The notes under the pieces are model-generated. The model was not told the origin of the DNA, ran no database searches, and was given only the letters and a program-made list of their open reading frames with translations. Positions 1 through 64,000 of a stretch of 64,000 nt of DNA are shown here, in pieces. The position numbers and the translations under genes are program-made. How positions within the stretch are numbered: the first letter of the stretch is position 1; each line of letters begins with the position of its first letter. The stretch comes from Methanobacteriota archaeon (GTDB taxonomy: Archaea > Halobacteriota > Methanomicrobia > Methanomicrobiales > Methanospirillaceae): assembly GCA_029547605.1 (NCBI GenBank), contig JAKPPB010000111.1, forward strand, positions 1 to 64,000. Direction: 5' to 3'.

Positions 1-633
1 AAGGTCAGCCTGGCGAGGGACCTTGTAGACGCAACGGCGGCAATTGGTCCTCCTGCCGTACCCCTCATCCTCGAGGTCGTCGATCTTGATTCCCTTGTGG
101 CCGCCCTCGTACTCGATGATGAACTGGCCCTTGTCAATCTCCTCCTTGTGGACAGTGTCAGGGTCAACGCCGAACTTCTCCCTGATCATCTTGCGGGCCA
201 TGATCGGGCTGACCGTGCCTCCGCAGTTGACCCCGATGAGGAGGAGGTTGTTCATATCGATCTTCTTCCGCTTTGCATATTCGTGGAGGGCCATGACATC
301 GCAGCCCTTCACCGTCATCCCAATCTTCATTCCCTTGTTACGCTCGAGGATCTTGACCGCAGGCTTTGCCATGAGAAGTGATCCGCAGTGCAGCGATCCA
401 GCAGTATCCTTGAGCTGTTTCGGGTCGGTGACGAGGGTCGGGACTGCGTCGTAGACGTCCTGGCCCCTCTTCACCGCGAGGACTGCATCGACGATCTTGT
501 TCTCGAGTGCATACTTGAGCAGGCTGGTTACGGCACCGCCGCACTCTGCTTTCTTGGCTATGTCCTGGTCATTGGTCCATGCATAGAACATGTCCCCCTT
601 CTTCGCGCTGGGTTTTCCTCCAAAGAGTGCCAT
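1..633 (-). CDS. fdhB: Formate dehydrogenase beta subunit (F420-reducing), C-terminus beyond window
   Basis: This is the FrhB/FdhB-type subunit, which in methanogens carries Fe-S clusters and FAD and passes electrons from formate to coenzyme F420. The minus-strand reading frame begins MALFGGKPSAKKGDMFYAWT and contains ECGGAVTSLL and GVNCGGTVSPIMARKMI, typical of the coenzyme F420 hydrogenase/dehydrogenase beta family. About 211 codons are visible and the frame is open at base 1, so the C-terminus, including part of the Fe-S region, is missing. The ATG follows the fdhA TAG directly, with no intervening base, so the two are translationally coupled. Confidence is high. Confidence 0.95.
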   Translation of the reverse strand, partial: MALFGGKPSAKKGDMFYAWTNDQDIAKKAECGGAVTSLLKYALENKIVDAVLAVKRGQDVYDAVPTLVTDPKQLKDTAGSLHCGSLLMAKPAVKILERNKGMKIGMTVKGCDVMALHEYAKRKKIDMNNLLLIGVNCGGTVSPIMARKMIREKFGVDPDTVHKEEIDKGQFIIEYEGGHKGIKIDDLEDEGYGRRTNCRRCVYKVPRQADL

Positions 634-2703
634 CTATTTCGCCTCCGTAATCTTCTCTACCTTGACCGCACAGGCCTTGAACTCGGGGATCTTGGCGATG
701 GGGTCGAGTGCGTTGTTGGTGAGGACGTTTGCGGCGCACTCCTTGAAGTGGAACGGCATGAACATGACGCCCTTCATAATGTCGGGGGTCACGCGGGCAG
801 GGACGTTGACGGTCCCGCGCCGGGTGGTGGCCTTGACCATCTCCTTGTCCTTGATGCCGAGTGCCTTTGCGTCTTCTGGGTTGATCTCGATCCACCCGGT
901 GGGCTCTTCAGCCTCGAGCGACTCTGACCTGCGGGTCATCGTGCCGGTATGCCAGTGCCAGAGGCATCGGCCGGTGGTGAGCACGAACGGGTACTCGGCG
1001 TCGGGGACCTCTGCCGGGGGCTTGTAGGGCACGGCGAAGAACTGACCCAGGCCGTCGGGGTGGGCGAACTTCTCCCTGTGCAGGATTGGGGTGCCGGGGT
1101 GCTCGGGGGTGGGGCAGGGCCAGTGGAGTGCTTCAGGCTTGTTCAGCCGGGCATAGCTCATGCCTGCGTACGACGGGGTGACTTTCCGGATCTCCTCGAA
1201 GATCTCCTCGGCGCTGTTCCAGGGGAACTGCTTGGCGTAGCCCATCTTGGCGGCGATCTCCTTGATGATCACCCAGTCGAGCTTGGCCTGGCCCGGCGGG
1301 TCCTGGGCCTTGCGCCACATCTGGACGCGGCGCTCGGTCGAGGTCTGCGTGCCGTCCTTCTCGGCGTAGCAGCAGGCGGGCAGCACGACATGGGCAAGTT
1401 CCGCGGTCTCGTTCATGAAGATGTCCTGCACGACGAGGAACTCAAGGTTCTTCAGTGCCTTCTCCACGTGGTGGAGGTCGGGGTCGGAGATCATCGGGTT
1501 CTCGCCCATGATGTACATGCACTTGAGCTCGCCGGGCTTGTCGGCCAGCACGTCCATCATGACGGTGACCTCGTACCCGTTCTTGCCCTCGGCGATGCCG
1601 TCAGGGAAGCCCCATGCGTCCGAGAACTTCTTGTGGGCGGCCTCATCGATGACCTTCTGGTACGCGGTATAGACGACCGGCAGCGCACCCATGTCGCAGG
1701 CACCCTGCACGTTGTTCTGGCCGCGCAGTGCGTTCACGCCGGCACCAGGCTTGCCCAGGTTCCCGGTCAGCATCTGGATGTTTGCGACCGACCTGACGTT
1801 GTCGACCCCGGTGGTATGCTGGGTGATCCCCATCGAGTAGAGGATCGCGGTCGGGCCGTGCTTTGCAACCCACTCGGCACAGGTCTTGAGCTGGGCGACA
1901 GGGATGCCCGAGATCTTCGAGACGTTCTCAAGCGAATATATCGGCTTCATGACCTCTTCTTTCAGCTTATCGAAGTCCTTCGTCCGGTTCTTGATGAACT
2001 CCTTGTCTTCCCAGCCGTTCTTCAGGATCTCCTGCATCAGGCCGTTGAAGATCGCGACGTCAGACCCGGACCGGAACTGCATGTAGAGGTCTGCCTGCTT
2101 GCCCGTCGGGGTGAGCCGTGGGTCAGCGTAGATCAGCTTCGCGCCGTTCATCTTCGCCTGCATCACTTTCCGGCCGATCAGCGGGTGCTGCTCGAAGGTG
2201 TTGCTGCCGATGATGAAGACACACTTCGACTCGGCAATGTCGAGGATCGAGTTCGTCATCGCACCCGAGCCGAACGTCGAGGCGAGCCCCGCGACCGTGG
2301 ACGCGTGGCAGAGCCTTGCGCAGTGGTCGATGTGCCGTGTCTTCAGCACCCCGCGTGCAAACTTCATCATCGCGTAGTTCTCTTCGTTCGAGACCCTCGC
2401 AGACGAGAGGCAGGCGCACTCGTCGGGCTTGTACTGCTTGAACTTCTTTGCGATCAGGTCATACGCCTCGTCCCAGCTGGCCTCCACGAACTTGCCGTCT
2501 TTCTTGATTAGCGGTTTCGTGAGTCGGTCGGGGGCATTGATGAATTCGTGGGCGTATGTCCCCTTCGGGCAGACTTTCCCCTCGTTGACGGGGGATCGCT
2601 GGTAGGGGGCGGTCCCTGTCACTTTCCCATCCATCACTACCAGGTTGAACGAACACCCGGTCCCACAATAGGGACAGGTGGTCTGTACATACTTTGCATT
2701 CAT
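634..2703 (-). CDS. fdhA: Formate dehydrogenase alpha subunit (molybdopterin, cysteine form)
   Basis: The catalytic subunit oxidises formate to CO2 and delivers electrons to FdhB. It has 689 aa, the family's usual length. The N-terminal 4Fe-4S site is C10-x2-C13-x3-C17 with C45 in GKVCPKG. Molybdopterin dinucleotide-binding segments follow. The Mo-ligand position is Cys132 in ARLCHASTV, where selenoproteins have selenocysteine. A molydop-binding domain occupies the C-terminus (PFVLTTGR and HWHTGTMTRRSE). The start lies just upstream of the YVQTTCPYCGTGC motif. It is first in an fdhA-fdhB operon with no fdhC transporter upstream. The large plus-strand frames across it are shadows. Confidence 0.97.
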   Translation of the reverse strand: MNAKYVQTTCPYCGTGCSFNLVVMDGKVTGTAPYQRSPVNEGKVCPKGTYAHEFINAPDRLTKPLIKKDGKFVEASWDEAYDLIAKKFKQYKPDECACLSSARVSNEENYAMMKFARGVLKTRHIDHCARLCHASTVAGLASTFGSGAMTNSILDIAESKCVFIIGSNTFEQHPLIGRKVMQAKMNGAKLIYADPRLTPTGKQADLYMQFRSGSDVAIFNGLMQEILKNGWEDKEFIKNRTKDFDKLKEEVMKPIYSLENVSKISGIPVAQLKTCAEWVAKHGPTAILYSMGITQHTTGVDNVRSVANIQMLTGNLGKPGAGVNALRGQNNVQGACDMGALPVVYTAYQKVIDEAAHKKFSDAWGFPDGIAEGKNGYEVTVMMDVLADKPGELKCMYIMGENPMISDPDLHHVEKALKNLEFLVVQDIFMNETAELAHVVLPACCYAEKDGTQTSTERRVQMWRKAQDPPGQAKLDWVIIKEIAAKMGYAKQFPWNSAEEIFEEIRKVTPSYAGMSYARLNKPEALHWPCPTPEHPGTPILHREKFAHPDGLGQFFAVPYKPPAEVPDAEYPFVLTTGRCLWHWHTGTMTRRSESLEAEEPTGWIEINPEDAKALGIKDKEMVKATTRRGTVNVPARVTPDIMKGVMFMPFHFKECAANVLTNNALDPIAKIPEFKACAVKVEKITEAK

Positions 2704-2810
2704 TCAAACACCTATATACCAGGGGCAGTTATTGCCAACAGAAAATAAAAGTATCTAAACGTTTTTTTCAAATTTGACAATTGTATTGATTATTAACTCA
2801 CGTTAAATTA
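2704..2810 (-). promoter_or_regulatory. Promoter region of fdhAB with small inverted repeat
   Basis: This AT-rich stretch lies immediately upstream of fdhA. On the minus strand a TATA-like TACTTTTATTTT lies at about 2739-2750, roughly 40 bases before the ATG. A short inverted repeat TTAAC-TCAC-GTTAA sits at 2793-2806 and could be an operator, but 5-bp arms are weak evidence. The role is inferred from position only. Confidence 0.35.
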
Positions 2811-3204
2811 TCAAAGTTAATAAAGATAAGCGCCATGCATTTATGCGTGCAAAATTTGCAGGGCATAAATTCATATGTATTCCTCGAAAAAAGACGGTTT
2901 GCCCTTTTTGACTAATTGGGCCGGTATTCCACACAGACCGTACTTTTTTAAAAAAAATCCAAAAATCACACAATTTTTCCCTCATGACTCATTGGAATGT
3001 GGCACCTCGCGTTCGTACACGCCTGGTTCTGTCACAAAACCCCCTTATCCCTGCGCGTCTGTCTGCCAATACAGATTATGGGAGACTGATGCAATAAAAT
3101 AGAGTTTTTCCCAATTCTCGACCTCCTCCGCACTCTTCGACCATCAATCCCAGGAATGAAATGGCTCGCGGATTTTCTTTTTCCGAAAAAAAAATTGCTC
3201 CCTC

Positions 3205-3400
3205 GCTGTTTTGTGTGGGGAGACTAAATCGAGGTTGTTATCTGCATATCAATTCAGTCACTGAACCGCCGCAGGGGCGTCCTTCGGAGGCGGCGGCGTG
3301 CATCGCATGTGAGGGGGTGGGGGTGGATAGCCCCCACAAAATGTGTCCGGTTCACCAATCCTACCCACACCAGATAGCGAAGAGCCAAAAAATTACCGGA
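3205..3400 (+). repeat. Dispersed non-coding repeat, copy 1
   Basis: The stretch from GGGGAGACTAAATCGAGGTTG (about 3217) onward resembles two other intergenic places in the window. One is 24441-24720 on the same strand (GGGAAACTAAATCGAAGG, then a GGCGGC/GCATNGCA segment and ACCAGA-NNGCNAAGAG). The other is 45600-45705 on the opposite strand (GAGGTTGTTACCTGCATTTC against GAGGTTGTTATCTGCATATC, followed by CACTGAAC). Short frames across it are not convincing genes. It may be a degenerate mobile-element end, a MITE or a structured RNA; which is unknown. The remainder of 2811-3447 holds AT-rich sequence and no gene I can support. Confidence 0.5.
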
Positions 3401-3447
3401 TATTTCGAGGGCTTTCTGGAGTGGCGCCCGAAAATGAGACCAGGGTC

Positions 3448-3810
3448 TTATCTCCCCAGCGCCAGGTCCACTCCCCTGTTCATGCAGGAATACGCTTCTT
3501 TCTCCCTCCCCATCTTCTTCAGAGTGAGTCCCTTGTTGAACCATGCCTCGGCATGGTGGGGATCCAGTTGTATTGCGGTGTCATAACTGGAAAGTGCTTC
3601 GTCGCAGCGACCCAGTTCATCCAGGCAGTTCCCCTTTTCATGCCATGCCATGGCAAAATGCGGATCTGACGCGAGTGCCTTCTCGAACTGTGCGAGTGCT
3701 CCCTGGTAATCTCCCTTATGGGCAGATTCTGTTCCCACACGGAAGGCGTATTCTGCCTGATGCGAGATGCTCAATACCGACTTTCCTGTATGTTGAGTGA
3801 TATGGTCCAT
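3448..3810 (-). CDS. Small TPR-repeat protein
   Basis: A 120-aa protein with two to three tetratricopeptide repeats, seen as YQGALAQFEKALASDPHFAMA, then CDEALSSYDTAIQLDPHHAEA, then WFNKGLTLKKMGREKEAYS. TPRs form helical protein-protein interaction scaffolds; the partner is unknown. The start at MDHITQHTG is preferred because GGAGGTTATCA lies directly upstream. A longer frame to 3945 has no such site and reads through promoter sequence. It is divergent from the PAS regulator, so the two may share regulation. No signal peptide is seen, so it is probably cytoplasmic. Confidence 0.8.
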   Translation of the reverse strand: MDHITQHTGKSVLSISHQAEYAFRVGTESAHKGDYQGALAQFEKALASDPHFAMAWHEKGNCLDELGRCDEALSSYDTAIQLDPHHAEAWFNKGLTLKKMGREKEAYSCMNRGVDLALGR

Positions 3811-3984
3811 TGATAACCTCCCTTTCCTTCCCAGGGCGCATATTCCCCTGGCAGATGCGTGGTAAAATCGCAGGAATATTAATTTTTTGCCAGAACATTC
3901 TGCATAAAGCGAACGTGCGGCAGATCCAAAGGCAATTTTGTTCACTCAAATGCCCGGCACTGGTGGCGTGCAGAAGAGTCTGGC

Positions 3985-4010
3985 AAAATACCATTTTATA
4001 TAAAAAGACC
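3985..4010 (+). promoter_or_regulatory. TATA box upstream of the PAS regulator
   Basis: ATTTTATATAAAAAG at 3993-4006 is a strong archaeal TATA-box candidate. Initiation about 25 bases downstream (about 4025-4030) excludes the earliest start codons of the long frame and supports translation from ATG 4089, which has GGGGGA about nine bases upstream. Confidence 0.5.
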
Positions 4011-4088
4011 TATTACCCCAATGCAGAGAAGGACCATGGATATGCAGCAGACATGGCCGGGTTCTTGGCTCCTGGGGGAATGGCTTGC

Positions 4089-6773
4089 ATGAATTCTTCT
4101 TCTGAAGAACGAATTGCCAATATAAAAAACCTGCTTGCACACCACCCCCAGGGACTGAGCATCAACGAGATAGCAGGCAGGCTTCAACGGCACCGCAACT
4201 CAGTCTCCAGAGACCTGCATGCACTCTCCCTCTCCGGGCAGGTCATACAGCATGCCTTCGGGACGACTAGAGTCTACTCCCTAGCGAAACGGACCCCTGT
4301 CAGCAGGATCCTGGATTATACCTCTGATATGATACTCACCCTCGACAGCAATAACACAATTTTGTCCGCAAATTTGCCTCTTCTCAATTTCCTTCATTGC
4401 ACTGCCGACAGGCTGGTCGCAAAGAGCATCCACACACAGGATCACCCCCTGCTCAATGCTCTGAGTGGGTATCTCATACACGAGGGACACCATGATGAGC
4501 AGCTCGCATATGCGTTCAGCGTGATCTTTGATGACCACCCCTGTTTTTTCCAGGTCAACAGGGTTCCCATGGTCTTTGAGAATGGCGCACCAGGACTTGT
4601 CCTGATCGTGAACGACAAAACCGCCGAGGTTTGTGCACAAGAGCGGATGGAAAGAATTGACCTCCAGTACAGGGCCATCATTGAGGCAATGCACGAGATG
4701 GTGGTCCGAATCCTCCCTGATGGATCCATTATCTTTGCAAACGGGGTTTTTTCTTCGTTTTTTTCCTTGTCCCAAGACGAGGTGCCCAATGTTTCATTCT
4801 TTTCACTGGTTTATCCAAAAGACCTGGATGACTTACTTTCTCACCTTGCCTCCCTCACACCTGGAAAACCCGGACTGACTCTCTCGTTCAGAGTCACTCC
4901 CAGAGCAGGATCACCTGTCTGGAGCAGCTGGACCTTCAATGGACTTTACGACCGGGATTCCCACGCACTCGTCTACCAGGGAATCGGGTGCAACATCAGC
5001 CATGATATGGAAACCCGGCAGCGGGATATTGTGTATTTGAAGGAGCTTGCGTTTTTCACCTCAAAATCAAGGGAGTTCCTTGCGATAGGGCCGGATGCAG
5101 ATATATACAAGATCATTGCAACGCATCTCTCCGGGATAATCCCCGGCGCATCATCCGCTGTCTTTGAAGTTGACCCCGAGTCCTTGGAATGCGTGCTCAA
5201 AGCAACTTCAGGGGATATCTGCCTTGATAATGGCGCCGTATCAGGAGCAGTGACTCTGCCCGGTTCCCACTTCCCCCTCGCAGAAGTTGAACGAAGTTCC
5301 GCGAAGATACGAGATGAGCTGCTCTCTTGTTCCCTGATCATCCCGGGAGGATTCCTCTTCCGGCAGCTTCTCACCCTTCGGTCGGCAGATGCGGAGATTT
5401 CGCCATACAATGTGATTGCTGAGATGGATGCCATTTCCGCAGGGTTGGAAGCGAAAGGATCTCTCATTGGCGCTGTGGAGGTGTTCACAAGGAGAAGTCA
5501 GGGCCAGTTTGACCCCCATCTGATTGAAGCATACCTCTCCATCGCATCCCTTGCCCTCCAGAGATGGCGGTCTGATCGATCACTCAAAGAGAGCGAAGAA
5601 CGGTTCAGCAGGATAGCTTCGACAAACCCCCATCCCATATCCATCATCGACTCTTCCGGTCGCTATGTCTACCTGAGCCCGAGATTCACCGAGCTCTTTG
5701 GGTATACACTGGAGGACATCCCGACAGGGAGGGAGTGGTTCATGCAGGCATTCCCTGACCTTGCGGAACAGAAACGCGCGCGGGACATGTGGAAGTGTGA
5801 CCTCGCTGAATCGAAGCCGGGCGAGATCCGTCCCCGCCAGTTCCGTGTACGATGCAAAGACGGCATCTTCAAGGAGATCTCTTTTCTCCCGGTGACCATG
5901 TCGAATGGCCATCAGCTGATTGTGTACGAAGATATCACTCCCCAACTGGAGGCAGTTCAGACAAGAAACCTCCTTTTTGACATATTCAGGTCATCACACG
6001 ACGGGATATTCAGTGCTACAATCGACGGCAGAATCCTCTCGTGGAACGCCGCTGCGGAACGGATTTACGGATATTCTTCGGAAGAACTGGAGGGCAGGGA
6101 TGTCAGGATCCTGGAGCCGCCTGCATTGAAGGGTGAGATCTCTGCCATACTGGAGCGGGTGAGGAGGGGAGAGCATATCGTCAACTATGTAACTCAGCGG
6201 AAGAGGAAGGATGGGAAGGTGATCGATGTATGCCTGACGATCTCCCCGATATACGAGGAAGGAAAACGCATCATGGGTGCCTCCACTATAATCCGGGATA
6301 TTACCGCCCAGAAATCCGAAGAGCGCCTTCGCAATGCGGAAATGCGGTACAGGGAAAATGTCAGCAATATCAACGTGGGCGTGTATCGGAGCACCGGCGA
6401 CCCAGAGGGAAGGTTCGTGTGGGGCAATACATCGCTGCTCCGTATCCTTGGCTATGACACCCTCGACGACCTGCAGGGCATCCCGGTGAGTGAGATGTTC
6501 GTGCATACGGGAGGACGGGCGGAGCTTCTCGCTGATCTTATGCAGCATGGATTTGTGAAAAACCGGGAAATTATTCTCAGAAAGGCTGACGGTTCTCCCA
6601 TCCATGTCCTTGTGACGGCACTTGCCACATTCGCACCAGATGGATCCATTTCACATATCAACGGGATAGTGGAGGATATCACCAGCCAGCGCGTCCTTGA
6701 GCAAAAAGTGGCCAGTTTATCGGGTCTTTCTGGCGAGGCCCCCGTGATCCTCCCAGCCCCGCCGCGTGATTGA
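4089..6773 (+). CDS. HTH plus multi-PAS/GAF sensory regulator without kinase domain
   Basis: An 894-aa predicted cytoplasmic sensor. Residues 1-70 form a winged HTH (GLSINEIAGRLQRHRNSVSR). About five PAS domains follow, with a GAF-like segment (about 330-490) between the second and third. The later PAS units are the clearest, for example DGRILSWNAAAERIYGYSSE and ENGNEVQDITAQ-like ends such as GASTIIRDITAQKSEE. No HisKA/HATPase, GGDEF or output domain follows the last PAS, which ends close to the stop. PAS/GAF domains normally bind small ligands or cofactors; here the HTH is the only plausible output, suggesting a one-component transcription regulator. ATG 4089 is chosen from the RBS and TATA spacing; 3810 is the longest possible start. 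Confidence 0.85.
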   Translation: MNSSSEERIANIKNLLAHHPQGLSINEIAGRLQRHRNSVSRDLHALSLSGQVIQHAFGTTRVYSLAKRTPVSRILDYTSDMILTLDSNNTILSANLPLLNFLHCTADRLVAKSIHTQDHPLLNALSGYLIHEGHHDEQLAYAFSVIFDDHPCFFQVNRVPMVFENGAPGLVLIVNDKTAEVCAQERMERIDLQYRAIIEAMHEMVVRILPDGSIIFANGVFSSFFSLSQDEVPNVSFFSLVYPKDLDDLLSHLASLTPGKPGLTLSFRVTPRAGSPVWSSWTFNGLYDRDSHALVYQGIGCNISHDMETRQRDIVYLKELAFFTSKSREFLAIGPDADIYKIIATHLSGIIPGASSAVFEVDPESLECVLKATSGDICLDNGAVSGAVTLPGSHFPLAEVERSSAKIRDELLSCSLIIPGGFLFRQLLTLRSADAEISPYNVIAEMDAISAGLEAKGSLIGAVEVFTRRSQGQFDPHLIEAYLSIASLALQRWRSDRSLKESEERFSRIASTNPHPISIIDSSGRYVYLSPRFTELFGYTLEDIPTGREWFMQAFPDLAEQKRARDMWKCDLAESKPGEIRPRQFRVRCKDGIFKEISFLPVTMSNGHQLIVYEDITPQLEAVQTRNLLFDIFRSSHDGIFSATIDGRILSWNAAAERIYGYSSEELEGRDVRILEPPALKGEISAILERVRRGEHIVNYVTQRKRKDGKVIDVCLTISPIYEEGKRIMGASTIIRDITAQKSEERLRNAEMRYRENVSNINVGVYRSTGDPEGRFVWGNTSLLRILGYDTLDDLQGIPVSEMFVHTGGRAELLADLMQHGFVKNREIILRKADGSPIHVLVTALATFAPDGSISHINGIVEDITSQRVLEQKVASLSGLSGEAPVILPAPPRD

Positions 6774-6834
6774 AGGACTCGAAACCTGCAATACACATAC
6801 TCCATATCCCGATTCGCCGTCTTTTCGGGGAAGA

Positions 6835-7030
6835 TTATTTGCGGCTGATATACAACAGTGCAGCGATGGCGAGGCCTCTGACCACAAGAAATATATGAAT
6901 CGCGCCTTTGACTTTATCGCCCGGGCGCATAGGTATCAACGTGGGGTTCATCTCAACAGTCTCTCCCGCCGCAACCCTTGCCTCTGCCTGCCAGTCATGG
7001 TACCCGGGCAGTCTCACCAGGACCGTTGAA
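6835..7030 (-). pseudogene. 3' remnant of a PEGA-domain protein gene
   Basis: On the minus strand, TVLVRLPGYHDWQAEARVAA, then GETVEMNPTLIP and a terminal hydrophobic segment (VVRGLAIAALLYI), read as the end of a PEGA surface-protein domain with a membrane anchor. Upstream of about 7030 the same frame no longer resembles PEGA; it becomes antisense to a TerB-like gene. The fragment has no start codon of its own, so it is a decayed remnant. PEGA domains are common in archaeal envelope proteins. Confidence 0.55.
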
Positions 7031-7405
7031 CTGAACCCGAAATCCGCACTCGTGCTGTCCGCGATCACGGTAATCGCATCAGATGGCGTGATCGACGAAG
7101 CCGAGATGATGGACCTCGCAAAAATTGCCCGAGGCGACAGGAATGCCGTGAACACGGCCGTACGGGTCCTCGAAGGGATCACCGTCCCCGAGGCAGTCGA
7201 TCTCGTCGCAAAGACGCTCAATGATCAGCAGAGGATGGCAGCCATGGCCATCCTTACAGACCTTGCGATGTCTGATGGCGTCCTTGCAGGAAACGAGCAG
7301 ATAATCCTCCAATTGTACATGGAGAAGTTCGGGATCCCAGAGGACGCACTCAAGCCCATCGTTGATACCATCGCGATCAAGAACGATTTCTCGATCTTTT
7401 CCTGA
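6908..7405 (+). CDS. TerB-like (tellurite-resistance family fold) protein, 5' end disturbed
   Basis: From about 7031 the protein reads LNPKSALVLSAITVIASDGV, then IDEAEMMDLAKIARGD and a second MAILTDLAMSDGVLAGNEQI. This is the duplicated acidic helical pattern of TerB/DjlA-like domains (about 120 aa). The only ATG in frame (6908) would add about 41 residues that are antisense to the PEGA remnant and look non-native. The alternative is GTG 7052 without a visible RBS. The native start was probably lost at a recombination point near 7030. Function is unknown in archaea. It may be a functional gene with an odd N-terminus or a 5'-truncated one. Confidence 0.6.
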   Translation: MTLSPGRIGINVGFISTVSPAATLASACQSWYPGSLTRTVELNPKSALVLSAITVIASDGVIDEAEMMDLAKIARGDRNAVNTAVRVLEGITVPEAVDLVAKTLNDQQRMAAMAILTDLAMSDGVLAGNEQIILQLYMEKFGIPEDALKPIVDTIAIKNDFSIFS

Positions 7406-7423
7406 TCGTACCCCGCACTTTTT

Positions 7424-8155
7424 TTACTCACACGGAGTGCATTCCTCTCCTTGCACCGCCCATGATTCGAATGCTCCCCCAAAAAAGACCTTCACCCTGA
7501 CCACAGCCCCGGCGCGCAGGGCCCGCATACCGTCGTCAAACCGTTTCCTGACAGGGCGGAGGCCATGGGCTGAGAAATAACTGGCCGTATATTCAAAGAA
7601 TGCGATCTCCTGGATAAGCACTGATGATTCGAATGCCTTCACCTCGCAGGCAATCTCCCTCGCAACATCAGGCGAGATGGGACTATGGTATTCTCCATGC
7701 TGGTCAATGCCGCTGACCTGCCGCCAGTCAATAACCCCCTTATCATCCGGCTCGCGGTGGAGCATGTAGGGATATATGCGGCATATCATGGGCCTCTCCG
7801 GATATATCCGGCACCGGCCGTCCATGAGAAAATGGCATTCTCCTCTCCCCACAGGCTCTGCCCTGAGCGTGTATCCTGCGACGTAGAACGTCCCATGTTG
7901 ATCTGAGAGATCAAACTCCGGCGGCGGAACAAGGGCGGCAGGATCGATCGCCCGGATCCTCGCTGCGTCTTCATCGAGAAGAACGACATGGCCGTTGAAT
8001 TCCCTCGTGCAGCACCGGGCACAGCGGGTGCATGAGAATCCCACCTCGCCAATTACTTCAGCGAGCTTCTCCCACGGGTATTCCTTCACTGCCTCCAGTT
8101 CCTTCTGTCGATCATGGATCTGCTTCTGAAAAAACGGGAGATGCGCAGGGGTCAT
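7424..8155 (-). CDS. YkgJ/UPF0153-family cysteine-cluster protein
   Basis: A 243-aa protein with the Zn- or Fe-S-chelating CxxCxxCC signature (CTRCARCC, about residues 39-46) and a second cysteine group in GRCRIYPERPMICRIYPYM. Together these define the YkgJ-type family, whose biochemical role is not established. No membrane segments are seen. It lies 76 bases downstream of arcA on the same strand and could be cotranscribed with arcC-arcA, though nothing in the sequence ties it to arginine metabolism. Confidence 0.85.
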   Translation of the reverse strand: MTPAHLPFFQKQIHDRQKELEAVKEYPWEKLAEVIGEVGFSCTRCARCCTREFNGHVVLLDEDAARIRAIDPAALVPPPEFDLSDQHGTFYVAGYTLRAEPVGRGECHFLMDGRCRIYPERPMICRIYPYMLHREPDDKGVIDWRQVSGIDQHGEYHSPISPDVAREIACEVKAFESSVLIQEIAFFEYTASYFSAHGLRPVRKRFDDGMRALRAGAVVRVKVFFGGAFESWAVQGEECTPCE

Positions 8156-8231
8156 CGTTCTCTCGGGAAGTATCTGTCAGCAGCGATGAAAAAACGGTGA
8201 GATCAATATCTCCAACGATTGCTTTCCCTGG

Positions 8232-9491
8232 TCATATCGGGTCTCTCTTGAGGGGGCAGGTCAGGCAGTGCCCTCCTCCGCGTCCCCTCGAGAGCTCCGA
8301 TCCCTCGATCTCGATGACATCAATCCCGGCCTTCTCGAAGTTCCTGTTTGTACAGGTGTTCCTGTCATACGCCACTACCTGACCGGGCGCGATTGCAAGG
8401 ACGTTGTTGCCATCATCCCATTGCTCCCTTGCGGCCTGGTATTCGTCGCCGCCGGTGGGAATGACCGAGAGCCGTCCGATCCCAAGGGCGTCGGCAACTG
8501 CCCCGAGGAAGTCCTCCTCGCGGGTCACTGCGAAGATCCTGTCCCCTTCCCCGGGACGGATGGAAAATGCCCTGATCTTTTCGACAACTTTTGGGAACAG
8601 TGTAGCCGTACACTCGTCGAGCATGGTAAAGACGGTATCAAGATGCATATGCGCCCGATCGTGGCTCATCTGGGCCACGATGATCCTCGCCACCGCGCCG
8701 GATGAAAGGAGCACCCGGGCAAGCTCTTCGACCATAGGGGCCCCCGTCCTCTCGCCCATCCCTACAAGGAGCGTATCTCTCCCGATTGGCATGATATCCC
8801 CTCCTTCCATCGATGCCATTGCGGAGGCTGCTGGAGAGGTAGCGTCCCCCTCATCGAGGCATGAGTACCATGTCCGGATACCGCTTTTTGAGAAGAGCGG
8901 GTGGAAACGATAGACGGCCGCAGTGTTGATTACCTCCATCCGTCGTGCGGGCCAGAACATCGGGTTCAGGGTAAACCCTTCGCAGATCCACGAAGACGTG
9001 TCACGGGTGTACAGGGTGTTCGGGAGCGGGGGGAGAATGAATGAGTCGGGATCTGATGCCGCGACCTGGAGCGAAGACCTGGCCATCCCTTCGAGGTAAA
9101 TGCATTCGAGCTCGTTCCTCGTCAGTCCACCGATGAGGTGCTCGGCCAGAACGACTGGCTCCATCTCCATCAGGCACGACCTCACCGCCCCGCACGCGGA
9201 ACGCCCAACAGTCATCGGGTTTACGGCCCTCTCGATCACCCACCTCCTGGCCTCTTTGCCCGCGAGCACCTCCGCAAGGAGCGAGGCCAGGTGGTACACC
9301 CGGACACCCTCATCTTCGAGGACACGCACAAAGGCATCGTGCTCTTCCATCGCCCTCTCCACCCAGAGGACACTGTCAAAGAGGAGGTCCCGGTGGTTTC
9401 CCGGCGTGAGCCTTCTTACGCTCAGGTCCGGCCTGTGGACGAGGACCTCCCTCAGTCTCCCGACTTCCGAATACACCCCGAATTCCGACAT
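8232..9491 (-). CDS. arcA: Arginine deiminase
   Basis: Hydrolyses L-arginine to citrulline and ammonia, the first step of the arginine deiminase pathway. The 419 aa match the family length. Diagnostic motifs are [18 protein letters not shown], the [13 protein letters not shown] block carrying the catalytic His/Asp, and the C-terminal [12 protein letters not shown] with the nucleophile Cys409. It starts two bases after the carbamate kinase stop, so the two form a tight operon. No catabolic ornithine carbamoyltransferase (arcB) or arginine/ornithine antiporter (arcD) gene is nearby; an anabolic argF elsewhere could supply the middle step (inference). Confidence 0.95.
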
Positions 9492-9493
9492 AT

Positions 9494-10429
9494 CTAGACC
9501 TCACTCCTCCCAGACTCCCCCGCGGTCACCTGTGTCCCGGCGTCTCCTGAGACCAGGGCCCGGATGTCCGAGAGCGCCCCAATCGCTGCCCGACCCCCTG
9601 TTCCGTCCACGAAACTGCATGCCGCCTCCACCTTCGGCCCCATGGAGCCCGCTGCAAAGCGGTGCTCCCTGAGCCGTGCCGGGGTCGTGGCATGGATAAG
9701 GCGCGCAGAAGGGGTATTCCAGTCAAGGAACACGCCCTCCACGTCGGTTGCCATGACGAGGAGATCCGCCCCGAGTTCTTCTGCCAGCAGCGCACTCGCG
9801 CGGTCCTTATCAATCACTGCCTCGACTCCTTCAAGTACCCGCCTCTTTCCGGGGGCTTTGATAACAGGAATTCCGCCGCCGCCCGCGCAGATGACAATTG
9901 CACCATGGGAGAGAAGCCACCTGATCGGCTCTATCTCGACGATCCTCCGCGGGAGGGGCGAAGGCACGACTCTCCGCCATGCATCACCGTCCTTCCCAAA
10001 GGTCCATCCCTTCTCTTGCGATACCTGATCCTTCTCGGCCTCGCGATACACGGGGCCTACAAACTTGGAGGGATGCAGGAAAGCTGGATCATCCGGGTCG
10101 ACCTCGACCATGGTGAGGATCGTAGCACAGGGATGTGATTCGGGGATGTTGCTTGCAAGTTCCTGCTCGATCATGTAGCCGATCATACCCTCGGTCTGTG
10201 CATCAAGGACATCAAGGGGATATGGTTCCACGGGCCGGTAGCAGGCAGCATGGAGAGCGAGCAGCCCCACCTGGGGACCGTTGCCGTGGGTTACGACGAG
10301 CTCATGGTCCCCTGCCAGTGGCGCAATCATCCTGGCCGCAACACTCACGTTCCCGCGCTGCACCTCCGCAGTCATTGGCTCGCCCCTCTTCAGGAGGGCA
10401 TTTCCGCCCAATGCAATGACGATCCGCAT
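9494..10429 (-). CDS. arcC: Carbamate kinase
   Basis: Transfers phosphate between carbamoyl phosphate and ADP, giving ATP, NH3 and CO2 in the catabolic direction. The 311-aa amino-acid-kinase fold shows [11 protein letters not shown] near the N-terminus, [45 protein letters not shown] and a C-terminal [14 protein letters not shown], all carbamate kinase signatures. It is first in the arcC-arcA operon. With ArcA it would permit ATP formation from arginine if citrulline can be phosphorolysed elsewhere. Confidence 0.95.
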
Positions 10430-10725
10430 GGTCTCGTAGTTCCCCTGGCTGCCACCCTCCTTGTGTGAGAATGGCCCCCTGCCCGTATATCCAGACTACC
10501 GTCTTTTCCATGTAAATACATGACTCCGGGGACCATTGCCATCAGCACCAAGCAGGAGTATCCAATGGTATGGGAATTCCCATGCCATTTCTCAATCTCC
10601 CTTCCGATATCCCGTCTTGGGGACCCTGAATGTTCAGTCAATTGCGATGCCAAGGAATAAGGGTTCACTCTGCAAAAAGAATGATTGTTCAAATCTGGGC
10701 AGGGAATGCAGGGGGATAGATCCGG

Positions 10726-11628
10726 GTGATGAACGAACGATATCTCAAGCGCCTCCAGGTCAGACCAGGGATGAAGGTCAGACTTGGCGAGTATAATACC
10801 GGCTGGGCCCAGAACGATGCCCTGAAAGAGGCAGGAAAGGAAGCGGTGAAAGAGCGTGCCATGGAGATCCTCGAAGAGAACCGGGCGCAGCTTGCATCTG
10901 CGCAGGAACTCCTGTGGGCGAGCAACACGTATGCAGTCCTCATCATTCTCCAGGGGATGGACACTGCAGGGAAGGACGGCACCATAAAGCACGTGATGTC
11001 AGGGGTGAATCCCCAGGGGTGTAAGGTGCAGAGCTTCCGGGTCCCCACCGAAGAGGAACTCGACCATACGTTCCTTTGGCGGTACTGGAAAGCCCTCCCA
11101 AACCGCGGGGAGATAGGCATCTTCAATCGCTCCTATTACGAGGATGTTCTGGTGGTCAAGGTGCATCCCGAGAGGCTGGTGAACCTCCCCCCGGGAAAGC
11201 GGGGAAAGAAGTTCTGGAACGCCCGTTACGAGGACATCAACGCGTTCGAGCGACACCTCATTCGTAATGGCACCGTGATCCTCAAGTTCTACCTCCATAT
11301 CTCGAAGGATGAGCAGAAGAAGAGACTCCTGGAGCGGCTCCAAGACAGGGAAAAACTATGGAAATTCTCACTTTCTGACCTTGAAGAGCGGAAGTTCTGG
11401 GATATCTACCAGGAAGTGTATGAGGATGCACTTACCATGACCAGTACGGAAATGGCACCCTGGTACATCATCCCCGCAGACCACAAGTGGGTGGCACGCA
11501 CCCTGATTGCAGAAATCATCACCACGAAAATTCGGTCCCTTGACCTTGCGTATCCCACGTTGTCAGGAGAGTCGATGGCACAGTTAAAGGAGGCCCGCCG
11601 CCATTTGGAAGAGGAAGAGGAGGAGTGA
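10726..11628 (+). CDS. ppk2: Polyphosphate kinase 2 family protein
   Basis: Nucleotide phosphorylation using polyphosphate. The 300-aa single-domain PPK2 has a Walker A-like LQGMDTAGKDGTIKHVMSGV, the FNRSYYEDVLVVKVHPE block, and a lid/Walker B region including FYLHISKDEQKKRLLERL. One domain suggests an ADP- or AMP-phosphorylating class rather than the fused form; the exact class cannot be set from sequence alone. ATG ATG tandem starts lie at 10726 and 10729. It is followed after 13 bases by the HNH-like gene, probably in one transcript. The 296-base gap upstream holds no further gene I can support. Confidence 0.93.
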   Translation: MMNERYLKRLQVRPGMKVRLGEYNTGWAQNDALKEAGKEAVKERAMEILEENRAQLASAQELLWASNTYAVLIILQGMDTAGKDGTIKHVMSGVNPQGCKVQSFRVPTEEELDHTFLWRYWKALPNRGEIGIFNRSYYEDVLVVKVHPERLVNLPPGKRGKKFWNARYEDINAFERHLIRNGTVILKFYLHISKDEQKKRLLERLQDREKLWKFSLSDLEERKFWDIYQEVYEDALTMTSTEMAPWYIIPADHKWVARTLIAEIITTKIRSLDLAYPTLSGESMAQLKEARRHLEEEEEE

Positions 11629-11641
11629 GGGAAAAAGTACT

Positions 11642-12046
11642 ATGGATCTCCGGGAATTCCAAAATCTCAATGCCGTCAAATCGAGGCTGCTGAAAATTGC
11701 AGCAGGAGGAGTATGTGAACACTGCGGGGAGGCATACCCCTTTGCACTCCTTGAGATCCATGCGATATATCCCCGCTCCAGGGCAGATACCGCCTGCCCT
11801 GACCTTCAGAAAGAGGTGCTGATTCTCTGCCCCGAATGCCACCGCTTCTTCCATGCAAGGCCGGTCCAGGTATCAATTCAGCGCCAACTCGTCAGATATC
11901 GCCCTAAAAAGGTGAAGACAGCGATGAGGCAAGTCCTTGGTTACCAGCCACGTTCATATGTCCCACCAGAGACCAATCCCCCTGATGCAATTTTTCGGGA
12001 GATGTTCGAGAGCGGGGCACTGGACCTCTGCCTGAACGGGGGTTGA
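11642..12046 (+). CDS. Small HNH-like zinc-finger protein
   Basis: A 134-aa protein with CEHCG at about residue 26, a central LEIHAIYPRSRAD and LILCPECHRFFH. Spacing of the two CxxC pairs around an H and a terminal HRFFH resembles HNH endonuclease beta-beta-alpha metal folds. Whether the catalytic His and Asn are complete is uncertain, so nuclease activity is not claimed. It follows ppk2 by 13 bases. No phage or restriction genes adjoin it. Confidence 0.65.
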   Translation: MDLREFQNLNAVKSRLLKIAAGGVCEHCGEAYPFALLEIHAIYPRSRADTACPDLQKEVLILCPECHRFFHARPVQVSIQRQLVRYRPKKVKTAMRQVLGYQPRSYVPPETNPPDAIFREMFESGALDLCLNGG

Positions 12047-12133
12047 GTGTGGGAGGCCGCTGGCTGGAAGCTGTAAAGAACAAATTTACCGGGAAACCCT
12101 GAACATTGAGATCTGCGCCCAATATAAAAAGGA

Positions 12134-12793
12134 TTACAGGTGATTCTTCAATCTGTATCCATCCCCGGTCTCCTCGGCTCTCCCTCTCTCCACCAGTTCC
12201 CGGATTGCAAAGAGTACATCATCCATTCGCGGCCTCATGTGATATGTTTTCACAAGTGATGACCGGATCTTTCCTGGAGTCGCTGACCCCCTGGTCATCA
12301 CCTTTTCAACGAACCCCGTCAGGTCCTCGTGCAGAGCCCAGGGATATACGATCCAGTGCCAGTCGGGGACCAGTTTTGCATAGAAGTCAGGAGTGAACAT
12401 AGAGGTGTTCTTGTGATGGAGCACACCTGTCCTGATGCTTCCGGGCCGAAGCGACTGGAGGTATTCTCTTGCTGTAACAAGCGTCTTGCCGGTATCGGTC
12501 ACATCATCAATCACCAGTATGTCCTGCCCTTCGACGTCCACCGAAAGGGGGTAGCGGATATGCGCCTCGCCGTAGCAACTGGCCGCCTCACCCCAGTGCT
12601 CTATCTTGATGGTCGTGAGCGTGGTGATCAGCAGGGAGTCGCACACCACCCGCCCAGGGACGTACCCTCCCCTTCCAATGGCAATCACAAGGTCTGGATG
12701 ATACCTCCCCCTGATACACTCTGCGAGATCCTTTGAGAGAGAGACTGCGTCTTTCCACGATACAAGTTCAACAGAGAACGATTCCTGCATCAT
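12134..12793 (-). CDS. Phosphoribosyltransferase with C-terminal extension
   Basis: A 219-aa type I PRTase. The PRPP loop is VIDDVTDTGKTLV (about residues 95-107) and an upstream VIAIGRGGYVPGR carries the PPi loop. The pattern resembles purine/xanthine-guanine PRTases (purine salvage). A C-terminal region of about 60 residues (TPGKIRSSLVKTYHMRPRMD...) is extra and resembles a small winged helix; this is an inference. The substrate cannot be fixed from sequence. The next 376 bases to cheC contain no gene I can support. Confidence 0.85.
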   Translation of the reverse strand: MMQESFSVELVSWKDAVSLSKDLAECIRGRYHPDLVIAIGRGGYVPGRVVCDSLLITTLTTIKIEHWGEAASCYGEAHIRYPLSVDVEGQDILVIDDVTDTGKTLVTAREYLQSLRPGSIRTGVLHHKNTSMFTPDFYAKLVPDWHWIVYPWALHEDLTGFVEKVMTRGSATPGKIRSSLVKTYHMRPRMDDVLFAIRELVERGRAEETGDGYRLKNHL

Positions 12794-13169
12794 TCTATAT
12801 CCCTGAAGAAGCTCTTCCGATTTGAATTTTTCCGCGATCTCAAAGGTAAAGAATCAATTATTCATTCCCTTATACGCCAGGTTCAGAGACGGGATTCGCG
12901 AATCTCATTCTTCTCTTTACACCTGGTATGTTCATTTGGCTAAAAGGAATAAATCATTTATTTCCACACGTGCAGGTATCTCAAAAAACACATGATTCTC
13001 GTCGAGAAACACATACAAAATGGATATAGGATTGAAGCGTCATGCAACATGTCCGATACATGAAAATTCGTAAGGCCATTTCACAGGAACCACTCATGGC
13101 TGCCTGCCGTCGAGTATGAAAAATGAAAATCACGAAACAAATTTCATTCGAAAAACAATGTGGAGCAAT

Positions 13170-13790
13170 TCAGGGGATTGATGGCGGGGAGAGCAAAGAT
13201 TCCAGGATCTGGGAGAGCCTTCTGAGTGAGGGCTCGTCCAGAAAGATGAGGATATTACCCGAGATCGTATTATCATCGGATGCGAGCCTGACCTGGAAGA
13301 CAACGACGTCGTCCACATCCAACCCCCTCTGGGCAATGAGGGATTCTATGATTGCATGGGCAATGTCAATCACGAGAAACGGCGGTGATGGAAGCATCAT
13401 GATTCCGAGAAGGTCTGATGTCGCACCGAGGAAAGATGAGATCATGATGTTTCCGACTTCGAGGAGGGCGCTCTGATCCATCTCGCCAAGAGGACGGTCT
13501 GTGCCAGATATTCCGCACATGATATTTGCGGTCCTGAGAGCAGACCCGTCAGAAAAATGCAGAATCAGGAACCCTCCTTCTGGAATATCTCCCATAAGCT
13601 GGAAGAGGACCATTGTGGTGATCTCCTCGCCAAGGATTGTGCCCACCTGTGCAACATCTACAATATTCACTTCAGGCACACTCATGCCAATATTGCATTG
13701 TAACATCTGGGAGAGGGTTGTTGCCGCGTGGGCGGCCCCAATGTTGGTGAATTCCTTCAACGCATCAAGTTGTTCGGGCGAGAATGACAT
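13170..13790 (-). CDS. cheC: CheC-type CheY-P phosphatase
   Basis: Dephosphorylates the response regulator CheY in archaeal/bacterial taxis. Both phosphatase motifs [DS]-x3-E-x2-N-x22-P are intact: D-ALK-E-FT-N then P 22 residues later, and S-ALL-E-VG-N then P 22 residues later. The start at MSFSPEQLDALKE gives 206 aa. The longer start at 13871 lies on top of a TATA-like ATATTTATAAAG and is rejected. No other che or fla/arl genes are in the window, so this is an orphan copy. It may instead be a CheX/FliY-like relative, but two complete motifs favour CheC. Confidence 0.88.
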   Translation of the reverse strand: MSFSPEQLDALKEFTNIGAAHAATTLSQMLQCNIGMSVPEVNIVDVAQVGTILGEEITTMVLFQLMGDIPEGGFLILHFSDGSALRTANIMCGISGTDRPLGEMDQSALLEVGNIMISSFLGATSDLLGIMMLPSPPFLVIDIAHAIIESLIAQRGLDVDDVVVFQVRLASDDNTISGNILIFLDEPSLRRLSQILESLLSPPSIP

Positions 13791-14026
13791 GCTGCACCAG
13801 TTGCCAGAGAGAGCGCACAAGCCTGCGATATAATAAGTCGTTTCTTGGGGCCCTTTATAAATATAACACAATCCCCCCCCTGTTTCTTCCCACCTTTACC
13901 CTTTATTACTGCTGAAAATGTAGAAAACCGGGTTTTTCATCCCATGGCACCGGTTCGACTTGGTCCAGAGATCCTATTGGCATTGATTCCCAAGATCATA
14001 TACAATTGGGACTCAGATATACTCGC

Positions 14027-14860
14027 ATGCAGAGGATCATCGACTGGAACGAACTGTGGAAGGCCATTCATGTCAGCTCCCCGGGAAAGACCGCCAAAGA
14101 CCAGGATCCTGCATCAATATGGGACAAGAAGGCCGCCTCGTACCACCGGAACACGAGAGACGAGCGGAGTGCGACGTTGCGGGACCTTGAGCTCCTCGAT
14201 CTGCGGCCCAAAGACACAGTCCTTGACATGGGAGCCGGCACCGGCAGGCTGGCTGTCCCCATTGCTGCCCGTGTCGCGCACGTGACGGCGCTCGATGCCT
14301 CGGGAGGCATGCTCAGGATATTGCAGGAACGGATGGTTGCAGAGGGACGGACCAACTATTCATGCGTTCAGAAGCGCTGGGAGGATACTGTTGTCGGACG
14401 GGACATCGAGCCCCACGATGTGGTCATCGCCGCGTTTTCGCTTGGTTTCTACGATCTGAAAGCGGCTCTTATGAAACTTGACGAGGCGGCGAGTCGTTCC
14501 GTCTACCTCTTCTGGCACGCGGGCGAGTGGAGAGGCCCTGAAGAGATGTCATTATACAGGGCTGTCTTTGGAGAGCAGGGCGCATTGAAGAAGGGATACC
14601 CGGATTACCAGTTCCCGCTGAATATCCTCCATGACGAAGGGATCTATGCGAATGTGCGGATTTACCAGGCCATATGGGAAGCCTCCTACGAGTCCGCAGA
14701 AGAAGCAGCCCGCCACTGGGTAACGCTGCATCACCCGGGACTAAAAGACCTCTCGCCGGTCACCGAGTTCTTCTCCAGGGTACTGCACCCGGACTCTTCC
14801 GGAAGGCTTGTATATACCGCGGTCCGTCCTACTGCGGTGATATGGTGGGTGAAGGAATGA
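14027..14860 (+). CDS. Class I SAM-dependent methyltransferase
   Basis: A 277-aa Rossmann methyltransferase. Motif I is TVLDMGAGTGRLAVPIAARV, followed by VTALDASGGMLRIL (acidic loop binding the SAM ribose) and motif IV DVVIAAFSLGFYDL. The preceding WDKKAASYHRNT segment is typical of small-molecule methyltransferases. Substrate unknown. Start MQRIIDWNELW is preferred over ATG 14006; both are possible. Flanked by intergenic sequence on both sides, so probably monocistronic. Confidence 0.85.
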   Translation: MQRIIDWNELWKAIHVSSPGKTAKDQDPASIWDKKAASYHRNTRDERSATLRDLELLDLRPKDTVLDMGAGTGRLAVPIAARVAHVTALDASGGMLRILQERMVAEGRTNYSCVQKRWEDTVVGRDIEPHDVVIAAFSLGFYDLKAALMKLDEAASRSVYLFWHAGEWRGPEEMSLYRAVFGEQGALKKGYPDYQFPLNILHDEGIYANVRIYQAIWEASYESAEEAARHWVTLHHPGLKDLSPVTEFFSRVLHPDSSGRLVYTAVRPTAVIWWVKE

Positions 14861-15134
14861 ATCGTGTATGAGCTCCCTGGAGGGGTCCCGGTCTTTCAGG
14901 CCAGGGGCAAATTCCATGAGAGAAGGCTTTCCAAAATGAGGCCCATTGTAATCATTCAGGTGCTTCTTGTTATATCCCTATAAGATGGAAAGTGGCATTC
15001 TTTTCATCTGCTCCTGGTTTCAACGGAAAATGACGTACACCTAGGCACGAAAAACGGTATCAGCCAGGGACCAATTCGCGTTCAAATTTTTTCATCCTGC
15101 CGTGGCTCGAACGATATCCTCTGTTATTATCAAT

Positions 15135-15150
15135 GCTATTTTATAATAGC
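15135..15150 (+). promoter_or_regulatory. TATA box within a palindrome before the DUF3821 gene
   Basis: GCTATT-TTAT-AATAGC is a perfect 6-bp inverted repeat enclosing a TATA-like core, about 77 bases before ATG 15227. It can serve as the promoter; the symmetry may be coincidental or an operator. The remaining 14861-15134 gap shows no gene. Confidence 0.4.
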
Positions 15151-15226
15151 TCACCATTACTCTCCATTAGTGGCATGGCTCGCTTTTAGACCGTTGCCGA
15201 AGGAATTTTCATAAGTGAAGTGAAGC

Positions 15227-17767
15227 ATGAATCAGCACATACAAAGTATTGAGAGCGGTCATACACGAACACTGTTGGGTCTCCCATGCGTCGTGTTGCT
15301 CACCATAGCACTCGGCTTTATCATTCTTCCCGTTGGAGGGGCGACAAATGTCATCAGTCCCGGAGACCAGGTCTTTATTGGCGAAGAAGGACTGGATATC
15401 TCCTCTGCACTACCCGCAGATGTGAACCAGATCGCCTGGTTTTCGCCTGGATCGAACATCCGGGCTGATTCACCGGCATTAGTACGGACTATCGGGAGCA
15501 GGCAGAATTTTTTTGTCTCACCAAGCCAGTTTGGGCATGCAACAGGGACCTGGTACGCATGGAACCAGACTGTCGGTGACCCGGTGTTCCAGGTGCTGTA
15601 TCCTACGCTGAACTTGAGAGTCTGGAACCAGGAGACCGGAGGGGATATCTCGGGGACGGGCATCGCACCTGGAACCGTTGTGAACTTCAGGATCGAGACG
15701 AACATGTTCCCAATCACTGAACGGGCAGGCTATGATCCTACAACAGACGGCTACATATCACTGCTCCTTACATCCCCCACGGGGGCAACACTTACCGCTC
15801 TCGTTGATGCACACGGCACCATGATTCCTCTCGAACGCCTTGATGTCAACACCCTCCCCTGGTACTGGGTCCCACAAGGCTCCGATAGAGGGTGGGACAC
15901 CTCTGCCATCAGCGTGACAGGAGCCCGCCTCTACCCTACCGGGACGTATACCGCACGCCTTGATTACAACGTGAACCGCCTCCAGGACAACCTCCAGGGG
16001 GTTTCGGGATTTGGCCGCCCGCTCCCAGTCCAGGTCACCCTCGCTTCTGACCGGGTTGCAATGGCGACGAGTGGCACCGAAATTGTCCGTGGAAACCCGT
16101 TCACCGTGACCGTCACGGGAGTGCCTGGTGCAGATTACTATCTCTGGGTAAGGAATACCGGTGGTATGAGCGGGAATCCCGGCAACCAGCCCCCGCTCAT
16201 CACTCCCAACCAGGAAGGGGTGCGGATGGATCCACCCACCGGCCCGTATTCAATCGGGTCGTATCGCATTTCTACGAGACAGGGGGCAACGATACGGGAT
16301 GATGTGCCTCCTTCGCCTGATGGAGGGACACGCTATTATGCGCTCGTGACACTTTCTGCAAGCGGATCCCGGACCGTCCAGTTACAGACGTCCTCTGCCA
16401 CGGATGACGGGAAGTATTCATTCCAGGCAGAGCGCACTGTTGCCGGACGGGTATCGTCTGCGGAAACCACCACCCGGGTCGTCAGAGGGTCTGTAAGTAT
16501 TGTGACCGGCGAACCCAGGTTCTACTCACTTGGGGAGCAGGTAGTCCTCTCGGGGACAAACACGGATTCGGATACCGTGTATCTTTTCATGACCGGCCCA
16601 AACCTGCCCTCTTCCGGAGGCAGCCTTACCAACCCGCGCAGCGCCGTGAGGACCGGGCAGCCTGAGACGTTTACGATGGTGCCGGTCGACTCCAACAACA
16701 GGTGGGAGTACCGGTGGCTTACCGGGAACCTCGGTATCGATGCCGGTTCATATACTATCTTCGTGGTATCCGGACCGAATTCAAGGAACGACCTGGGTGA
16801 ACGTCGTTATTCGACCATTTCCATATCGCTTACAAGGCCATTCGTTGCTGCGAGCATCCCACGGACAATTGTCGCGAGGGGTGACCCGGTGGTAATCCGG
16901 GGGACTGCGACCGGGAACCCCTCTCCGGGGGTCGGGATCTGGATCTTCGGCGTGAACAGGTTCATCTACTCGACCGAGGCGGTCAATCCAGACAGCTCGT
17001 TCGCCTATACGCTGCGAGAAGGCCAGACCGCGGATCTTTCCGTCGGGCAATACTATGTCATCATCCAGCACCCGGGATATACCAATACCCTCGATATTTA
17101 TCCCGATCCCTCACGTCAGCTTGTCCTCTCCACGCGCCCTGTCCCTGGGAGCGCCGTCTTCAGGATAGGGGGAGCAGGTGCATTGATGAGTGCGCAGGCT
17201 GCCGATGCCCTGATCAGGGCACTTGCGAGCCCGTTCATTGACGATACCTACAGCGCGATGTCATTTATGCTCGTGAATCCACAGGTGATGATAACCTCAC
17301 CCGGGAATGCCACCATCGGGGAGAGGATAACCGTTTCGGGCACCACCAACCTTGCGCCTGGCAACCGGTTGCTGGTAGAGGTGACGTCACAGGCATTCGG
17401 TCCCGCGCCGAAAGATCAGAGCAGTCCGTTTTCCGGTGCATCAGGGACTGTCACGGTGCAGGAGGGGTCAGGTGACCTGAACACCTGGTCATTTACGTTC
17501 GATACTTCATCGTTTGAACCTGGTACGTACCTGGTCCGTGTGACCGGTGTGACTGTTCCCAATGCCGTTGCAACAAGGTCTCTCCTCATCGAGGCATTCA
17601 CCCCGACACCTGAGCCCACGCCGCCTCCCACTCCCCCACCAACGACCCTGCCGACCCCTGAGCCCACCACCATACCCCCCACGACCGCAGGCATAAACCT
17701 CATTCCCCTCATATTGGCCCTTTTTGGGTTCGTGATGGCGGTATGTGTTGGACGAGGGAGAATCTGA
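15227..17767 (+). CDS. DUF3821-type S-layer/surface protein
   Basis: An 846-aa secreted envelope protein of the type common in Methanomicrobiales. It has an N-terminal hydrophobic signal (LPCVVLLTIALGFIILPVGG) and then the DUF3821 start ATNVISPGDQVFIGEEGLDI. A long beta-rich middle is built of Ig-like segments. A Thr/Pro stalk lies at about 787-815 (TPEPTPPPTPPPTT). The C-terminus is one membrane helix (LIPLILALFGFVMAVCV) ending in arginines. It has many N-x-S/T sites. It stands alone behind a TATA-containing palindrome and ends in a T tract. Confidence 0.9.
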   Translation: MNQHIQSIESGHTRTLLGLPCVVLLTIALGFIILPVGGATNVISPGDQVFIGEEGLDISSALPADVNQIAWFSPGSNIRADSPALVRTIGSRQNFFVSPSQFGHATGTWYAWNQTVGDPVFQVLYPTLNLRVWNQETGGDISGTGIAPGTVVNFRIETNMFPITERAGYDPTTDGYISLLLTSPTGATLTALVDAHGTMIPLERLDVNTLPWYWVPQGSDRGWDTSAISVTGARLYPTGTYTARLDYNVNRLQDNLQGVSGFGRPLPVQVTLASDRVAMATSGTEIVRGNPFTVTVTGVPGADYYLWVRNTGGMSGNPGNQPPLITPNQEGVRMDPPTGPYSIGSYRISTRQGATIRDDVPPSPDGGTRYYALVTLSASGSRTVQLQTSSATDDGKYSFQAERTVAGRVSSAETTTRVVRGSVSIVTGEPRFYSLGEQVVLSGTNTDSDTVYLFMTGPNLPSSGGSLTNPRSAVRTGQPETFTMVPVDSNNRWEYRWLTGNLGIDAGSYTIFVVSGPNSRNDLGERRYSTISISLTRPFVAASIPRTIVARGDPVVIRGTATGNPSPGVGIWIFGVNRFIYSTEAVNPDSSFAYTLREGQTADLSVGQYYVIIQHPGYTNTLDIYPDPSRQLVLSTRPVPGSAVFRIGGAGALMSAQAADALIRALASPFIDDTYSAMSFMLVNPQVMITSPGNATIGERITVSGTTNLAPGNRLLVEVTSQAFGPAPKDQSSPFSGASGTVTVQEGSGDLNTWSFTFDTSSFEPGTYLVRVTGVTVPNAVATRSLLIEAFTPTPEPTPPPTPPPTTLPTPEPTTIPPTTAGINLIPLILALFGFVMAVCVGRGRI

Positions 17768-17780
17768 ATTTTTTTTTTAT
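17766..17780 (+). terminator. T-tract terminator after the DUF3821 gene
   Basis: Ten consecutive T follow the TGA stop (17769-17778), matching archaeal oligo-T termination. The rest of the gap to 18121 holds no convincing gene; a 78-codon frame there lacks a plausible protein pattern. Confidence 0.5.
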
Positions 17781-18121
17781 CGGGTCTCTGCCAATGTTCT
17801 TCAATTGTATCCCATCCATTATCTGAGACATGAGAGAAAATGCGCCAAATCTCTGAAAAAAGGGGGATAATCATATCAATCGGTCTTGAGATTTCTTTCT
17901 CTTTCTCCTGTAGGGAGTGGCAGTACCCATATCCTGTAATAGGGGAATTCGTTCATCCAGAACATTTTGATGAGGCTCATCCGATGACCCCACCGGGATG
18001 TGTTATCCGGCATGTGAGTCCTGCCCCACCACTCATGAGAGTAATGCAGATCCCAGGAATGCGGCCAGCATCTTGATATTTCCGCAAGGAGAGCTCATTT
18101 TCTGGCACATGCCATCATGCG

Positions 18122-19204
18122 ATGGCCAGTGACGCTGATTGGTTGAGGAATCCCGTGAAAGTTGCAATTGTCGGGGCGGGTATCGCCGGGAGTTTCCTGG
18201 GCTGTCTGCTGGAAAAGAAGGGGATCAGTCCGGATGTCTATGAAAAGGGACACCATGACACTGTGTGCGGGTTCCGCTCCTGCGGGTGGGGTGCTCCCTC
18301 GACAATCGGGGCGTATCTTGCTGACACAGGTCTTGATCTTGATGACTATCTCCTGGAATCAATGAAGTCAATGGAATTCGACGGCCTGGTTGCCAGGACT
18401 CCACTCTGTACGCTCGACAAGCCCGGACTTATCAGGGACCTTCGTTCACGCCTGAAGATTATCCAGCGTCAGTTTACGAATCATGGGGGGGAAGAATATG
18501 ACGTGGTGGTGGATGCAACAGGGATATCCCGGGCAATACTGCCACCCTGTACCTCTGATCTCACCCTGCCCACGCTCCAGCACCGGGTTTTCATAGAGCC
18601 GGTCACCGGAGGGACGCCAGGGCCAGGAGTGTATGGCAGCCACGTCCCGGGCCTCGGCTATATCTGGGTCTTTCCACTCGGCCGGAGGCAGTATCACATC
18701 GGTGCCGGGGGACTCGTTTTTGACAGATATGCCGAGATCCTTGACCAGTTCCTCAATGATCTTTCCAGGGATCATGGTCTTACGCGTCATTGCACATGCC
18801 CGGGTAAGATCCGAGTGGCTTGCCCCTTTTATTCACAGCCAATGGTAGCAACAAGAATGAGGGAGAACGGGGAATTGCAGCGAATTATTGGTGTCGGAGA
18901 ATCCATTGGGACCGTCTCCCCGTTTACAGGAGAGGGGATCATCTACTCAATGGAATGTGCAAAAATCCTTGCCGATTCATGGCTGAATGAAGACCTGTAC
19001 GTTTCCCGTATCCTCTCGCGGTTCGCCTGGATGAGAAAAGAGCGCGAGACACTGGATTATCTCCTTTCAGCTGGCAGGGATACCGGTCCGCGACTCCGGG
19101 ACCGCTGGCGTTTCTACCGGAATGCCCGGAGATCAGGTGTCCAACTTCCGCTGTGGGAAGCATTCAGGCGGATGGGAAGCCTCACCCGATGGATCGAAGG
19201 ATAG
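18122..19204 (+). CDS. FAD-dependent oxidoreductase, geranylgeranyl reductase-like
   Basis: A 360-aa flavoprotein. Dinucleotide-binding motif VAIVGAGIAGSFLGCLLEKK is at residues 13-32, and the second FAD motif is GVGESIGTVSPFTGEGIIYS at about 270-289. The core GLGYIWVFPLGRRQYHIGAGG recalls geranylgeranyl reductase-family enzymes that saturate archaeal lipid or quinone side chains. It is somewhat shorter than typical family members (about 390-400), so the substrate assignment stays open. Monocistronic; the C-terminus is 52 bases from the 3' end of tRNA-Phe on the other strand. Confidence 0.75.
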   Translation: MASDADWLRNPVKVAIVGAGIAGSFLGCLLEKKGISPDVYEKGHHDTVCGFRSCGWGAPSTIGAYLADTGLDLDDYLLESMKSMEFDGLVARTPLCTLDKPGLIRDLRSRLKIIQRQFTNHGGEEYDVVVDATGISRAILPPCTSDLTLPTLQHRVFIEPVTGGTPGPGVYGSHVPGLGYIWVFPLGRRQYHIGAGGLVFDRYAEILDQFLNDLSRDHGLTRHCTCPGKIRVACPFYSQPMVATRMRENGELQRIIGVGESIGTVSPFTGEGIIYSMECAKILADSWLNEDLYVSRILSRFAWMRKERETLDYLLSAGRDTGPRLRDRWRFYRNARRSGVQLPLWEAFRRMGSLTRWIEG

Positions 19205-19256
19205 ATACACGGCAGAGGAGAAGAGAGAAGTCCAGAATACCGTTGATAAAAAAAGA

Positions 19257-19330
19257 TGCCTCAGCCCGGATTTGAACCGGGGACAACCAGATCTTCAGTC
19301 TGGCGCTCTCCCGAACTGAGCTACTGAGGC
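19257..19330 (-). tRNA. tRNA-Phe (GAA)
   Basis: Minus-strand cloverleaf: acceptor GCCTCAG/CTGAGGC, D arm GCTC/GAGC, anticodon stem CCAGA/TCTGG with loop CTGAAGA giving anticodon GAA, T arm CCCGG-TTCAAAT-CCGGG, discriminator A. It totals 74 bases. CCA is not encoded and no intron is present. Confidence 0.95.
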
Positions 19331-19342
19331 AGGAAAACAATA

Positions 19343-20404
19343 TTGTCAGTACAAACTAATAAAAGATGTGTTTTCTGGCATGAATACGAGGGAAGGCCAA
19401 TTTTATCCCGCTCTTATGAGGTGGATCCGGTGAGATTTCCCTGGACAGCGATACCCAGGAAAGACCGCGACCAGGAACTTCTGGCCCAGATGCAGAACCG
19501 ACCGCGTGGTGTTGTGCACATTACTCATAACGACCTTGATGCAGTTGGATGCGATGCAATCCACCGGAGAGTCTTTGATTCCGTTACGACGATCTTCTGC
19601 TCAGTAGGGCGTTTTCCGCATGTGTTGACCGGAATTTCCAGGACCATCGGGGAAGGGGACACGCTGAGCATATCCGATCTCGGATACTACCAGGGGGCTG
19701 AAAGCATGGTTGATACCCTTAAGGAACAGGGGTGGAGAGTTGAGTGGCGGGACCACCACCGGTGGAGGGACGAGGAGTATGCCCGTATGGAGAAGAGATG
19801 CGATATTCTCCATGTCCAGGTAGATACCTGTGCGACGGGGATCTGCGCCCGCGACCTTGCACCAGATGACCCCATTGCAATTGAGGTGGCAAGAGTGGTC
19901 TGCGACTACGATCTCTGGGTACATGCGGATCCGCGGTCTGCTATCCTCGGGCAGGTTTTGCAACGGAAGAAAAACAGGGAGTATGTGAGAGACTGCCTGG
20001 TGCAGGGGACATTTTCCGATGAACGAATCAAGGCCGAGTACCGCGAGATAAGGGAGGATATGATGCGGCTCATGGAAAAGAGCATCCGGAAGGCGCAGAT
20101 CCGAGGGGCTAGGTATCGCATCGGGTTTGCACCCCTTTACGGGTATCCAAGCGAGACTGCGGCCGAGATGCGCCGCACCCTCTCAACCGATATGGAGGTG
20201 CTCATCTCCCCATCGGGACGGTTTTCCCTGAGGTCGGTCCCACCTGTGAGCCATATCCTTGCACGGAACTTCGGAGGCGGAGGCCACCCGAATGCGGCGG
20301 GAGGTAACTTCCCCTTCTCGTTCTGGGAAGGCGTCCTCTTCCGGCTTTTTGGAAGATCCGTGTATATCGACCGGTTCGTGGAGATTGCCGAATCACTGGA
20401 GTGA
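19343..20404 (+). CDS. DHH/DHHA1-family phosphoesterase
   Basis: A 353-aa DHH phosphoesterase. Metal-binding motifs are HNDLDAVGCDAI (motif I), ISDLGY (motif II), WRDHHRW (motif III DHH) and the DHHA1 end GGGGHPNAAGG at about 313-323. Family members cleave cyclic dinucleotides, nanoRNA or single-stranded nucleic acid; which applies is not visible. The start is uncertain: the frame can begin at TTG 19343, 12 bases from the tRNA, but ATG 19492 (MQNRPRGVVHITH) is the first in-frame ATG and sits closer to motif I. It overlaps the next gene convergently by 12 bases. Confidence 0.85.
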   Translation: MSVQTNKRCVFWHEYEGRPILSRSYEVDPVRFPWTAIPRKDRDQELLAQMQNRPRGVVHITHNDLDAVGCDAIHRRVFDSVTTIFCSVGRFPHVLTGISRTIGEGDTLSISDLGYYQGAESMVDTLKEQGWRVEWRDHHRWRDEEYARMEKRCDILHVQVDTCATGICARDLAPDDPIAIEVARVVCDYDLWVHADPRSAILGQVLQRKKNREYVRDCLVQGTFSDERIKAEYREIREDMMRLMEKSIRKAQIRGARYRIGFAPLYGYPSETAAEMRRTLSTDMEVLISPSGRFSLRSVPPVSHILARNFGGGGHPNAAGGNFPFSFWEGVLFRLFGRSVYIDRFVEIAESLE

Positions 20405-21187
20405 TACGGTAGCGGAATCAACGAGATCCCGCCAGTATTCCAGGTGGTGTTCAGTGCAATACCCTCCCACCCGGATCTGATCCTGGTCAAACGAACTGAG
20501 CACGACCGTGAGATCCCCTGCATCAGGGTCCATGATGAGAACCTGTGAAATTTCGTATTCCTCTCTCTGTGCAAGGAGAAGTGGCAGCTGGTCGACCCTG
20601 ACTGCGATTGCCCGTTGATATTCAAGAAGCGTAGTGATCGTCTCTTCGTTAAGTTCTTCCAGGAAAAAGAAGACTGTTTTTCCTGCCAGGGTTTCCAGTT
20701 CTTCAGGAAGTGCAGCGGAGCAGTGGAGCACGTGGCCTGCAACCCCTGTATCCCTCATCGCCCGCAAGAGGCGACGATACTGTTGACAGAGTGCAGCAGA
20801 GGACTCATCCCCGTCTCCATAATACCGGTCAGTCAGTTCCAGGAGGTGGGGAGCGGGGAGGGCGACCCTGCAGCCTCCTGAAATTGACCTTACCCTCGCG
20901 GCATCATCCTCGACAAATCCCGGTATTGACCCAAGTTCCCCAGTGATATATCCCTCCTTAATTCCGGAAATTGATTCAAACATTCTTTCGCGATAGAATT
21001 TTCCTCCAGCGCAGGGAAAGCCCACTCCCGCCTCCTTCTGGGGAAGGAGCCCTTTTTCGAGGAGAAATGAGGTGAGGTCAGCCTGCCTTCCCCGCTGGCC
21101 ACGAACCCACTCGGCAAGTTCGCCTGTGTCAGGGATAGGCAGCTCCGAACCCAGGGATATGGTCGGGAGGATGAGCTTCTTTGCCAT
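20393..21187 (-). CDS. Conserved hypothetical protein, function not recognised
   Basis: A 264-aa soluble protein beginning MAKKLILPTISLGSELPIPD, with no membrane segment or metal motif. The region from about 180 onward, including VFFFLEELNEETITTLLEYQ, looks like a compact alpha/beta domain, possibly TIM-barrel-like by eye only. It is divergent from metG by 39 bases and overlaps the DHH gene tail-to-tail by 12 bases. No family assignment is made. Confidence 0.7.
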   Translation of the reverse strand: MAKKLILPTISLGSELPIPDTGELAEWVRGQRGRQADLTSFLLEKGLLPQKEAGVGFPCAGGKFYRERMFESISGIKEGYITGELGSIPGFVEDDAARVRSISGGCRVALPAPHLLELTDRYYGDGDESSAALCQQYRRLLRAMRDTGVAGHVLHCSAALPEELETLAGKTVFFFLEELNEETITTLLEYQRAIAVRVDQLPLLLAQREEYEISQVLIMDPDAGDLTVVLSSFDQDQIRVGGYCTEHHLEYWRDLVDSATVSLQ

Positions 21188-21226
21188 GTCTCTTCAGTTA
21201 TTTATAGCATCATCATCAAAAGCATA

Positions 21227-23218
21227 GTGATGAGTGAGAAGCCCATACTGGTGACCTGCGGCCTTCCCTATACCAATGGCCCCTGTCACATCGGGCACCT
21301 GCGGACCTATGTCCCCGCCGACTGCTATGTAAGGTACCTGCGGAGGAGAGGCGAGGAGGTGGTATTTGTCTGCGGATCCGATAATCACGGCACACCTATC
21401 GTGGTCAGCGCAGAGGAAGCAAAGATCTCCCCTAGGGAGATGTCCGAGCGCTACCATGCCCACTTCGACCAGACCTTTCGCCGCATGAAGGTTGAATTCG
21501 ACCACTTCGGGATGACCGACGATCCCACAAACCACTCACGCACGAGACAGATCGTCGAGGCACTCCGGAGGAACGGCTTCATCTACTCCAAGGTGATCAA
21601 GCAGAGCTACTGCACGAACTGCCGCCGTTTCCTCCCTGACCGCTACGTGGAAGGGACCTGCCCCCATTGCGGAGTACAGGCCAGGGGGGATGAGTGCGAC
21701 CAGGGATGCGGCCGCCACCTCGAACCAGGCGAGATCCGCGACCCGGTCTGCATGGTGTGCAAGACAAAGGCCGAGCTTCGCGACCAGGAGCACTTCTTCT
21801 TCAGGTTGAGCGAGTTCAAAGAGTTCCTTCTCCAGTACCTTGACGGTCTTTCGGGAACCCTGAATGCCAAAAACTATGCCCTCGGATGGGTGAAGGAAGA
21901 CCTGCATGACTGGTGCATCACCAGAACGCTCGACTGGGGGGTGAAGTTTCCCGGCCGGGACGATCTCGTCGTCTACGTATGGGTGGATGCACCCATCGGG
22001 TACATCTCTTTCACGGAAGAATGGGCAAAAAAGACTGGAAACGATTGGAAAGCCCTCTGGTGCGGCGATAACCGCGTGACACACTTCATCGGGGGGGATA
22101 TCATCTACCACCATTGCATCTTCTGGCCTGCACTTCTCAAGGGTGCGGGGTACGGGACGCCGTACTCGGTCGTTGCCAGTGGGATGGTCAAGGTGGATGA
22201 CCACAAGTTCTCAAAGTCCCGCGGCTACGTCGTGTGGACGAACGACGATTACCTTGACAGGGGGCTTTCCGCCGACTACCTGCGGTATTACCTCCTCTCA
22301 TATACGAACCACACGAAAGACCTCAACTTTTCCTGGAAGGTCTTTGGCGAGCGGGTGAACAACGAGCTCGTGAACACCCTCGGGAACTTCATCTACCGGA
22401 GCCTCTATTTTGCACACAAGGAGTTCGGCGGGATTCCCGATGTCCCCGCGAGGGAGGAGATTTTCGGGCAGATAAGGCAGTCTTTTGCCCGGGTCGACAC
22501 CGCGATGCATGAGTATGATTTCAAGGTCGCGGTGGACGAGATGATGGCGCTCGCGGCATTCGGGAACAATTACATCCAGAGCAATGCACCATGGAAGCGT
22601 ATCAAGACGGATCGGCAGGCAGCAGCACAGGTAATCAAGGACTGCCTCGTCCTGGCACGGGCGCTCTGCCTTCTCTTTGAGCCTGTGCTGCCCGAAAAGA
22701 CACGCGAGATATGGGCCATGCTCGGGAATTCAAGTCAACTGGAGACATGCATCCTGGACGAGGCTTTTTCCGATCTCCCTCCCTCTGCACTCCCTGCGCC
22801 AAGGCCGCTCTTTCCGAAACTCGAAGACGCATTCATCACCGAGATGGACTCCCTCCTGCAGAAGAGGGTCGGAGAGGCGAAAAAGCGATCAAAGGAGGAA
22901 GTGCCCGTCTCCATTGAGGAGTTCTCCCGCCTGGACATCCGGACCGGAAAAATCCTCTCTGCGGAACCGATCCCAAAATCCTCTAAACTCCTTAGGCTCC
23001 AGGTGGATATCGGTGATGAAAAAAGGCAGATAGTGGCCGGGATCGCACAATTCTACTACCCGGCAGATCTCATCGGGCTGCCAGTCGTCGTGGTGGCAAA
23101 CCTTGCCCCCGCAAAGATATTCGGGGTCGAGAGCCGCGGGATGCTCCTTGCCGCCGGAGACCGGGCATCGCTTCTCATGCCGCGGACCGATGTTCCTCCA
23201 GGGACAAAGATCAGGTAA
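21227..23218 (+). CDS. metG: Methionyl-tRNA synthetase with C-terminal tRNA-binding domain
   Basis: Charges tRNA-Met. The 663 aa contain the class I CHIGHLRTY (HIGH) near residue 21, two zinc knuckles (CTNC/CPHC and CDQGCG/CMVC, about 126-185), and KFSKSRG (KMSKS equivalent) around 330. A C-terminal OB-fold (EEFSRLDIRTGKILSAEPIP to the end) is the EMAP/Trbp111-like dimerisation and tRNA-binding domain. Tandem ATG starts lie at 21227 and 21230. It is divergent from the hypothetical gene. Confidence 0.97.
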   Translation: MMSEKPILVTCGLPYTNGPCHIGHLRTYVPADCYVRYLRRRGEEVVFVCGSDNHGTPIVVSAEEAKISPREMSERYHAHFDQTFRRMKVEFDHFGMTDDPTNHSRTRQIVEALRRNGFIYSKVIKQSYCTNCRRFLPDRYVEGTCPHCGVQARGDECDQGCGRHLEPGEIRDPVCMVCKTKAELRDQEHFFFRLSEFKEFLLQYLDGLSGTLNAKNYALGWVKEDLHDWCITRTLDWGVKFPGRDDLVVYVWVDAPIGYISFTEEWAKKTGNDWKALWCGDNRVTHFIGGDIIYHHCIFWPALLKGAGYGTPYSVVASGMVKVDDHKFSKSRGYVVWTNDDYLDRGLSADYLRYYLLSYTNHTKDLNFSWKVFGERVNNELVNTLGNFIYRSLYFAHKEFGGIPDVPAREEIFGQIRQSFARVDTAMHEYDFKVAVDEMMALAAFGNNYIQSNAPWKRIKTDRQAAAQVIKDCLVLARALCLLFEPVLPEKTREIWAMLGNSSQLETCILDEAFSDLPPSALPAPRPLFPKLEDAFITEMDSLLQKRVGEAKKRSKEEVPVSIEEFSRLDIRTGKILSAEPIPKSSKLLRLQVDIGDEKRQIVAGIAQFYYPADLIGLPVVVVANLAPAKIFGVESRGMLLAAGDRASLLMPRTDVPPGTKIR

Positions 23219-23265
23219 TTCCTATTCGTTCCTTTTTTTATCGAGTGTTTCCTTCAGGATGTCTC

Positions 23266-23835
23266 TCACGGGTACTGGTGGCGCTTCCGCGAGTACTCGC
23301 CTGATCCCACCTCATCCTCTTCACCGCCGATCATCCCAAGCGATTCTTCAGCCATGCGGCGTACGTATTCGTTCTCATCCGAGAGCCTGTCAATGAGGGG
23401 TGTGACTGCACTTCTCACTCCCAGGAGTCCAAGCGATTTTGCTGCCATGTACCTGACATGGTCCTTCTCATCGGTGAGTGCCTGTATAAGGGCTGCTCCT
23501 GCGTTCGTAGAACCGCTCATCCCGAGAGCCTCGGCAGCCCTGTACCTGATCCGCCAGTCACGGTTCTGTAACAATGAGACGAGGTCCGGAACTGCGTCCT
23601 CTCCAAGGCCTGCAAGGGCGCGAGCGGCCTGGCCCCGCACTCTCTTGTCTGGATCCCTCAACGAAGTGAGGAAGAGACTTTTTTTCGAGGCGTCCTGTTC
23701 TGCCCCCAGAAGGTAGAGGGAATACCCCCGCACATGGGGATCGGGGGAGGAACTGGCCTCTCTTTCGAGCATCTCCACTGGGACTTCGCGTTTTGATTCC
23801 GGCATCCCTTGATCATCCATCCATATCCCGACCAT
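23266..23835 (-). CDS. HEAT/PBS-lyase-like repeat protein
   Basis: A 189-aa alpha-helical repeat protein with about four HEAT-like units, for example DKRVRGQAARALAGLGEDAV, DWRIRYRAAEALGMSG, DHVRYMAAKSLGLLG and NEYVRRMAEESLGMIG. Such repeats mediate protein contacts; the partner is unknown. A related shorter HEAT protein lies at 29809-30135. No signal peptide is visible. It is convergent with metG. Confidence 0.85.
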   Translation of the reverse strand: MVGIWMDDQGMPESKREVPVEMLEREASSSPDPHVRGYSLYLLGAEQDASKKSLFLTSLRDPDKRVRGQAARALAGLGEDAVPDLVSLLQNRDWRIRYRAAEALGMSGSTNAGAALIQALTDEKDHVRYMAAKSLGLLGVRSAVTPLIDRLSDENEYVRRMAEESLGMIGGEEDEVGSGEYSRKRHQYP

Positions 23836-23869
23836 GATGGGAGATACAGCACAAAATGATTTTTGAAAT

Positions 23870-24094
23870 TTACTTCCTTATTCCCAGCACGATTAGATAA
23901 ATCCCAAATCCTATGAACAGAAGGCTGATCGGAAGGGGAAGTGTCCTGTATGAACCGGAGATCAGCGGGAATACTCCAAAGAGAATGATGAGAAGACCAA
24001 GGCCGATTATTGGCCCGCCGCTTTCCACCCCGAAGACCGGGCAGGGTCTTCCTTCTCTGCTTTGAGGTTCAGATAATCCTGTCTGTTTACCCAT
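23870..24094 (-). CDS. Small membrane protein, two predicted helices
   Basis: From MGKQTGLSEPQ the protein is 74 aa, with two hydrophobic segments, IIGLGLLIILFGVFPLISG and PISLLFIGFGIYLIVLGI, separated by a short SYRTLPL loop, and a C-terminal RK. Function unknown. ATG 24127 (MIPHESEDKRG) is an alternative start and the frame remains open further to 24235; the hydrophilic start of the longer version does not look like a signal. Confidence 0.55.
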   Translation of the reverse strand: MGKQTGLSEPQSREGRPCPVFGVESGGPIIGLGLLIILFGVFPLISGSYRTLPLPISLLFIGFGIYLIVLGIRK

Positions 24095-24440
24095 ACCTCT
24101 CTTATCCTCTGATTCATGTGGTATCATGGTCTCGAACTTACATCCCTTAATGATACCTCCATCACCTGCGTTGTTTCGATCAATATCATATAGCATTATA
24201 GGGTTTACATTATGAAATACAAGAATCTTCACCATCTCCCGGGGCCCTTCCTGTTCAGGCTATAACCCCTTCAGAAACACAAACGTATATTCAATTATTT
24301 CACACCCAAAACAGGGTCAGATGCACCAATCTCCCTCCAATTCCATGCCCAATAGGGACTCTCCTGCTGCTTTGGGATCGATATCTGTGCCTGACGATTC
24401 CTCATCAAGTGTGCAATTGATTTAAAGGCTTCACTGAGTT

Positions 24441-24720
24441 GTATGGGAAACTAAATCGAAGGTATTGTCCACACTCTTATTCTGGGAATAAAGTCGATGT
24501 GGTTTTACGATCCGAATCAATAGTTACGAATTGATACCTGTATCCACGAATGCACTATTGGGGCCGAAATGTCACCTTAAGGAGTGATTGGTAGAACCCC
24601 CCAGCAATCCCTGAAGCGGCGGCATGGCATTGCACATGGGGTGGAGGGCCAGACAGCTCACCCAAAAACGGACATGATTCGTCAATTATTTCCATACCAG
24701 AAGGCAAAGAGGCTCTTCAG
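24441..24720 (+). repeat. Dispersed non-coding repeat, copy 2
   Basis: GGGAAACTAAATCGAAGG at about 24445 begins a stretch resembling 3217-3400: GCGGCGGCATGGCATTGCACATG, GTGGAGGGCCAGACAGCTCACC, and TTCGTCAATTATTTCC followed by ACCAGAAGGCAAAGAGGC align by eye with the first copy at about two thirds identity in the better blocks. The whole 24128-24936 interval carries no gene I can support. The short plus-strand frame at 24878-25135 is antisense to the secreted protein. Confidence 0.45.
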
Positions 24721-24936
24721 GCGTTGATGGAATATTTCGTCCTGTGCAGAAAGTCAAGGTTTATCCGTTCATAGTGGCGCATCGAATTGAAAATTCACTG
24801 CAAAAAAGCAAAGAGGTTCTTTCTTGTGCAGTGGGAATATACTCCGTGTGCGGTCTTCGCATTGAACCATTAAATGCATGCGCTCCGGCTTATCCGTGAG
24901 ATTTCTGTCAGAGGAAAAAGGGAGATTATCAGAGAA

Positions 24937-25620
24937 TCAGCAGCAGTTGCTGCAACCGAAGGGACAGCCAGAGAGATACGCGGGTAAATTCACTACAGTG
25001 GTCTGGTTCGGGGCAACGACCGCTGTCGCGCACCAGACTGCATCCGAGGATGATGTTCTCCCTTTCGTCACTTTCAAACAATATGAACCGGACAGGATGT
25101 TCTTATCGAAATTGACTGGGAGAATGCCGCAATAGTGCCATTGCATGTCGTAATAATCCTCCACATCGGTGGCAAAGAACAGGGGCTTTACCCATAGATA
25201 GTAGGGACCTCCCGAACTCGGCCCGGAAACCACCATCGATCCATAACCCCTCTCAGTTGTCTCGATTGGACTCGGATAGTAGGTTGGCCCGGTTGAATAA
25301 TGCGTAACGACACTGTACACGTTGACGCCACTACAACTGCTGCAATAGCCATAGGGGGAGATGGAATCAGTGATACTGACGCTTGTCTGGGATGTCCCAG
25401 TAGTTGAACGATACCTGGACAGCTCATTCAACTGCTGGGTGAACACCGGTGTCTCCTGTATGGCACTGAATTTTTCCAGTACATTCCCCTTCGAGATAGT
25501 CATCCCCGATGTCGAAAAGGGAGCATTCAGATTCCTGGCCTCGAACGCCGCAGACGCCGGGACCAATAGCACGACTAAGACAACCATGAATGCAATTGCA
25601 TAAAGATACGTAACCTTCAT
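24937..25620 (-). CDS. Secreted protein with cysteine-rich C-terminal tail
   Basis: A 227-aa protein with a clear signal peptide (MKVTYLYAIAFMVVLVVLLV, cleavage probably after PASA at about 24). The mature part is Ser/Thr/Tyr-rich with PYGYCSSCSG, a central region YYLWVKPLFFATDVEDYYD, and the unusual ending SGCPFGCSNCC with five cysteines in the last 10 residues, which suggests disulfides or metal binding at the C-terminus. No homologous family is recognised. It is first in the 24-31 kb envelope island. The 400 bases upstream to 26021 hold no supported gene. Confidence 0.75.
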   Translation of the reverse strand: MKVTYLYAIAFMVVLVVLLVPASAAFEARNLNAPFSTSGMTISKGNVLEKFSAIQETPVFTQQLNELSRYRSTTGTSQTSVSITDSISPYGYCSSCSGVNVYSVVTHYSTGPTYYPSPIETTERGYGSMVVSGPSSGGPYYLWVKPLFFATDVEDYYDMQWHYCGILPVNFDKNILSGSYCLKVTKGRTSSSDAVWCATAVVAPNQTTVVNLPAYLSGCPFGCSNCC

Positions 25621-26021
25621 ACCACTCGATCTCTCCTGACCTTATTTTCGTTGAACCCTTGATTAATGATGCGATACATCGCAACGGCTCATCCTTGTGT
25701 TCCTTACCAGTATAGATATGCCGTGACAATAAAAGAATATCGCATTAAGCGAACCATGCGGAGGGATAAGGCCTCAAATAAGATCCGGGCTTTTTAAAAA
25801 AGGAATGAGTATGCGCAATCTAACATGAACACATCCTTTGCAAAAAAGTGGTGTGCACCGGGATGAGCATCTGAATCCTTGTTTCAGCAGTTTGCATTCA
25901 ATTCCCAATATTCACGGAATTTTCAATCTACCCTGGATAAAATTGAAAAGGATACTGTTCCGCGTCCTCTCTTGAATGAACGAGAGACGCCCGATTCTTG
26001 TGAATTAGGTTAAAAAAATAT

Positions 26022-26857
26022 TTACCCGGAAGTGTAGCTCACTTCCTTTGCCAGGTTGAAGAGGCCGCTCGCGGTGGTCACGTCACTGTATGTGATCTCG
26101 CTTCCAACCGCGGTGCTGTTGCCGATCCCCTCCTGGAGATTTGCATTGACATACACCGTGGCAGTACCGACTGCTCCAGTAGTCAGGTCTCCCTCGGTCT
26201 GGTTCACGCCTTCAATCTCGACGTAGTAGTCCATTGATACCGGAGTGCTGGTTGAATCCGCGGTGATCGTGGCACCAGTTGCAGAAGTCACTGCAGCCTC
26301 GGACACAACCATTTCGGATCCTGCCACAATCACGCCATTTGTCGATGGCAACACTGCTCCATCGGGTGCTCCCCAGACCGAGTCACAGCAGGTTTCTCCT
26401 ACAGTGGCGCCATATGCAATGGTCTCTACAAGGATGCTCTCATCGGCGATCATCTTTCCAGTACTATCGCCGTCGCCGTTGGTATCATACGTCAATATTT
26501 GCGTCGACTCGAAGTTGTCGCTGTTGGCAGTCTTTGGCCCGGTGTCAAGGTTTGTGTATTTGTCATACGTCGCCTCGCCCGAAATTGCCATGATGTCCTG
26601 CTGGTAACTTATGGTTGACTGCCCTTCTCCACTGGTTGCATTCAGCGGCGGGTTGTCACTCAAGTCATTGTTTCCCTGGACATACACGAATTATCGGAAT
26701 GAGAATAGAGGTTACCGATTACCGCGGCAGATGTCCGGGTCGTGATCGATGTTGTCTCGTTGGTGGGAGGGAGTGTCCTTGCGGCAGTTGCAAAGGTCCC
26801 AAAAACTGCTATCATTATAAGAATGACAGCTATGCATATGCAGGTATTTCGTTTCAT
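26022..26857 (-). pseudogene. Secreted DLVYKEKTT-family member with a frameshift
   Basis: The signal part starts at ATG 26857 behind AAGGTGGCACA: MKRNTCICIAVILIMIAVFG, then TFATAARTLPPTNETTSITT. After AVIGNLYSHSDNS the frame breaks near 26685 and continues in another frame as VYVQGNNDLSDNPPLNATSG. Aligned with the intact copies (VMGTMTNSESVV, then NQDIRNNPPLN) this is most simply one base lost. Downstream family landmarks remain: LDTGPKTANSDNF for LDTGNKVANQKNF, IADESILVETIA for TTSESLLLDLAS, and the end VTTASGLFNLAKEVSY. It is the most diverged copy and has lost the YCN cysteine block. A sequencing error is possible. Confidence 0.7.
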
Positions 26858-27429
26858 TGTGCCACCTTGATTCGCATAAGCCTGCGTAATCAACACATTG
26901 TTATCTGTTGGAACTATTTATAGTTTCTGGACAGTACAGTGTTTTATAGGAAAACTGGTGACGAAATGAGCTTTTTAGGGGAAATAGAGAGTAAATGACG
27001 GATATTCTCCGTGATCTTTTTAGATTGCATGAAAATCACGGGGATGGATGGAAATGAGCTGATGATCGATATCCCCATCGCCGTTCCCAGGTCTGATTCA
27101 CCTGTGACCTATTATATGTCGAAAACTGCTGTAACACGAGTGAACTTTTTGCGATATTGATGAATCACATAATCCTTTTTGCCTCAATGTATGCAATTGA
27201 ACACCGGTATAGTTATTCTCGGACGACAAAGATGAATCCCGACGTAATTCCTGGGGCTGAGGAACAATCTATAAATATTCGTGAAATGATCATCCGAATT
27301 TTATTAATTGCATACAAGCGATGATTGTTCCAGATTGTTCATCGCGGTTTATTTGTAGTACGAGCGGGATAATGGCAAGATATCCAAAAAACCTGAAATG
27401 TCATGAAATAGTTCAATAAAAAAATGGGG

Positions 27430-29664
27430 TTATGGGACCGAGACTTTCTTGGTATAATAACTCCACCGACTTTTGCCGGCACAGTCATAACTCATGACTG
27501 CCAGCGTCACCGTGAAAGTCCCTTTCCTGGAATAGGTATGTTTGGGATTCCGGGATATCGAGGTCTTTCCATCGCCAAACTTCCATACCCATGATACAGG
27601 ATAGCCTGTTGACGTGTCAGTAAACTGGATGGTATGCTTAGGGGTGGTGAGGGCTTTATGAGTGAAAGATGCCTGGGTCGGACAGTTGCAGGGATTTAGG
27701 ATCTGGTAATTCCCGAAGTTCTGGGTCTGGTTGGTTGCTGCTACCGCAGTAAATTGAAATTTCCCTGATGCAGGCTCTGTCTGCTGCCATCCGGATATCT
27801 GGAGCTCGTTCACCGTGTAATTGCCAGGGTTCTTAATCAGGAGCTGGTAGTACCCCACTGGGGAAGAGACAGTCGACCCATAGAGTTGCGTCTCGTTGTA
27901 CACCCTGATCATAAAGTCCTGGAGTCCCTGCTCCCCGGAATCCCGTTTCCCGTTCCTGTTGGCGTCCAGGTATTTGTAGCCTGTCACGTATAACCATCGG
28001 AAGAAGCCGAAGTTGTTGTCAGGATGGTCTTCCTCAATGACATCAAAGAAGATACAAGTACGGGGAACCGGGTCATTACTGTAGACCACTGGCGGGACAA
28101 GAACCGGGTTCGCCATTGCATACAATTGTTCGTTGAAGTCAGTGGTGTCGCCATCCGTAATGGCGGGAACACTCACTACGTAGGGTCCAGGAGTAAGCAG
28201 TGAAAACTCGTAGAACCCGGTTTCATTCGTCTTGGTGATGTTTACAGTGCTGCAGGGGTAAGTATTCCCGCAATTGGTACAGAGCCACATGGTAAGATCC
28301 GGAATTCCGGGTTCACCGGGATCCTGCTGCCCGTTCCCATTGTTGTCATAATAGACTGTGCCGGATTTATTGTAGGTGGGGCTTGGATCGTAGCATGCTC
28401 TGTCAGTATCTTCGACAATATTCCCTCCCCCCTGTGGCGTCGCATTCGCAGTGAAATAATTGCACTGTGTTCCCAATACCGCAGTCACGGGCCCATAATA
28501 ACAGGTGAAAGACTCTCCAGGTTGTAACGGGTCAGGAGGAGTACAGGTAGGAGCATAGAGTGTATCATCCAGTTGAATGTTGGTAAGGTTCACATTTCCG
28601 TCATTTGTCACCACCAACTTGTAGTACACCGGATATCCCTCCAGCACATCAATCGGGGTCGTATCTGCGTGTGTAAAACTCACGTTGTCGGTGGAGATGA
28701 GTTTCTCAACCATGATGGATGGAATCGTTTCATAGAAGACCGATGCGTTCGCACTGATGGAACCCGGCAGGAGCGAGATGGTAGTTACCGACTGCCTGTT
28801 TCCGCCTGGGTCATACAGGAGAGTCCCATAATTGCCCCTGACATCTGCCATGATATGGGCATGTCCACTCCCCACGGGTGCTGTAAATTCCAAAGGTATT
28901 TGGCCTGTCGCATTGGTTGTGCCACTTGATGGGTTCAGGGTTCCTGATGAGTCATGATAGAAATTCACACTGATATCCTCGAGGGGATCGCCATGCTGGT
29001 CATACACCGTTGCCACAAGTGGGACTGTACCACCACCTGATGTGTCCTGGGTTACTGGAATAAGCGTAACATTGACCGGGAACCGGAACGTGCATTTTCC
29101 TTCGCTATCCCGGGGCACAGAGTTGAGGATCTGGAACGCCCTTGTCCTGACCGCATCACGGGGGGTAAGTGACTGGCGGTATGCATCATACGGTGTGGTA
29201 ATCGTCGGATCGCTCATGAACTGGTACCGCCCACCTGTTCCCTGGTAAATGCCATATGGTTCCGTGGTGAGATACCAGAGCGCCGACTGTATGGATGCAG
29301 CTTCCAGGTTGGTGAGTGTAGGAGCCGCCGCATAGGTATTAAGGATATAATTGACCGCACACCAATCCACCTGGTCGCGGATATCTTCAGAAAGTGGACC
29401 ATTCACGACAAGGATATTGCCAACACTTATCGTAGTAAAGAGGTCTATGCAGAATCCCGGATAGGTTATGCCCCCAACGTTCATATTGAAGACTTGTGCC
29501 GGGGTGTACCTGCTGTAATACCGCGTGTAAATGCTCTCACCGGCACCAAGTCCGGTGAATGTCGCGGTGGTCTGTGCAAGGGCGATCCCGGGAATGCAAC
29601 TTCCCAGAACCAGCAGTGCAAGGATCATTACGAAAACGGTGCGATTCCTCATGGTCGTGTTCAT
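27430..29664 (-). CDS. Thioester-domain, SdrD-B and PKD-containing surface protein
   Basis: A 744-aa secreted modular protein. The signal peptide is VFVMILALLVLGSCIPGIAL. Residues 32-190 resemble the TQXA/thioester domain of Gram-positive adhesins: Cys72 in YPGFCIDL and Gln126 in SIQSALWYL could form the internal Cys-Gln thioester. Next come an Ig-like (Big_1-type) domain at about 195-300, a DUF11-like repeat (YYKLVVTNDGNVNLTNIQLD), two SdrD-B/Cna-B-like units (YYDNNGNGQQDPGEPGIPDL and YLDANRNGKRDSGEQGLQDF), and a C-terminal PKD (VSWVWKFGDGKT). No sortase motif or membrane anchor is seen at the end. The promoter TATA is at 29770-29781. Confidence 0.85.
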   Translation of the reverse strand: MNTTMRNRTVFVMILALLVLGSCIPGIALAQTTATFTGLGAGESIYTRYYSRYTPAQVFNMNVGGITYPGFCIDLFTTISVGNILVVNGPLSEDIRDQVDWCAVNYILNTYAAAPTLTNLEAASIQSALWYLTTEPYGIYQGTGGRYQFMSDPTITTPYDAYRQSLTPRDAVRTRAFQILNSVPRDSEGKCTFRFPVNVTLIPVTQDTSGGGTVPLVATVYDQHGDPLEDISVNFYHDSSGTLNPSSGTTNATGQIPLEFTAPVGSGHAHIMADVRGNYGTLLYDPGGNRQSVTTISLLPGSISANASVFYETIPSIMVEKLISTDNVSFTHADTTPIDVLEGYPVYYKLVVTNDGNVNLTNIQLDDTLYAPTCTPPDPLQPGESFTCYYGPVTAVLGTQCNYFTANATPQGGGNIVEDTDRACYDPSPTYNKSGTVYYDNNGNGQQDPGEPGIPDLTMWLCTNCGNTYPCSTVNITKTNETGFYEFSLLTPGPYVVSVPAITDGDTTDFNEQLYAMANPVLVPPVVYSNDPVPRTCIFFDVIEEDHPDNNFGFFRWLYVTGYKYLDANRNGKRDSGEQGLQDFMIRVYNETQLYGSTVSSPVGYYQLLIKNPGNYTVNELQISGWQQTEPASGKFQFTAVAATNQTQNFGNYQILNPCNCPTQASFTHKALTTPKHTIQFTDTSTGYPVSWVWKFGDGKTSISRNPKHTYSRKGTFTVTLAVMSYDCAGKSRWSYYTKKVSVP

Positions 29665-29767
29665 TCCTTCCTTTCATTTCGCAGATAAATGAAAACAATC
29701 TGTTCCTTAATGAAATTTGCCCAAGGGGTAACTTGTAAAGGTGAGTATAAACAAAGACGAACAAGAT

Positions 29768-29783
29768 AGTTTTATATAATCCT
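29768..29783. promoter_or_regulatory. Shared TATA element between the thioester protein and the HEAT gene
   Basis: TTTTATATAATCC at about 29770-29782 is near-symmetric. On the minus strand it would place initiation near 29745 for the thioester-domain gene. On the plus strand it would start close to ATG 29809, giving an almost leaderless HEAT transcript. Bidirectional use is an inference from spacing. Confidence 0.4.
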
Positions 29784-29808
29784 TTGCTACATTGCGCATT
29801 GTTAACAT

Positions 29809-30135
29809 ATGGCACACCCTGTGGAAGATCTCAATGAAGATTCTGCCGGTGATCTGAAAAACATGATACGGAACCTGCAGAGCCCAAACGTCGACATGCG
29901 CTGGAAGGCCGCAAGGTCATTAGCAGAAAGGGGAGAAACCGCCGTGGATGCCCTGATCATGAACCTGTACCACGATAATCCCGGGACCCGTCTCCTGGCC
30001 GCCTGGGCGCTCGGAAATACCGGAAGCAGGAAAGCACTCCCATACCTCGAACGGATGCTCGATGACGAAGACCCCTGTGCCCGGCTTGCCGTGGAGTGTG
30101 CACTCCAGCGGATTACAGGAAATACTCTTGTCTGA
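29809..30135 (+). CDS. Short HEAT-repeat protein
   Basis: A 108-aa protein with HEAT/PBS-lyase-like units: NVDMRWKAARSLAERGETAV, NPGTRLLAAWALGNTGSRKA and DPCARLAVECALQRITG. It resembles the 189-aa HEAT protein at 23266-23835. Such proteins act as small interaction scaffolds; the partner is unknown. It is divergent from the thioester protein and convergent with the secreted-family gene after it, about 26 bases away. No signal peptide is seen. Confidence 0.85.
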   Translation: MAHPVEDLNEDSAGDLKNMIRNLQSPNVDMRWKAARSLAERGETAVDALIMNLYHDNPGTRLLAAWALGNTGSRKALPYLERMLDDEDPCARLAVECALQRITGNTLV

Positions 30136-30161
30136 CTTTTTTTTGACAAAAAAAGGGGGTT

Positions 30162-31217
30162 TCAGGCGCTGAACCCGGCGCAGCGGATTCCCGATGTGTA
30201 GTGCATGTTCTTCTGGAATGCCTCAATATAACCTGCTGCAGTAGTCTTCTCCCGGTAGACAAGGTCAAGGCGCTGTCCTCCACAGGGACTCGGACACTGC
30301 TCAGCGCCCTCCATGGCATGTACCCTTATATACGCCTCGACAGCCCCTCGTGCAGGGGTGACCGGAGAGATTCCGTTCACTCCAATCGTATAGGCGAGTT
30401 CTGTAGGAGGTCCATCGATGACGGGCATAGTCTTGAAAATATTCAATCCTTCGTCACCTTCATTGGCAATTTCTGCAATATTCCTTGATTTAATGCTTGT
30501 TGTAAACTGCACTTCCTTCATGTCAAGTGAGCTTCCTGTTTCAACAACGTTACAGAAGGGAGGCAGGCATTTCTGAGTATAGCAATTGAGCGGGCAATAC
30601 CAGAGTTTCTGCTCTTCAATGGAAATGGTCATTCCGACACTGTCGATCAGCGCTGACTCGTCGGATGTTATCTTCCCGGTGTCCATCCCGGAGAACCCGA
30701 CCATTTTTTCCTGATTGACATTGTACATATTGGCAGTCTTCCAGTTTGTGTCAACCAATGAACGCTTTGCATACACCGTTTTTCCATGATCTGCAAGGGT
30801 GTTCTCGCGTGTTGAGCTGGTTATCTGCACTTCATCAGGGGCAAGAGGGGGTTCGGGTTCCTCTAGGAGTACAGAGGCGAATAGAGGATAATTTGGGTAC
30901 GGTAAAATATAGTTCCCATTTCCTGGTCCCACGTATATGAAATCATCCAGCTGCTCATCATATATCCAGTCACCCTTGCCCTCTTCTACTGGAAGCGGAT
31001 AATTTTCCATACGATTCAGGTTCACGTCCAGTGCTTCGTTGCTCTGCCTCCAGACCAGCGAATCAGTCTCTGTAAAAGCCCCGACACATTTCACAGAGGT
31101 GAGGGTTGAGATCAACTGGGTCTCGGCAGTATTCGGCGGCCGGATGTCGGCAGTTACTCCCGGCGAAAAAGTGATAAAAATCAACAGTAATGCTGTGCTC
31201 CATTGCAATAACTTCAT
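30162..31217 (-). CDS. Secreted DLVYKEKTT-family protein, diverged member
   Basis: A 351-aa protein with signal peptide MKLLQWSTALLLIFITFSPG at the chosen start (31217); the longer frame runs into the tRNA genes and is rejected. Family landmarks shared with the 43-48 kb copies are: CPLNCYTQKCLPPFCNVVETGSS (four cysteines where others have two, counted as separate short blocks), YTIGVNGIS for YSVGLSGTG, HAMEGAEQ for HVMEGRTG, and RLDLVYREKTTAAGYIEAFQ at the C-terminus. It has an extra acidic, Pro-rich insertion (about 75-110, LLEEPEPPLAPDE). Function unknown. It is on the opposite strand from the main cluster, 12 kb away. Confidence 0.8.
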   Translation of the reverse strand: MKLLQWSTALLLIFITFSPGVTADIRPPNTAETQLISTLTSVKCVGAFTETDSLVWRQSNEALDVNLNRMENYPLPVEEGKGDWIYDEQLDDFIYVGPGNGNYILPYPNYPLFASVLLEEPEPPLAPDEVQITSSTRENTLADHGKTVYAKRSLVDTNWKTANMYNVNQEKMVGFSGMDTGKITSDESALIDSVGMTISIEEQKLWYCPLNCYTQKCLPPFCNVVETGSSLDMKEVQFTTSIKSRNIAEIANEGDEGLNIFKTMPVIDGPPTELAYTIGVNGISPVTPARGAVEAYIRVHAMEGAEQCPSPCGGQRLDLVYREKTTAAGYIEAFQKNMHYTSGIRCAGFSA

Positions 31218-31311
31218 CCAGGCACCACCAAACCGGATATGATTTCTTATTTTCCGCATATGGCAATATATATTTCGCTGTTGTTGAAAACAAACAAAAA
31301 TAACGGGAAAA

Positions 31312-31384
31312 CGCCCAGGTCGGAATTCGAATCCGAGTCGTCGGCGTGACAGGCCGACATGATAGGCCGCTACACTACCTGGGC
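31312..31384 (-). tRNA. tRNA-Asp (GTC)
   Basis: Acceptor GCCCAGG/CCTGGGC, anticodon loop CTGTCAC within GGC/GCC stem giving GTC, T arm CTCGG-ATTCGAA-TTCCGA-like, discriminator G as expected for tRNA-Asp. 73 bases, no intron, CCA not encoded. 33 bases separate it from tRNA-Tyr. Confidence 0.93.
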
Positions 31385-31417
31385 ACACCAGATCTTTTCG
31401 CGCATCTTTTTTAGAGA

Positions 31418-31523
31418 TCCCGCCTCCCGGATTTGAACCGGGGACATCGCGGTAGCCGCGCAATTGCCTGGAACGGCAGATCATACTACAGCCGCGCACT
31501 CTACCAGTCTGAGTTAAGGCGGG
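31418..31523 (-). tRNA. tRNA-Tyr (GTA) with 32-base intron
   Basis: Acceptor CCCGCCT/AGGCGGG with the archaeal-Tyr C1-G72 pair and discriminator A. D arm ACTC/GAGT. Anticodon stem CGCGG/CCGCG with loop C-T-G-T-A-G-A interrupted after position 37 by an intron (31454-31485 on the minus strand). T arm CCCGG-TTCAAAT-CCGGG. The mature tRNA is 74 bases of a 106-base gene. The intron position is the usual archaeal one, cut by the splicing endonuclease at a bulge-helix-bulge. Confidence 0.92.
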
Positions 31524-31594
31524 ATTTGCGCTCATACTATAGGGGGAATGAACCTATTAAACGTATCGATTTGGCGGGAACGCTGTTGCCCTGC

Positions 31595-31612
31595 CGCGTA
31601 CTTTTTTATAGT
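31595..31612 (+). promoter_or_regulatory. TATA box of the leuA-like gene
   Basis: CTTTTTTATAGTACG at about 31600-31614 is a TATA candidate about 45 bases before ATG 31654. A short frame from ATG 31635 (15 codons, ending CLLCR) overlaps the gene start but is not claimed as a leader peptide. Confidence 0.4.
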
Positions 31613-31653
31613 ACGGGGGACGAAAAGTAAAGGTATGACCTCCAGAACCACTG

Positions 31654-33183
31654 ATGTGGGGAATTGTCTTCTTTGTCGATAAGCCATCGACCAGAAGAGT
31701 CACAGTTTTCGATACCACCCTTCGGGATGGTGAACAGACACCCGGTATCTCCTTTCAATTCGAGCAGAAACTTGAGATAGCCCGCCAGCTCTCCTCAATC
31801 GGGGTCCATGCCATCGAGGCGGGGTTCCCGGCCTCCTCGCAAGGGGAGAAGGAGACGGTGAAGGCAATCGCGGACCTCGGACTTGAGTCGGTGGTCTGCG
31901 GCCTGGCCCGGTCCAGGAGAGAGGACGTGGATGCCTGCCTTGACTGCGGTGTTGACATGGTCCATGTCTTTATCCCGACCTCAGAGGTGCAGCGGATCCA
32001 TACCATCAAGAAGAGCTGTGAAGAGGTACTCGAGATCACCGGCGAGATCGTATCTTACGTCCGCGATCACTGCGACCTGTGCATGTTCTCGGCGATGGAC
32101 GCCACCAGGACCGACCTTGACTATTTGGTACAGGTCTTTCGCACCGCCGCGGATGCCGGGGCAACCATCCTTAACGTCCCAGATACGGTGGGAGTCTTCA
32201 CCCCAACCGCGATGAAGGGCCTCATCTCGCGGCTGGCAGCCGAGATCGACTGCCCGCTCGACGTGCATTGTCACAACGACTTCGGCCTGGCGGTCGCAAA
32301 CACCATCACCGCAGTCGAGGCCGGAGCCTCCCAGGTGCAGGTGACGGTGAACGGTCTTGGCGAACGGGCCGGGAATGCGGACCTCTCATCAACGGTGATG
32401 ATACTTGAGTCCATATTCGGAATGCAGACCGGTATCAAAAAGGAGAGACTGGTGGAGACTTCCCGCCTGATCTCCCGGTATTCCGGAATATCGATCCCGC
32501 CCACGTACCCGATTGTCGGTGAGAACGCCTTCTCCCACGAGAGCGGGATCCACTCTCACGGCGTTATTGCGTGTGCGGCAACTTTTGAGCCCGGCATCAT
32601 GACTCCCGAGATGGTGGGGCACCGCCGGAAGCTCACCCTCGGCAAGCATGTCGGGAGGCACGCGGTGCGCCAGATGCTCGAAGAGGTCCACCTGCACCCA
32701 ACCGACAGCCAGCTCGACAGGATCGTAGAGAAGATCAAGTTCATTTCTGTCAAAGGAAAGCGGGTCACGGACGCTGACCTCTACGAGATCGCTGAGAGCG
32801 AGATGGGGATCGGTAACGGTGGCCGGGTGATCGAGATGGAAGAACTTGCAGTGATGACCGGCAACCACGTCATTCCCACTGCGAGCGTGAAGGCAAAGAT
32901 CGGGGGAAAAGAGGCAGTCTACAGTGCCACAGGGACCGGGCCGGTGGATGCTGCCTTAAAAGCCGTGCTCGGTATGCTGCCGATGAAAGTGCACCTCAAG
33001 GAGTTCTCCATCGAGGCCATCTCCGGCGGGTCCGATGCCATCGGCCATGTCACCATTGCCGTCGAGGACGAGCAGGGGAGAATATTCGATGCCAGCGCAT
33101 CAGGGGACGATATCGTCCTTGCATCAGCCGAAGCAATGATCAATGCCCTGAACATGCTGCACCGGCTCGATCCGCTCCACTGA
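31654..33183 (+). CDS. leuA: 2-isopropylmalate synthase family (LeuA/CimA type)
   Basis: Condenses acetyl-CoA with a 2-oxo acid, 2-oxoisovalerate for LeuA or pyruvate for CimA. The 509-aa enzyme has the TIM-barrel motifs VFDTTLRDGEQTPG, DVHCHNDFGLAVAN and VNGLGERAGNADL, then the communication region (PIVGENAFSHESGIHSHGV) and a C-terminal allosteric LeuA_dimer domain (about 385-509). The regulatory domain argues against the shorter homocitrate synthase AksA. LeuA and CimA cannot be separated with certainty by eye; leucine synthesis is the first choice. Monocistronic. Confidence 0.88.
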   Translation: MWGIVFFVDKPSTRRVTVFDTTLRDGEQTPGISFQFEQKLEIARQLSSIGVHAIEAGFPASSQGEKETVKAIADLGLESVVCGLARSRREDVDACLDCGVDMVHVFIPTSEVQRIHTIKKSCEEVLEITGEIVSYVRDHCDLCMFSAMDATRTDLDYLVQVFRTAADAGATILNVPDTVGVFTPTAMKGLISRLAAEIDCPLDVHCHNDFGLAVANTITAVEAGASQVQVTVNGLGERAGNADLSSTVMILESIFGMQTGIKKERLVETSRLISRYSGISIPPTYPIVGENAFSHESGIHSHGVIACAATFEPGIMTPEMVGHRRKLTLGKHVGRHAVRQMLEEVHLHPTDSQLDRIVEKIKFISVKGKRVTDADLYEIAESEMGIGNGGRVIEMEELAVMTGNHVIPTASVKAKIGGKEAVYSATGTGPVDAALKAVLGMLPMKVHLKEFSIEAISGGSDAIGHVTIAVEDEQGRIFDASASGDDIVLASAEAMINALNMLHRLDPLH

Positions 33184-33205
33184 AAAAAGTGAGAGAAATG
33201 AATAT

Positions 33206-33568
33206 CTAGGCAACGCCAGGGGATGACTTCCCCTCGAGCGCCTGCTTTATCTGTGCCTGGAGCTGCTCGAACTTCCCTTGCAGCATGGTCTCCTGCTTCT
33301 CTAAAGACTTGATCCGAATTTCCAGGGTCTCGATCTTGTCGTTAAGCTTTGCCAGCACGTCTTCCTTCTTCTTCTGCATCATGACTGAACCCACGCTCAT
33401 GAAGACTGCGTTCTCGTCCGGGACGTCCTTTAACTCCTCGGTAGCGCGCCTCGCCTCCCTGACGGCCATTTCGTACTGGTTCTTCTGGGCCCCAATCGTC
33501 TGCATCTGTTGCTGCATCTGCTGCAGCTGGGCAATCTGGTTCTGCACTTTTGGTGATATACTGCTCAT
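33206..33568 (-). CDS. pfdB: Prefoldin beta subunit
   Basis: A 120-aa coiled-coil chaperone subunit that hands nascent chains to the thermosome. Two long helices flank a short hairpin around DENAVFMSVGSVMMQKK. The N-terminal helix (KVQNQIAQLQQMQQQMQTIG) and C-terminal helix (LEIRIKSLEKQETMLQGKF) show clear heptads. Start MSSISPKVQ at 33568 overlaps the Pcc1 stop by four bases (ATGA). It ends the superoperon that begins with L15e. Confidence 0.93.
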   Translation of the reverse strand: MSSISPKVQNQIAQLQQMQQQMQTIGAQKNQYEMAVREARRATEELKDVPDENAVFMSVGSVMMQKKKEDVLAKLNDKIETLEIRIKSLEKQETMLQGKFEQLQAQIKQALEGKSSPGVA

Positions 33569-33825
33569 GATCTCTCCTCCCATGTGGGGGATGCCAGCGC
33601 CTGCATCTCGTCTGCCACGTTCACGAGTCGGAGCCACATGTTCAGCGAAGCCCGGAGTGCGGCGCAATCCCGGGCCTGCACCTTAAGGACCAGGACGTCC
33701 TGGCCTTCCATGAAGCATTCCGCCCGCGAGCGGGGATGCAATTCTTCGGCCATCTCGGGGGAAAGCGACCGGTACAGGGTCTCTGCATGGGGACTCCGGA
33801 ACCAAAAGACCGCTTCATGCTCCAT
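33565..33825 (-). CDS. pcc1: KEOPS complex subunit Pcc1
   Basis: An 86-aa protein of the Pcc1/CGI-121-partner type, part of KEOPS, which makes t6A37 in ANN-decoding tRNAs. HAETLYRSLSPEMAEELHPR at the start, LVLKVQARDCAALRASLNMW in the middle and a C-terminal LRLVNVADEMQALA match the small alpha/beta Pcc1 pattern, and the gene is where archaea keep it, just before prefoldin beta. It overlaps pfdB by four bases. 263 bases separate it from rpoP; that gap contains no gene, only a possible promoter. Confidence 0.88.
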   Translation of the reverse strand: MEHEAVFWFRSPHAETLYRSLSPEMAEELHPRSRAECFMEGQDVLVLKVQARDCAALRASLNMWLRLVNVADEMQALASPTWEERS

Positions 33826-34088
33826 TGCCCATCATCTCGTCCCTGAAGGCCCCTTCTCTCCCCTCGGACAACGGGTACCCCCTCGTGTCTGCCTGACCTT
33901 TTTATTTGGACATCGGTCCACATAAACCGATTGGTCGGGTAGAAGATACGTTTTTTTGGGGGAAAAACCGGTGGGAAAAAAGTATTTTCCTCTCCGGGCC
34001 TGGGCAAAGGGGCTCCGGATATGCCCGGATGGAGTGTTGCCCCATCCGGCTGGTGAAAGAAAAACGGGGGATTCTCAGGAGAGCCCGA

Positions 34089-34223
34089 TCAGCGTGCTTT
34101 CAGTTCCTTTATTGCTGCGCCGCGCTCTTTGAAGAGGATGCGGTGTCCGCAGTAGGGGCAGCGCACGTTCACGTCGATCTCCACCTTCTGCTTGCACCGG
34201 GCGCACTTGTACGCTCCCGCCAT
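34089..34223 (-). CDS. rpoP: RNA polymerase subunit P (Rpo12)
   Basis: A 44-aa zinc-ribbon subunit of archaeal RNA polymerase: [20 protein letters not shown] and [13 protein letters not shown], four cysteines in two CxxC pairs. The start at 34223 is preferred over the longer frame to 34316, which overlaps L37Ae. It sits seven bases after L37Ae, the standard archaeal order. Confidence 0.95.
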
Positions 34224-34230
34224 CGCAGGA

Positions 34231-34521
34231 TCACTCCTTTCCTTCCATTGTGCGGTCGATTGCGCGGAGCGCGATGCGGAGTGCAGGAGTCTGCGGCGTA
34301 TATGCCCCTCCCGCAAACTTGAACCCGCACTTGCGGCAGGCCCATATCCCCGTCCCCTGCCTCTTCACCGAGACCATGTCGCATTTCGGGCAGCGGTGCG
34401 CGGCGCGGGAGATCCGTTCGGTCTCCACAATCCTTTTACGGATGAATCTTCCATACCGTGGCCCAAAGCGCCCTGCGCTCCCTGTTACCCTTCCTTTTGC
34501 CTTCTGTTGTCCCCTGCTCAT
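34231..34521 (-). CDS. rpl37ae: 50S ribosomal protein L37Ae
   Basis: A 96-aa zinc-ribbon ribosomal protein: [19 protein letters not shown] at the N-terminus, [22 protein letters not shown] as the four-cysteine ribbon (given as CPKC and CRKC), and [20 protein letters not shown] after it. Part of the translation/RNA superoperon, followed closely by rpoP. In many archaea rrp42 lies directly upstream; here SBDS does. Confidence 0.96.
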
Positions 34522-34575
34522 ATCTTCATCCCTTTCTCTTGTGTCTTTTATTATTCGTCTTAAGCCTTCATATAG

Positions 34576-35277
34576 TTAATCGAGGATTTTCACCTCTCCC
34601 TGGCCCTTGGTGAGCCGATTCACCAGGTTGTAGAAATCCCCCTGGATACCGGCCGGAATGCGGACGATGCATATCCAAGACCCATCTTTCTGCCATTCCT
34701 CCCTCTCGATGCTGGCCGCCGACTGGATGTCCCCGAACGCACGTGGAGCGAAATCTGCCGGTATCTTCACCGCGATGTGGAGTTCATCGAATTTGATGGG
34801 GAGGATTGGGCGAAGCGCCTTGACCGTCTCCTTCACGAGTTCGTCGAGGTGCTTGTAGAGGTCGATACTGACCCTTGCCTCCTCCATCGCCAACTCCACC
34901 CTTTGTGGTGGATGGGGAAGCCCTGTCTGGGGATTGATGGCGTTCCGGGCGATGAAATTGATCACCTGCCGCCGCTTCTCGGCGATCATCTGTTTTCGCT
35001 GCTCTGCGGTGAGGTGTATCTCGCCCTTCTGGATGATTTTTACGGCAATCTGCGGAAAGTCCGTGGTCTGGAAGACTTTCTGGAGCGCCTCCTCCGAGGC
35101 CCGTGTCCCTCTCGAGGCATTTGAGAAGACATTGAGGGCTGCGACCATGTCTTCCAGTTCGATCTTCTCTCCCTGCCGGTACCTGACTGCCAGGTCAGGA
35201 TCAACCAGGATCTCAAACTTCTCCCCGTGGCTCTCCAGCCGGGCCGTGACCGCCTTTTCCAGGGGTATCACGAGCAT
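34576..35277 (-). CDS. sbds: SBDS/Sdo1 ribosome maturation factor
   Basis: A 233-aa protein of the Shwachman-Bodian-Diamond syndrome family, which acts in late 50S maturation (eIF6 release in eukaryotes). Three domains are visible: N-terminal FYSH (KFEILVDPDLAVRYRQGEK, EALQKVFQTTDFPQIAVKI), the middle helical domain (IAEKRRQVINFIARNAINP, PHPPQRVELAMEEARV) and a ferredoxin-like C-terminal domain. It lies 10 bases downstream of psmA. The expected exosome genes after it are absent. Confidence 0.95.
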   Translation of the reverse strand: MLVIPLEKAVTARLESHGEKFEILVDPDLAVRYRQGEKIELEDMVAALNVFSNASRGTRASEEALQKVFQTTDFPQIAVKIIQKGEIHLTAEQRKQMIAEKRRQVINFIARNAINPQTGLPHPPQRVELAMEEARVSIDLYKHLDELVKETVKALRPILPIKFDELHIAVKIPADFAPRAFGDIQSAASIEREEWQKDGSWICIVRIPAGIQGDFYNLVNRLTKGQGEVKILD

Positions 35278-35287
35278 CCCCTCCCTT

Positions 35288-36013
35288 TTATTTCTCGAAC
35301 TTGTCGACGAAGGCCGCGACCTCTTCCTTGCTCATCTTCCGGAATGTGGGGTTTTCCATCTCGATGATGCCGATCTCCACCATGTTCACGTCGAATTTGC
35401 CCTCGGTGGCTTCGTGGAGGGCCCTTATCCCCAGCTGTATACAGTCGTTGATGGTCGAGTCGAAGTCATACTCCTCCTCGAAGATCTTCATCACGGCGTT
35501 TCTCCCGATCCCGATGCCGGTGGCCTTGTATTCGAGGAGTGTCCCGCTCGGGTCGGTCTCAAAGAGGCGACCTTCCCCGTCGCTCACTCCCGCGATCAGG
35601 AGCGCGGTCCCGTAAGGCCTCGCGCCTCCGAACTGGGTGTAGGTCTGCATATGGTCACCGAGCTTCTTCGCAAGTGCCTCCACGTCAATCTTCTCGTCGT
35701 AAGTGACGCGGTTTATCTGGCATTCGATCCGGGCCCGGTCGACAAGCGCCCTGGCATCCCCCACGAGGCCGGATGATGCGACCCCGATGTGCTCATCGAT
35801 CTTGAAGATCTTCTCAATCGACGATGCTTCGAGAAGGCGGGAAGTGACTCTCTTGTCCACGATCAGCACGACACCTTCCCTGCATTTTATTCCCACCGCC
35901 GTAGTCCCTCTCTTCACTGCTTCCCGGGCATATTCGACCTGATAAAGCCGGCCGTCTGGGGAAAACACTGTGATTGCCCGATCATACCCCATCTGATACG
36001 CTTGTGGCTGCAT
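35288..36013 (-). CDS. psmA: Proteasome alpha subunit
   Basis: A 241-aa 20S proteasome outer-ring subunit. The diagnostic N-terminal YDRAITVFSPDGRLYQVEYA is at about 9-28, followed by EAVKRGTTAVGIKCREGVVL. PYGTALLIAGVSDG and TDPSGTLLEYKATGIGIG are the conserved core. The HbYX-docking lysine region is present. Located six bases downstream of rnp2, cotranscribed with ribosomal and RNase P genes. The beta subunit is not in the window. Confidence 0.97.
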   Translation of the reverse strand: MQPQAYQMGYDRAITVFSPDGRLYQVEYAREAVKRGTTAVGIKCREGVVLIVDKRVTSRLLEASSIEKIFKIDEHIGVASSGLVGDARALVDRARIECQINRVTYDEKIDVEALAKKLGDHMQTYTQFGGARPYGTALLIAGVSDGEGRLFETDPSGTLLEYKATGIGIGRNAVMKIFEEEYDFDSTINDCIQLGIRALHEATEGKFDVNMVEIGIIEMENPTFRKMSKEEVAAFVDKFEK

Positions 36014-36019
36014 GGTTCG

Positions 36020-36505
36020 CTACTCCTCCAGATCTTCCTCTGTGAGGAACAATGGTTGCTGGTTTTTAAATCCCTTTTCAAATAAATCAACCTTCCCACC
36101 CGGATACTGCACACCAGTCCAGGATCTGCCCTGGAAATAGGCATCCTGCTCTCCGAGTGGTGCACCGGGTCCCATCCCCGCGAGGTGCCGACGCAGGGAG
36201 CGCATGGTCCCCGAAGTGCGGATGCTCCGCACTGCCACGCTCACCTCCTGGACCTGATGCACTGCGGCAAGACCCGCAACAACCCTGCCTTCGGTTGAAC
36301 GCGTACACCGGATGATCGCATATCCTCCGGTGCAGGAGACAACAGAAGGCTCTATGCAGGCCATGCCGGAATCGCCGTAGAGCGAGGTGAGCGATTCTGC
36401 AATGGCATAGTACAGGTCGCGGCCGCTGAAGGTGACAGACGGCGGGTCGAGCCTTGCCAGGATGTAGCGCCGCTTTCCCCTCATGGTGGGCGGGCGCGGT
36501 TTCAT
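36020..36505 (-). CDS. rnp2: RNase P protein component 2 (Pop5/Rpp14-like)
   Basis: A 161-aa RNase P subunit that pairs with Rpp30 and helps the RNA subunit cleave tRNA 5' leaders. TMRGKRRYILARLDPPSVTF starts the RRM-like fold, followed by GGYAIIRCTRSTEGRVVAGL. It has about 40 extra C-terminal residues (AYFQGRSWTGVQYPG...) relative to the shortest homologues. Start MKPRPPTMRG overlaps the rnp3 stop (ATGA). The longer upstream start is rejected for this reason. Confidence 0.92.
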   Translation of the reverse strand: MKPRPPTMRGKRRYILARLDPPSVTFSGRDLYYAIAESLTSLYGDSGMACIEPSVVSCTGGYAIIRCTRSTEGRVVAGLAAVHQVQEVSVAVRSIRTSGTMRSLRRHLAGMGPGAPLGEQDAYFQGRSWTGVQYPGGKVDLFEKGFKNQQPLFLTEEDLEE

Positions 36506-37143
36506 TCCACCACCTCGACTGCCTTTTCGGGGCAAAGAGCATTCGCGATGCCGAGAAAGGCCCCTTCAACCCCGTCTTCATCCATGCCAAAGATGCTGCA
36601 CAGCGCAAAAATGTCCCGGGTGGACTTCATCTGGAGGATCGACCTTGCGCCAGATGAGAGGGTGAGCGGAAATCCTACTCGCGACTGGAGCCTGGTCAGG
36701 TCCGCATACCTCTGGAGCGCCCTCTGCCTGGCGTAGTCTCTCCCACTGACCAGTATAGAGAGGTCAATGTCCACTGCCACCTGGCGTTCTGCGGCAATTC
36801 TCGAGAGGATATGGTCAAAGGAGTTCCTTGGTGTGGCATGGATACCCCTCAGAATCCTGACCCGGCTCGTATGAAGGAGAGCCCTGTTGAGGGCATAATC
36901 CCCTGCGGTAGCCATCACTATCCCAGGATCTCCCCCCAGTTTCCGTAATGCTGCCTGGACCTCTCCCTGATCTGTTCCCTGAATAACGGTTCCACTCACC
37001 ACCTCCACTCCCCTGAAGATGCACCTTCTCGCCCCGACAGCCACTATGCTGTCAAACCCAAGCTCCCCTGCTTCCTGTGCCATCCGGCGAACTGATGAAT
37101 CCCCCAGGGGAAAGGGGTACACGCAGGCGTCAGTGCATCGCAT
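36502..37143 (-). CDS. rnp3: RNase P protein component 3 (Rpp30)
   Basis: A 213-aa TIM-barrel-like (PHP-type fold) subunit of archaeal RNase P. Landmarks are FPLGDSSVRRMAQEAGELGF, HATPRNSFDHILSRIAAERQ, VAVDIDLSILVSGRDYAR and LTLSSGARSILQMKSTRDIF. Family members normally read VAFDFN or similar at the first strand; here VAVDIDLS is conserved. Next to rnp2 with a 4-base overlap, as in most euryarchaea. Confidence 0.92.
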   Translation of the reverse strand: MRCTDACVYPFPLGDSSVRRMAQEAGELGFDSIVAVGARRCIFRGVEVVSGTVIQGTDQGEVQAALRKLGGDPGIVMATAGDYALNRALLHTSRVRILRGIHATPRNSFDHILSRIAAERQVAVDIDLSILVSGRDYARQRALQRYADLTRLQSRVGFPLTLSSGARSILQMKSTRDIFALCSIFGMDEDGVEGAFLGIANALCPEKAVEVVE

Positions 37144-37173
37144 ATCAAAAGAGATCTGGGCAAAAAGGATAAG

Positions 37174-37764
37174 TTATTTGCCCAGGTTGCCATGCGAGCG
37201 GATGCTCGGCCTGGTCTTCTCGGTCCCTTTCCCACGGGTCCCCATGCCGCGGCCCTTCGTCCCCGCGCTGGTCTTGCCTCGTTCTGCACGTCCACGGTGG
37301 ACGTGGTCGCTCATCCACGCAAGCTGCGAGTCGCTCCGGATGGCCGGGTGGTTCCCGTCGACCAGGATGACCTCGTACCATTTCTGTCGGCCGTCCTGCC
37401 CCACCCAGTAGGAGTTGAGCGCTTCCATGTTCGGGTACTTGCGTGAGGCGCGCTCCTCGGCGATACGCTGCATGCTCTTCCCGGCAGTGATGCGGTTGAC
37501 TCCCATCCTGATTGACCTGCGGGCCCGCACGTACCTGGACTTGCGCCTGCCGCCACGGCGGACCTTCACCCTCACCATCACGATGCCCTGCTTGGCCTTG
37601 TACCCAAGGTTCCTGGCACGGTCGATACGCGTGGGGCGCTCTATACGTACGACACTCCCCTCTCGGCGCCACTGCTGCATGCGGTTCCAGAGCAGCGCCT
37701 TGACCTCGCTCTCGCTCGGTCTCTTCCACGCCTCCCTTACGTAGGCGTACATTGATTTTGCCAT
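37174..37764 (-). CDS. rpl15e: 50S ribosomal protein L15e
   Basis: A 196-aa basic ribosomal protein: [20 protein letters not shown] at the N-terminus, [40 protein letters not shown], and a long basic Gly-rich tail ([17 protein letters not shown]). Start 37764 is the family start; the frame to 37806 is rejected. It is the first gene of the superoperon L15e-rnp3-rnp2-psmA-SBDS-L37Ae-rpoP-pcc1-pfdB. The promoter must lie in 37765-37900. Confidence 0.96.
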
Positions 37765-37900
37765 GGTTCTTGCACCTATCAGGTTCAGCTCGCAGAAACG
37801 AGCCACATTCCTTCACGGGACGTATCCCGTAAGACCTATAGGAATCGGTTGCAGGGGTATTAAACTGCGCGGTCAGCGATACCCCCACACCCCACGCCTC

Positions 37901-38380
37901 TCAACGAACACTGCTCTCCCCTTTCCGCTTCTCAAGCACCCTTATGTCGGTAATGCAGGTGACCGGGTACTGGCCACCAGCGTCCTTCTCCGCAGACTTC
38001 ACCATGTCCCACACGGTGAGGAGCGCAACCGATACCCCCGTGATGGCCTCCATCTCGACGCCCGTCCTGCCATGAGAGCGGACCCTGACCACCGCCTCCA
38101 CCGAGTCTTCCAGGATACTGAACTCGACGTCCACGCTGCTGATGGGAATGGGGTGGCACATGGGAATCAGTCGGGGAGTCTCCTTCACTGCCAGGGTGGC
38201 GGCAACCCTTGCGGTCGCAAGGACGTTGCCCTTCACCACGGTCCCTTCCCTGATGGCAGAGAGCGTCTCCTTGCGGAGGAGGATCTTCCCTGATGCCCGC
38301 GCCTCGCGGTATACTTCTCCTTTCCCGCCGATGTCCACCATCCGGGCCCTGTCATCTCCGATATGCGTAAATTCCGTCAT
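37901..38380 (-). CDS. moaC: Cyclic pyranopterin monophosphate synthase
   Basis: Second step of molybdopterin biosynthesis, needed for the tungsto/molybdo-enzymes such as formate dehydrogenase at the left of the window. The 159-aa protein has VDIGGKGEVYREARASGKIL, PMCHPIPISSVDVEF and EMEAITGVSVALLTVWDMVK, the MoaC active-site blocks. Overlaps the nnr gene stop by four bases (ATGA), so the two are translationally coupled; no other moa gene is nearby. Confidence 0.95.
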   Translation of the reverse strand: MTEFTHIGDDRARMVDIGGKGEVYREARASGKILLRKETLSAIREGTVVKGNVLATARVAATLAVKETPRLIPMCHPIPISSVDVEFSILEDSVEAVVRVRSHGRTGVEMEAITGVSVALLTVWDMVKSAEKDAGGQYPVTCITDIRVLEKRKGESSVR

Positions 38381-39777
38381 GTGGATTCACTCATCCTGAA
38401 GAGTTCAAGCGGGATACGGTCGACAAGGTCTGTCGGGAGCATACCCCCTCCGAACGCCTTCTCGACTGCCATTCCTGCTCTCCCGTTCACGTATGCGGCC
38501 AGGCAGGCAGACTCGAACCCGGGCAGGTGGCAGAAGAGAGCGGCAGCCACTCCCGCGAGGACGTCCCCTGTTCCTCCCACCGTCATCAGGGGCGAGCCGG
38601 TCCGGTTGAACCTTACCCTCTCTCCGTCAGAAATGATATCGGTTTTCCCCTTCAGCAGGATGGTCCCGATCTTTGCTGCATCCCTGACTGCCCTTGCCCT
38701 GGGGACCGGCTCTCTGGGAGGCAACACGCCTGTCATGCGCGCAAATTCGCCTGCATGGGGAGTATAAATGGTATCCTTTGCCTGGGGGAGCGGGCTCCTG
38801 ATCGCGTCTGCATCCACCACCACCTTCCTGCAGCACCGGGCAAGTTCGACCATAACTTCGTGGCTCCTGTCACCAAGGCCGTTTCCCATCACCACCACGT
38901 CTGCTTTTTCCGCGAGGGCCTTCAAGGTGTCGAGGTGCCTGGTGCCGATACGCTTCCCCTCCAGGCGCTCGTAGATGAGGTCCGGGACAGGCTCAAAGAC
39001 GGGCGAGGCGATCCTCACGATGTCCGCCCCGGCCCGCAGCGCCCCGAGCCCGGCTAGATAGGGAGCTCCCTGGTAGGGGCCCCCGCCGACTACGAGCACC
39101 TCCCCCCCGGCCCCCTTGTGCGCACCAGGGTCCTTTCGTTGCAGGAGAGTGAGGTCCCCGGGGCCGACAGTGATCTCGGCCTCGAGTGGTATGCCGATAT
39201 CCGCAACGAGAGATCCTTCAACCTTGGGACGGTGGAACGCAAGGATGTGATTGGGGGCAAACCCCGGCGTAGGAACATCCGCAGAGACCTTCACGGCTGA
39301 TGAACTCTGTGCAGCCTCTACGAGCGACCTGATCGGCTCTCGCGGCGTCCCGGTGCTGCCAGTGCCAAGCAGCGCATCGACGATGCAGCCTGCTTCCTGG
39401 AAATGCTTCCCGAGGGTGGCGACGTCTTCAGGGCACCGGGCAGGTATGAGATCAATGGGACATGATGAAAGTAGTTTCAGCTGGTGGTCGCAGTCAGGGC
39501 TCCTGCCACGTTGCTCGATGAATATCACACAGACCTCGAGGTCCTGCAGGTGGCGGGCGGCGACCATCCCGTCTCCGCCGTTGTTCCCCTTCCCGCAGAG
39601 GATCAGGACCGGGTCCGCGTGAAACGACCGCACAAGATCAGCAAGCGCCTTTCCGGCCGACTCCATCAACTGCAGAGACGACACCCCGAGGGCCATGGCG
39701 TTCTCATCCACCGCCCGCATCCTCGTGGCGGATATGATTCCCTGCTCCCGGAACTCCCGGCATTCTCTTTCGACCAT
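38377..39777 (-). CDS. nnrDE: Bifunctional NAD(P)HX epimerase/dehydratase
   Basis: A 466-aa repair enzyme for hydrated NADH/NADPH. The N-terminal epimerase (YjeF_N) shows LMESAGKALADLVR and GKGNNGGDGMVAARHL. The C-terminal carbohydrate-kinase-fold dehydratase shows VVMGNGLGD, PHAGEFARMTG, LKGKTDIISDGERVRFN and the catalytic GGTGDVLAGVAAALF. The two-domain fusion is the common prokaryotic arrangement. Divergent from the DHH nuclease operon over 155 bases. Confidence 0.95.
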   Translation of the reverse strand: MVERECREFREQGIISATRMRAVDENAMALGVSSLQLMESAGKALADLVRSFHADPVLILCGKGNNGGDGMVAARHLQDLEVCVIFIEQRGRSPDCDHQLKLLSSCPIDLIPARCPEDVATLGKHFQEAGCIVDALLGTGSTGTPREPIRSLVEAAQSSSAVKVSADVPTPGFAPNHILAFHRPKVEGSLVADIGIPLEAEITVGPGDLTLLQRKDPGAHKGAGGEVLVVGGGPYQGAPYLAGLGALRAGADIVRIASPVFEPVPDLIYERLEGKRIGTRHLDTLKALAEKADVVVMGNGLGDRSHEVMVELARCCRKVVVDADAIRSPLPQAKDTIYTPHAGEFARMTGVLPPREPVPRARAVRDAAKIGTILLKGKTDIISDGERVRFNRTGSPLMTVGGTGDVLAGVAAALFCHLPGFESACLAAYVNGRAGMAVEKAFGGGMLPTDLVDRIPLELFRMSEST

Positions 39778-39932
39778 TGATCACGACCCCCGGCCCCGCG
39801 ACCGTATTCTACCAGGATATCACCCCCTTGAGATATGAAATATCCCACCCGGTGTCACACGAAGGGATCCGGCCTGACCGTCACCTGTCCCATCCCTACC
39901 CTTTTTCTCCTGGATATCCCATTACTATCGCA

Positions 39933-41330
39933 ATGAGTCTCTGCGATGATGCCCGGTCAGCAGCAAGGGAGATCCTCTCACATGACGAGGTGACCATCAT
40001 CTCCCATATCGATGCCGATGGCATCGCCAGCGAGGCCATTCTTGCAGAAGCCCTCTGCCGGGCAGGGATCCGTCCGAGATCCGTGTATGTCAGGCAGCTT
40101 GAGCCAATGACCATGCGGCAGGTCCCGCAGGACGACACCTTCAAGGTATTCTGCGACCTTGGGGCAGGCCAGCAGAACCTCCTCGTGGAGCGGGGACTTC
40201 GCGAGGACGAGGTGCTGATCGTGGACCACCATGTCAGCCAGCCGGCAGGCAGATCGTACCTGCAGGTGAACTGCCTCCACCACGGCTTCTCCAAGATGAG
40301 CGCCGCGGGGGTGGCATATCTTGTCGCGATGGAGATGGACCCTTCAAACGTCGATCTCTCCCGTCTCGCAGTGGTGGGAAACGTGGGAGACATGATGGCC
40401 AGGGAGGACTGCGGGCTGGTGGGGCCGGCAAGGGACATTGCGCTCGAGGGAGCCGCGGCCGGCTGTATCGAGGTCATATCGCGGGACCTGAACTGTTACG
40501 GCACGTCCACCCGGCCGCTCCACGTCTGCCTTGCCTACAATGATGACCCCTATATCGCGGGAATCACCAACAACGTGAATGGGGCGCTCTGCTTCCTGCA
40601 AAAGCTCGGGATCGAGCTCCAGACTCCTGAGAAGCGCTGGCGGGTGTGGGAGGAGCTCTCGCCCGAGGACAAGCGGATTGTAACAAGCTCACTTGTCCAG
40701 CAGATCATCGCATGCGGCGAACGGGCTGACCGGCTCTTCTCCGAGAGTTATCTCTTCCCCGGTGAAATCGCACGGACGCCGCTTCGGAATGCCCAGGAGT
40801 TTGCCACGCTCCTGAATGCCTGTGGGAGGTGGACTCGTCCATCGGTGGCAAGCGCTATCTGCCGGGGAGACAGGGGACCGGCGTTCCGGGAGGCCGAGCA
40901 CATGCTGAACAACCATCGGGCCGTTATCAGGGATCTCCTTGAGTATATCCTCACCACAGGGGTGGTGGAGCTCTCCCACCTCCAGTGGATACACGTGGGA
41001 AACCGCTACCCGGACACCATCGTAGGCATTGGCGCCGGGATGGCGCTCTCCCGCCTGAACATGGAGAAGCCCATCCTCGTGATGGTGGAGCAGCCTGAAG
41101 ACCCCTGCCTCACAAAGGTATCCATGCGGACCACTGAACGTGTGGTAGGACGGGGAATCGACCTGCAGCAGGCACTCACCACTGCCTCTGCCGAGGTAGG
41201 CGGTGCCGGTGGCGGGCATCGCATTGCCGCAGGAGCATTCATCCCTAAGGAATCGGAGGAGCACTTTGTCAGGAGAGTCAACCAGATCATCGCGGGACAG
41301 CTGTGTGCAGAGGGCCAGGGTCATCGCTGA
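39933..41330 (+). CDS. DHH-family RecJ-like single-strand exonuclease
   Basis: A 465-aa archaeal RecJ-like/GAN protein. Motif I is ISHIDADGIASEAI, motif II is FCDLGAGQ, motif III is LIVDHHVSQPAG, and the C-terminal DHHA1 end is GGAGGGHRIAAGAF. Archaeal relatives associate with GINS in replication or act in RNA turnover; the exact role is inferred. Start MSLCDDARSAAREIL at 39933 is preferred; the frame extended to 39777 overlaps the nnr start on the other strand. Followed by a PUA gene overlapping its stop. Confidence 0.9.
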   Translation: MSLCDDARSAAREILSHDEVTIISHIDADGIASEAILAEALCRAGIRPRSVYVRQLEPMTMRQVPQDDTFKVFCDLGAGQQNLLVERGLREDEVLIVDHHVSQPAGRSYLQVNCLHHGFSKMSAAGVAYLVAMEMDPSNVDLSRLAVVGNVGDMMAREDCGLVGPARDIALEGAAAGCIEVISRDLNCYGTSTRPLHVCLAYNDDPYIAGITNNVNGALCFLQKLGIELQTPEKRWRVWEELSPEDKRIVTSSLVQQIIACGERADRLFSESYLFPGEIARTPLRNAQEFATLLNACGRWTRPSVASAICRGDRGPAFREAEHMLNNHRAVIRDLLEYILTTGVVELSHLQWIHVGNRYPDTIVGIGAGMALSRLNMEKPILVMVEQPEDPCLTKVSMRTTERVVGRGIDLQQALTTASAEVGGAGGGHRIAAGAFIPKESEEHFVRRVNQIIAGQLCAEGQGHR

Positions 41331-41829
41331 TTTCCAGTTCGGGATGGGCGCGGGAAAGGGCCTGTTTCCCGACGATTGCGGGTTCATCTTCTCGCGGACC
41401 GGGAGGATCCGCCAGATAACCTGGAACGGATCGCGCCTCGCCACCCTTCGGGCATCGGACGGGAGGTTTACCCTTGGGATTGCAGGGGCCGCAAGGCTCC
41501 ACCATACCCTCCCCCCTCCGGCCTACCGTGTATCTATCGTGCCGGAAGTGGCCGAGTTCATCATGAAGGGTAAGAATGCATTCTGCAAGCACGTGGTCGC
41601 GGCTGATCCCACAATCCGGAGCGGAGACGAGGTGCTGGTGGTCACACGCGACGACGAACTGCTCGCGACGGGGGCCGCTGTCCTGTCAGGGCAGGAGATG
41701 CTGGTATTTAATTACGGTGTAGCGGTAAAAGTACGTCAGGGAAGGTCAGCACATGATGCCGGGAAATATCAACCCCAGGAAGATGAAGCAGATGATGAAG
41801 CAGCTGGGGATGCAGGTGGAGCAGTTTGA
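41305..41829 (+). CDS. PUA-domain RNA-binding protein overlapping NAC
   Basis: A 174-aa frame with a C-terminal PUA domain: HVVAADPTIRSGDEVLVVTR, DDELLATGAAVLSGQEMLVF, NYGVAVKVRQG. PUA domains bind RNA and occur in rRNA and tRNA modification factors. The start is GTG 41305, within the tail of the DHH gene (overlap of 26 bases). The last 25 codons lie inside the alpha-NAC gene in another frame (acidic, DEADDEAAGD), so the natural stop may have been lost or shifted; homologues normally end near KVRQG. Confidence 0.8.
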   Translation: MQRARVIADFQFGMGAGKGLFPDDCGFIFSRTGRIRQITWNGSRLATLRASDGRFTLGIAGAARLHHTLPPPAYRVSIVPEVAEFIMKGKNAFCKHVVAADPTIRSGDEVLVVTRDDELLATGAAVLSGQEMLVFNYGVAVKVRQGRSAHDAGKYQPQEDEADDEAAGDAGGAV

Positions 41830-42097
41830 GGACGTGCGCCAGATCGTGATCACCACTGGGAAAGGGAAGTATGTCTTCGATTCAGCGGAGGTCGCGGCAA
41901 TGACCATGCAGGGGATTACCACCTACCAGATCACCGGTGAGCCGAGGTTCGAGGCCGCCGCACAGGAGATCCCCGATGATGATGTAAAGATGGTAGCCGA
42001 GCAGGCACAGGTCAGCCTCGATGCCGCCCGGGAAGCGCTCCAGAAGACGGGCGGGGACATCGCTGAGGCCATCATCCATCTCACCAGCCATGTTTGA
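41753..42097 (+). CDS. nac: Nascent polypeptide-associated complex protein (alpha-NAC)
   Basis: A 114-aa ribosome-associated chaperone homologous to eukaryotic alpha-NAC. The NAC domain is QFEDVRQIVITTGKGKYVFD followed by AEVAAMTMQGITTYQITGEP, and the UBA domain is VKMVAEQAQVSLDAAREALQ. Tandem ATG codons occur at 41753 and 41756. Its start lies within the PUA frame and its stop overlaps the trmI start by eight bases. Confidence 0.95.
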   Translation: MMPGNINPRKMKQMMKQLGMQVEQFEDVRQIVITTGKGKYVFDSAEVAAMTMQGITTYQITGEPRFEAAAQEIPDDDVKMVAEQAQVSLDAAREALQKTGGDIAEAIIHLTSHV

Positions 42098-42815
42098 GCC
42101 CGGGGAACGTGTCCTGCTGGTCGGTGGGGGGAGGACATTCTTTGTCCGGGCAGGGACAGGGTCGTTCTCCACCGACAGGGGCGTCATCGACCTCGACGCC
42201 CTCCTTCAGGCATCCCCGGGGGATATCATTACCACTCACACGGGGCAGGACTTCCGTGCCCTTAGTCCCCGCCCCACCGACTTCTTCTCGCGGGCCAGCC
42301 GGAGCGGGGCCCCCATGCTCCCAAAGGACATCGGACTCGTCATCGCCTACACGGGGATGAACCACCGGGATGTTGTGCTCGATGCCGGGACCGGGAGCGG
42401 AATTGCCGCCATCTACTTCGGAGGGATCGCAAAGGCCGTCAGGACCTGCGAAATAAGGCCCGAATTCTCCCGCCTGGCCGAGAAGAACATCCGGGACGCA
42501 AGGCTCCAGAACGTAGAGGTGGTATGCGGTGATTTTCTGAAAGAGGAGGGGCTTTATGACGTTGTTCACCTCGATCTCACCATTACTCCCGATCACGTGC
42601 AGCACGCCCACTCGCTCCTCCGTTCCGGTGGCTACCTCGCCTGCTATACCCCGTTCCTCGAACACCTCTTCACTGTGATGGATGCCGCGGGAGAGTTATT
42701 CACTGAAGTCCAGGCACATGAATGCATCGAAAGGGAGATGACGAGGAGTGCACGGGGTTCTCGCCCTTCTACCCGTGTATGCCATAGCGGATATGTCACG
42801 GTTGCGAGGAAATAG
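42090..42815 (+). CDS. trmI: tRNA (adenine-N1)-methyltransferase, TrmI family
   Basis: Makes m1A57/58 in the tRNA T loop. The 241-aa protein has the N-terminal small beta-domain (FEPGERVLLVGGGRTFFVRA), the SAM motif VVLDAGTGSGIAAIYFGG at about residues 92-109, acidic post-I TCEIRPEFSRLAEKN, and motif IV DVVHLDLTITPDH. Start MFEPGE at 42090 overlaps the nac stop (ATGTTTGA); the longer upstream frame is rejected. Last gene of the DHH-PUA-NAC-TrmI operon. Confidence 0.9.
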   Translation: MFEPGERVLLVGGGRTFFVRAGTGSFSTDRGVIDLDALLQASPGDIITTHTGQDFRALSPRPTDFFSRASRSGAPMLPKDIGLVIAYTGMNHRDVVLDAGTGSGIAAIYFGGIAKAVRTCEIRPEFSRLAEKNIRDARLQNVEVVCGDFLKEEGLYDVVHLDLTITPDHVQHAHSLLRSGGYLACYTPFLEHLFTVMDAAGELFTEVQAHECIEREMTRSARGSRPSTRVCHSGYVTVARK

Positions 42816-42939
42816 GGAGTTGGAAAAGACACTAATGAAGAACGAATCTCCCACTCTCAACCCATTGAGCATTTATAATACATGGTTGAAAGACTTTTTA
42901 TCATTATTTAAGAAGAACAATAAATCAAAATTACAAATA

Positions 42940-42975
42940 AAAAAGTTTTTATATAAAAGATTATATTTATTTTAT
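42940..42975 (+). promoter_or_regulatory. AT-rich promoter of the secreted-family gene cluster
   Basis: Two TATA-like elements, TTTTTATATAAAA (42946-42958) and ATTATATTTATTTT (about 42960-42973), precede ATG 43012 by 40-65 bases. The whole 42816-43011 gap is markedly AT-rich compared with the operon to the left. Confidence 0.5.
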
Positions 42976-43011
42976 CACATACTTAATTCTTCAGTATGGA
43001 ATGGTGAATGA

Positions 43012-44004
43012 ATGAAAAAGGCTATCCTTATCACAATTTTTCTTGCCCTCCTCGCTATAGGAATGGCAACGGCTGCTGATCCGATCCCTGCGACTATTGA
43101 GACGCAGGGCATCACGACTTCCACATCAGGTGTGTTTTATGGAACCATGACCAACACGGAGTCCGTAGTCTGGAGTGAATCAAACCTGGATCTCAGGAAC
43201 AACCCTCCACTCGGCCAGAATTACAACATTTTTAGATTTCCGATAAGCAGCAATTACCTTTGGCTAGAATTGGACCTGGATTTCCTTGATATTGATGGTG
43301 TCAATATTGGAGACATCACTTTACTCGCTCCCGAACGCCAGTCTGTGATGTCATACTCAGAGTCAATCATTGCTGACAATGGGTATGGCGAATTCAATGG
43401 TGTGCAGGCCCTCGACACCGGCAACAAGGTAGCCAACCAGAAGAACTTCGCTTCCACTGAGCAGTTTGATTTTGTCGTCTTCAGCGACGCCATGGGAAGG
43501 GCGACCACTTCAGAGAGCTTACTGCTCGACCTTGCAAGCCAGGGATCGGACGCGAGAGAGAGGTTCACCTGTCCCTTTGCGACCGGCGATGAGGGATATA
43601 TCCCGGCATACTGCAACGTGTACGAGATGGGAAGTTCTTTTACCGGAAGCCAGGTCTCGATGGTTACCAGGGTAAGTGAGAACCACATCGCAAAATCTGC
43701 CGATGTACCGACTCAGGTTGACTACTCTGTAGGCCTCTCAGGAACCGGTTCCGTGGCCTCATGGATCAATACGCATGTGATGGAGGGCAGGACCGGCGGG
43801 CACCTGGAACTGGACAATCCTCTTGGACTCCCGGTACAGGCGAATTTCCTTTGGAACTACGACACCGGTGCGCCGTTTTCGGGCCCTGGAACAGGCTTCA
43901 TGCAGAGCGTTGACCTTGTCTACAAGGAGAAGACAACCATATCGGGCGTGATCGAATCCTTCAGCAAGTCAATGAGTGTCCAGGACGCAGTCAGGCGTCT
44001 CTGA
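43012..44004 (+). CDS. Secreted DLVYKEKTT-family protein A
   Basis: A 330-aa exported protein of a family I do not recognise. Signal peptide AILITIFLALLAIGMATAA. Conserved landmarks: LDLRNNPPLGQ, MSYSESIIADNGYGEF, LDTGNKVANQKNF, CPFATGDEGYIPAYCNVYEM (the only two mature cysteines), SSFTGSQVSMVTRVSENHIA, YSVGLSGTGSVASWINTHVM, and the C-terminal SVDLVYKEKTTISGVIESFS ending SVQDAVRRL. The pattern suggests an extracellular beta-rich domain stabilised by a disulfide. No anchor is seen. First of four tandem copies; a hairpin terminator follows. Confidence 0.85.
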   Translation: MKKAILITIFLALLAIGMATAADPIPATIETQGITTSTSGVFYGTMTNTESVVWSESNLDLRNNPPLGQNYNIFRFPISSNYLWLELDLDFLDIDGVNIGDITLLAPERQSVMSYSESIIADNGYGEFNGVQALDTGNKVANQKNFASTEQFDFVVFSDAMGRATTSESLLLDLASQGSDARERFTCPFATGDEGYIPAYCNVYEMGSSFTGSQVSMVTRVSENHIAKSADVPTQVDYSVGLSGTGSVASWINTHVMEGRTGGHLELDNPLGLPVQANFLWNYDTGAPFSGPGTGFMQSVDLVYKEKTTISGVIESFSKSMSVQDAVRRL

Positions 44005-44031
44005 ATGCCCTAGTATCGGTAGATGGACACA

Positions 44032-44062
44032 GGGGCTTTTTAGAAGCCCGGCTCTTCTATTA
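44032..44062 (+). terminator. Hairpin terminator after family gene A
   Basis: GGGCTT-TTTAG-AAGCCC forms a 6-bp stem (44033-44049) followed by a T-rich stretch. The same hairpin core (CACAGGGGCT...AGCCCC) recurs after the next family gene at 45409-45430, so the terminators were probably copied with the genes. The rest of 44005-44449 shows no gene. Confidence 0.5.
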
Positions 44063-44410
44063 TTTCTGCTGAAGGCGGATAGTCCCAATACTCCCTGCTG
44101 TCGAAACCGGCAGGTGATATCTCTGAACGCCGTGCACGCGCCTGGCATCCTGCCGATGAGACAGTAGGTACTTTATCCAGAGTGGGAAATACGCGAGTAT
44201 ATCGCTTAGATTAATACCAAAGCCTCATTTACGTAATGACAAAGATCTCCCGGGAGCGGCTTTTCTCAACCACGCCCATGCCGGTCAGCTGATATGATAT
44301 GTAACTCGCCAATCCTTGACCACTTCTGGAAAAGAACAGACCAGAACCATCAATATTTGAACGGAAAAGAGAGAAAGGTTCTTATGCTGCTGTAGCTAAA
44401 ATGTCTGGTT

Positions 44411-44449
44411 GATGCTGAGAGTATCAGCATAAACTGTAGGAGGAACAAA
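44411..44449 (+). promoter_or_regulatory. 5' leader shared by family genes B and D, with strong RBS
   Basis: GATGCTGAGAGTATCAGC followed by ATAAACTGTAGGAGGAAC matches the leader of the gene at 47414 (GATGCTGTGAGTATCGGA, then ACAGAACTGCAGGAGATG) at most positions. AGGAGG lies six bases before ATG. The first eight bases and GAGTATCAGC can form a small hairpin. Conservation of a leader between diverged coding regions suggests common regulation. Confidence 0.5.
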
Positions 44450-45385
44450 ATGAAGAAATTCGCATTCGCGGTCCTTGCCATCGCTCTCCTTGTCGGAAGT
44501 GTAATGGCAGTCGACCCCATCAATGCAACCGTCGAGACCCAGGCCATCTCCACCAGCACTGCTGTCACAGTGATGGGAACCATGACCAACTCGGAGTCTG
44601 TTGTATTGACCATGTCCAACCAGGACATCCGCAACAACCCGCCGCTGAACCAGTGGACCTATATTGGGGATGATGGATTCCCGGACGAGACCGAAACCAA
44701 CAACGTCTGGACGCCCGAGCGCCAGGCTGTGTTTTCCTATACCGAGTCCGTCCTCGCTGACAACGGTTACACCGAGTTCAACGGCGTCCAGTCCATGGAC
44801 ACTGCCAACAAGGTAGCCAACCAGAAGAACTTCAATTCCGTTGAGCAGTACGACTTCGTCGCCTTCACCGACGCAATGGGCAGGATTACCACTTCCGAGA
44901 GCCAGCTGCTCGACCTTGCCAGCCAGGGATCCGATGCACTGAGCCGGATGCTCTGTCCGTTTGCGACCGGTGACGCTGGATACATCCCGGCATACTGCAA
45001 CGTCTACGAGATGGGCAGCTCCTTCACCGGCGGCCAGGTCTCCGCAGTGACCAGGGCGAACACCAACTTCATCGCAAAGGCCGCTGACGTGCCGACCCAG
45101 ATTGACTACTCCGTTGGTCTCGCGGGAACCGGCTCTGCAGCAGCTTGGGTAAACGCCCACGTGATGGAAGGCCGGACCATGGGCTACTACGAGACTGCTA
45201 CTAACGACGCAAATGGAGAGGACTACACGCCTGCCTTCTGGAACTACGACACTGGAGCAGTTTCCCCGAGGAACGGCTTCGCTCAGGGTGTTGACCTTGT
45301 CTACAAGGAGAAGACCACCGCATCCGGCGTGATCGAGTCCTTCAGCAAGTCCATCAGTATCCAGGACGCCATCAGGCGCCTGTAA
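44450..45385 (+). CDS. Secreted DLVYKEKTT-family protein B
   Basis: A 311-aa exported protein closely related to A. Signal peptide KFAFAVLAIALLVGSVMA. The N-terminal half has VETQAISTSTAVTVMGTMTN and NQDIRNNPPLN. The middle has PERQAVFSYTESVLADNGYT and MDTANKVANQKNF. The two-cysteine block is CPFATGDAGYIPAYCNVYEM. The C-terminal half has YSVGLAGTGSAAAWVNAHVM, FWNYDTGAVSPRNGF and GVDLVYKEKTTASGVIESFS. It has a strong AGGAGG site and a clear terminator, so expression is likely high. Function unknown. Confidence 0.87.
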   Translation: MKKFAFAVLAIALLVGSVMAVDPINATVETQAISTSTAVTVMGTMTNSESVVLTMSNQDIRNNPPLNQWTYIGDDGFPDETETNNVWTPERQAVFSYTESVLADNGYTEFNGVQSMDTANKVANQKNFNSVEQYDFVAFTDAMGRITTSESQLLDLASQGSDALSRMLCPFATGDAGYIPAYCNVYEMGSSFTGGQVSAVTRANTNFIAKAADVPTQIDYSVGLAGTGSAAAWVNAHVMEGRTMGYYETATNDANGEDYTPAFWNYDTGAVSPRNGFAQGVDLVYKEKTTASGVIESFSKSISIQDAIRRL

Positions 45386-45408
45386 GTGTGCAGTACTGAA
45401 AGATAACC

Positions 45409-45441
45409 ACAGGGGCTCAAAAAAGCCCCATTTTTTTGTTT
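45409..45441 (+). terminator. Hairpin and T-tract terminator after family gene B
   Basis: GGGGCT-CAAAAAA-AGCCCC (45412-45429) is a perfect 6-bp stem followed by TTTTTTTGTTTT. It is closely similar to the terminator after gene A. Confidence 0.65.
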
Positions 45442-45589
45442 TACGTCTTATCTTGTTGTATTTCTGATTATATCTTGACTAAGAAGTGGGTTTAAAGTCA
45501 TTTTAACAGCAATACTTCTTACAAATGGCAGCGAGGAATTTGAGAGCCTCCACTCATCAAAATCCATGATGAAAAGTGAGGGTTGTCAG

Positions 45590-45705
45590 CTTGATATCCA
45601 CGCACGATTAATCCTGCCTTCCCCGATAGGTGCCACGGCAGCAGTTCAGTGGTTGAATTGAAATGCAGGTAACAACCTCGGTTCTCACTCCCTCCAGAAA
45701 ACAGA
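45590..45705 (-). repeat. Dispersed non-coding repeat, copy 3 (inverted)
   Basis: Read on the minus strand, CTGTTTTCTGGAGGGAGTGA, then GAACCGAGGTTGTTACCTGC and ATTTCAATTCAACCACTGAACTG align with 3205-3280 (CTGTTTTGTGTGGGGAGACT, ATCGAGGTTGTTATCTGC, ATATCAATTCAGTCACTGAACCG). Similarity fades after the CTGCCG that follows. The surrounding 45442-45815 gap has no gene I can support. Confidence 0.5.
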
Positions 45706-45815
45706 CTTGATTGTCATTTTTTTGCTGTTTGGTTGTATTGTTAAAGGCATAATACCATAGAGAAAAAAGCATTTATTTCTGGAAATGAAATACTGTCCCG
45801 TTAAGGAGGAACCAA

Positions 45816-46259
45816 ATGAAGAACATTACCTGCCTCGTAATGGGCATTCTCACCCTCTCTCTGCTGATTGGCAGTGCATCTGCCCTATGGGAGAACATGA
45901 CCCCCTCTATGGGAGGTTCCTATCAAGATATTTTCAAGACTCCTAACCTGACCCCTTCAAGCTGGGCTTCTTACGAGGATGCATTCAAGACTCCCACACT
46001 GACTCCCTCGAGCTGGTCTTCCTACGAGGATGCTTTCAAGACCCCTGAAATGACTCAGGCCTGGTCATATTATTATGATGATCCCTTTAAACCAATCAAT
46101 CCTACTCCATCTATGTGGTCATCCTATGAAGATGCGTTCAAGGCGCCTGAACTGACTCCCTCAAGCTGGGGTTCCTACGAGGACGCATTCAAGACCCCCG
46201 AGCTGAAGTATGCGTGGTCGTATAACAACCCGAATGTATTTAAAATCCCCTGGGAATAA
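45816..46259 (+). CDS. Secreted protein made of seven 17-residue repeats
   Basis: A 147-aa protein. Residues 1-27 are the signal peptide and one short linker (ITCLVMGILTLSLLIGSASA). Residues 28-146 are exactly seven 17-residue units with consensus LTPSSWxSYEDAFKTPE. Units 2, 3 and 6 are nearly identical; units 4 and 7 are variant (MTQAWSYYYDDPFKPIN, LKYAWSYNNPNVFKIPW). One Glu follows the last unit. The spacing of Trp, Tyr, Phe and Pro suggests a solenoid, fibre or binding repeat; no known family is recognised. RBS AAGGAGGAACCAA is strong, and a T tract of 18 follows. Confidence 0.85.
   Translation: MKNITCLVMGILTLSLLIGSASALWENMTPSMGGSYQDIFKTPNLTPSSWASYEDAFKTPTLTPSSWSSYEDAFKTPEMTQAWSYYYDDPFKPINPTPSMWSSYEDAFKAPELTPSSWGSYEDAFKTPELKYAWSYNNPNVFKIPWE
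45897..46253 (+). repeat. 51-bp tandem repeat, seven units, inside the repeat protein
   Basis: Seven in-frame units of 51 bases encode the 17-residue repeats. Units 2, 3, 5 and 6 keep the TCYTAYGARGAYGCNTTCAA core at DNA level; units 1, 4 and 7 are more diverged. No spacer lies between units. Confidence 0.85.
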
Positions 46260-46292
46260 CCAAAAAGGAACTGATAAGTGAATCCCCCCAAA

Positions 46293-46310
46293 TTTTTTTT
46301 TTTTTTTTTT
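46293..46310 (+). terminator. 18-T tract after the repeat protein
   Basis: An uninterrupted run of 18 T follows the repeat-protein stop by 33 bases, without an obvious hairpin. Long T tracts terminate archaeal transcription. The remaining gap to 46669 carries no supported gene. Confidence 0.5.
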
Positions 46311-46669
46311 GATGTCTTGCCTTAGCGATGCAGAGATTCTCCATTTATTCTATTTGGATAAGAATCATTACGCATCATTTCCCAGAGTGACCTGAAACGG
46401 ATTTGAGGACACTAGTAAGAATGTGACGTGCGTTCAAGTGCTTTAATGCCACTCATTTCAGAGCGATATCTTTTGAAAACCAATACCACAGACGGATTTA
46501 TTACGCCACTGGAGCAGATCTCGTAAGCGAATCCCTCTGAGGCAACGCTACAGGATGATGAAGGTATTTATGTCAGAATACCGCTGCCCTTGTGCGACGA
46601 CAGGAAAGCCTTTATAATTGCACTCGAAATAATTTTATGTTATCAAAAATATTTGGAGAAGGCGAGATC

Positions 46670-47119
46670 ATGAGAAAATATTCCATCCTCGTATTGGCCC
46701 TGGCATTTTTTATTGTCGGAATTGGAATGGCTGATTCTGCTGCGTATTCGAGCGTGGGTGATATGGGAAGTTCTTTTACCGGTTCCCGGGTATCGATGGC
46801 GACCACAACCAATTGGAACCCGGTTTCGATGGGCTACAGTGTAAGCCTTTCAGGAGTTGGCACTGCATCCGCATGGATTAATGCCCGCATCATGGAGGGC
46901 CGGACTGGTGCGACATTCGACCAGATGCGCAATAATTTCGGGTCCTTTACACCGGGATTCTGGAACTACGACACGGGCGCCGCGTCGCCTTCCAACGGGT
47001 TCATGCAGGGCGTCGACCTTGTTTACAAGGAGAAGACCACCGCATCCGGCGTGATCCAGTCCTTTGAAAAATCGATGAGCATCACGAACATGAACAGTGG
47101 GTTCTGTTCGTTCTGTTAA
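46670..47119 (+). CDS. Secreted DLVYKEKTT-family protein C, N-terminal half missing
   Basis: A 149-aa short copy. Signal peptide YSILVLALAFFIVGIGMADS is joined directly to the C-terminal half at YSSVGDMGSSFTGSRVSMAT, so the NNPPLN region and the two-cysteine block are lost. It retains YSVSLSGVGTASAWINARIM, FWNYDTGAASPSNGFMQG and VDLVYKEKTTASGVIQSFEK, then ends SGFCSFC, a new cysteine tail. Its 46958-47064 region is nearly identical to the gene at 47414. ATG 46670 is chosen at the signal peptide; the frame is open to 46592. Confidence 0.75.
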   Translation: MRKYSILVLALAFFIVGIGMADSAAYSSVGDMGSSFTGSRVSMATTTNWNPVSMGYSVSLSGVGTASAWINARIMEGRTGATFDQMRNNFGSFTPGFWNYDTGAASPSNGFMQGVDLVYKEKTTASGVIQSFEKSMSITNMNSGFCSFC

Positions 47120-47337
47120 TACCATTGCAAATAATATCTTCTTTTTTTATCTTCGTGCGTATTGCAGTTATTGTGAAGTAGTATACTTCACACCAGTGTT
47201 GATAACTTTCCCAGAGGGTAACGTGGTTATTGCACCGTATGATAAAAAATAGCATCAACTTATTGAATCTATGAAAGACTCGTGACCCGATGAAACCGAT
47301 CTGAACCCGCAGGAGCGCGAGTGAATTGAAACGGCAG

Positions 47338-47413
47338 AAACTATTTATTTCTGAGAACCAACTTTGTAATTCTGATGCTGTGAGTATCGGAACAGAACTG
47401 CAGGAGATGATCA
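47338..47413 (+). promoter_or_regulatory. Promoter and leader of family gene D
   Basis: ACTATTTATTTCTGAGAA at 47340-47357 is TATA-like and resembles ATTTATTTCTGGAAAT (45771-45786) before the repeat-protein gene. The leader from 47374 (GATGCTGTGAGTATCGG) matches the leader of gene B. RBS CAGGAGATGATCA lies before ATG 47414. The shared elements suggest coordinated expression of the island. Confidence 0.5.
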
Positions 47414-48346
47414 ATGAAAAAACTCGGAATTACTGCCCTGGTATTACTCGTCCTGTTCTCTGGGATGGGAATCGCGGATGACGCGGTTGGGGCTACCCGC
47501 CAGACACAGGGAATCACCACAGTCACCCATGTGGTGGTCTATGGAACATTCACCGACAGTGCCGAGGCGGTCTGGGTCTCGTCGAACCAGGACCTGCGGA
47601 ATAACCCCCCGCTGAATGCATACAGTGACAATGTAACGGCAGACGGAACGCTTGATCCAAACAACCAGATCTGGACCCCCGAAGCCCAGTATACCATGTC
47701 CTACAGTGAACAGACGCTCGCGGACAACGGGTATATTGAGTGGGACAAGACGGTGAGCCTCGATACCGGGAACAAGGTCGCAAACCAGGACAACTTCAAG
47801 GCGACCACGCAGTTTGACTTCGTGTCGTTTGAGGATGCCTTTGGGAGGGCGACGTTCTCGGAGAGCCTGCTCCTTGATGCCGCGAGCATGGGATCTTCGG
47901 CATCCAACCGGTACCTCTGTCCGTTTGGTACTGGAGACAGTGGCTACATCCCGGCGTACTGCAACATCGTCGAGATGGGAAGCTCCTTCACAGGGTCCCG
48001 GGTATCAATGGTCACCCAGGCCAGCGAGCGGCACGTGGCAGCATCCGCTGATGTCCCCGTTGGCATGAGTTACAGTGTCGGCCTCTCCGGAATCGGCTCA
48101 GCCGCTGCATGGATCAATGCCCACATCATGGAGGGCAGGACCGGCGGAGTATTCGGGTCATATGCCGCACCTGACGGCAAGACCTATGAACCAGGGTTCT
48201 GGAACTACGACACGGGCGCCGCGTCGCCTTCCAACGGGTTCATGCAGGGCGTCGACCTTGTCTACAAGGAGAAGACCACCGCATCCGGTGTGATCGAGTC
48301 CTTCAGCAAGTCGATGACCTACCAGTCCGGAACGCGCCGTCTTTAA
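47414..48346 (+). CDS. Secreted DLVYKEKTT-family protein D
   Basis: A 310-aa exported protein. Signal peptide KLGITALVLLVLFSGMGIA. Landmarks in order: TRQTQGITTVTHVVVYGTFT, NQDLRNNPPLNAY, MSYSEQTLADNGYIEW, LDTGNKVANQDNF, CPFGTGDSGYIPAYCNIVEM, SSFTGSRVSMVTQASERHVA, YSVGLSGIGSAAAWINAHIM, and C-terminal GVDLVYKEKTTASGVIESFS ending GTRRL. It matches protein C at DNA level over 48197-48303. Function unknown; probably surface-exposed or released. Confidence 0.87.
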   Translation: MKKLGITALVLLVLFSGMGIADDAVGATRQTQGITTVTHVVVYGTFTDSAEAVWVSSNQDLRNNPPLNAYSDNVTADGTLDPNNQIWTPEAQYTMSYSEQTLADNGYIEWDKTVSLDTGNKVANQDNFKATTQFDFVSFEDAFGRATFSESLLLDAASMGSSASNRYLCPFGTGDSGYIPAYCNIVEMGSSFTGSRVSMVTQASERHVAASADVPVGMSYSVGLSGIGSAAAWINAHIMEGRTGGVFGSYAAPDGKTYEPGFWNYDTGAASPSNGFMQGVDLVYKEKTTASGVIESFSKSMTYQSGTRRL

Positions 48347-48493
48347 GGCCGGGTTAACAACCAGAGGGTATGGGGCAGAGAACGCCTCATGCATTTTTTT
48401 TTCAACCGATTCTCTTTCACTGAACCCGCAGGGTATCATGGGAAACAGGGTGGTTCCACAGATGTTAAGAGATCTCATGTCAAATTTCTACGA

Positions 48494-50479
48494 ATGAAGA
48501 TCAGTCCCTGGCTCTTGCTCCTTCTGGCCCTGATCTGCGCATCGCTTGCAGGGTGCATATCGTCCCAACACGGTGATCTCCTCGAAGAGGCCAGGGCATT
48601 GCAGCAGGATGGCGAGCTTTCCCAGGCTCTCGCAAAATACGACGAAGCCATCGCGTTGAACGCCAACAACAGCGCTGCATGGGCGGGGAGAGGCGAGGTC
48701 CTGCACCTTATGGGGAGAGATGATGATGCACTCTCTTCCTATAACCAATCGCTCTCCATTGATCCTGCATCAGTGCAGCACTGGATTCGCGTGGGTGACA
48801 TCCTGGCAGGGATGGGACACAACGAAGAGGCTTTTTTCGCGTATGACCATGCGATCAGGCTTGATCAAAATGCCACGATGGCCTGGAACGGGGTAGGCGA
48901 AGTCTGGGCGCGTGAAGGAAGGTACAAGGACTCTGCCGCCGCGTTCTCGATGGTACTGCGCATAAACGACACATATTCGCCGGCAGCAAAGAGTCTTGGT
49001 GATGTGCTCATCGAGTTGAACGAGTTCGACCAGGCTCTTCGCTCATATGAGTACGCGCTCAACATCAGTCCCACATACGGCGAAGCAGCACTCGCAAAAG
49101 GCGACCTTCTCTCAAAATTCGGGAAATACCAGGAAGCCCTGGACGCATACCAGTATGCGTTCAAGTATATGCCCACCAACACGGTACTTCTCTACCACAT
49201 GGCGTCTGTCCAAACAGCGACAGGCAACTATAGAGATGCCATTGCTACCTATGACAGGGCAATCGCAGTCGATCCCAGGAATGCGACGTTCTGGGCATAC
49301 AAGAGCTATCTCCTCAACAACCTGGGGCAATTCAATGAATCGCTTGCAGTTGCAGAAACTGCGATTGCACTGGACCCGAAGAACAGCGTGGCGTGGAACA
49401 ACAAGGGCTTTTCCTACAATTCACTCGGCCGATTCGATGAGGCAGTGAATGCGTATTCATCGGCAATTGCAGCCAGCCCCGGGAACGTCGCTGCCCTGAC
49501 CAACCGGGGATTCGCCTACCTGAACCTTGGAAATTACACTGCTGCGATAACCGACCTGGACCGCGCGATATCCCTGGAACCCGGATTCTCGTCAGCATGG
49601 GCATACCGGGGCCAGGCCTACCTGCGTCAGGGGAAGTATGAAGATGCGATCCGGGATGCGGGGCGGGCAGTGGAGCTTGACCCGCGAAACACGTATGGAT
49701 GGTCAACCCAGGGATCAGCACTCCTCCAGAAAGGCCAGTTCAAGGAAGCTGCAACCTCGTTCGATCGTGCACTGGCACTCAACCCGACGTCGCTTGATCT
49801 CCTCCTCAACAAGGGATATGCACTCATGGCCGCAAAGGACTACAAGGGAGCTATTGATGCATACGATAAGGTCCTCTCGCTTGATCCAAGGAACACCGCA
49901 GCCTGGGGATACAAGGTCTCAGCCCTGCAGGGCCTTGGAAGGGGACATGAAGCGGTCCTTATTACAGACAGGGAACTGAAGAACGATCCCGGGAACCAGA
50001 CGCTGCTCATCAGGAAGGCATATGCGCTCGCCGCCATGCAACGCCCAAGCGAGGCGATGCTCATTTACAATCGCATACTCGCAGGAGACCCGACCAACAT
50101 CGAAGTCCTGCTCTGGAAAGCGATCCTCCAGTTCAGCATCGGTGACTATCTTGGGGCCATCTCCACCTATGACACCGTGCTCGAACTCAATCCCCGGACG
50201 ACCGAAGCGTATGTATACAGGGGGGTCGCGCTCTACCGGGTCGGCGAATACAGGAAGTCCCTTGACACTTATGACTACCTCATCACCCTCGATCCCCGCA
50301 TTTCGATGGCATGGACGAACCGTGGGTATGCCTTAATCAAGCTCGGCCGCATCCAGGATGCGATCAGGTCCTTTGACAGGGCGCTTGAGCTGTATCCCGG
50401 AAACAGCGATGCAAGATATGGCCGGATAGAGGCGATACGGGTGATGTGGCCCTCGTATAACCCTTCATGGGACAGGTAA
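48494..50479 (+). CDS. Large TPR lipoprotein
   Basis: A 661-aa protein with lipobox-like LLLLLALICASLAGC at about 6-20 (lipidated cysteine likely), followed by about 17 TPR units of 34 residues, for example GKYQEALDAYQYAFKYMPTN, GNYRDAIATYDRAIAVDPRN, GRFDEAVNAYSSAIAASPGN and GEYRKSLDTYDYLITLDPRI. It would face outside the membrane as a protein-interaction scaffold. ATG 48494 is chosen at the signal; the longer frame from 48389 runs through sequence just after gene D. Its position suggests interaction with the neighbouring secreted proteins, which is inference. Confidence 0.85.
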   Translation: MKISPWLLLLLALICASLAGCISSQHGDLLEEARALQQDGELSQALAKYDEAIALNANNSAAWAGRGEVLHLMGRDDDALSSYNQSLSIDPASVQHWIRVGDILAGMGHNEEAFFAYDHAIRLDQNATMAWNGVGEVWAREGRYKDSAAAFSMVLRINDTYSPAAKSLGDVLIELNEFDQALRSYEYALNISPTYGEAALAKGDLLSKFGKYQEALDAYQYAFKYMPTNTVLLYHMASVQTATGNYRDAIATYDRAIAVDPRNATFWAYKSYLLNNLGQFNESLAVAETAIALDPKNSVAWNNKGFSYNSLGRFDEAVNAYSSAIAASPGNVAALTNRGFAYLNLGNYTAAITDLDRAISLEPGFSSAWAYRGQAYLRQGKYEDAIRDAGRAVELDPRNTYGWSTQGSALLQKGQFKEAATSFDRALALNPTSLDLLLNKGYALMAAKDYKGAIDAYDKVLSLDPRNTAAWGYKVSALQGLGRGHEAVLITDRELKNDPGNQTLLIRKAYALAAMQRPSEAMLIYNRILAGDPTNIEVLLWKAILQFSIGDYLGAISTYDTVLELNPRTTEAYVYRGVALYRVGEYRKSLDTYDYLITLDPRISMAWTNRGYALIKLGRIQDAIRSFDRALELYPGNSDARYGRIEAIRVMWPSYNPSWDR

Positions 50480-50480
50480 A

Positions 50481-51338
50481 TTAGTCCCAGTGGTGCTGGT
50501 ATCCATCGAGCGTTACAGGCCTTCCGTCCAGCTTCACGGCAGGCTCTTCGATGACCCTACCGATTACATACAGGTCCGGGATTGGTTGGGGAAGAATTTC
50601 AGGCCTGCAGGTAAAGAGCAGGCCAAAGTCCCCACCCCCCCTGAGAGCAAGATCGAGCCCCCTATCACGAGGGATTCCCTGGATTATTGGGATCCGGGAC
50701 GAGAAAATCTCGTATCCACACGAGTTTGCCTCCTTCATGTCAAAGAGGGACGAGATGAGGCCATCGCTCACGTCCATCATCGAAGAGACCCCTGCGGCGG
50801 CAAGGACTCTTCCTTCCTCTACCCTCGGCAGTGGCGTGAAGAGATACTGCTGGTATTGTGTGTGACCCTCCAGTGCTGCCTGTGCCCTGCCAGGAATCCC
50901 CACTATCCCGATCACTTCCCCGGGATTAGAACCAGCCCGGCGTACAGGGTTCAGGGAGAGCCCTATCCCCGAGCTGACCAGCGTGAGCTCCCGGTGGGAA
51001 TCAAGGTCTCCCCCCGCAAACCGTGCACCATAGGTCTCGCAGCACGACTTTGCCCCTTCCAGGATATTGCGGAGCCGGGATGGGTCATCGAGCCCCACTG
51101 CCAGGAGTATGTCTGCTGGTTCTGCACCCATTGCCGCAATATCGGAGAGCGTGACTGCGACGCTCATCCACCCCACCTGCCAGTCGGTCATCCCATTAGG
51201 GAAATCAGTGCTGGCATGGAGCATATCAGTCGATGCGACAAGGAACCGGTCACCCACACGGAGAACGGCGCAGTCATCGAGGACCGCGTCCCTGCCTGCC
51301 ACCTCCATGACCACCCGCTTCAGGGCACGCTCATCCAA
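50481..51338 (-). CDS. thiL: Thiamine-monophosphate kinase
   Basis: Phosphorylates thiamine phosphate to the diphosphate coenzyme. The 285-aa AIRS/PurM-fold protein has DDCAVLRVGDRFLVASTDML, NGMTDWQVGWMSVAVTLSDI, ARFAGGDLDSHRELTLVSSG and SSMMDVSDGLISSLFDM, all ThiL blocks. Start is probably TTG 51338, overlapping the DUF460 stop by eight bases (GGAGATGAAGAAGG upstream); ATG 51308 is an alternative. It ends two bases from the TPR lipoprotein stop. Confidence 0.92.
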   Translation of the reverse strand: MDERALKRVVMEVAGRDAVLDDCAVLRVGDRFLVASTDMLHASTDFPNGMTDWQVGWMSVAVTLSDIAAMGAEPADILLAVGLDDPSRLRNILEGAKSCCETYGARFAGGDLDSHRELTLVSSGIGLSLNPVRRAGSNPGEVIGIVGIPGRAQAALEGHTQYQQYLFTPLPRVEEGRVLAAAGVSSMMDVSDGLISSLFDMKEANSCGYEIFSSRIPIIQGIPRDRGLDLALRGGGDFGLLFTCRPEILPQPIPDLYVIGRVIEEPAVKLDGRPVTLDGYQHHWD

Positions 51339-53283
51339 CCTTCTTCATCTCCTTTCCCCGCTCTGCCTGGTATTCCCTGAAGATCTCCTCGAGCATCCTT
51401 CCCTTCTTCTCCTTCTCGTACTCTGCCTGGGACTCCTGCCATTGCCTGATTGCTGCTCTGAACTGCCCCGGGTCCGCTGCTCCGCGCCCTCCTTTCACCA
51501 CCACCCGCACATGATCTGTCGAGAGGATCGGGGTGTTGAACTCGCGAGAGACTCCTTCCACCTCCCGGGAGACTGCATCGCCTGCGAATTCTCCGACAAG
51601 CAACGCTGCTATCCCAGCCTGCGCAAGGTCTTTTACGGCACTCTTCCCAAAACCTTCGATACGGGGCACATAGAATACATCGCCTTCCCGAATTCCGCTC
51701 TCTGCCAAGGCCGCCTTCACACCCTCGCGGGTGAGTGCGGGCAGGATCTTGAGCGGGATGGTCTCTCCGGACAACAGGGCCTCATCAAACTCCTTCATCC
51801 TCTCAATGCGTTTCTTCAGTGCCCGGTTCGCCCTCTCCTCCTTGCGGAGCCTTTTTTTGAGGTTCTGGATGATCACGTCCCTCTTGGTGACCTCCGCGTC
51901 GACCCGCACCTTCTGGTCCTGCCGGGAGCGGACTCTCTTCAGCCGCTCCTGCAACCGGACCACCTGGCGATCCCTCTCCTCGACCTCTTCCTGGAGCTCC
52001 CCCACGAGGACCCGCAGCCTCTTGACTGTCCCGTCCAGGATACGTATGCGCTCGTCTCGAGCCGCTTCGATCTCTACGGGTGGGGCCTGCTCATCGGCAG
52101 GTGCCGCCTTCCCTTTCAGGTCCCCAATCACCTGCTCGACGGACTGGCCGCGGACGATCCCGGCCCTCACCTCGTCGAGTTCGTACCCCGGCGGGACCCT
52201 CTTCTGGAGGCTCTGGAACTTGTTGCGGTATGTCCGGTATGCCTCCAGAGCTGCAGAGAGCGCATCGCGTTCGTGGTCGTTCTGGTACACATATCCCGAG
52301 GTGAGTGCGTGCTTTGCCTCAACGCTCATGTCCTGCCGCGGCGTGTGTGCAACTGCGTTGAAGGCTCTCCTGATCTTCTCAACCGAGTACGGCATGTCAT
52401 GCACGTCGGAGGCGATGATAAGCGGCTTTCCCACCCGGTAGAGCGCTTCAATCACCCCGGACATGGAGATTTGGCGGGAGCTCTGCAGCAGGAGGAGGTT
52501 TCCGTCAAGATCGAGGGCAGCGATTGCAGTGGTCGTCCCCGGGTCTATCCCTGCGATCAGGTAGGGGGGTTTGCTGGAGAGCGGGCGGAACCGTATCCGC
52601 TCCAGCCTCTTTCCTGAGATACGTACCTGGACATCCGCTCCCCGGAACGTGGAGATCGGTACCTGGTCGCGGGGTGCCTGCACGGTGAACGCGACCCTGC
52701 TGCACCCTCCAAACGCCCGCGTCTCCCTCTTCTCGTACCGGAGCCCCGCCGCCATCAGCGCGAGGCCAATCTCCCTTGCCTTTGCCTGGACCGCCCCGTG
52801 GATCTTCCTGACATACCGGTTCTGGCTCCAGCCGCCCTTTCCTGGAGAACGATGCCTGCTGACCACGATCTCGCTCTCGTTCTCGAATGCAACCACCTCG
52901 GCACCTGCCCCGAGCTCCGCGACCCTCGCGATCGTCCGGGCCTCGTCAAAAGGATCGAACCGGTTGAAACTGATATTGTACCGGCTTGCGACCTTGCCGA
53001 GGGTCTCCTTCCTCTCGCCACCCGTCACCTGGACAAGGCGCACCGATGGAGGGAGCGATTGGAGGAAGGAGAAGAGGTCATGCTGATCAACCGAAATCTC
53101 CTGCAGGCTGTCGACTGCAAGGATGTCAGGGGTCTCTGCATTCAGCAGGCGCAGGAGGCGGAATCCCGAAACCTCCGACTCGCTCACGATCTCGCGGCCT
53201 GACATCACCACCAGGGCATACATCGGCCTCCTCGACCTGGACCGCACCGAGCCCTTGATCACGTCAATGCCAAAGACTTTCAT
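51331..53283 (-). CDS. DUF460-family RNase H-like fold protein
   Basis: A 650-aa archaeal protein of unknown role. N-terminal domain (1-230) begins VFGIDVIKGSVRSRSRRPMY. A central RNase H/RuvC-like fold begins LIAGIDPGTTTAIAALDLDG at about 240 with KPLIIASDVHDMPYSVEKIR. A long coiled coil spans about 400-510 (RLRVLVGELQEEVEERDRQV). A C-terminal domain contains LTREGVKAALAESGIREGDV. The fold suggests nucleic-acid handling. Overlaps rio2 and thiL by four and eight bases. Confidence 0.88.
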   Translation of the reverse strand: MKVFGIDVIKGSVRSRSRRPMYALVVMSGREIVSESEVSGFRLLRLLNAETPDILAVDSLQEISVDQHDLFSFLQSLPPSVRLVQVTGGERKETLGKVASRYNISFNRFDPFDEARTIARVAELGAGAEVVAFENESEIVVSRHRSPGKGGWSQNRYVRKIHGAVQAKAREIGLALMAAGLRYEKRETRAFGGCSRVAFTVQAPRDQVPISTFRGADVQVRISGKRLERIRFRPLSSKPPYLIAGIDPGTTTAIAALDLDGNLLLLQSSRQISMSGVIEALYRVGKPLIIASDVHDMPYSVEKIRRAFNAVAHTPRQDMSVEAKHALTSGYVYQNDHERDALSAALEAYRTYRNKFQSLQKRVPPGYELDEVRAGIVRGQSVEQVIGDLKGKAAPADEQAPPVEIEAARDERIRILDGTVKRLRVLVGELQEEVEERDRQVVRLQERLKRVRSRQDQKVRVDAEVTKRDVIIQNLKKRLRKEERANRALKKRIERMKEFDEALLSGETIPLKILPALTREGVKAALAESGIREGDVFYVPRIEGFGKSAVKDLAQAGIAALLVGEFAGDAVSREVEGVSREFNTPILSTDHVRVVVKGGRGAADPGQFRAAIRQWQESQAEYEKEKKGRMLEEIFREYQAERGKEMKKVG

Positions 53284-54137
53284 CCGGTCACCCTTGCGAG
53301 GGCTTCCTCAGGGTTGGCGGTGACCCTGAACTTGCGCGAGAAGTAGCGCAGGATGTGTTCGACATCCCTGGCGAGGACATGGCAGGCGTTCGGGTGGTCA
53401 GGGGAGATCCATTGTGGCCAGTCGATCAGCACCACTTCATTTCCATCTATCATCACGTTGTATTCCGAGAGATCGGCGTGGATCACGCCGAGACGGTACG
53501 CCTCTCCTATCGCTTCAAGAATCGACTCCATGATTCCCGACGGGTCTTCAGGGCGGCACCGGTGTAAGTTCACCCCGTGGATGAACTCCATCGCCACCAC
53601 GTTCCGGCTCCTGTCGATGGGAATGGGGACCCGGACACGGGGGTGGAGCCTTTTGAGGGCCGCATGCTCCCGCTCTGCGGAGAACCGGGACGCAAAGACC
53701 CAGGGGCAATGCCCCTCCTCGGGGAGGTACTCCCGCGAAATCCTGACCGACTGAAAGGACCGCTGGCCGACGTGGTGGAACTTGAGGGCAAGGCTCCCAA
53801 GGCCAACTGCCTCGTATACCACCGACTCCTTCCCCTCCCCGATCTTCGGGCCCAGTGCGGACACCGTCCCCTTCCTCGCAAGGGAGAGGAGGGCAAGGGT
53901 ATCGTATCCTGAAAAGATAAGGCTGTACCCTTCGTAGGGCACCACGTCATAGCGGACCATGCCCATCTCCATGAGCCGGCCGAGCCTGAAGAGAGTTTCG
54001 GATTCGGAGAACCCGGTGGACTTTTTGATCAGTTCGAGGGGGACCCAGGCATGGGTCCTCATCAGGCGCTCCAGGGTATGCAGAATGCGAATCTCGTAGG
54101 GGTGGAGCTGCCGGATATGGTCGGCAGAAATTGCCAT
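53280..54137 (-). CDS. rio2: RIO2-type serine/threonine protein kinase
   Basis: A 285-aa kinase/ATPase involved in small-subunit ribosome maturation. N-terminal winged helix (about 10-80, LELIKKSTGFSESETLFRLG), glycine-poor nucleotide loop KIGEGKESVVYEAV, catalytic loop HADLSEYNVMIDGNEVVLID with the metal Asp in DWPQW. The C-terminus ends near residue 285 without extension. It is first in a rio2-DUF460-thiL operon whose members overlap; divergent from the tRNA-thiolation gene over 53 bases. Confidence 0.95.
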   Translation of the reverse strand: MAISADHIRQLHPYEIRILHTLERLMRTHAWVPLELIKKSTGFSESETLFRLGRLMEMGMVRYDVVPYEGYSLIFSGYDTLALLSLARKGTVSALGPKIGEGKESVVYEAVGLGSLALKFHHVGQRSFQSVRISREYLPEEGHCPWVFASRFSAEREHAALKRLHPRVRVPIPIDRSRNVVAMEFIHGVNLHRCRPEDPSGIMESILEAIGEAYRLGVIHADLSEYNVMIDGNEVVLIDWPQWISPDHPNACHVLARDVEHILRYFSRKFRVTANPEEALARVTG

Positions 54138-54190
54138 GTGTGCTACACAATTTATCTATCCGGATGATAAAGGTTGATCTGATCTCCCCC

Positions 54191-55084
54191 ATGCGCTGTA
54201 GCAAGTGCAGGCGCCCTGCCATTCTATTCCAGCGTTATTCCGGCCTCCACCTCTGCCGGGAGCATTTTTTTGCTGACTTCGAGGCCAAGGCAAAGCGGGA
54301 CATCCGGGTGCGCAGGTGGATTCGCCCGAATGACACGGTCGCCGTCGCCCTCTCCGGGGGGAAGGACTCTACCGCTCTCCTGCACTTTCTCCATTCCCTT
54401 CTCTGCCGGAGGCGGGACGTCCAGATGCTCACCATCACCGTCGACGAGGGGATCGACGGGTACCGGAACCCCGGTGAGGCCAGGAGGATCGCCGAGGGCC
54501 TCGGAGTCCCTCACGTCACGGTCTCGTTCCGCGAACACTACGGGATGACTATCGACGGGATCGTCGCGAGAAAGGGCGATACACTCTCCTGCTCCTATTG
54601 CGGGGTGCTTCGCCGCCACCTTCTGAACGTTGCCGCAAGGGAGGAGCACGCCACACGCCTTGCGCTCGGGTTAAACCTGGACGACGAGGCCCAGAGCGTC
54701 CTGATGAACGTGCTTAGAGGAGATTCAGGAAGACTCCTGCGGGCCTCCGGGCCACGGGAGGGGATGGTGCCGAGGATAAAGCCGTTCCTCCATATCCCCG
54801 AGCGCGAGGTCGCCCTCTATTCCTACCTGAAGACGGGGCGTATCGACACCGGCCGGTGCCCCTACTCCCACAATGCCCTCCGTGCAGGTATCCGGAGGAT
54901 GCTGAATGCGTATGCCTGGGACCACCCCGGTACACGCTACGCCCTGGTCAACCTGGGAGAGGAACTCTCGGAGTTTGGTGCAGCGCGTGAGCGGGACGTG
55001 CACGTCTGCGAGCGGTGTGGTGAGCCCTGCGGTGACGTGTGCCGGCACTGCCAGATCCTCTCCGAGGTGGGCCATGGCTTATGA
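54191..55084 (+). CDS. TtuA/Ncs6-type tRNA thiolation (adenylation) protein
   Basis: A 297-aa PP-loop ATPase of the TIGR00269/Ncs6 group, which thiolates tRNA uridine or ribothymidine. N-terminal zinc finger CSKCRRPAILF with LCREHF, PP-loop VAVALSGGKDSTALLHFL at about 46-63, catalytic CSYCG, and C-terminal zinc knuckle CERCGEPCGDVCRHC. The distinction between TtuA (position 54) and Ncs6 (position 34) is not made. ATG 54191 is chosen after a TATA-like AATTTATCTAT; ATG 54164 is also possible. Confidence 0.9.
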   Translation: MRCSKCRRPAILFQRYSGLHLCREHFFADFEAKAKRDIRVRRWIRPNDTVAVALSGGKDSTALLHFLHSLLCRRRDVQMLTITVDEGIDGYRNPGEARRIAEGLGVPHVTVSFREHYGMTIDGIVARKGDTLSCSYCGVLRRHLLNVAAREEHATRLALGLNLDDEAQSVLMNVLRGDSGRLLRASGPREGMVPRIKPFLHIPEREVALYSYLKTGRIDTGRCPYSHNALRAGIRRMLNAYAWDHPGTRYALVNLGEELSEFGAARERDVHVCERCGEPCGDVCRHCQILSEVGHGL

Positions 55085-55243
55085 GACTGGGCAAGAGATG
55101 GGGATGGTTCGCGGGAGAGGATATAGCCTGCCGGGGGCAGGAATACACGTGTGGCCGTTCAGTCTGCAGCCAGTGAGTGCAAAAGATTCTTGCCGGGCCT
55201 GGGTGACCTCTTCCGTGCAATGAGAATGGGCAGGGAGAATTCC

Positions 55244-55990
55244 ATGGACCAGGATACGGGATGCAAACTGGGGAGGATTGAGCATCTGATCAGACACGCG
55301 TACTGGAGCAGCGGCAGTACCGGGATCGTGATCGGGCTCTCAGGGGGAGTAGACTCGGCAGTTGCCGCGACCATGTGCTGCAGGGCGGTAGGCGGGGAAC
55401 GCGTGCGTGCCCTTATCCTCCCAAGCAGCGTGACCCTTCCCGAGGATATCGAGGATGCCGAAGAGATCTGCCGGAGGCTCCACATGGAATGCCTCGTGAT
55501 CAGTATTGACCCCATCCTTGATGCATACCGGACGATACCGGGATACACCGAGAGCCCATACCTGCTCGGGAACCTCATGGCAAGGACCCGGATGACGATC
55601 CTCTATTACCATGCCAACCGGGACAGGAGGCTCGTGTGCGGGACCTCCAACCGGACCGAGTATCTCCTCGGGTACTCTACGAAGCACGGGGACAGCGCCG
55701 CAGATATCCAGCCGATCATACATCTGTACAAGACAGAGGTCTATGCGATGGCGGAGACGATGGATCTCCCAGAACGGGTGCTGAAGAAGGCTCCCTCGGC
55801 CGGACTATGGCCCGGTCAGCGGGACGAAGAGGAGATCGGCCTCACCTATGCCGAGATCGATGCAGCGCTCGCCTCCCTCTCCAGGTCAGGATGGAAGAGC
55901 CGGGGCGCTGTGGAGGAGAAGGTGCTCGCGATGGTCAGGGCAAGCGAGCATAAGCGGCTCCCGCCACCCGGCCTCACCCCGTCCGGATGA
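55244..55990 (+). CDS. nadE: NAD+ synthetase
   Basis: Ammonia-dependent amidation of deamido-NAD. The 248-aa PP-loop enzyme has VIGLSGGVDSAVAATMCC at about 26-43, RRLVCGTSNRTEYLLGYSTK and HGDSAADIQPIIHLYKTEVY, and SAGLWPGQRDEEEIGLTYAE near the C-terminus. Length equals the archaeal single-domain form. GGGAGAATTCC before ATG 55244 decides the start; the frame begins earlier at 55151. It overlaps pgi tail-to-tail by 17 bases. Confidence 0.93.
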   Translation: MDQDTGCKLGRIEHLIRHAYWSSGSTGIVIGLSGGVDSAVAATMCCRAVGGERVRALILPSSVTLPEDIEDAEEICRRLHMECLVISIDPILDAYRTIPGYTESPYLLGNLMARTRMTILYYHANRDRRLVCGTSNRTEYLLGYSTKHGDSAADIQPIIHLYKTEVYAMAETMDLPERVLKKAPSAGLWPGQRDEEEIGLTYAEIDAALASLSRSGWKSRGAVEEKVLAMVRASEHKRLPPPGLTPSG

Positions 55991-56672
55991 AAAAGTCCAA
56001 AAACTGTTCGGGGTGATTGAGGCACCCGAGGCGGAGATCCCTCTCCTTCACCAGGTCGTAAATCGGTCCCCTGAAGGGCGATCTCGTCAGGAAACCTGCT
56101 GCCCGCACCCTGACCGGCTCCGGCACCAGGGGGTATTCCGGGTTTTTTTCCAGGGTGCCGTCGGAGAGTTCGTAATATGCGGCGCCACGATGCACCTCAT
56201 AGAAGCCGTAATCGCTTGAAAACTCCGCGGACACGAGGTTTGCCATCACCAGTTCGTCCTCGCCGGGGTTGATCGTCACGTGGCCGAATCCTGGCGGCAC
56301 CATGACAGTATCGCCTGCCATGGCCTCCACGAGGAACACCTCCGATAACTCGCGCGCCTGCAGGAGATAATGGGCTTTTCCCTCGAATACCTGGTATATC
56401 TCGGGATACCCGGCACCTGCAGCGTTCTCTGGGTGGTAATGGCCCTTGGTCTTCACATACTCCCCACATACGATGGCCGGCGGAATGCAGGTAATATCGA
56501 AACGGATCGCGAGGGATGCCATCCACACCCGGTCGTCAGGTGAGGCTGCAAGGTCACGGTACATCGAATAGGCAGGGCCGCTGCAGGAGCACTCGGGGTC
56601 CCGGAGAACGGATCTCAGGTCCTCCAGGTATCGGAGCTCGGGCGCCCCCACATGCTCTCGCCAGTTCTGCAT
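55974..56672 (-). CDS. pgi: Cupin-type glucose-6-phosphate isomerase
   Basis: Interconverts glucose 6-phosphate and fructose 6-phosphate in the archaeal cupin family. The 232-aa protein has metal site GEYVKTKGHYHPENAAGAG (two His), the YPEIYQVFEGKAHYLLQ glutamate, and VMVPPGFGHVTINPGED (third His). An N-terminal extension of about 60 residues includes RYLEDLRSVLRDPECSCSGP. Seven bases after the COG1361 gene stop, but on the same strand upstream of it, it likely begins a separate transcript. Confidence 0.93.
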   Translation of the reverse strand: MQNWREHVGAPELRYLEDLRSVLRDPECSCSGPAYSMYRDLAASPDDRVWMASLAIRFDITCIPPAIVCGEYVKTKGHYHPENAAGAGYPEIYQVFEGKAHYLLQARELSEVFLVEAMAGDTVMVPPGFGHVTINPGEDELVMANLVSAEFSSDYGFYEVHRGAAYYELSDGTLEKNPEYPLVPEPVRVRAAGFLTRSPFRGPIYDLVKERDLRLGCLNHPEQFLDFFIRTG

Positions 56673-56678
56673 CGTGTG

Positions 56679-57950
56679 TTAGGTGCGTCTCTTCAGGATA
56701 TAATATCCCGCTCCGCCTGCACAGGCGAGGAGGACGAGAATCACTGCGACCAGGAGGAGGGGGCTTCCACCTTCCACCACCCTCACCCTCACCTTCATCG
56801 TGTCGGAGATCGCGCTGTTGTCAAGGGCATCGCGGTAGCGGATCTCGGAGTCAAGGCCGTATTCCTTAATGGTCGCGCCTGCGTCCACGTTCACCTCGTA
56901 CCTGGCGATCGCCTTCTCTCCAGGGGCAAGGTCGCCGAGATACGCGGAGTCGTCGTTACTCGTGAAAGGGTCCACCGCGCTGATCCGGGCCTGGGCATGC
57001 CTTGCAGGCGCTGAACCCGTGTTCTGGTACTCCACCTCAATGACCGCTTTTCCACCTGCACGCACTTCTGGTGGCGGGGAGACAACCGAGAACTGTATCT
57101 TTCCTCCGACGGGAACCCCGATTGTAAGGACATCTGATGTCACCACGTCGCCATCGCGGTCAGTGTACCGGCAGGAGAGGTCAAGCGGGTATTCCCCCTC
57201 TCCTGCATCACGCGATACCGAGACCTTGAAGCGAACCTCCCTGCTGCTGCCGGCAGAAAAATCCCCCACGTACAGGCTGCTGTCGGTCGGGATGACGGGG
57301 CTGTTGCCGTTTCTTGCAATCCTGAGGACGGCATCCCGTGCATCTTCCGATCCCCGGTTCGTGACGGTGAGGACAAGGTACCCTTCCGTGCCTGCATTCA
57401 AATGCTCGGTTTTGACAGAACCTGCTTCGAGCATGGCCTTCGGCCTGATCCTGACAGGGAGGTCAAGGGTCTTATCAACGTCCCTGTAGGTGTAGGAGAT
57501 GGCGTCCTGCCCGTACTGTTCCGCGGTCTTCAGGTAGACGTAATGGACCGTGAGGGGCAGGATGTAATCTCCCGCCATGGCGTCCGCAGGCACCTTGACC
57601 GAGAACGAGACAGAAGCCGTCTTTCCACCGGGAATGTCCCCTGCCATCTGGGGATCAGACCTGATGACGAGAGGGGAGTCTCCGGCGCCCAGTCCGGCTT
57701 TCACCAGCTTTGCGGTGCTGGGCAGGTCGTCCCGCTCGACAATGCCGGACCTGACAAACTTCATGTCAATCAGCCCCCGGTTCTCGATATTGACTTTCAA
57801 TATGACATCCTCACCAGGGGAGAACTCGTTTCTTCCGGCCACGGACGCGGAGAGGTCCGGGTCCCCAGTCAGGTACTTGACGTCTGCCATGACCGGCGTT
57901 CCAATTAAACCGAATAAAATGGCCAGAATAACGAAATGACGCATATACAT
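56679..57950 (-). CDS. CARDB/COG1361-type surface protein with membrane anchor
   Basis: A 423-aa exported protein. Signal peptide FVILAILFGLIGTPVMADVK. Three beta-sandwich repeats at about 30-150, 165-280 and 290-395 each contain an LTVTNRGSEDARDAVLRI-like strand; the third has EVEYQNTGSAPARHAQARIS. A C-terminal helix LLLVAVILVLLACAGGAGYY precedes ILKRRT. Matches the COG1361 S-layer-associated pattern. Divergent from the TrmB regulator across the palindrome at 57963, which suggests its control by that regulator. Confidence 0.87.
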   Translation of the reverse strand: MYMRHFVILAILFGLIGTPVMADVKYLTGDPDLSASVAGRNEFSPGEDVILKVNIENRGLIDMKFVRSGIVERDDLPSTAKLVKAGLGAGDSPLVIRSDPQMAGDIPGGKTASVSFSVKVPADAMAGDYILPLTVHYVYLKTAEQYGQDAISYTYRDVDKTLDLPVRIRPKAMLEAGSVKTEHLNAGTEGYLVLTVTNRGSEDARDAVLRIARNGNSPVIPTDSSLYVGDFSAGSSREVRFKVSVSRDAGEGEYPLDLSCRYTDRDGDVVTSDVLTIGVPVGGKIQFSVVSPPPEVRAGGKAVIEVEYQNTGSAPARHAQARISAVDPFTSNDDSAYLGDLAPGEKAIARYEVNVDAGATIKEYGLDSEIRYRDALDNSAISDTMKVRVRVVEGGSPLLLVAVILVLLACAGGAGYYILKRRT

Positions 57951-57962
57951 TTCAAATCACTT

Positions 57963-57982
57963 GTTGTTATTGCTATAACAAC
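57963..57982. promoter_or_regulatory. Perfect palindromic operator candidate between surface protein and TrmB gene
   Basis: GTTGTTAT-TGCT-ATAACAAC is a perfect 8-bp inverted repeat with a 4-base spacer, located 13 bases from the surface-protein ATG and 32 bases from the TrmB-family ATG. Nearby TATA elements CATATATAAT (57996-58005) and TTTAAG (57984-57989) could serve both directions. The arrangement is what an autoregulating TrmB-type protein would bind. Confidence 0.6.
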
Positions 57983-58013
57983 ATTTAAGATTCGCCATAT
58001 ATAATGGTATGTA

Positions 58014-58787
58014 ATGGCCGAAATGCACCCATCCCACCTTCCCCTGACGGAATCCCTCAAGTCTCTCGGCCTCACCAAGTATGAAGCCCTTGTATATGTC
58101 GGGCTTCTCAAGGTCTCGGGCGCAACTGCAACCGATATTCACGAGATCTCGGGAGTGCCTCGTGCCTCGGTGTACCCGGTTCTCGACCGGCTGATCCAGA
58201 AGAACCTGGTCTCAGTCTCGCACACCACCCCAAAGAGGTTCGAGGCCGTCCCCCCTGAAGACGGGATCGATCACCTGCTGGAGATGGTCGAATCGGATGC
58301 TGCCCGCGCAAAGAAGATGCTCTCCCGGATCTACAGGGACAGGTCGTCCAAGGAGCGTGGCGACCAGGAGCTGATATGGAGCATCTACGGTGACGAGCAC
58401 ATCCGCTCCCGATTGATCGACCTGCTCCAGAATGCGGAGTGTTCCATCGATGCCGTGTTCTTCGGCGGGTTTCTCAGGGATGAGATCATCGCGACCCTCT
58501 GTGCAAAGAAAAATGCCGCCACCATCCGGGTGGTGACCGATCGGTGGGACGGTCCAATCCATGACGGTATCTCGGTGTGCGTGAAGTCCCCGCCAGAGTC
58601 CCTGAAAAATCTCAAGGCCGCATCTATTGCAGGGGGAGTGTTTCTCCTCGACCAGAAAAGGGCAATGGTCGTGATGGTATGCGGTGAAGAGGGGTCTACC
58701 GCACTCTTCTCCGAGTCAAGAGGGTTTGTGAAGTTCTTCTCCCTCTACTGGGAGATCCTCTCTGCCAGCGGGGCCTTACCGGGTTAA
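58014..58787 (+). CDS. TrmB-family transcriptional regulator
   Basis: A 257-aa regulator. Residues 10-80 are the TrmB winged helix (SLGLTKYEALVYVGLLKVSG, EISGVPRASVYPVLDRLIQK). A short coiled coil follows (about 85-115), then an effector domain with phospholipase D-like fold, as in TrmB relatives (YGDEHIRSRLIDLLQ, ATIRVVTDRWDGP, GVFLLDQKRAMVVMVCGEEG). In archaea TrmB proteins respond to sugars; here the ligand is unknown. Likely leaderless. Its target is inferred to include the divergent surface-protein gene and itself. Confidence 0.87.
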   Translation: MAEMHPSHLPLTESLKSLGLTKYEALVYVGLLKVSGATATDIHEISGVPRASVYPVLDRLIQKNLVSVSHTTPKRFEAVPPEDGIDHLLEMVESDAARAKKMLSRIYRDRSSKERGDQELIWSIYGDEHIRSRLIDLLQNAECSIDAVFFGGFLRDEIIATLCAKKNAATIRVVTDRWDGPIHDGISVCVKSPPESLKNLKAASIAGGVFLLDQKRAMVVMVCGEEGSTALFSESRGFVKFFSLYWEILSASGALPG

Positions 58788-59530
58788 AATTCAAGGATCT
58801 CCTGCATCTCCTGGACTTCCATCAGCCCCTTGATAGCCTGGGTCACCACAAAGACGCCGCCTTCCTTTATTGCTGCCATGGGATTCGTCCCCCCGAGCGC
58901 GACAATCCCCATGTACTGGGGGTCGACAGTGACGCCGAGTGCGGGGGTATTCGGGAGGCCCACATCAAGTATGCCAGAGAAACTGCTGCCGGCAAGGTCG
59001 TCGATCACCTCTCCCACCAGAGTCTCGGCCTCCATGTGGCACTGCCGGATGTTCGCGAGGATATTGCCGCTTCCCCTCCGCATCATCTCGTTGACCGAGG
59101 TGATCTCCTGGGAGATGAGGGCCTGGAGCGGGTCGATGGTCGTGTGCTCGTAGAGGATCATGTGGGTGAACCGCCTGGGGATCCTGTTCTCTATCTCCAC
59201 CACACCGCCCCCGATGGGGTTCGAGGGGACACCCTTCCTGAGAAGGATCCCGTCAAGCGTGGAACTGCACATCGTGATGATGGCGCAGTGCCCTGCGGGC
59301 ACCTGGAAATCTCCCACCGGGGCTCCCTCCTCGATGAACCGTACAAGGCCACTCACGCATATCCCTGCCTTGAATGCATCCTTCATGACCGAGATGGCAT
59401 ACTCGAGGTCATCTTTTCTGATCAGGGAGAGGTTGTAAACGACAGTCCCTCTGCCTTCGCGGGGGTCAAACGTCACCTGCATGGCATACTCCTCTATCCG
59501 GGTATGCACGAACTTGAGGGGGAGATTCAT
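58784..59530 (-). CDS. Stand-alone NrpR regulatory domain (DUF128), NrpRII-like
   Basis: A 248-aa protein made of one NrpR/DUF128 domain, without the HTH. DPREGRGTVVYNLSLIRKDD starts the domain, followed by ITMCSSTLDGILLRKGVPSN and ALGVTVDPQYMGIVALGGTN, which match the 2-oxoglutarate-sensing domain of the methanogen nitrogen repressor. Methanosarcina splits NrpR into NrpRI (HTH plus one domain) and NrpRII (domain only), so this resembles the latter. An NrpRI partner is not in the window. Tail-to-tail overlap with the TrmB gene is four bases. Confidence 0.85.
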   Translation of the reverse strand: MNLPLKFVHTRIEEYAMQVTFDPREGRGTVVYNLSLIRKDDLEYAISVMKDAFKAGICVSGLVRFIEEGAPVGDFQVPAGHCAIITMCSSTLDGILLRKGVPSNPIGGGVVEIENRIPRRFTHMILYEHTTIDPLQALISQEITSVNEMMRRGSGNILANIRQCHMEAETLVGEVIDDLAGSSFSGILDVGLPNTPALGVTVDPQYMGIVALGGTNPMAAIKEGGVFVVTQAIKGLMEVQEMQEILEF

Positions 59531-59595
59531 CTGTTCATTGAATCTCTCCTGTCAATAGAAAAATTGTTCTATAAGATGAAGGAAATGTATGGTTA

Positions 59596-60567
59596 ATGGA
59601 CGAAAAGCTTCGGGAAAGGGCGAGAAATGCGATAAAGTCCATCCTGGAGGCAGCAGGATTCTCGGTCAACACGCTCGAGGACCCCTTTGACCTGGCCGAA
59701 CGGGATGATGAATATCTCATGGTTTTATGCAGCAACGACCCTGGAGAGATCGGGGAGTACGAGAGCGGTGCCTTTCGCCTGATGAAAGATGGGGAGGAGA
59801 TAACCTACAAGAAACTCCTCTTCTCCCTCGACCCTTCTGCCGGTGCGGGCAACTGCATCGTATGGGGACGCGACGAGTTCATCCGGTACGCGGGGGAGGC
59901 GGCCCTGGATGCGATCCTCGACCGTCCCCTCGCACTCTCGTTTTCAGACGGCTCAAGGAGGCAGGCCTCTTCCAAGGCCACGCTCGCGGGGGGAGATGTG
60001 CGGTCGGCAATCCAGGAGGAGGATACCGGAGGAGTGATCATCTCTCATCTTCCCGTGAGGCTCCAGAAGCAGGCGGCCGAACAGATCGCGAAGGCCCAGG
60101 GGCAGGCAAGCCTCAGGTTCATGCCGTACTGGGTTTACTCTTACCAGAGTTCGGGGGAACAGGTATACAAGGATAACCGGGTCGCCTTCGACTCGGAAGG
60201 GAGCGGGGGGATCAACGCGATCAACGGCCTCAAGATGGAGGCTGACTGGAAAGCAATGACCGAGGGAGCCGTTCCCCGGAACGCCGAGGTGGTGCAGCCC
60301 CGCCTCACGAAAGAGGACGCGACAGAAAAGATACTCGCGGAGGTGATCGAGAGCCTCACCCGGAAGATCCGGATCCGGCAGGTGATCGGCGATGCTATCT
60401 CATACGAGGAGAAGGTGATGAGACCTGAGAGGAAGAATATCCAGATACGATTGCAGCAGGCGTTTATCCCGGTCTGGCAGGTGCGGGGCAAGAAGATCGT
60501 GGAAGTGAACGCCTACACCGGCGAAGTCCTTTCCGAACCCATGGACGAGGGAGTCGAGGTCTTCTGA
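59596..60567 (+). CDS. Conserved hypothetical protein, function not recognised
   Basis: A 323-aa soluble protein. The first 65 residues (RNAIKSILEAAGFSVNTLED, then FDLAERDDEYLMVLCSND) resemble a restriction-endonuclease-like fold in a non-canonical form, by eye only. The middle has a beta-rich domain with VRLQKQAAEQIAKAQGQASL and LRFMPYWVYSY. The end (FIPVWQVRGKKIVEVNAYTG) recalls PepSY-like strands. No signal peptide. 20 bases to the next gene, likely cotranscribed with the flavoprotein. Confidence 0.65.
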   Translation: MDEKLRERARNAIKSILEAAGFSVNTLEDPFDLAERDDEYLMVLCSNDPGEIGEYESGAFRLMKDGEEITYKKLLFSLDPSAGAGNCIVWGRDEFIRYAGEAALDAILDRPLALSFSDGSRRQASSKATLAGGDVRSAIQEEDTGGVIISHLPVRLQKQAAEQIAKAQGQASLRFMPYWVYSYQSSGEQVYKDNRVAFDSEGSGGINAINGLKMEADWKAMTEGAVPRNAEVVQPRLTKEDATEKILAEVIESLTRKIRIRQVIGDAISYEEKVMRPERKNIQIRLQQAFIPVWQVRGKKIVEVNAYTGEVLSEPMDEGVEVF

Positions 60568-60587
60568 CAGTCGATTCCCTCATCGGG

Positions 60588-61922
60588 GTGCTCGGCGGAG
60601 GGCCTGCGGGCCGGATCGCAGCGATGCAGCTTGGCCTGGCTGGAAGGGAGGTCGTCCTCATCGAAAAGGGGGGACTCGGGGGCCAGTGCCTCCACCACGG
60701 CTGCATGGCAGTCTGCGCCCTGAACGATATCGCGAGGCACCTCTTCGTATCCCGGACCCTCCATTCGCTCGGAATCCTTGACCATGTCCCCGAGGTCTCG
60801 TTTTCCCGGACTATTTCCGGAATGAGAGAGGTCCAGGCAAAGATCGCCTCGGTGCTCGATGCCGAGACGAGGGGCTGCGGTGTGCAGATCAGGCAGGGAG
60901 CGACGGGCAGGGTGGATGGAAGTTCCCTGTATGTGGACGGCGTGCCTGTTGAAACAGATAAGATAGTGATCGCCACCGGATCGCTCCCCCGCATCCCGGA
61001 CATTCCCGGGATCCGGCTCGGCGGAGTATACACTCCCCACACCCTTTCGTCGATGCAAAGAGTCCCGGAGCACCTCCTGATCATCGGGGGAGGGATCATG
61101 GCGGCGGAGTTTGCGTTCATCTTCAGGCAATTCGGCGCCGATGTTATGCTGGCTGCCCGGAGTACTTTTCTGAAAGGAATGCACCCGAAACTGCGGGAAC
61201 TTGCGGCAAGGGACCTCGAAGGGGTGACGATCCACGAGGGATGCACGGTGAGCGGGCTTATGGGAGACGACGTGGTTACCCGCGCCGTTCTCACGACCGG
61301 AAAGGGCAGGACTGAGTTCCCCTGCGACGGGGTCTTTGTCGCGACCGGGCTGGTCCCAAACTCCTCCATGATTGCCGGGATTCGAAAGGGGCAGGACGGG
61401 CGGATAATCGTTGATCGTTCGATGGCTACCAGCAACCCTGACGTATATGCCTGCGGGGACGTGACCGGTTCCCGCTGCCTCACCCCTGTTGCACGATACG
61501 AGGGCGCAGTCGCCGCAGCCTCCATCCTTGGCCGGGACCCTCCCCCCGACTGTATTCCCATCCCGCAGTCAATGAACCTCGCGTCGGAGTACGCGTTCGT
61601 CGAAGGTGACGGGAATAGCGACGAGGTGGCGTTCGGGAGCCCTGGACCTGCCGGCCCCGGGACCTTCTGGTCGGTGCTGCAGGGGCACACGGGGATTGCG
61701 GGCATCCTTGTCTCGAAGGAGTCGGGAGAGATTGGCGGAGTATACACTGCTGGGCCCGCCGCGGGGATACTCGCCGCCTATCACTCGTTCCTGATGCGCC
61801 TTGGGGTCACCGTACATGACTTTGACCGGTTCATGGAGGTCCACCCGATGACCGACGGTGTGTACCCGCTGATGAAGTACGCCTCTTCCAGGATTCGCCG
61901 CGAGCAAGGAGGCCCGTCCTGA
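60588..61922 (+). CDS. Pyridine nucleotide-disulfide oxidoreductase family flavoprotein
   Basis: A protein of 444 aa from the GTG shown. FAD motif GVLGGGPAGRIAAMQLGL, redox disulfide GLGGQCLHHGCMAVCAL (Cys-x4-Cys), NAD motif LLIIGGGIMAAEFAFIF at about 165, and the second FAD motif PDVYACGDVTGSRCLTPVA. The interface HPTLSE-like motif reads HPMTDGVYPLMKY. Resembles dihydrolipoamide dehydrogenase or mercuric reductase-like proteins. The first beta strand (TVDSLIGVLGG) lies upstream of GTG, so CTG 60564 overlapping the preceding stop may be the true start. Physiological partner unknown. Confidence 0.85.
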   Translation: MLGGGPAGRIAAMQLGLAGREVVLIEKGGLGGQCLHHGCMAVCALNDIARHLFVSRTLHSLGILDHVPEVSFSRTISGMREVQAKIASVLDAETRGCGVQIRQGATGRVDGSSLYVDGVPVETDKIVIATGSLPRIPDIPGIRLGGVYTPHTLSSMQRVPEHLLIIGGGIMAAEFAFIFRQFGADVMLAARSTFLKGMHPKLRELAARDLEGVTIHEGCTVSGLMGDDVVTRAVLTTGKGRTEFPCDGVFVATGLVPNSSMIAGIRKGQDGRIIVDRSMATSNPDVYACGDVTGSRCLTPVARYEGAVAAASILGRDPPPDCIPIPQSMNLASEYAFVEGDGNSDEVAFGSPGPAGPGTFWSVLQGHTGIAGILVSKESGEIGGVYTAGPAAGILAAYHSFLMRLGVTVHDFDRFMEVHPMTDGVYPLMKYASSRIRREQGGPS

Positions 61923-61943
61923 CTTTCCGGGGTCCGGGCCGGT

Positions 61944-63551
61944 TCACGGGTGCAGGGACTGCTCCCACTCCCTCACCATCGCGATGAGTGCAGTGGGCCG
62001 CTCCGACGAGTGCTCCACCTCCCCGAGGAATACCTTCCCCGAGTTCCCGTCGACAGTAATGGTGGCGCCTTCCCGCAGTTCCTGCCCGCTGATGTGGCAC
62101 CTCCGCCTCGCCTCGTCAATGACCAGGCTCTCGCACCCGACCACGCAGACCTTTCCCATCTGCCTTGCCACCACCGCCGCATGTGCCGTCCGGGCACCCC
62201 TTGCAGTGAGGAGGGCGATTGCCGCCCGAATCCCCGGGATGTCGTCAGGGGAGGGGGTCTCCCTGACCAGGATCACACGCCTCCCCTCCGCTTCCATCGC
62301 TTCGGCGCTCGCGCAGGTGAACGCAATCTCCCCTGATGCAACCCCGCCCGACGCGGGGATCCCTACTGCGAGGGGGTGGTCCCGTGTCCTGACACGCTGG
62401 ACAGAGACTCCATCGAGGTCCACGTCCCGCAGCATCCATATGACGTCCGAGGGTGAGATGACCCCTTCCTGGCAGAGATCGACTGCGATCTTCAACGCCG
62501 CGTAGGGGGAGCGTTTTCCGCTCCTGGTCTGGAGGATATAGAGATCCCCGTTCTGGACCGTGAACTCGAGGTCCTGCATGTCCCTGTAATGTGATTCCAG
62601 CCTCCTCGCGGTCTCAACGAGTTCGGCAAAAGTCTCGGGGAGCGCCTCCTGGAATTCCCGCTGGGTACTCACCGATTGATCCCCCGAGACCACGTCTTCA
62701 CCCTGTGCCCCGAATTTGAAGTCCACCAGCAGCTCGTTATTCCCTTTCCAGGGGTTCCTCGTGAAGGCAACACCCGCCCCCGAGCGGGAGCCCATGTTGC
62801 CGAACACCATCGCCTGGACTGTGACCGCGGTCCCCCGCGCCTCCCTGATGAGGTTGAGTCTCCGATAGGCCTCGGCACGGGGGCTCTCCCAGGAGAGGAT
62901 GACCGCCTCTGCAGCCTGCTCCAGCTGCCGCATGGCCCCTGCGGGGAACTTCTCGCCGCTGTTCTGTGCAAATATCCGCTCGTACTCGGTGGCAAGGTCT
63001 TGCAGCGACCGGGCGTCCAGCTCGACCTCGTCCTCGACACCCTCCTGCTCCATCGCCTCGCGGAGCGCTGCATGGTAATGCGTGGGAGAGTGGTGGCATA
63101 CCACCTGCCCGAAGTTCTGGATGAGCCTCCGGTACGAGTCCCACGCGAATTTCGGGTTTCCGGAAAGGGAGATAAGGCCGCGGACAGTCTCCCGCGAGAG
63201 CCCGATGTTCAGGATGGTCTCCATCACTCCCGGCATGGATACCGGGGCCCCGGAACGGACAGAGACCAGGAGCGGCCTCCTGTTGCCGCCAAACGAGAGC
63301 CCCGTTGCCCTCTCCAGGCGCGAGATCCCGGCTGCAAGGAGGTCCGGCATGTCAGGCGGCATTTGGCGTCCTGAGGAAAAGTACTCCTCGCAGAGGGTAA
63401 CCCCGAGGCAGAACCCCGGGGGCACCCTGATCCCGAGGGAGGCAATGGTGGCAAGGCTCGCAGCCTTGTTGCCGAACTCTTCGGCCGGGACACTCTCGTC
63501 GAGGCCGCAGCCGAACGTGACCATCCGGGGAAAGAGCTTTGTGGGGGTCAT
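61944..63551 (-). CDS. PPDK/PEP synthase-like protein without the PEP-binding barrel
   Basis: A 535-aa protein. Residues 15-340 resemble the ATP-grasp half of pyruvate phosphate dikinase (LVSVRSGAPVSMPGVMETIL, VFGNMGSRSGAGVAFTRNPW, AQGEDVVSGDQSVST, LQTRSGKRSPYAALKIAVDL). About 390-510 form the swivelling phosphohistidine domain (TARGARTAHAAVVARQMGKV, central His). The C-terminal PEP/pyruvate TIM barrel of full PPDK (about 870 aa) is missing, with a stop after SLHP. It may phosphorylate another acceptor, like the rifampicin phosphotransferase-type enzymes. Cotranscribed with DUF47, 13 bases away. Confidence 0.85.
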   Translation of the reverse strand: MTPTKLFPRMVTFGCGLDESVPAEEFGNKAASLATIASLGIRVPPGFCLGVTLCEEYFSSGRQMPPDMPDLLAAGISRLERATGLSFGGNRRPLLVSVRSGAPVSMPGVMETILNIGLSRETVRGLISLSGNPKFAWDSYRRLIQNFGQVVCHHSPTHYHAALREAMEQEGVEDEVELDARSLQDLATEYERIFAQNSGEKFPAGAMRQLEQAAEAVILSWESPRAEAYRRLNLIREARGTAVTVQAMVFGNMGSRSGAGVAFTRNPWKGNNELLVDFKFGAQGEDVVSGDQSVSTQREFQEALPETFAELVETARRLESHYRDMQDLEFTVQNGDLYILQTRSGKRSPYAALKIAVDLCQEGVISPSDVIWMLRDVDLDGVSVQRVRTRDHPLAVGIPASGGVASGEIAFTCASAEAMEAEGRRVILVRETPSPDDIPGIRAAIALLTARGARTAHAAVVARQMGKVCVVGCESLVIDEARRRCHISGQELREGATITVDGNSGKVFLGEVEHSSERPTALIAMVREWEQSLHP

Positions 63552-63564
63552 GCCAACCTCGCCC

Positions 63565-64000
63565 TCATCGGTTCATCCTCTCCATGATGTCGTCCCGGAT
63601 GAGGAAGGCTGCCTTCATCATGGAATTTGTAGATTCCTCGATCGTCCGGGCAAGGTCACTGTAGACCTGCATCTCCTTCCAGTCCCGCGACTCGACAAGG
63701 ATGGTCTTCTGGGCGAGGCGGAGGGCATCGTCGGCCTGCCGTTCGAGTGAGAGGACATGGTCGACCGCCTGGAGGAATTCCTGCATGTCATCCCTGCTAT
63801 ATCCCTTGTACACATGCTGCGAGGCGATCAGGGCCTTCAGGAACTCCTGGGCGCTCCGCTCAGCAATTTCTGCCATCTCCACCAGGGACTGGTTGATCTT
63901 CCGCGAAGAGGTGACGGACGGGATGAGCGTGACGTAGAAGGATGCCTCCTCCAGGAAATCGAGCGCATCGTCAGCCGTGAAGATGAGCTGTGAATAGAAC
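63565..64000 (-). CDS. DUF47 (PhoU-like) protein, N-terminus beyond window
   Basis: The C-terminal 145 residues of a helical PhoU-like DUF47 protein, usually paired with a PiT-type phosphate transporter in archaea. Visible segments are DDALDFLEEASFYVTLIPSV, MAEIAERSAQEFLKALIASQ, FLQAVDHVLSLERQADDALR and DLARTIEESTNSMMKAAFLI; four long amphipathic helices are evident. The frame remains open at base 64000, so the start is outside. It lies directly upstream of the PPDK-like gene. Confidence 0.85.
   Translation of the reverse strand, partial: FYSQLIFTADDALDFLEEASFYVTLIPSVTSSRKINQSLVEMAEIAERSAQEFLKALIASQHVYKGYSRDDMQEFLQAVDHVLSLERQADDALRLAQKTILVESRDWKEMQVYSDLARTIEESTNSMMKAAFLIRDDIMERMNR

Follow-up and report, generated by a model that had tools for sequence, protein, structure and literature searches.

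Homologues of the archaeal sheath protein SH/MspA in a Methanolinea-like methanogen, with a half-size gene and a conserved upstream leader

The sheath protein of Methanospirillum hungatei, SH or MspA, is an amyloid-like protein that makes up a detergent-resistant, tubular sheath of the kind found around some methanogenic archaea; it has already been characterised, with a published mass of 40.6 kDa (PMC6242892, PMC10593813, among papers on SH). The two accounts differ in its cysteines: PMC6242892, which also mentions two M. tarda homologues, gives one (C271), and PMC10593813 gives two and names Cys257. A 2024 survey (PMC11576556), cited throughout from the part of its text available to us, had already reported SH proteins in Methanolinea. 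The closure and insertion of sheath hoops are described as unclear in the sheath literature, that survey included.

Here we analysed a window of 64,000 nucleotides that the original prediction had described as holding six copies of an unrecognised secreted protein family. The open reading frames (ORFs) exist as predicted (Table 1), and the description of a secreted, multi-copy, envelope-related family still holds. The claim of novelty does not, since the proteins are homologous to SH/MspA by blastp and by profile (A3); a match to a characterised family was the outcome that the prediction itself had set against novelty.

Table 1. Features of the window (SH assignments by homology).
Feature	Position	Strand	Description
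Divergent SH paralogue, frame-broken	26022..26857	-	Break near 26680
Divergent SH paralogue	30162..31217	-	351 aa; additional cysteines
GCD14/PCMT-type methyltransferase gene	42021..42815	+	Upstream of the 43012 SH gene
Full-length SH (sheath) protein gene	43012..44004	+	330 aa; Cys187/Cys201; directly after the 42021 methyltransferase gene
Proposed leader hairpin	44411..44430	+	Exact 19-mer 44411-44429; proposed stem 44412-44418 with 44424-44430; loop 44419-44423
Full-length SH protein gene	44450..45385	+	311 aa; Cys169/Cys183
Secreted repeat protein gene, not SH	45816..46259	+	Units like SSYEDAFKTPELTPSSW; sits within the SH cluster
Half-SH gene	46670..47119	+	149 aa; signal peptide and C-terminal half of the SH core
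Diverged leader hairpin copy	47370..47392	+	Precedes the 47414 gene
Full-length SH protein gene	47414..48346	+	310 aa; Cys169/Cys183

Relation of the window proteins to M. hungatei SH

M. hungatei SH was represented by a 377-aa ORF of genome G202, taken as SH by its fit to the published description (its length and 40.5 kDa, with Cys257, Cys271, Asp43 and Lys363). Against this ORF as a one-sequence database, blastp returned E values of 3e-14 (47414 product), 1.4e-12 (44450), 5e-12 (43012) and 8e-8 (30162). The full-length window proteins are 23-24% identical to it, with the blastp alignment spanning just 190-230 residues or so of the full copies. A3, a profile built without any sequence of G202's genus, scored the ORF at 71.9 bits. 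The two-cysteine block of the window proteins aligns with Cys257/Cys271, with a spacing of 14 in both, and by analogy this pair would be the proposed bridge between rings. The ORF thus carries two cysteines where PMC6242892 gives one. The half-size 46670 gene had no significant blastp match to the ORF and is connected to it through its paralogues. We conclude that these genes almost certainly code for SH/MspA sheath proteins in a Methanolinea-like methanogen. The proteins most likely form a sheath, as judged from homology; polymerisation, disulfide links and a sheath on this organism would follow by analogy.

For the SH copies, no notable match came from Pfam, NCBIfam or PHROGs. The best domain match in the full copies was a sub-threshold Ig_J_second (E 0.081, 47414 product), PHROGs matches had E values of 0.035 or worse, and PDB sequence searches returned no match to the copies and no SH sequence. 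In an AlphaFold model of the 44450 product, strands at residues 32-56, 90-117, 126-138, 145-159, 182-206, 216-241 and 279-306 form a predicted all-beta pattern readable as six arches, a reading of strand positions in a model of mean pLDDT 62. In the likely cap regions pLDDT falls below 50, and the five-strand beta cap published for Methanolinea SH is neither seen nor contradicted. Foldseek against BFVD and PDB gave no match at E <= 0.001, which says little, as no SH sequence was found in PDB; its top PDB rows were pore-forming proteins at a TM-score of about 0.1 and an rmsd of more than 40, and were set aside as meaningless.

Aligned with the 44450 product, the 43012 product shows 67% identity and the 47414 product 59%, far above chance, and the three full copies have dN/dS of 0.09-0.26 against their relatives. 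They carry the motifs listed in the prediction and the Cys pair; in the minus-strand copies, identity to the 44450 product drops to 28-35%, and the divergent paralogues at 30162, 26022 and on contig C11 have lost most motifs. Four tandem copies are indeed present, but the one at 46670 is half-size and lacks both NNPPLN and the two-Cys block. The six predicted copies are likewise found in the window, but the family is larger, with ten places in this genome (four on contigs C2, C11, C39 and C103). The C39 copy is cut by the contig end, and the C103 copy is a C-terminal remnant. By hydropathy, a hydrophobic N-terminus is found in all five unbroken window copies; at 26022 the signal peptide lies in a different frame (26672-26857). 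That copy had correctly been called broken, and an unbroken relative exists at locus L019, which retains the first Cys only. The 30162 gene likely starts at 31217; the longer ORF extends through a tRNA gene. Strong ribosome sites had been predicted and are clear at 44450, 45816 and 47414 but weaker at 43012; the predicted terminators are not enriched (three over the two strands, where shuffles averaged 5.4). One stretch, 45412-45429 followed by T7, looks like a convincing terminator. Relatives of the 45816 repeat protein are present in other SH clusters.

Family matches were found in 55 of the 232 genomes of the order, 53 of them in the window's taxonomic family and two, marginal, outside it (E about 0.007); among these genomes, genera g2, g3, g7 and g10 of that taxonomic family gave no match. 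Across the phylum, one further taxonomic family (f10) carries SH. We infer that g36 is Methanospirillum and g3 Methanoregula, so that clustered, multi-copy genes are present in Methanolinea- and Methanospirillum-type genera and absent from g3. This distribution fits the patchy spread of SH reported in PMC11576556. MAGs titled Methanolinea sp. or Methanoregulaceae archaeon hold the window's relatives; identity is 56-91% at eight of nine loci and 29% at the ninth.

A conserved leader and an upstream methyltransferase gene

The leader hairpin lies 20 bases upstream of the 44450 start codon. An exact match to its 19-mer is found in 35 of the order's 231 genomes, each of them SH-positive, and the next ORF is SH in 37 of the 40 contexts examined, the remaining three being cut off. 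The 44450 and G202 SH leaders are identical at 36 of 39 bases, whereas the two proteins, aligned over 263 positions, share 24% identity. Several results count against a folded RNA stem. The 44450 leader folds better than shuffles (z -2.59), the 47414 leader does not (z -0.97), and the minimum-energy fold of the G202 leader is in a different register with a three-base loop. A simple stem test was positive in 85 of 109 leaders (base shuffles: mean 51, largest 61). Covariation was weak, with double changes at three of seven pairs (six cells), a cell count reached in 3 of 500 column shuffles. Paired cells made up 92.0%; the figure was 91.1% in column shuffles, with 27 of the 500 at least as high as the real stem, and 18.5-54.2% in slid controls. 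The slid controls themselves gave 2-4 double-change pairs and 2-8 double-change cells, and in double changes the real stem did not rise above them. RNAalifold retained four pairs at -0.96 kcal/mol. The element therefore rests on its sequence conservation and position, and the slid-control result lowered our view of the combined case for a dedicated leader and half-SH, set out below, from slightly favoured to evenly balanced.

A search of the phylum with model R1 gave matches in 18 of 294 genomes. Twelve belong to the window's taxonomic family; the six outside it are weak (E 1.4e-4 to 0.008), and at the best of these six, no SH gene was found. At the gathering threshold, Rfam returned no matching element. 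If the leader works as DNA, it could act at the start site as a palindromic operator.

Homologues of the methyltransferase gene at 42021 were seen in 22 other genomes; in 21 of these, G202 included, SH follows on the same strand. This order contrasts with the 2024 survey, in which no conserved genomic context was seen around SH genes (PMC11576556), and such an upstream gene appears unreported, as does the leader sequence.

These results also bear on other readings of the cluster. The proteins could be SH homologues that have lost sheath building in this lineage and serve instead as adhesins or an S-layer-like coat. The motif loss in the divergent paralogues would suit such a change of role, and a sheath on this organism is so far a prediction from homology; we nevertheless consider it unlikely, because the three full copies retain the Cys pair with the dN/dS values given above, show no weighty domain match and share their leader with the SH-like gene of G202. 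That same leader, together with the common neighbour gene, the aligned Cys pair and the significant similarity to the G202 ORF, makes it highly improbable that these are a new, lineage-restricted family of secreted proteins with no relation to SH, even though Pfam, NCBIfam and PDB sequences hold no weighty match. SH-like proteins have also been reported in viruses of sheathed archaea (PMC11576556), which raises an integrated provirus as their source. We give this almost no credence: among viral contigs, 19 pattern-matching stretches yielded no confirmed relative, the PHROGs matches are weak, and the tested neighbours are housekeeping-type genes (NAC, DHH, methyltransferase, LeuA-type) in conserved order.

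Proposed sheath assembly and the half-size SH

By analogy with M. hungatei, sheath proteins of this kind would be secreted as precursors, with the signal peptide then removed. The mature protein may form an amyloid-like core, in which two six-stranded antiparallel sheets make up six beta-arches, plus a variable cap, and rings around the cell filament would arise by edge-to-edge joining of subunits. Neighbouring rings could then be linked through the conserved cysteine pair, and several full-length paralogues may give rings bearing different caps.

The 46670 gene is under purifying selection, and half-SH as a conserved class of SH gene appears unreported. Presumed to hold three arches, it is a candidate ring-ending or hoop-joining subunit; its AlphaFold model is poor (pLDDT 53.5). 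One filter for half-SH kept seven rows yet missed known ones, the window's copy among them, and no genome count is drawn from it. We see an even chance that in Methanolinea-like archaea and Methanospirillum the SH genes have a dedicated leader controlling or stabilising their mRNA, with half-SH ending, seeding or joining rings. The leader would then be a GAGUA-loop hairpin at the predicted mRNA 5' end (from TATA placement without a shuffled control), running into a near-fixed Shine-Dalgarno stretch. If so, the mRNA that it stabilises or controls would be that of a very abundant structural protein, and half-SH would give a handle on how hoops close and insert. The leader is a specific lead on the possible control of sheath synthesis and could serve as a DNA marker of the main sheath genes.

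Comparison with described sheath proteins

An orphan family is thus placed in a known structural family, and three checkable facts on sheath genes are added. MspA of Methanothrix (Methanosaeta) thermophila PT (ABK14853.1) has also been reported as a sheath protein; the 2024 survey finds Methanothrix MspA to be without structural similarity to Methanospirillum SH and considers it misidentified as the main sheath protein (PMC11576556). Like the Methanolinea SH described in that survey, the window family is multi-copy and clustered. The part of the survey available to us does not mention a half-size class, a leader hairpin or a conserved upstream gene. With M. hungatei JF-1 SH/MspA (Mhun_2271, WP_011449234.1), compared through the G202 ORF, the window proteins have in common a signal peptide, the Cys pair spaced by 14, profile-level homology, a near-identical 5' leader, the upstream methyltransferase gene and strands readable as six beta-arches. 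They differ in sequence (about 24% identity) and in length (310-330 aa here, 377 aa there), and the extra length of the M. hungatei-type protein lies in its N-terminal half, where the cap is expected.

Sheath proteins in the window

The ORF positions given in the original prediction were confirmed. Its suggestion of a novel family was not borne out, as the window proteins match an SH-like ORF of genome G202, and the family is almost certainly a known kind, the archaeal sheath protein SH (MspA), with new members here. Curated libraries (Pfam, NCBIfam, PDB sequences) returned nothing of weight for it; the literature pointed to archaeal sheath proteins. The G202 ORF has a GTG start and encodes 377 aa (40.53 kDa) with cysteines 257 and 271, Asp43 and Lys363. 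Because Methanospirillum hungatei SH agrees in size, mass and these residues in passages of PMC6242892 and PMC10593813 (377 aa, 40.6 kDa, Cys271, Cys257, D43, K363), we take this ORF, by its sequence, to be M. hungatei SH, standing in for the accession's own (WP_011449234.1). Those passages give C271 only (PMC6242892, 2018) versus two cysteines (PMC10593813, 2023).

Against a one-sequence database of the G202 ORF, blastp E-values were 3.3e-14 (47414), 1.4e-12 (44450), 5.1e-12 (43012), 8.4e-8 (30162) and 4.8e-14 (a paralogue on own-genome contig C11), with the 46670 product below significance. An SH profile built without any sequence of genus g36 (A3) scored the ORF at 71.9 bits. Its segment CVFAAASTEYFPAFCN aligns, cysteine on cysteine, with the CPFATGDxGYIPAYCN block described in the original prediction. 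In its AlphaFold model (mean pLDDT 62), the 44450 product has strands readable as six arches, as in SH.

Aligned with the 44450 product, those of 43012 and 47414 show 67% and 59% identity, and seven more full-length relatives show 59–70%. The family has ten places altogether in the window's own genome, which comprises 2.26 Mb in 128 contigs. The 26022 copy is indeed broken, a frame break splitting the gene; an intact relative lies in locus L019 of a Methanolinea MAG. The island holding the protein at 24937-25620 is conserved, since L019 has an 88% identical counterpart.

SH genes and neighbouring features of the window
Position	Strand	Feature	Remarks
24937-25620	-	227-aa secreted protein, Cys-rich C-terminus	No family match
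26022	-	SH gene
27430-29664	-	744-aa secreted protein; SdrD_B, PKD, Big_1 domains	Adjoins broken SH copy; 84% identical relative adjoins intact 26022-type copy in L019
30162	-	SH gene	Start most likely at 31217
31400-31530	-	Resembles an intron-containing tRNA by eye, possibly tRNA-Tyr (GTA anticodon)	Upstream of tRNA-Asp (31311-31385); no call by ARAGORN or Rfam
37777-37829	-	eL15-Euryarchaeota ribosomal protein leader	RF03144, 42.3 bits
42021	+	GCD14/PCMT-type methyltransferase
43012	+	SH gene
44450	+	SH gene
45816-46259	+	Secreted repeat protein within SH cluster	Candidate sheath accessory; relatives in other SH loci, 83% (L012), 45-54% (G089 and G169)
46670	+	Half-length SH gene
47414	+	SH gene
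48389-50479	+	696-aa TPR-repeat protein, lipoprotein-like N-terminus	Directly 3' of SH cluster

Leader hairpin and methyltransferase neighbour

A hairpin is common to the family's upstream sequences. We counted 49 occurrences of the exact 19-mer GATGCTGAGAGTATCAGCA, spread over 35 of 231 genomes from the order, against none for the reversed 19-mer. All 35 are also SH-positive with the broad profile A4; within the window's family, 18 of 53 SH-positive genomes do not have the exact 19-mer. The downstream ORF scores as SH in 37 of 40 distinct contexts (weakest E 9e-11); the locus end cuts it in the other three, two of which begin like SH signal peptides. In the window's own genome, the hairpin model R1 found four leaders, all before SH genes (44450, 47414 and the copies on contigs C2 and C39). 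The leader is diverged at 47414 and its canonical form absent at 30162, 26022 and 43012, the last having a short stem of its own instead. The 44450 and G202 leaders share 36 of 39 bases; their proteins are 24% identical. The hairpin had no match in Rfam and no mention was found in the literature searched; the main text of PMC11576556 contains neither 'UTR' nor 'hairpin'.

Upstream of the hairpin, 44 contexts show a purine-rich stretch together with a TATA-like box, whose centre lies at a median of -28.5 (-31.5 to -24.5 in 39 of 44). Since archaeal transcription usually starts about 25 bases past the TATA centre, the hairpin is predicted to lie at or near the mRNA 5' end. Of 43 distances measured from hairpin to start codon, 42 fall within 18–22 bases, and the interval usually contains TAGGAGG. 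Such a 5'-terminal hairpin could shield a long-lived mRNA whose product is very abundant; its loop, nearly invariant, may hint at a binding partner. Covariation in the leader showed no excess over slid controls and the G202 leader prefers a fold in another register, so a palindromic DNA operator is possible.

Homologues of the 42021 gene were seen in 22 further genomes among the loci examined. In 21 of the 22, the same strand carries an SH gene no more than 1.5 kb downstream; this measures adjacency given SH rather than methyltransferase frequency elsewhere, because the loci were chosen for SH or its leader. In G202 that gene is the SH ORF itself; in the 22nd genome the contig ends 156 bases past the homologue, at a 19-mer copy. 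The 19-mer lies between methyltransferase and SH in 15 genomes. PMC11576556 states that SH genes showed no conserved genomic context.

The half-length gene

The 46670 gene (149 aa) joins a signal peptide straight to the C-terminal half of SH. Its counterpart directly precedes that of 47414 in loci L012 and L017, and is flanked by two full SH genes in genome G029. Its dN/dS is 0.018 (window-L012), 0.060 (window-L017) and 0.095 (L012-L017). Comparison with the G029 gene, which is 54% identical, gives 0.074 at saturated dS; full copies, compared in four pairs, gave 0.09–0.26. Half-size ORFs beginning at profile position 160-187 (A3, A4) are found in other genera too, among them in G202 and G206. 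Short M. hungatei homologues, from 111 aa up, are noted in the part of PMC6242892 available, where no treatment of them as half-cores was found. The gene is maintained, and we rejected its reading as a remnant. Its AlphaFold model is weak; we speculate that the product could form a ring end, seed or joint. Together with the leader element and the conserved neighbour, this half-length gene deserves specialist attention.

Distribution and host lineage

Profile A4 (26 rows) matched 55 of 232 genomes of the order, 53 in the window's family and two, marginally, outside it. All 12 genomes of g36 match, including G202 (one contig, 3,544,738 bases). A contig scan for relatives gave nine loci, all in MAGs titled Methanolinea sp. 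or Methanoregulaceae archaeon, from which we infer a Methanolinea-like host. A phylum-wide search matched 34 of 392 genomes; 18 belong to the window's family and the remaining 16 to a single other family, f10. In f10, the SH-like segments G485:C280:13368-13937 and G415:C124:10303-10620 lie within very long open frames, of 3056 aa and 1296 aa respectively. These long frames may encode multi-domain sheath proteins of the kind already published, and the f10 matches would be in line with the sheath genes reported from ANME-1.
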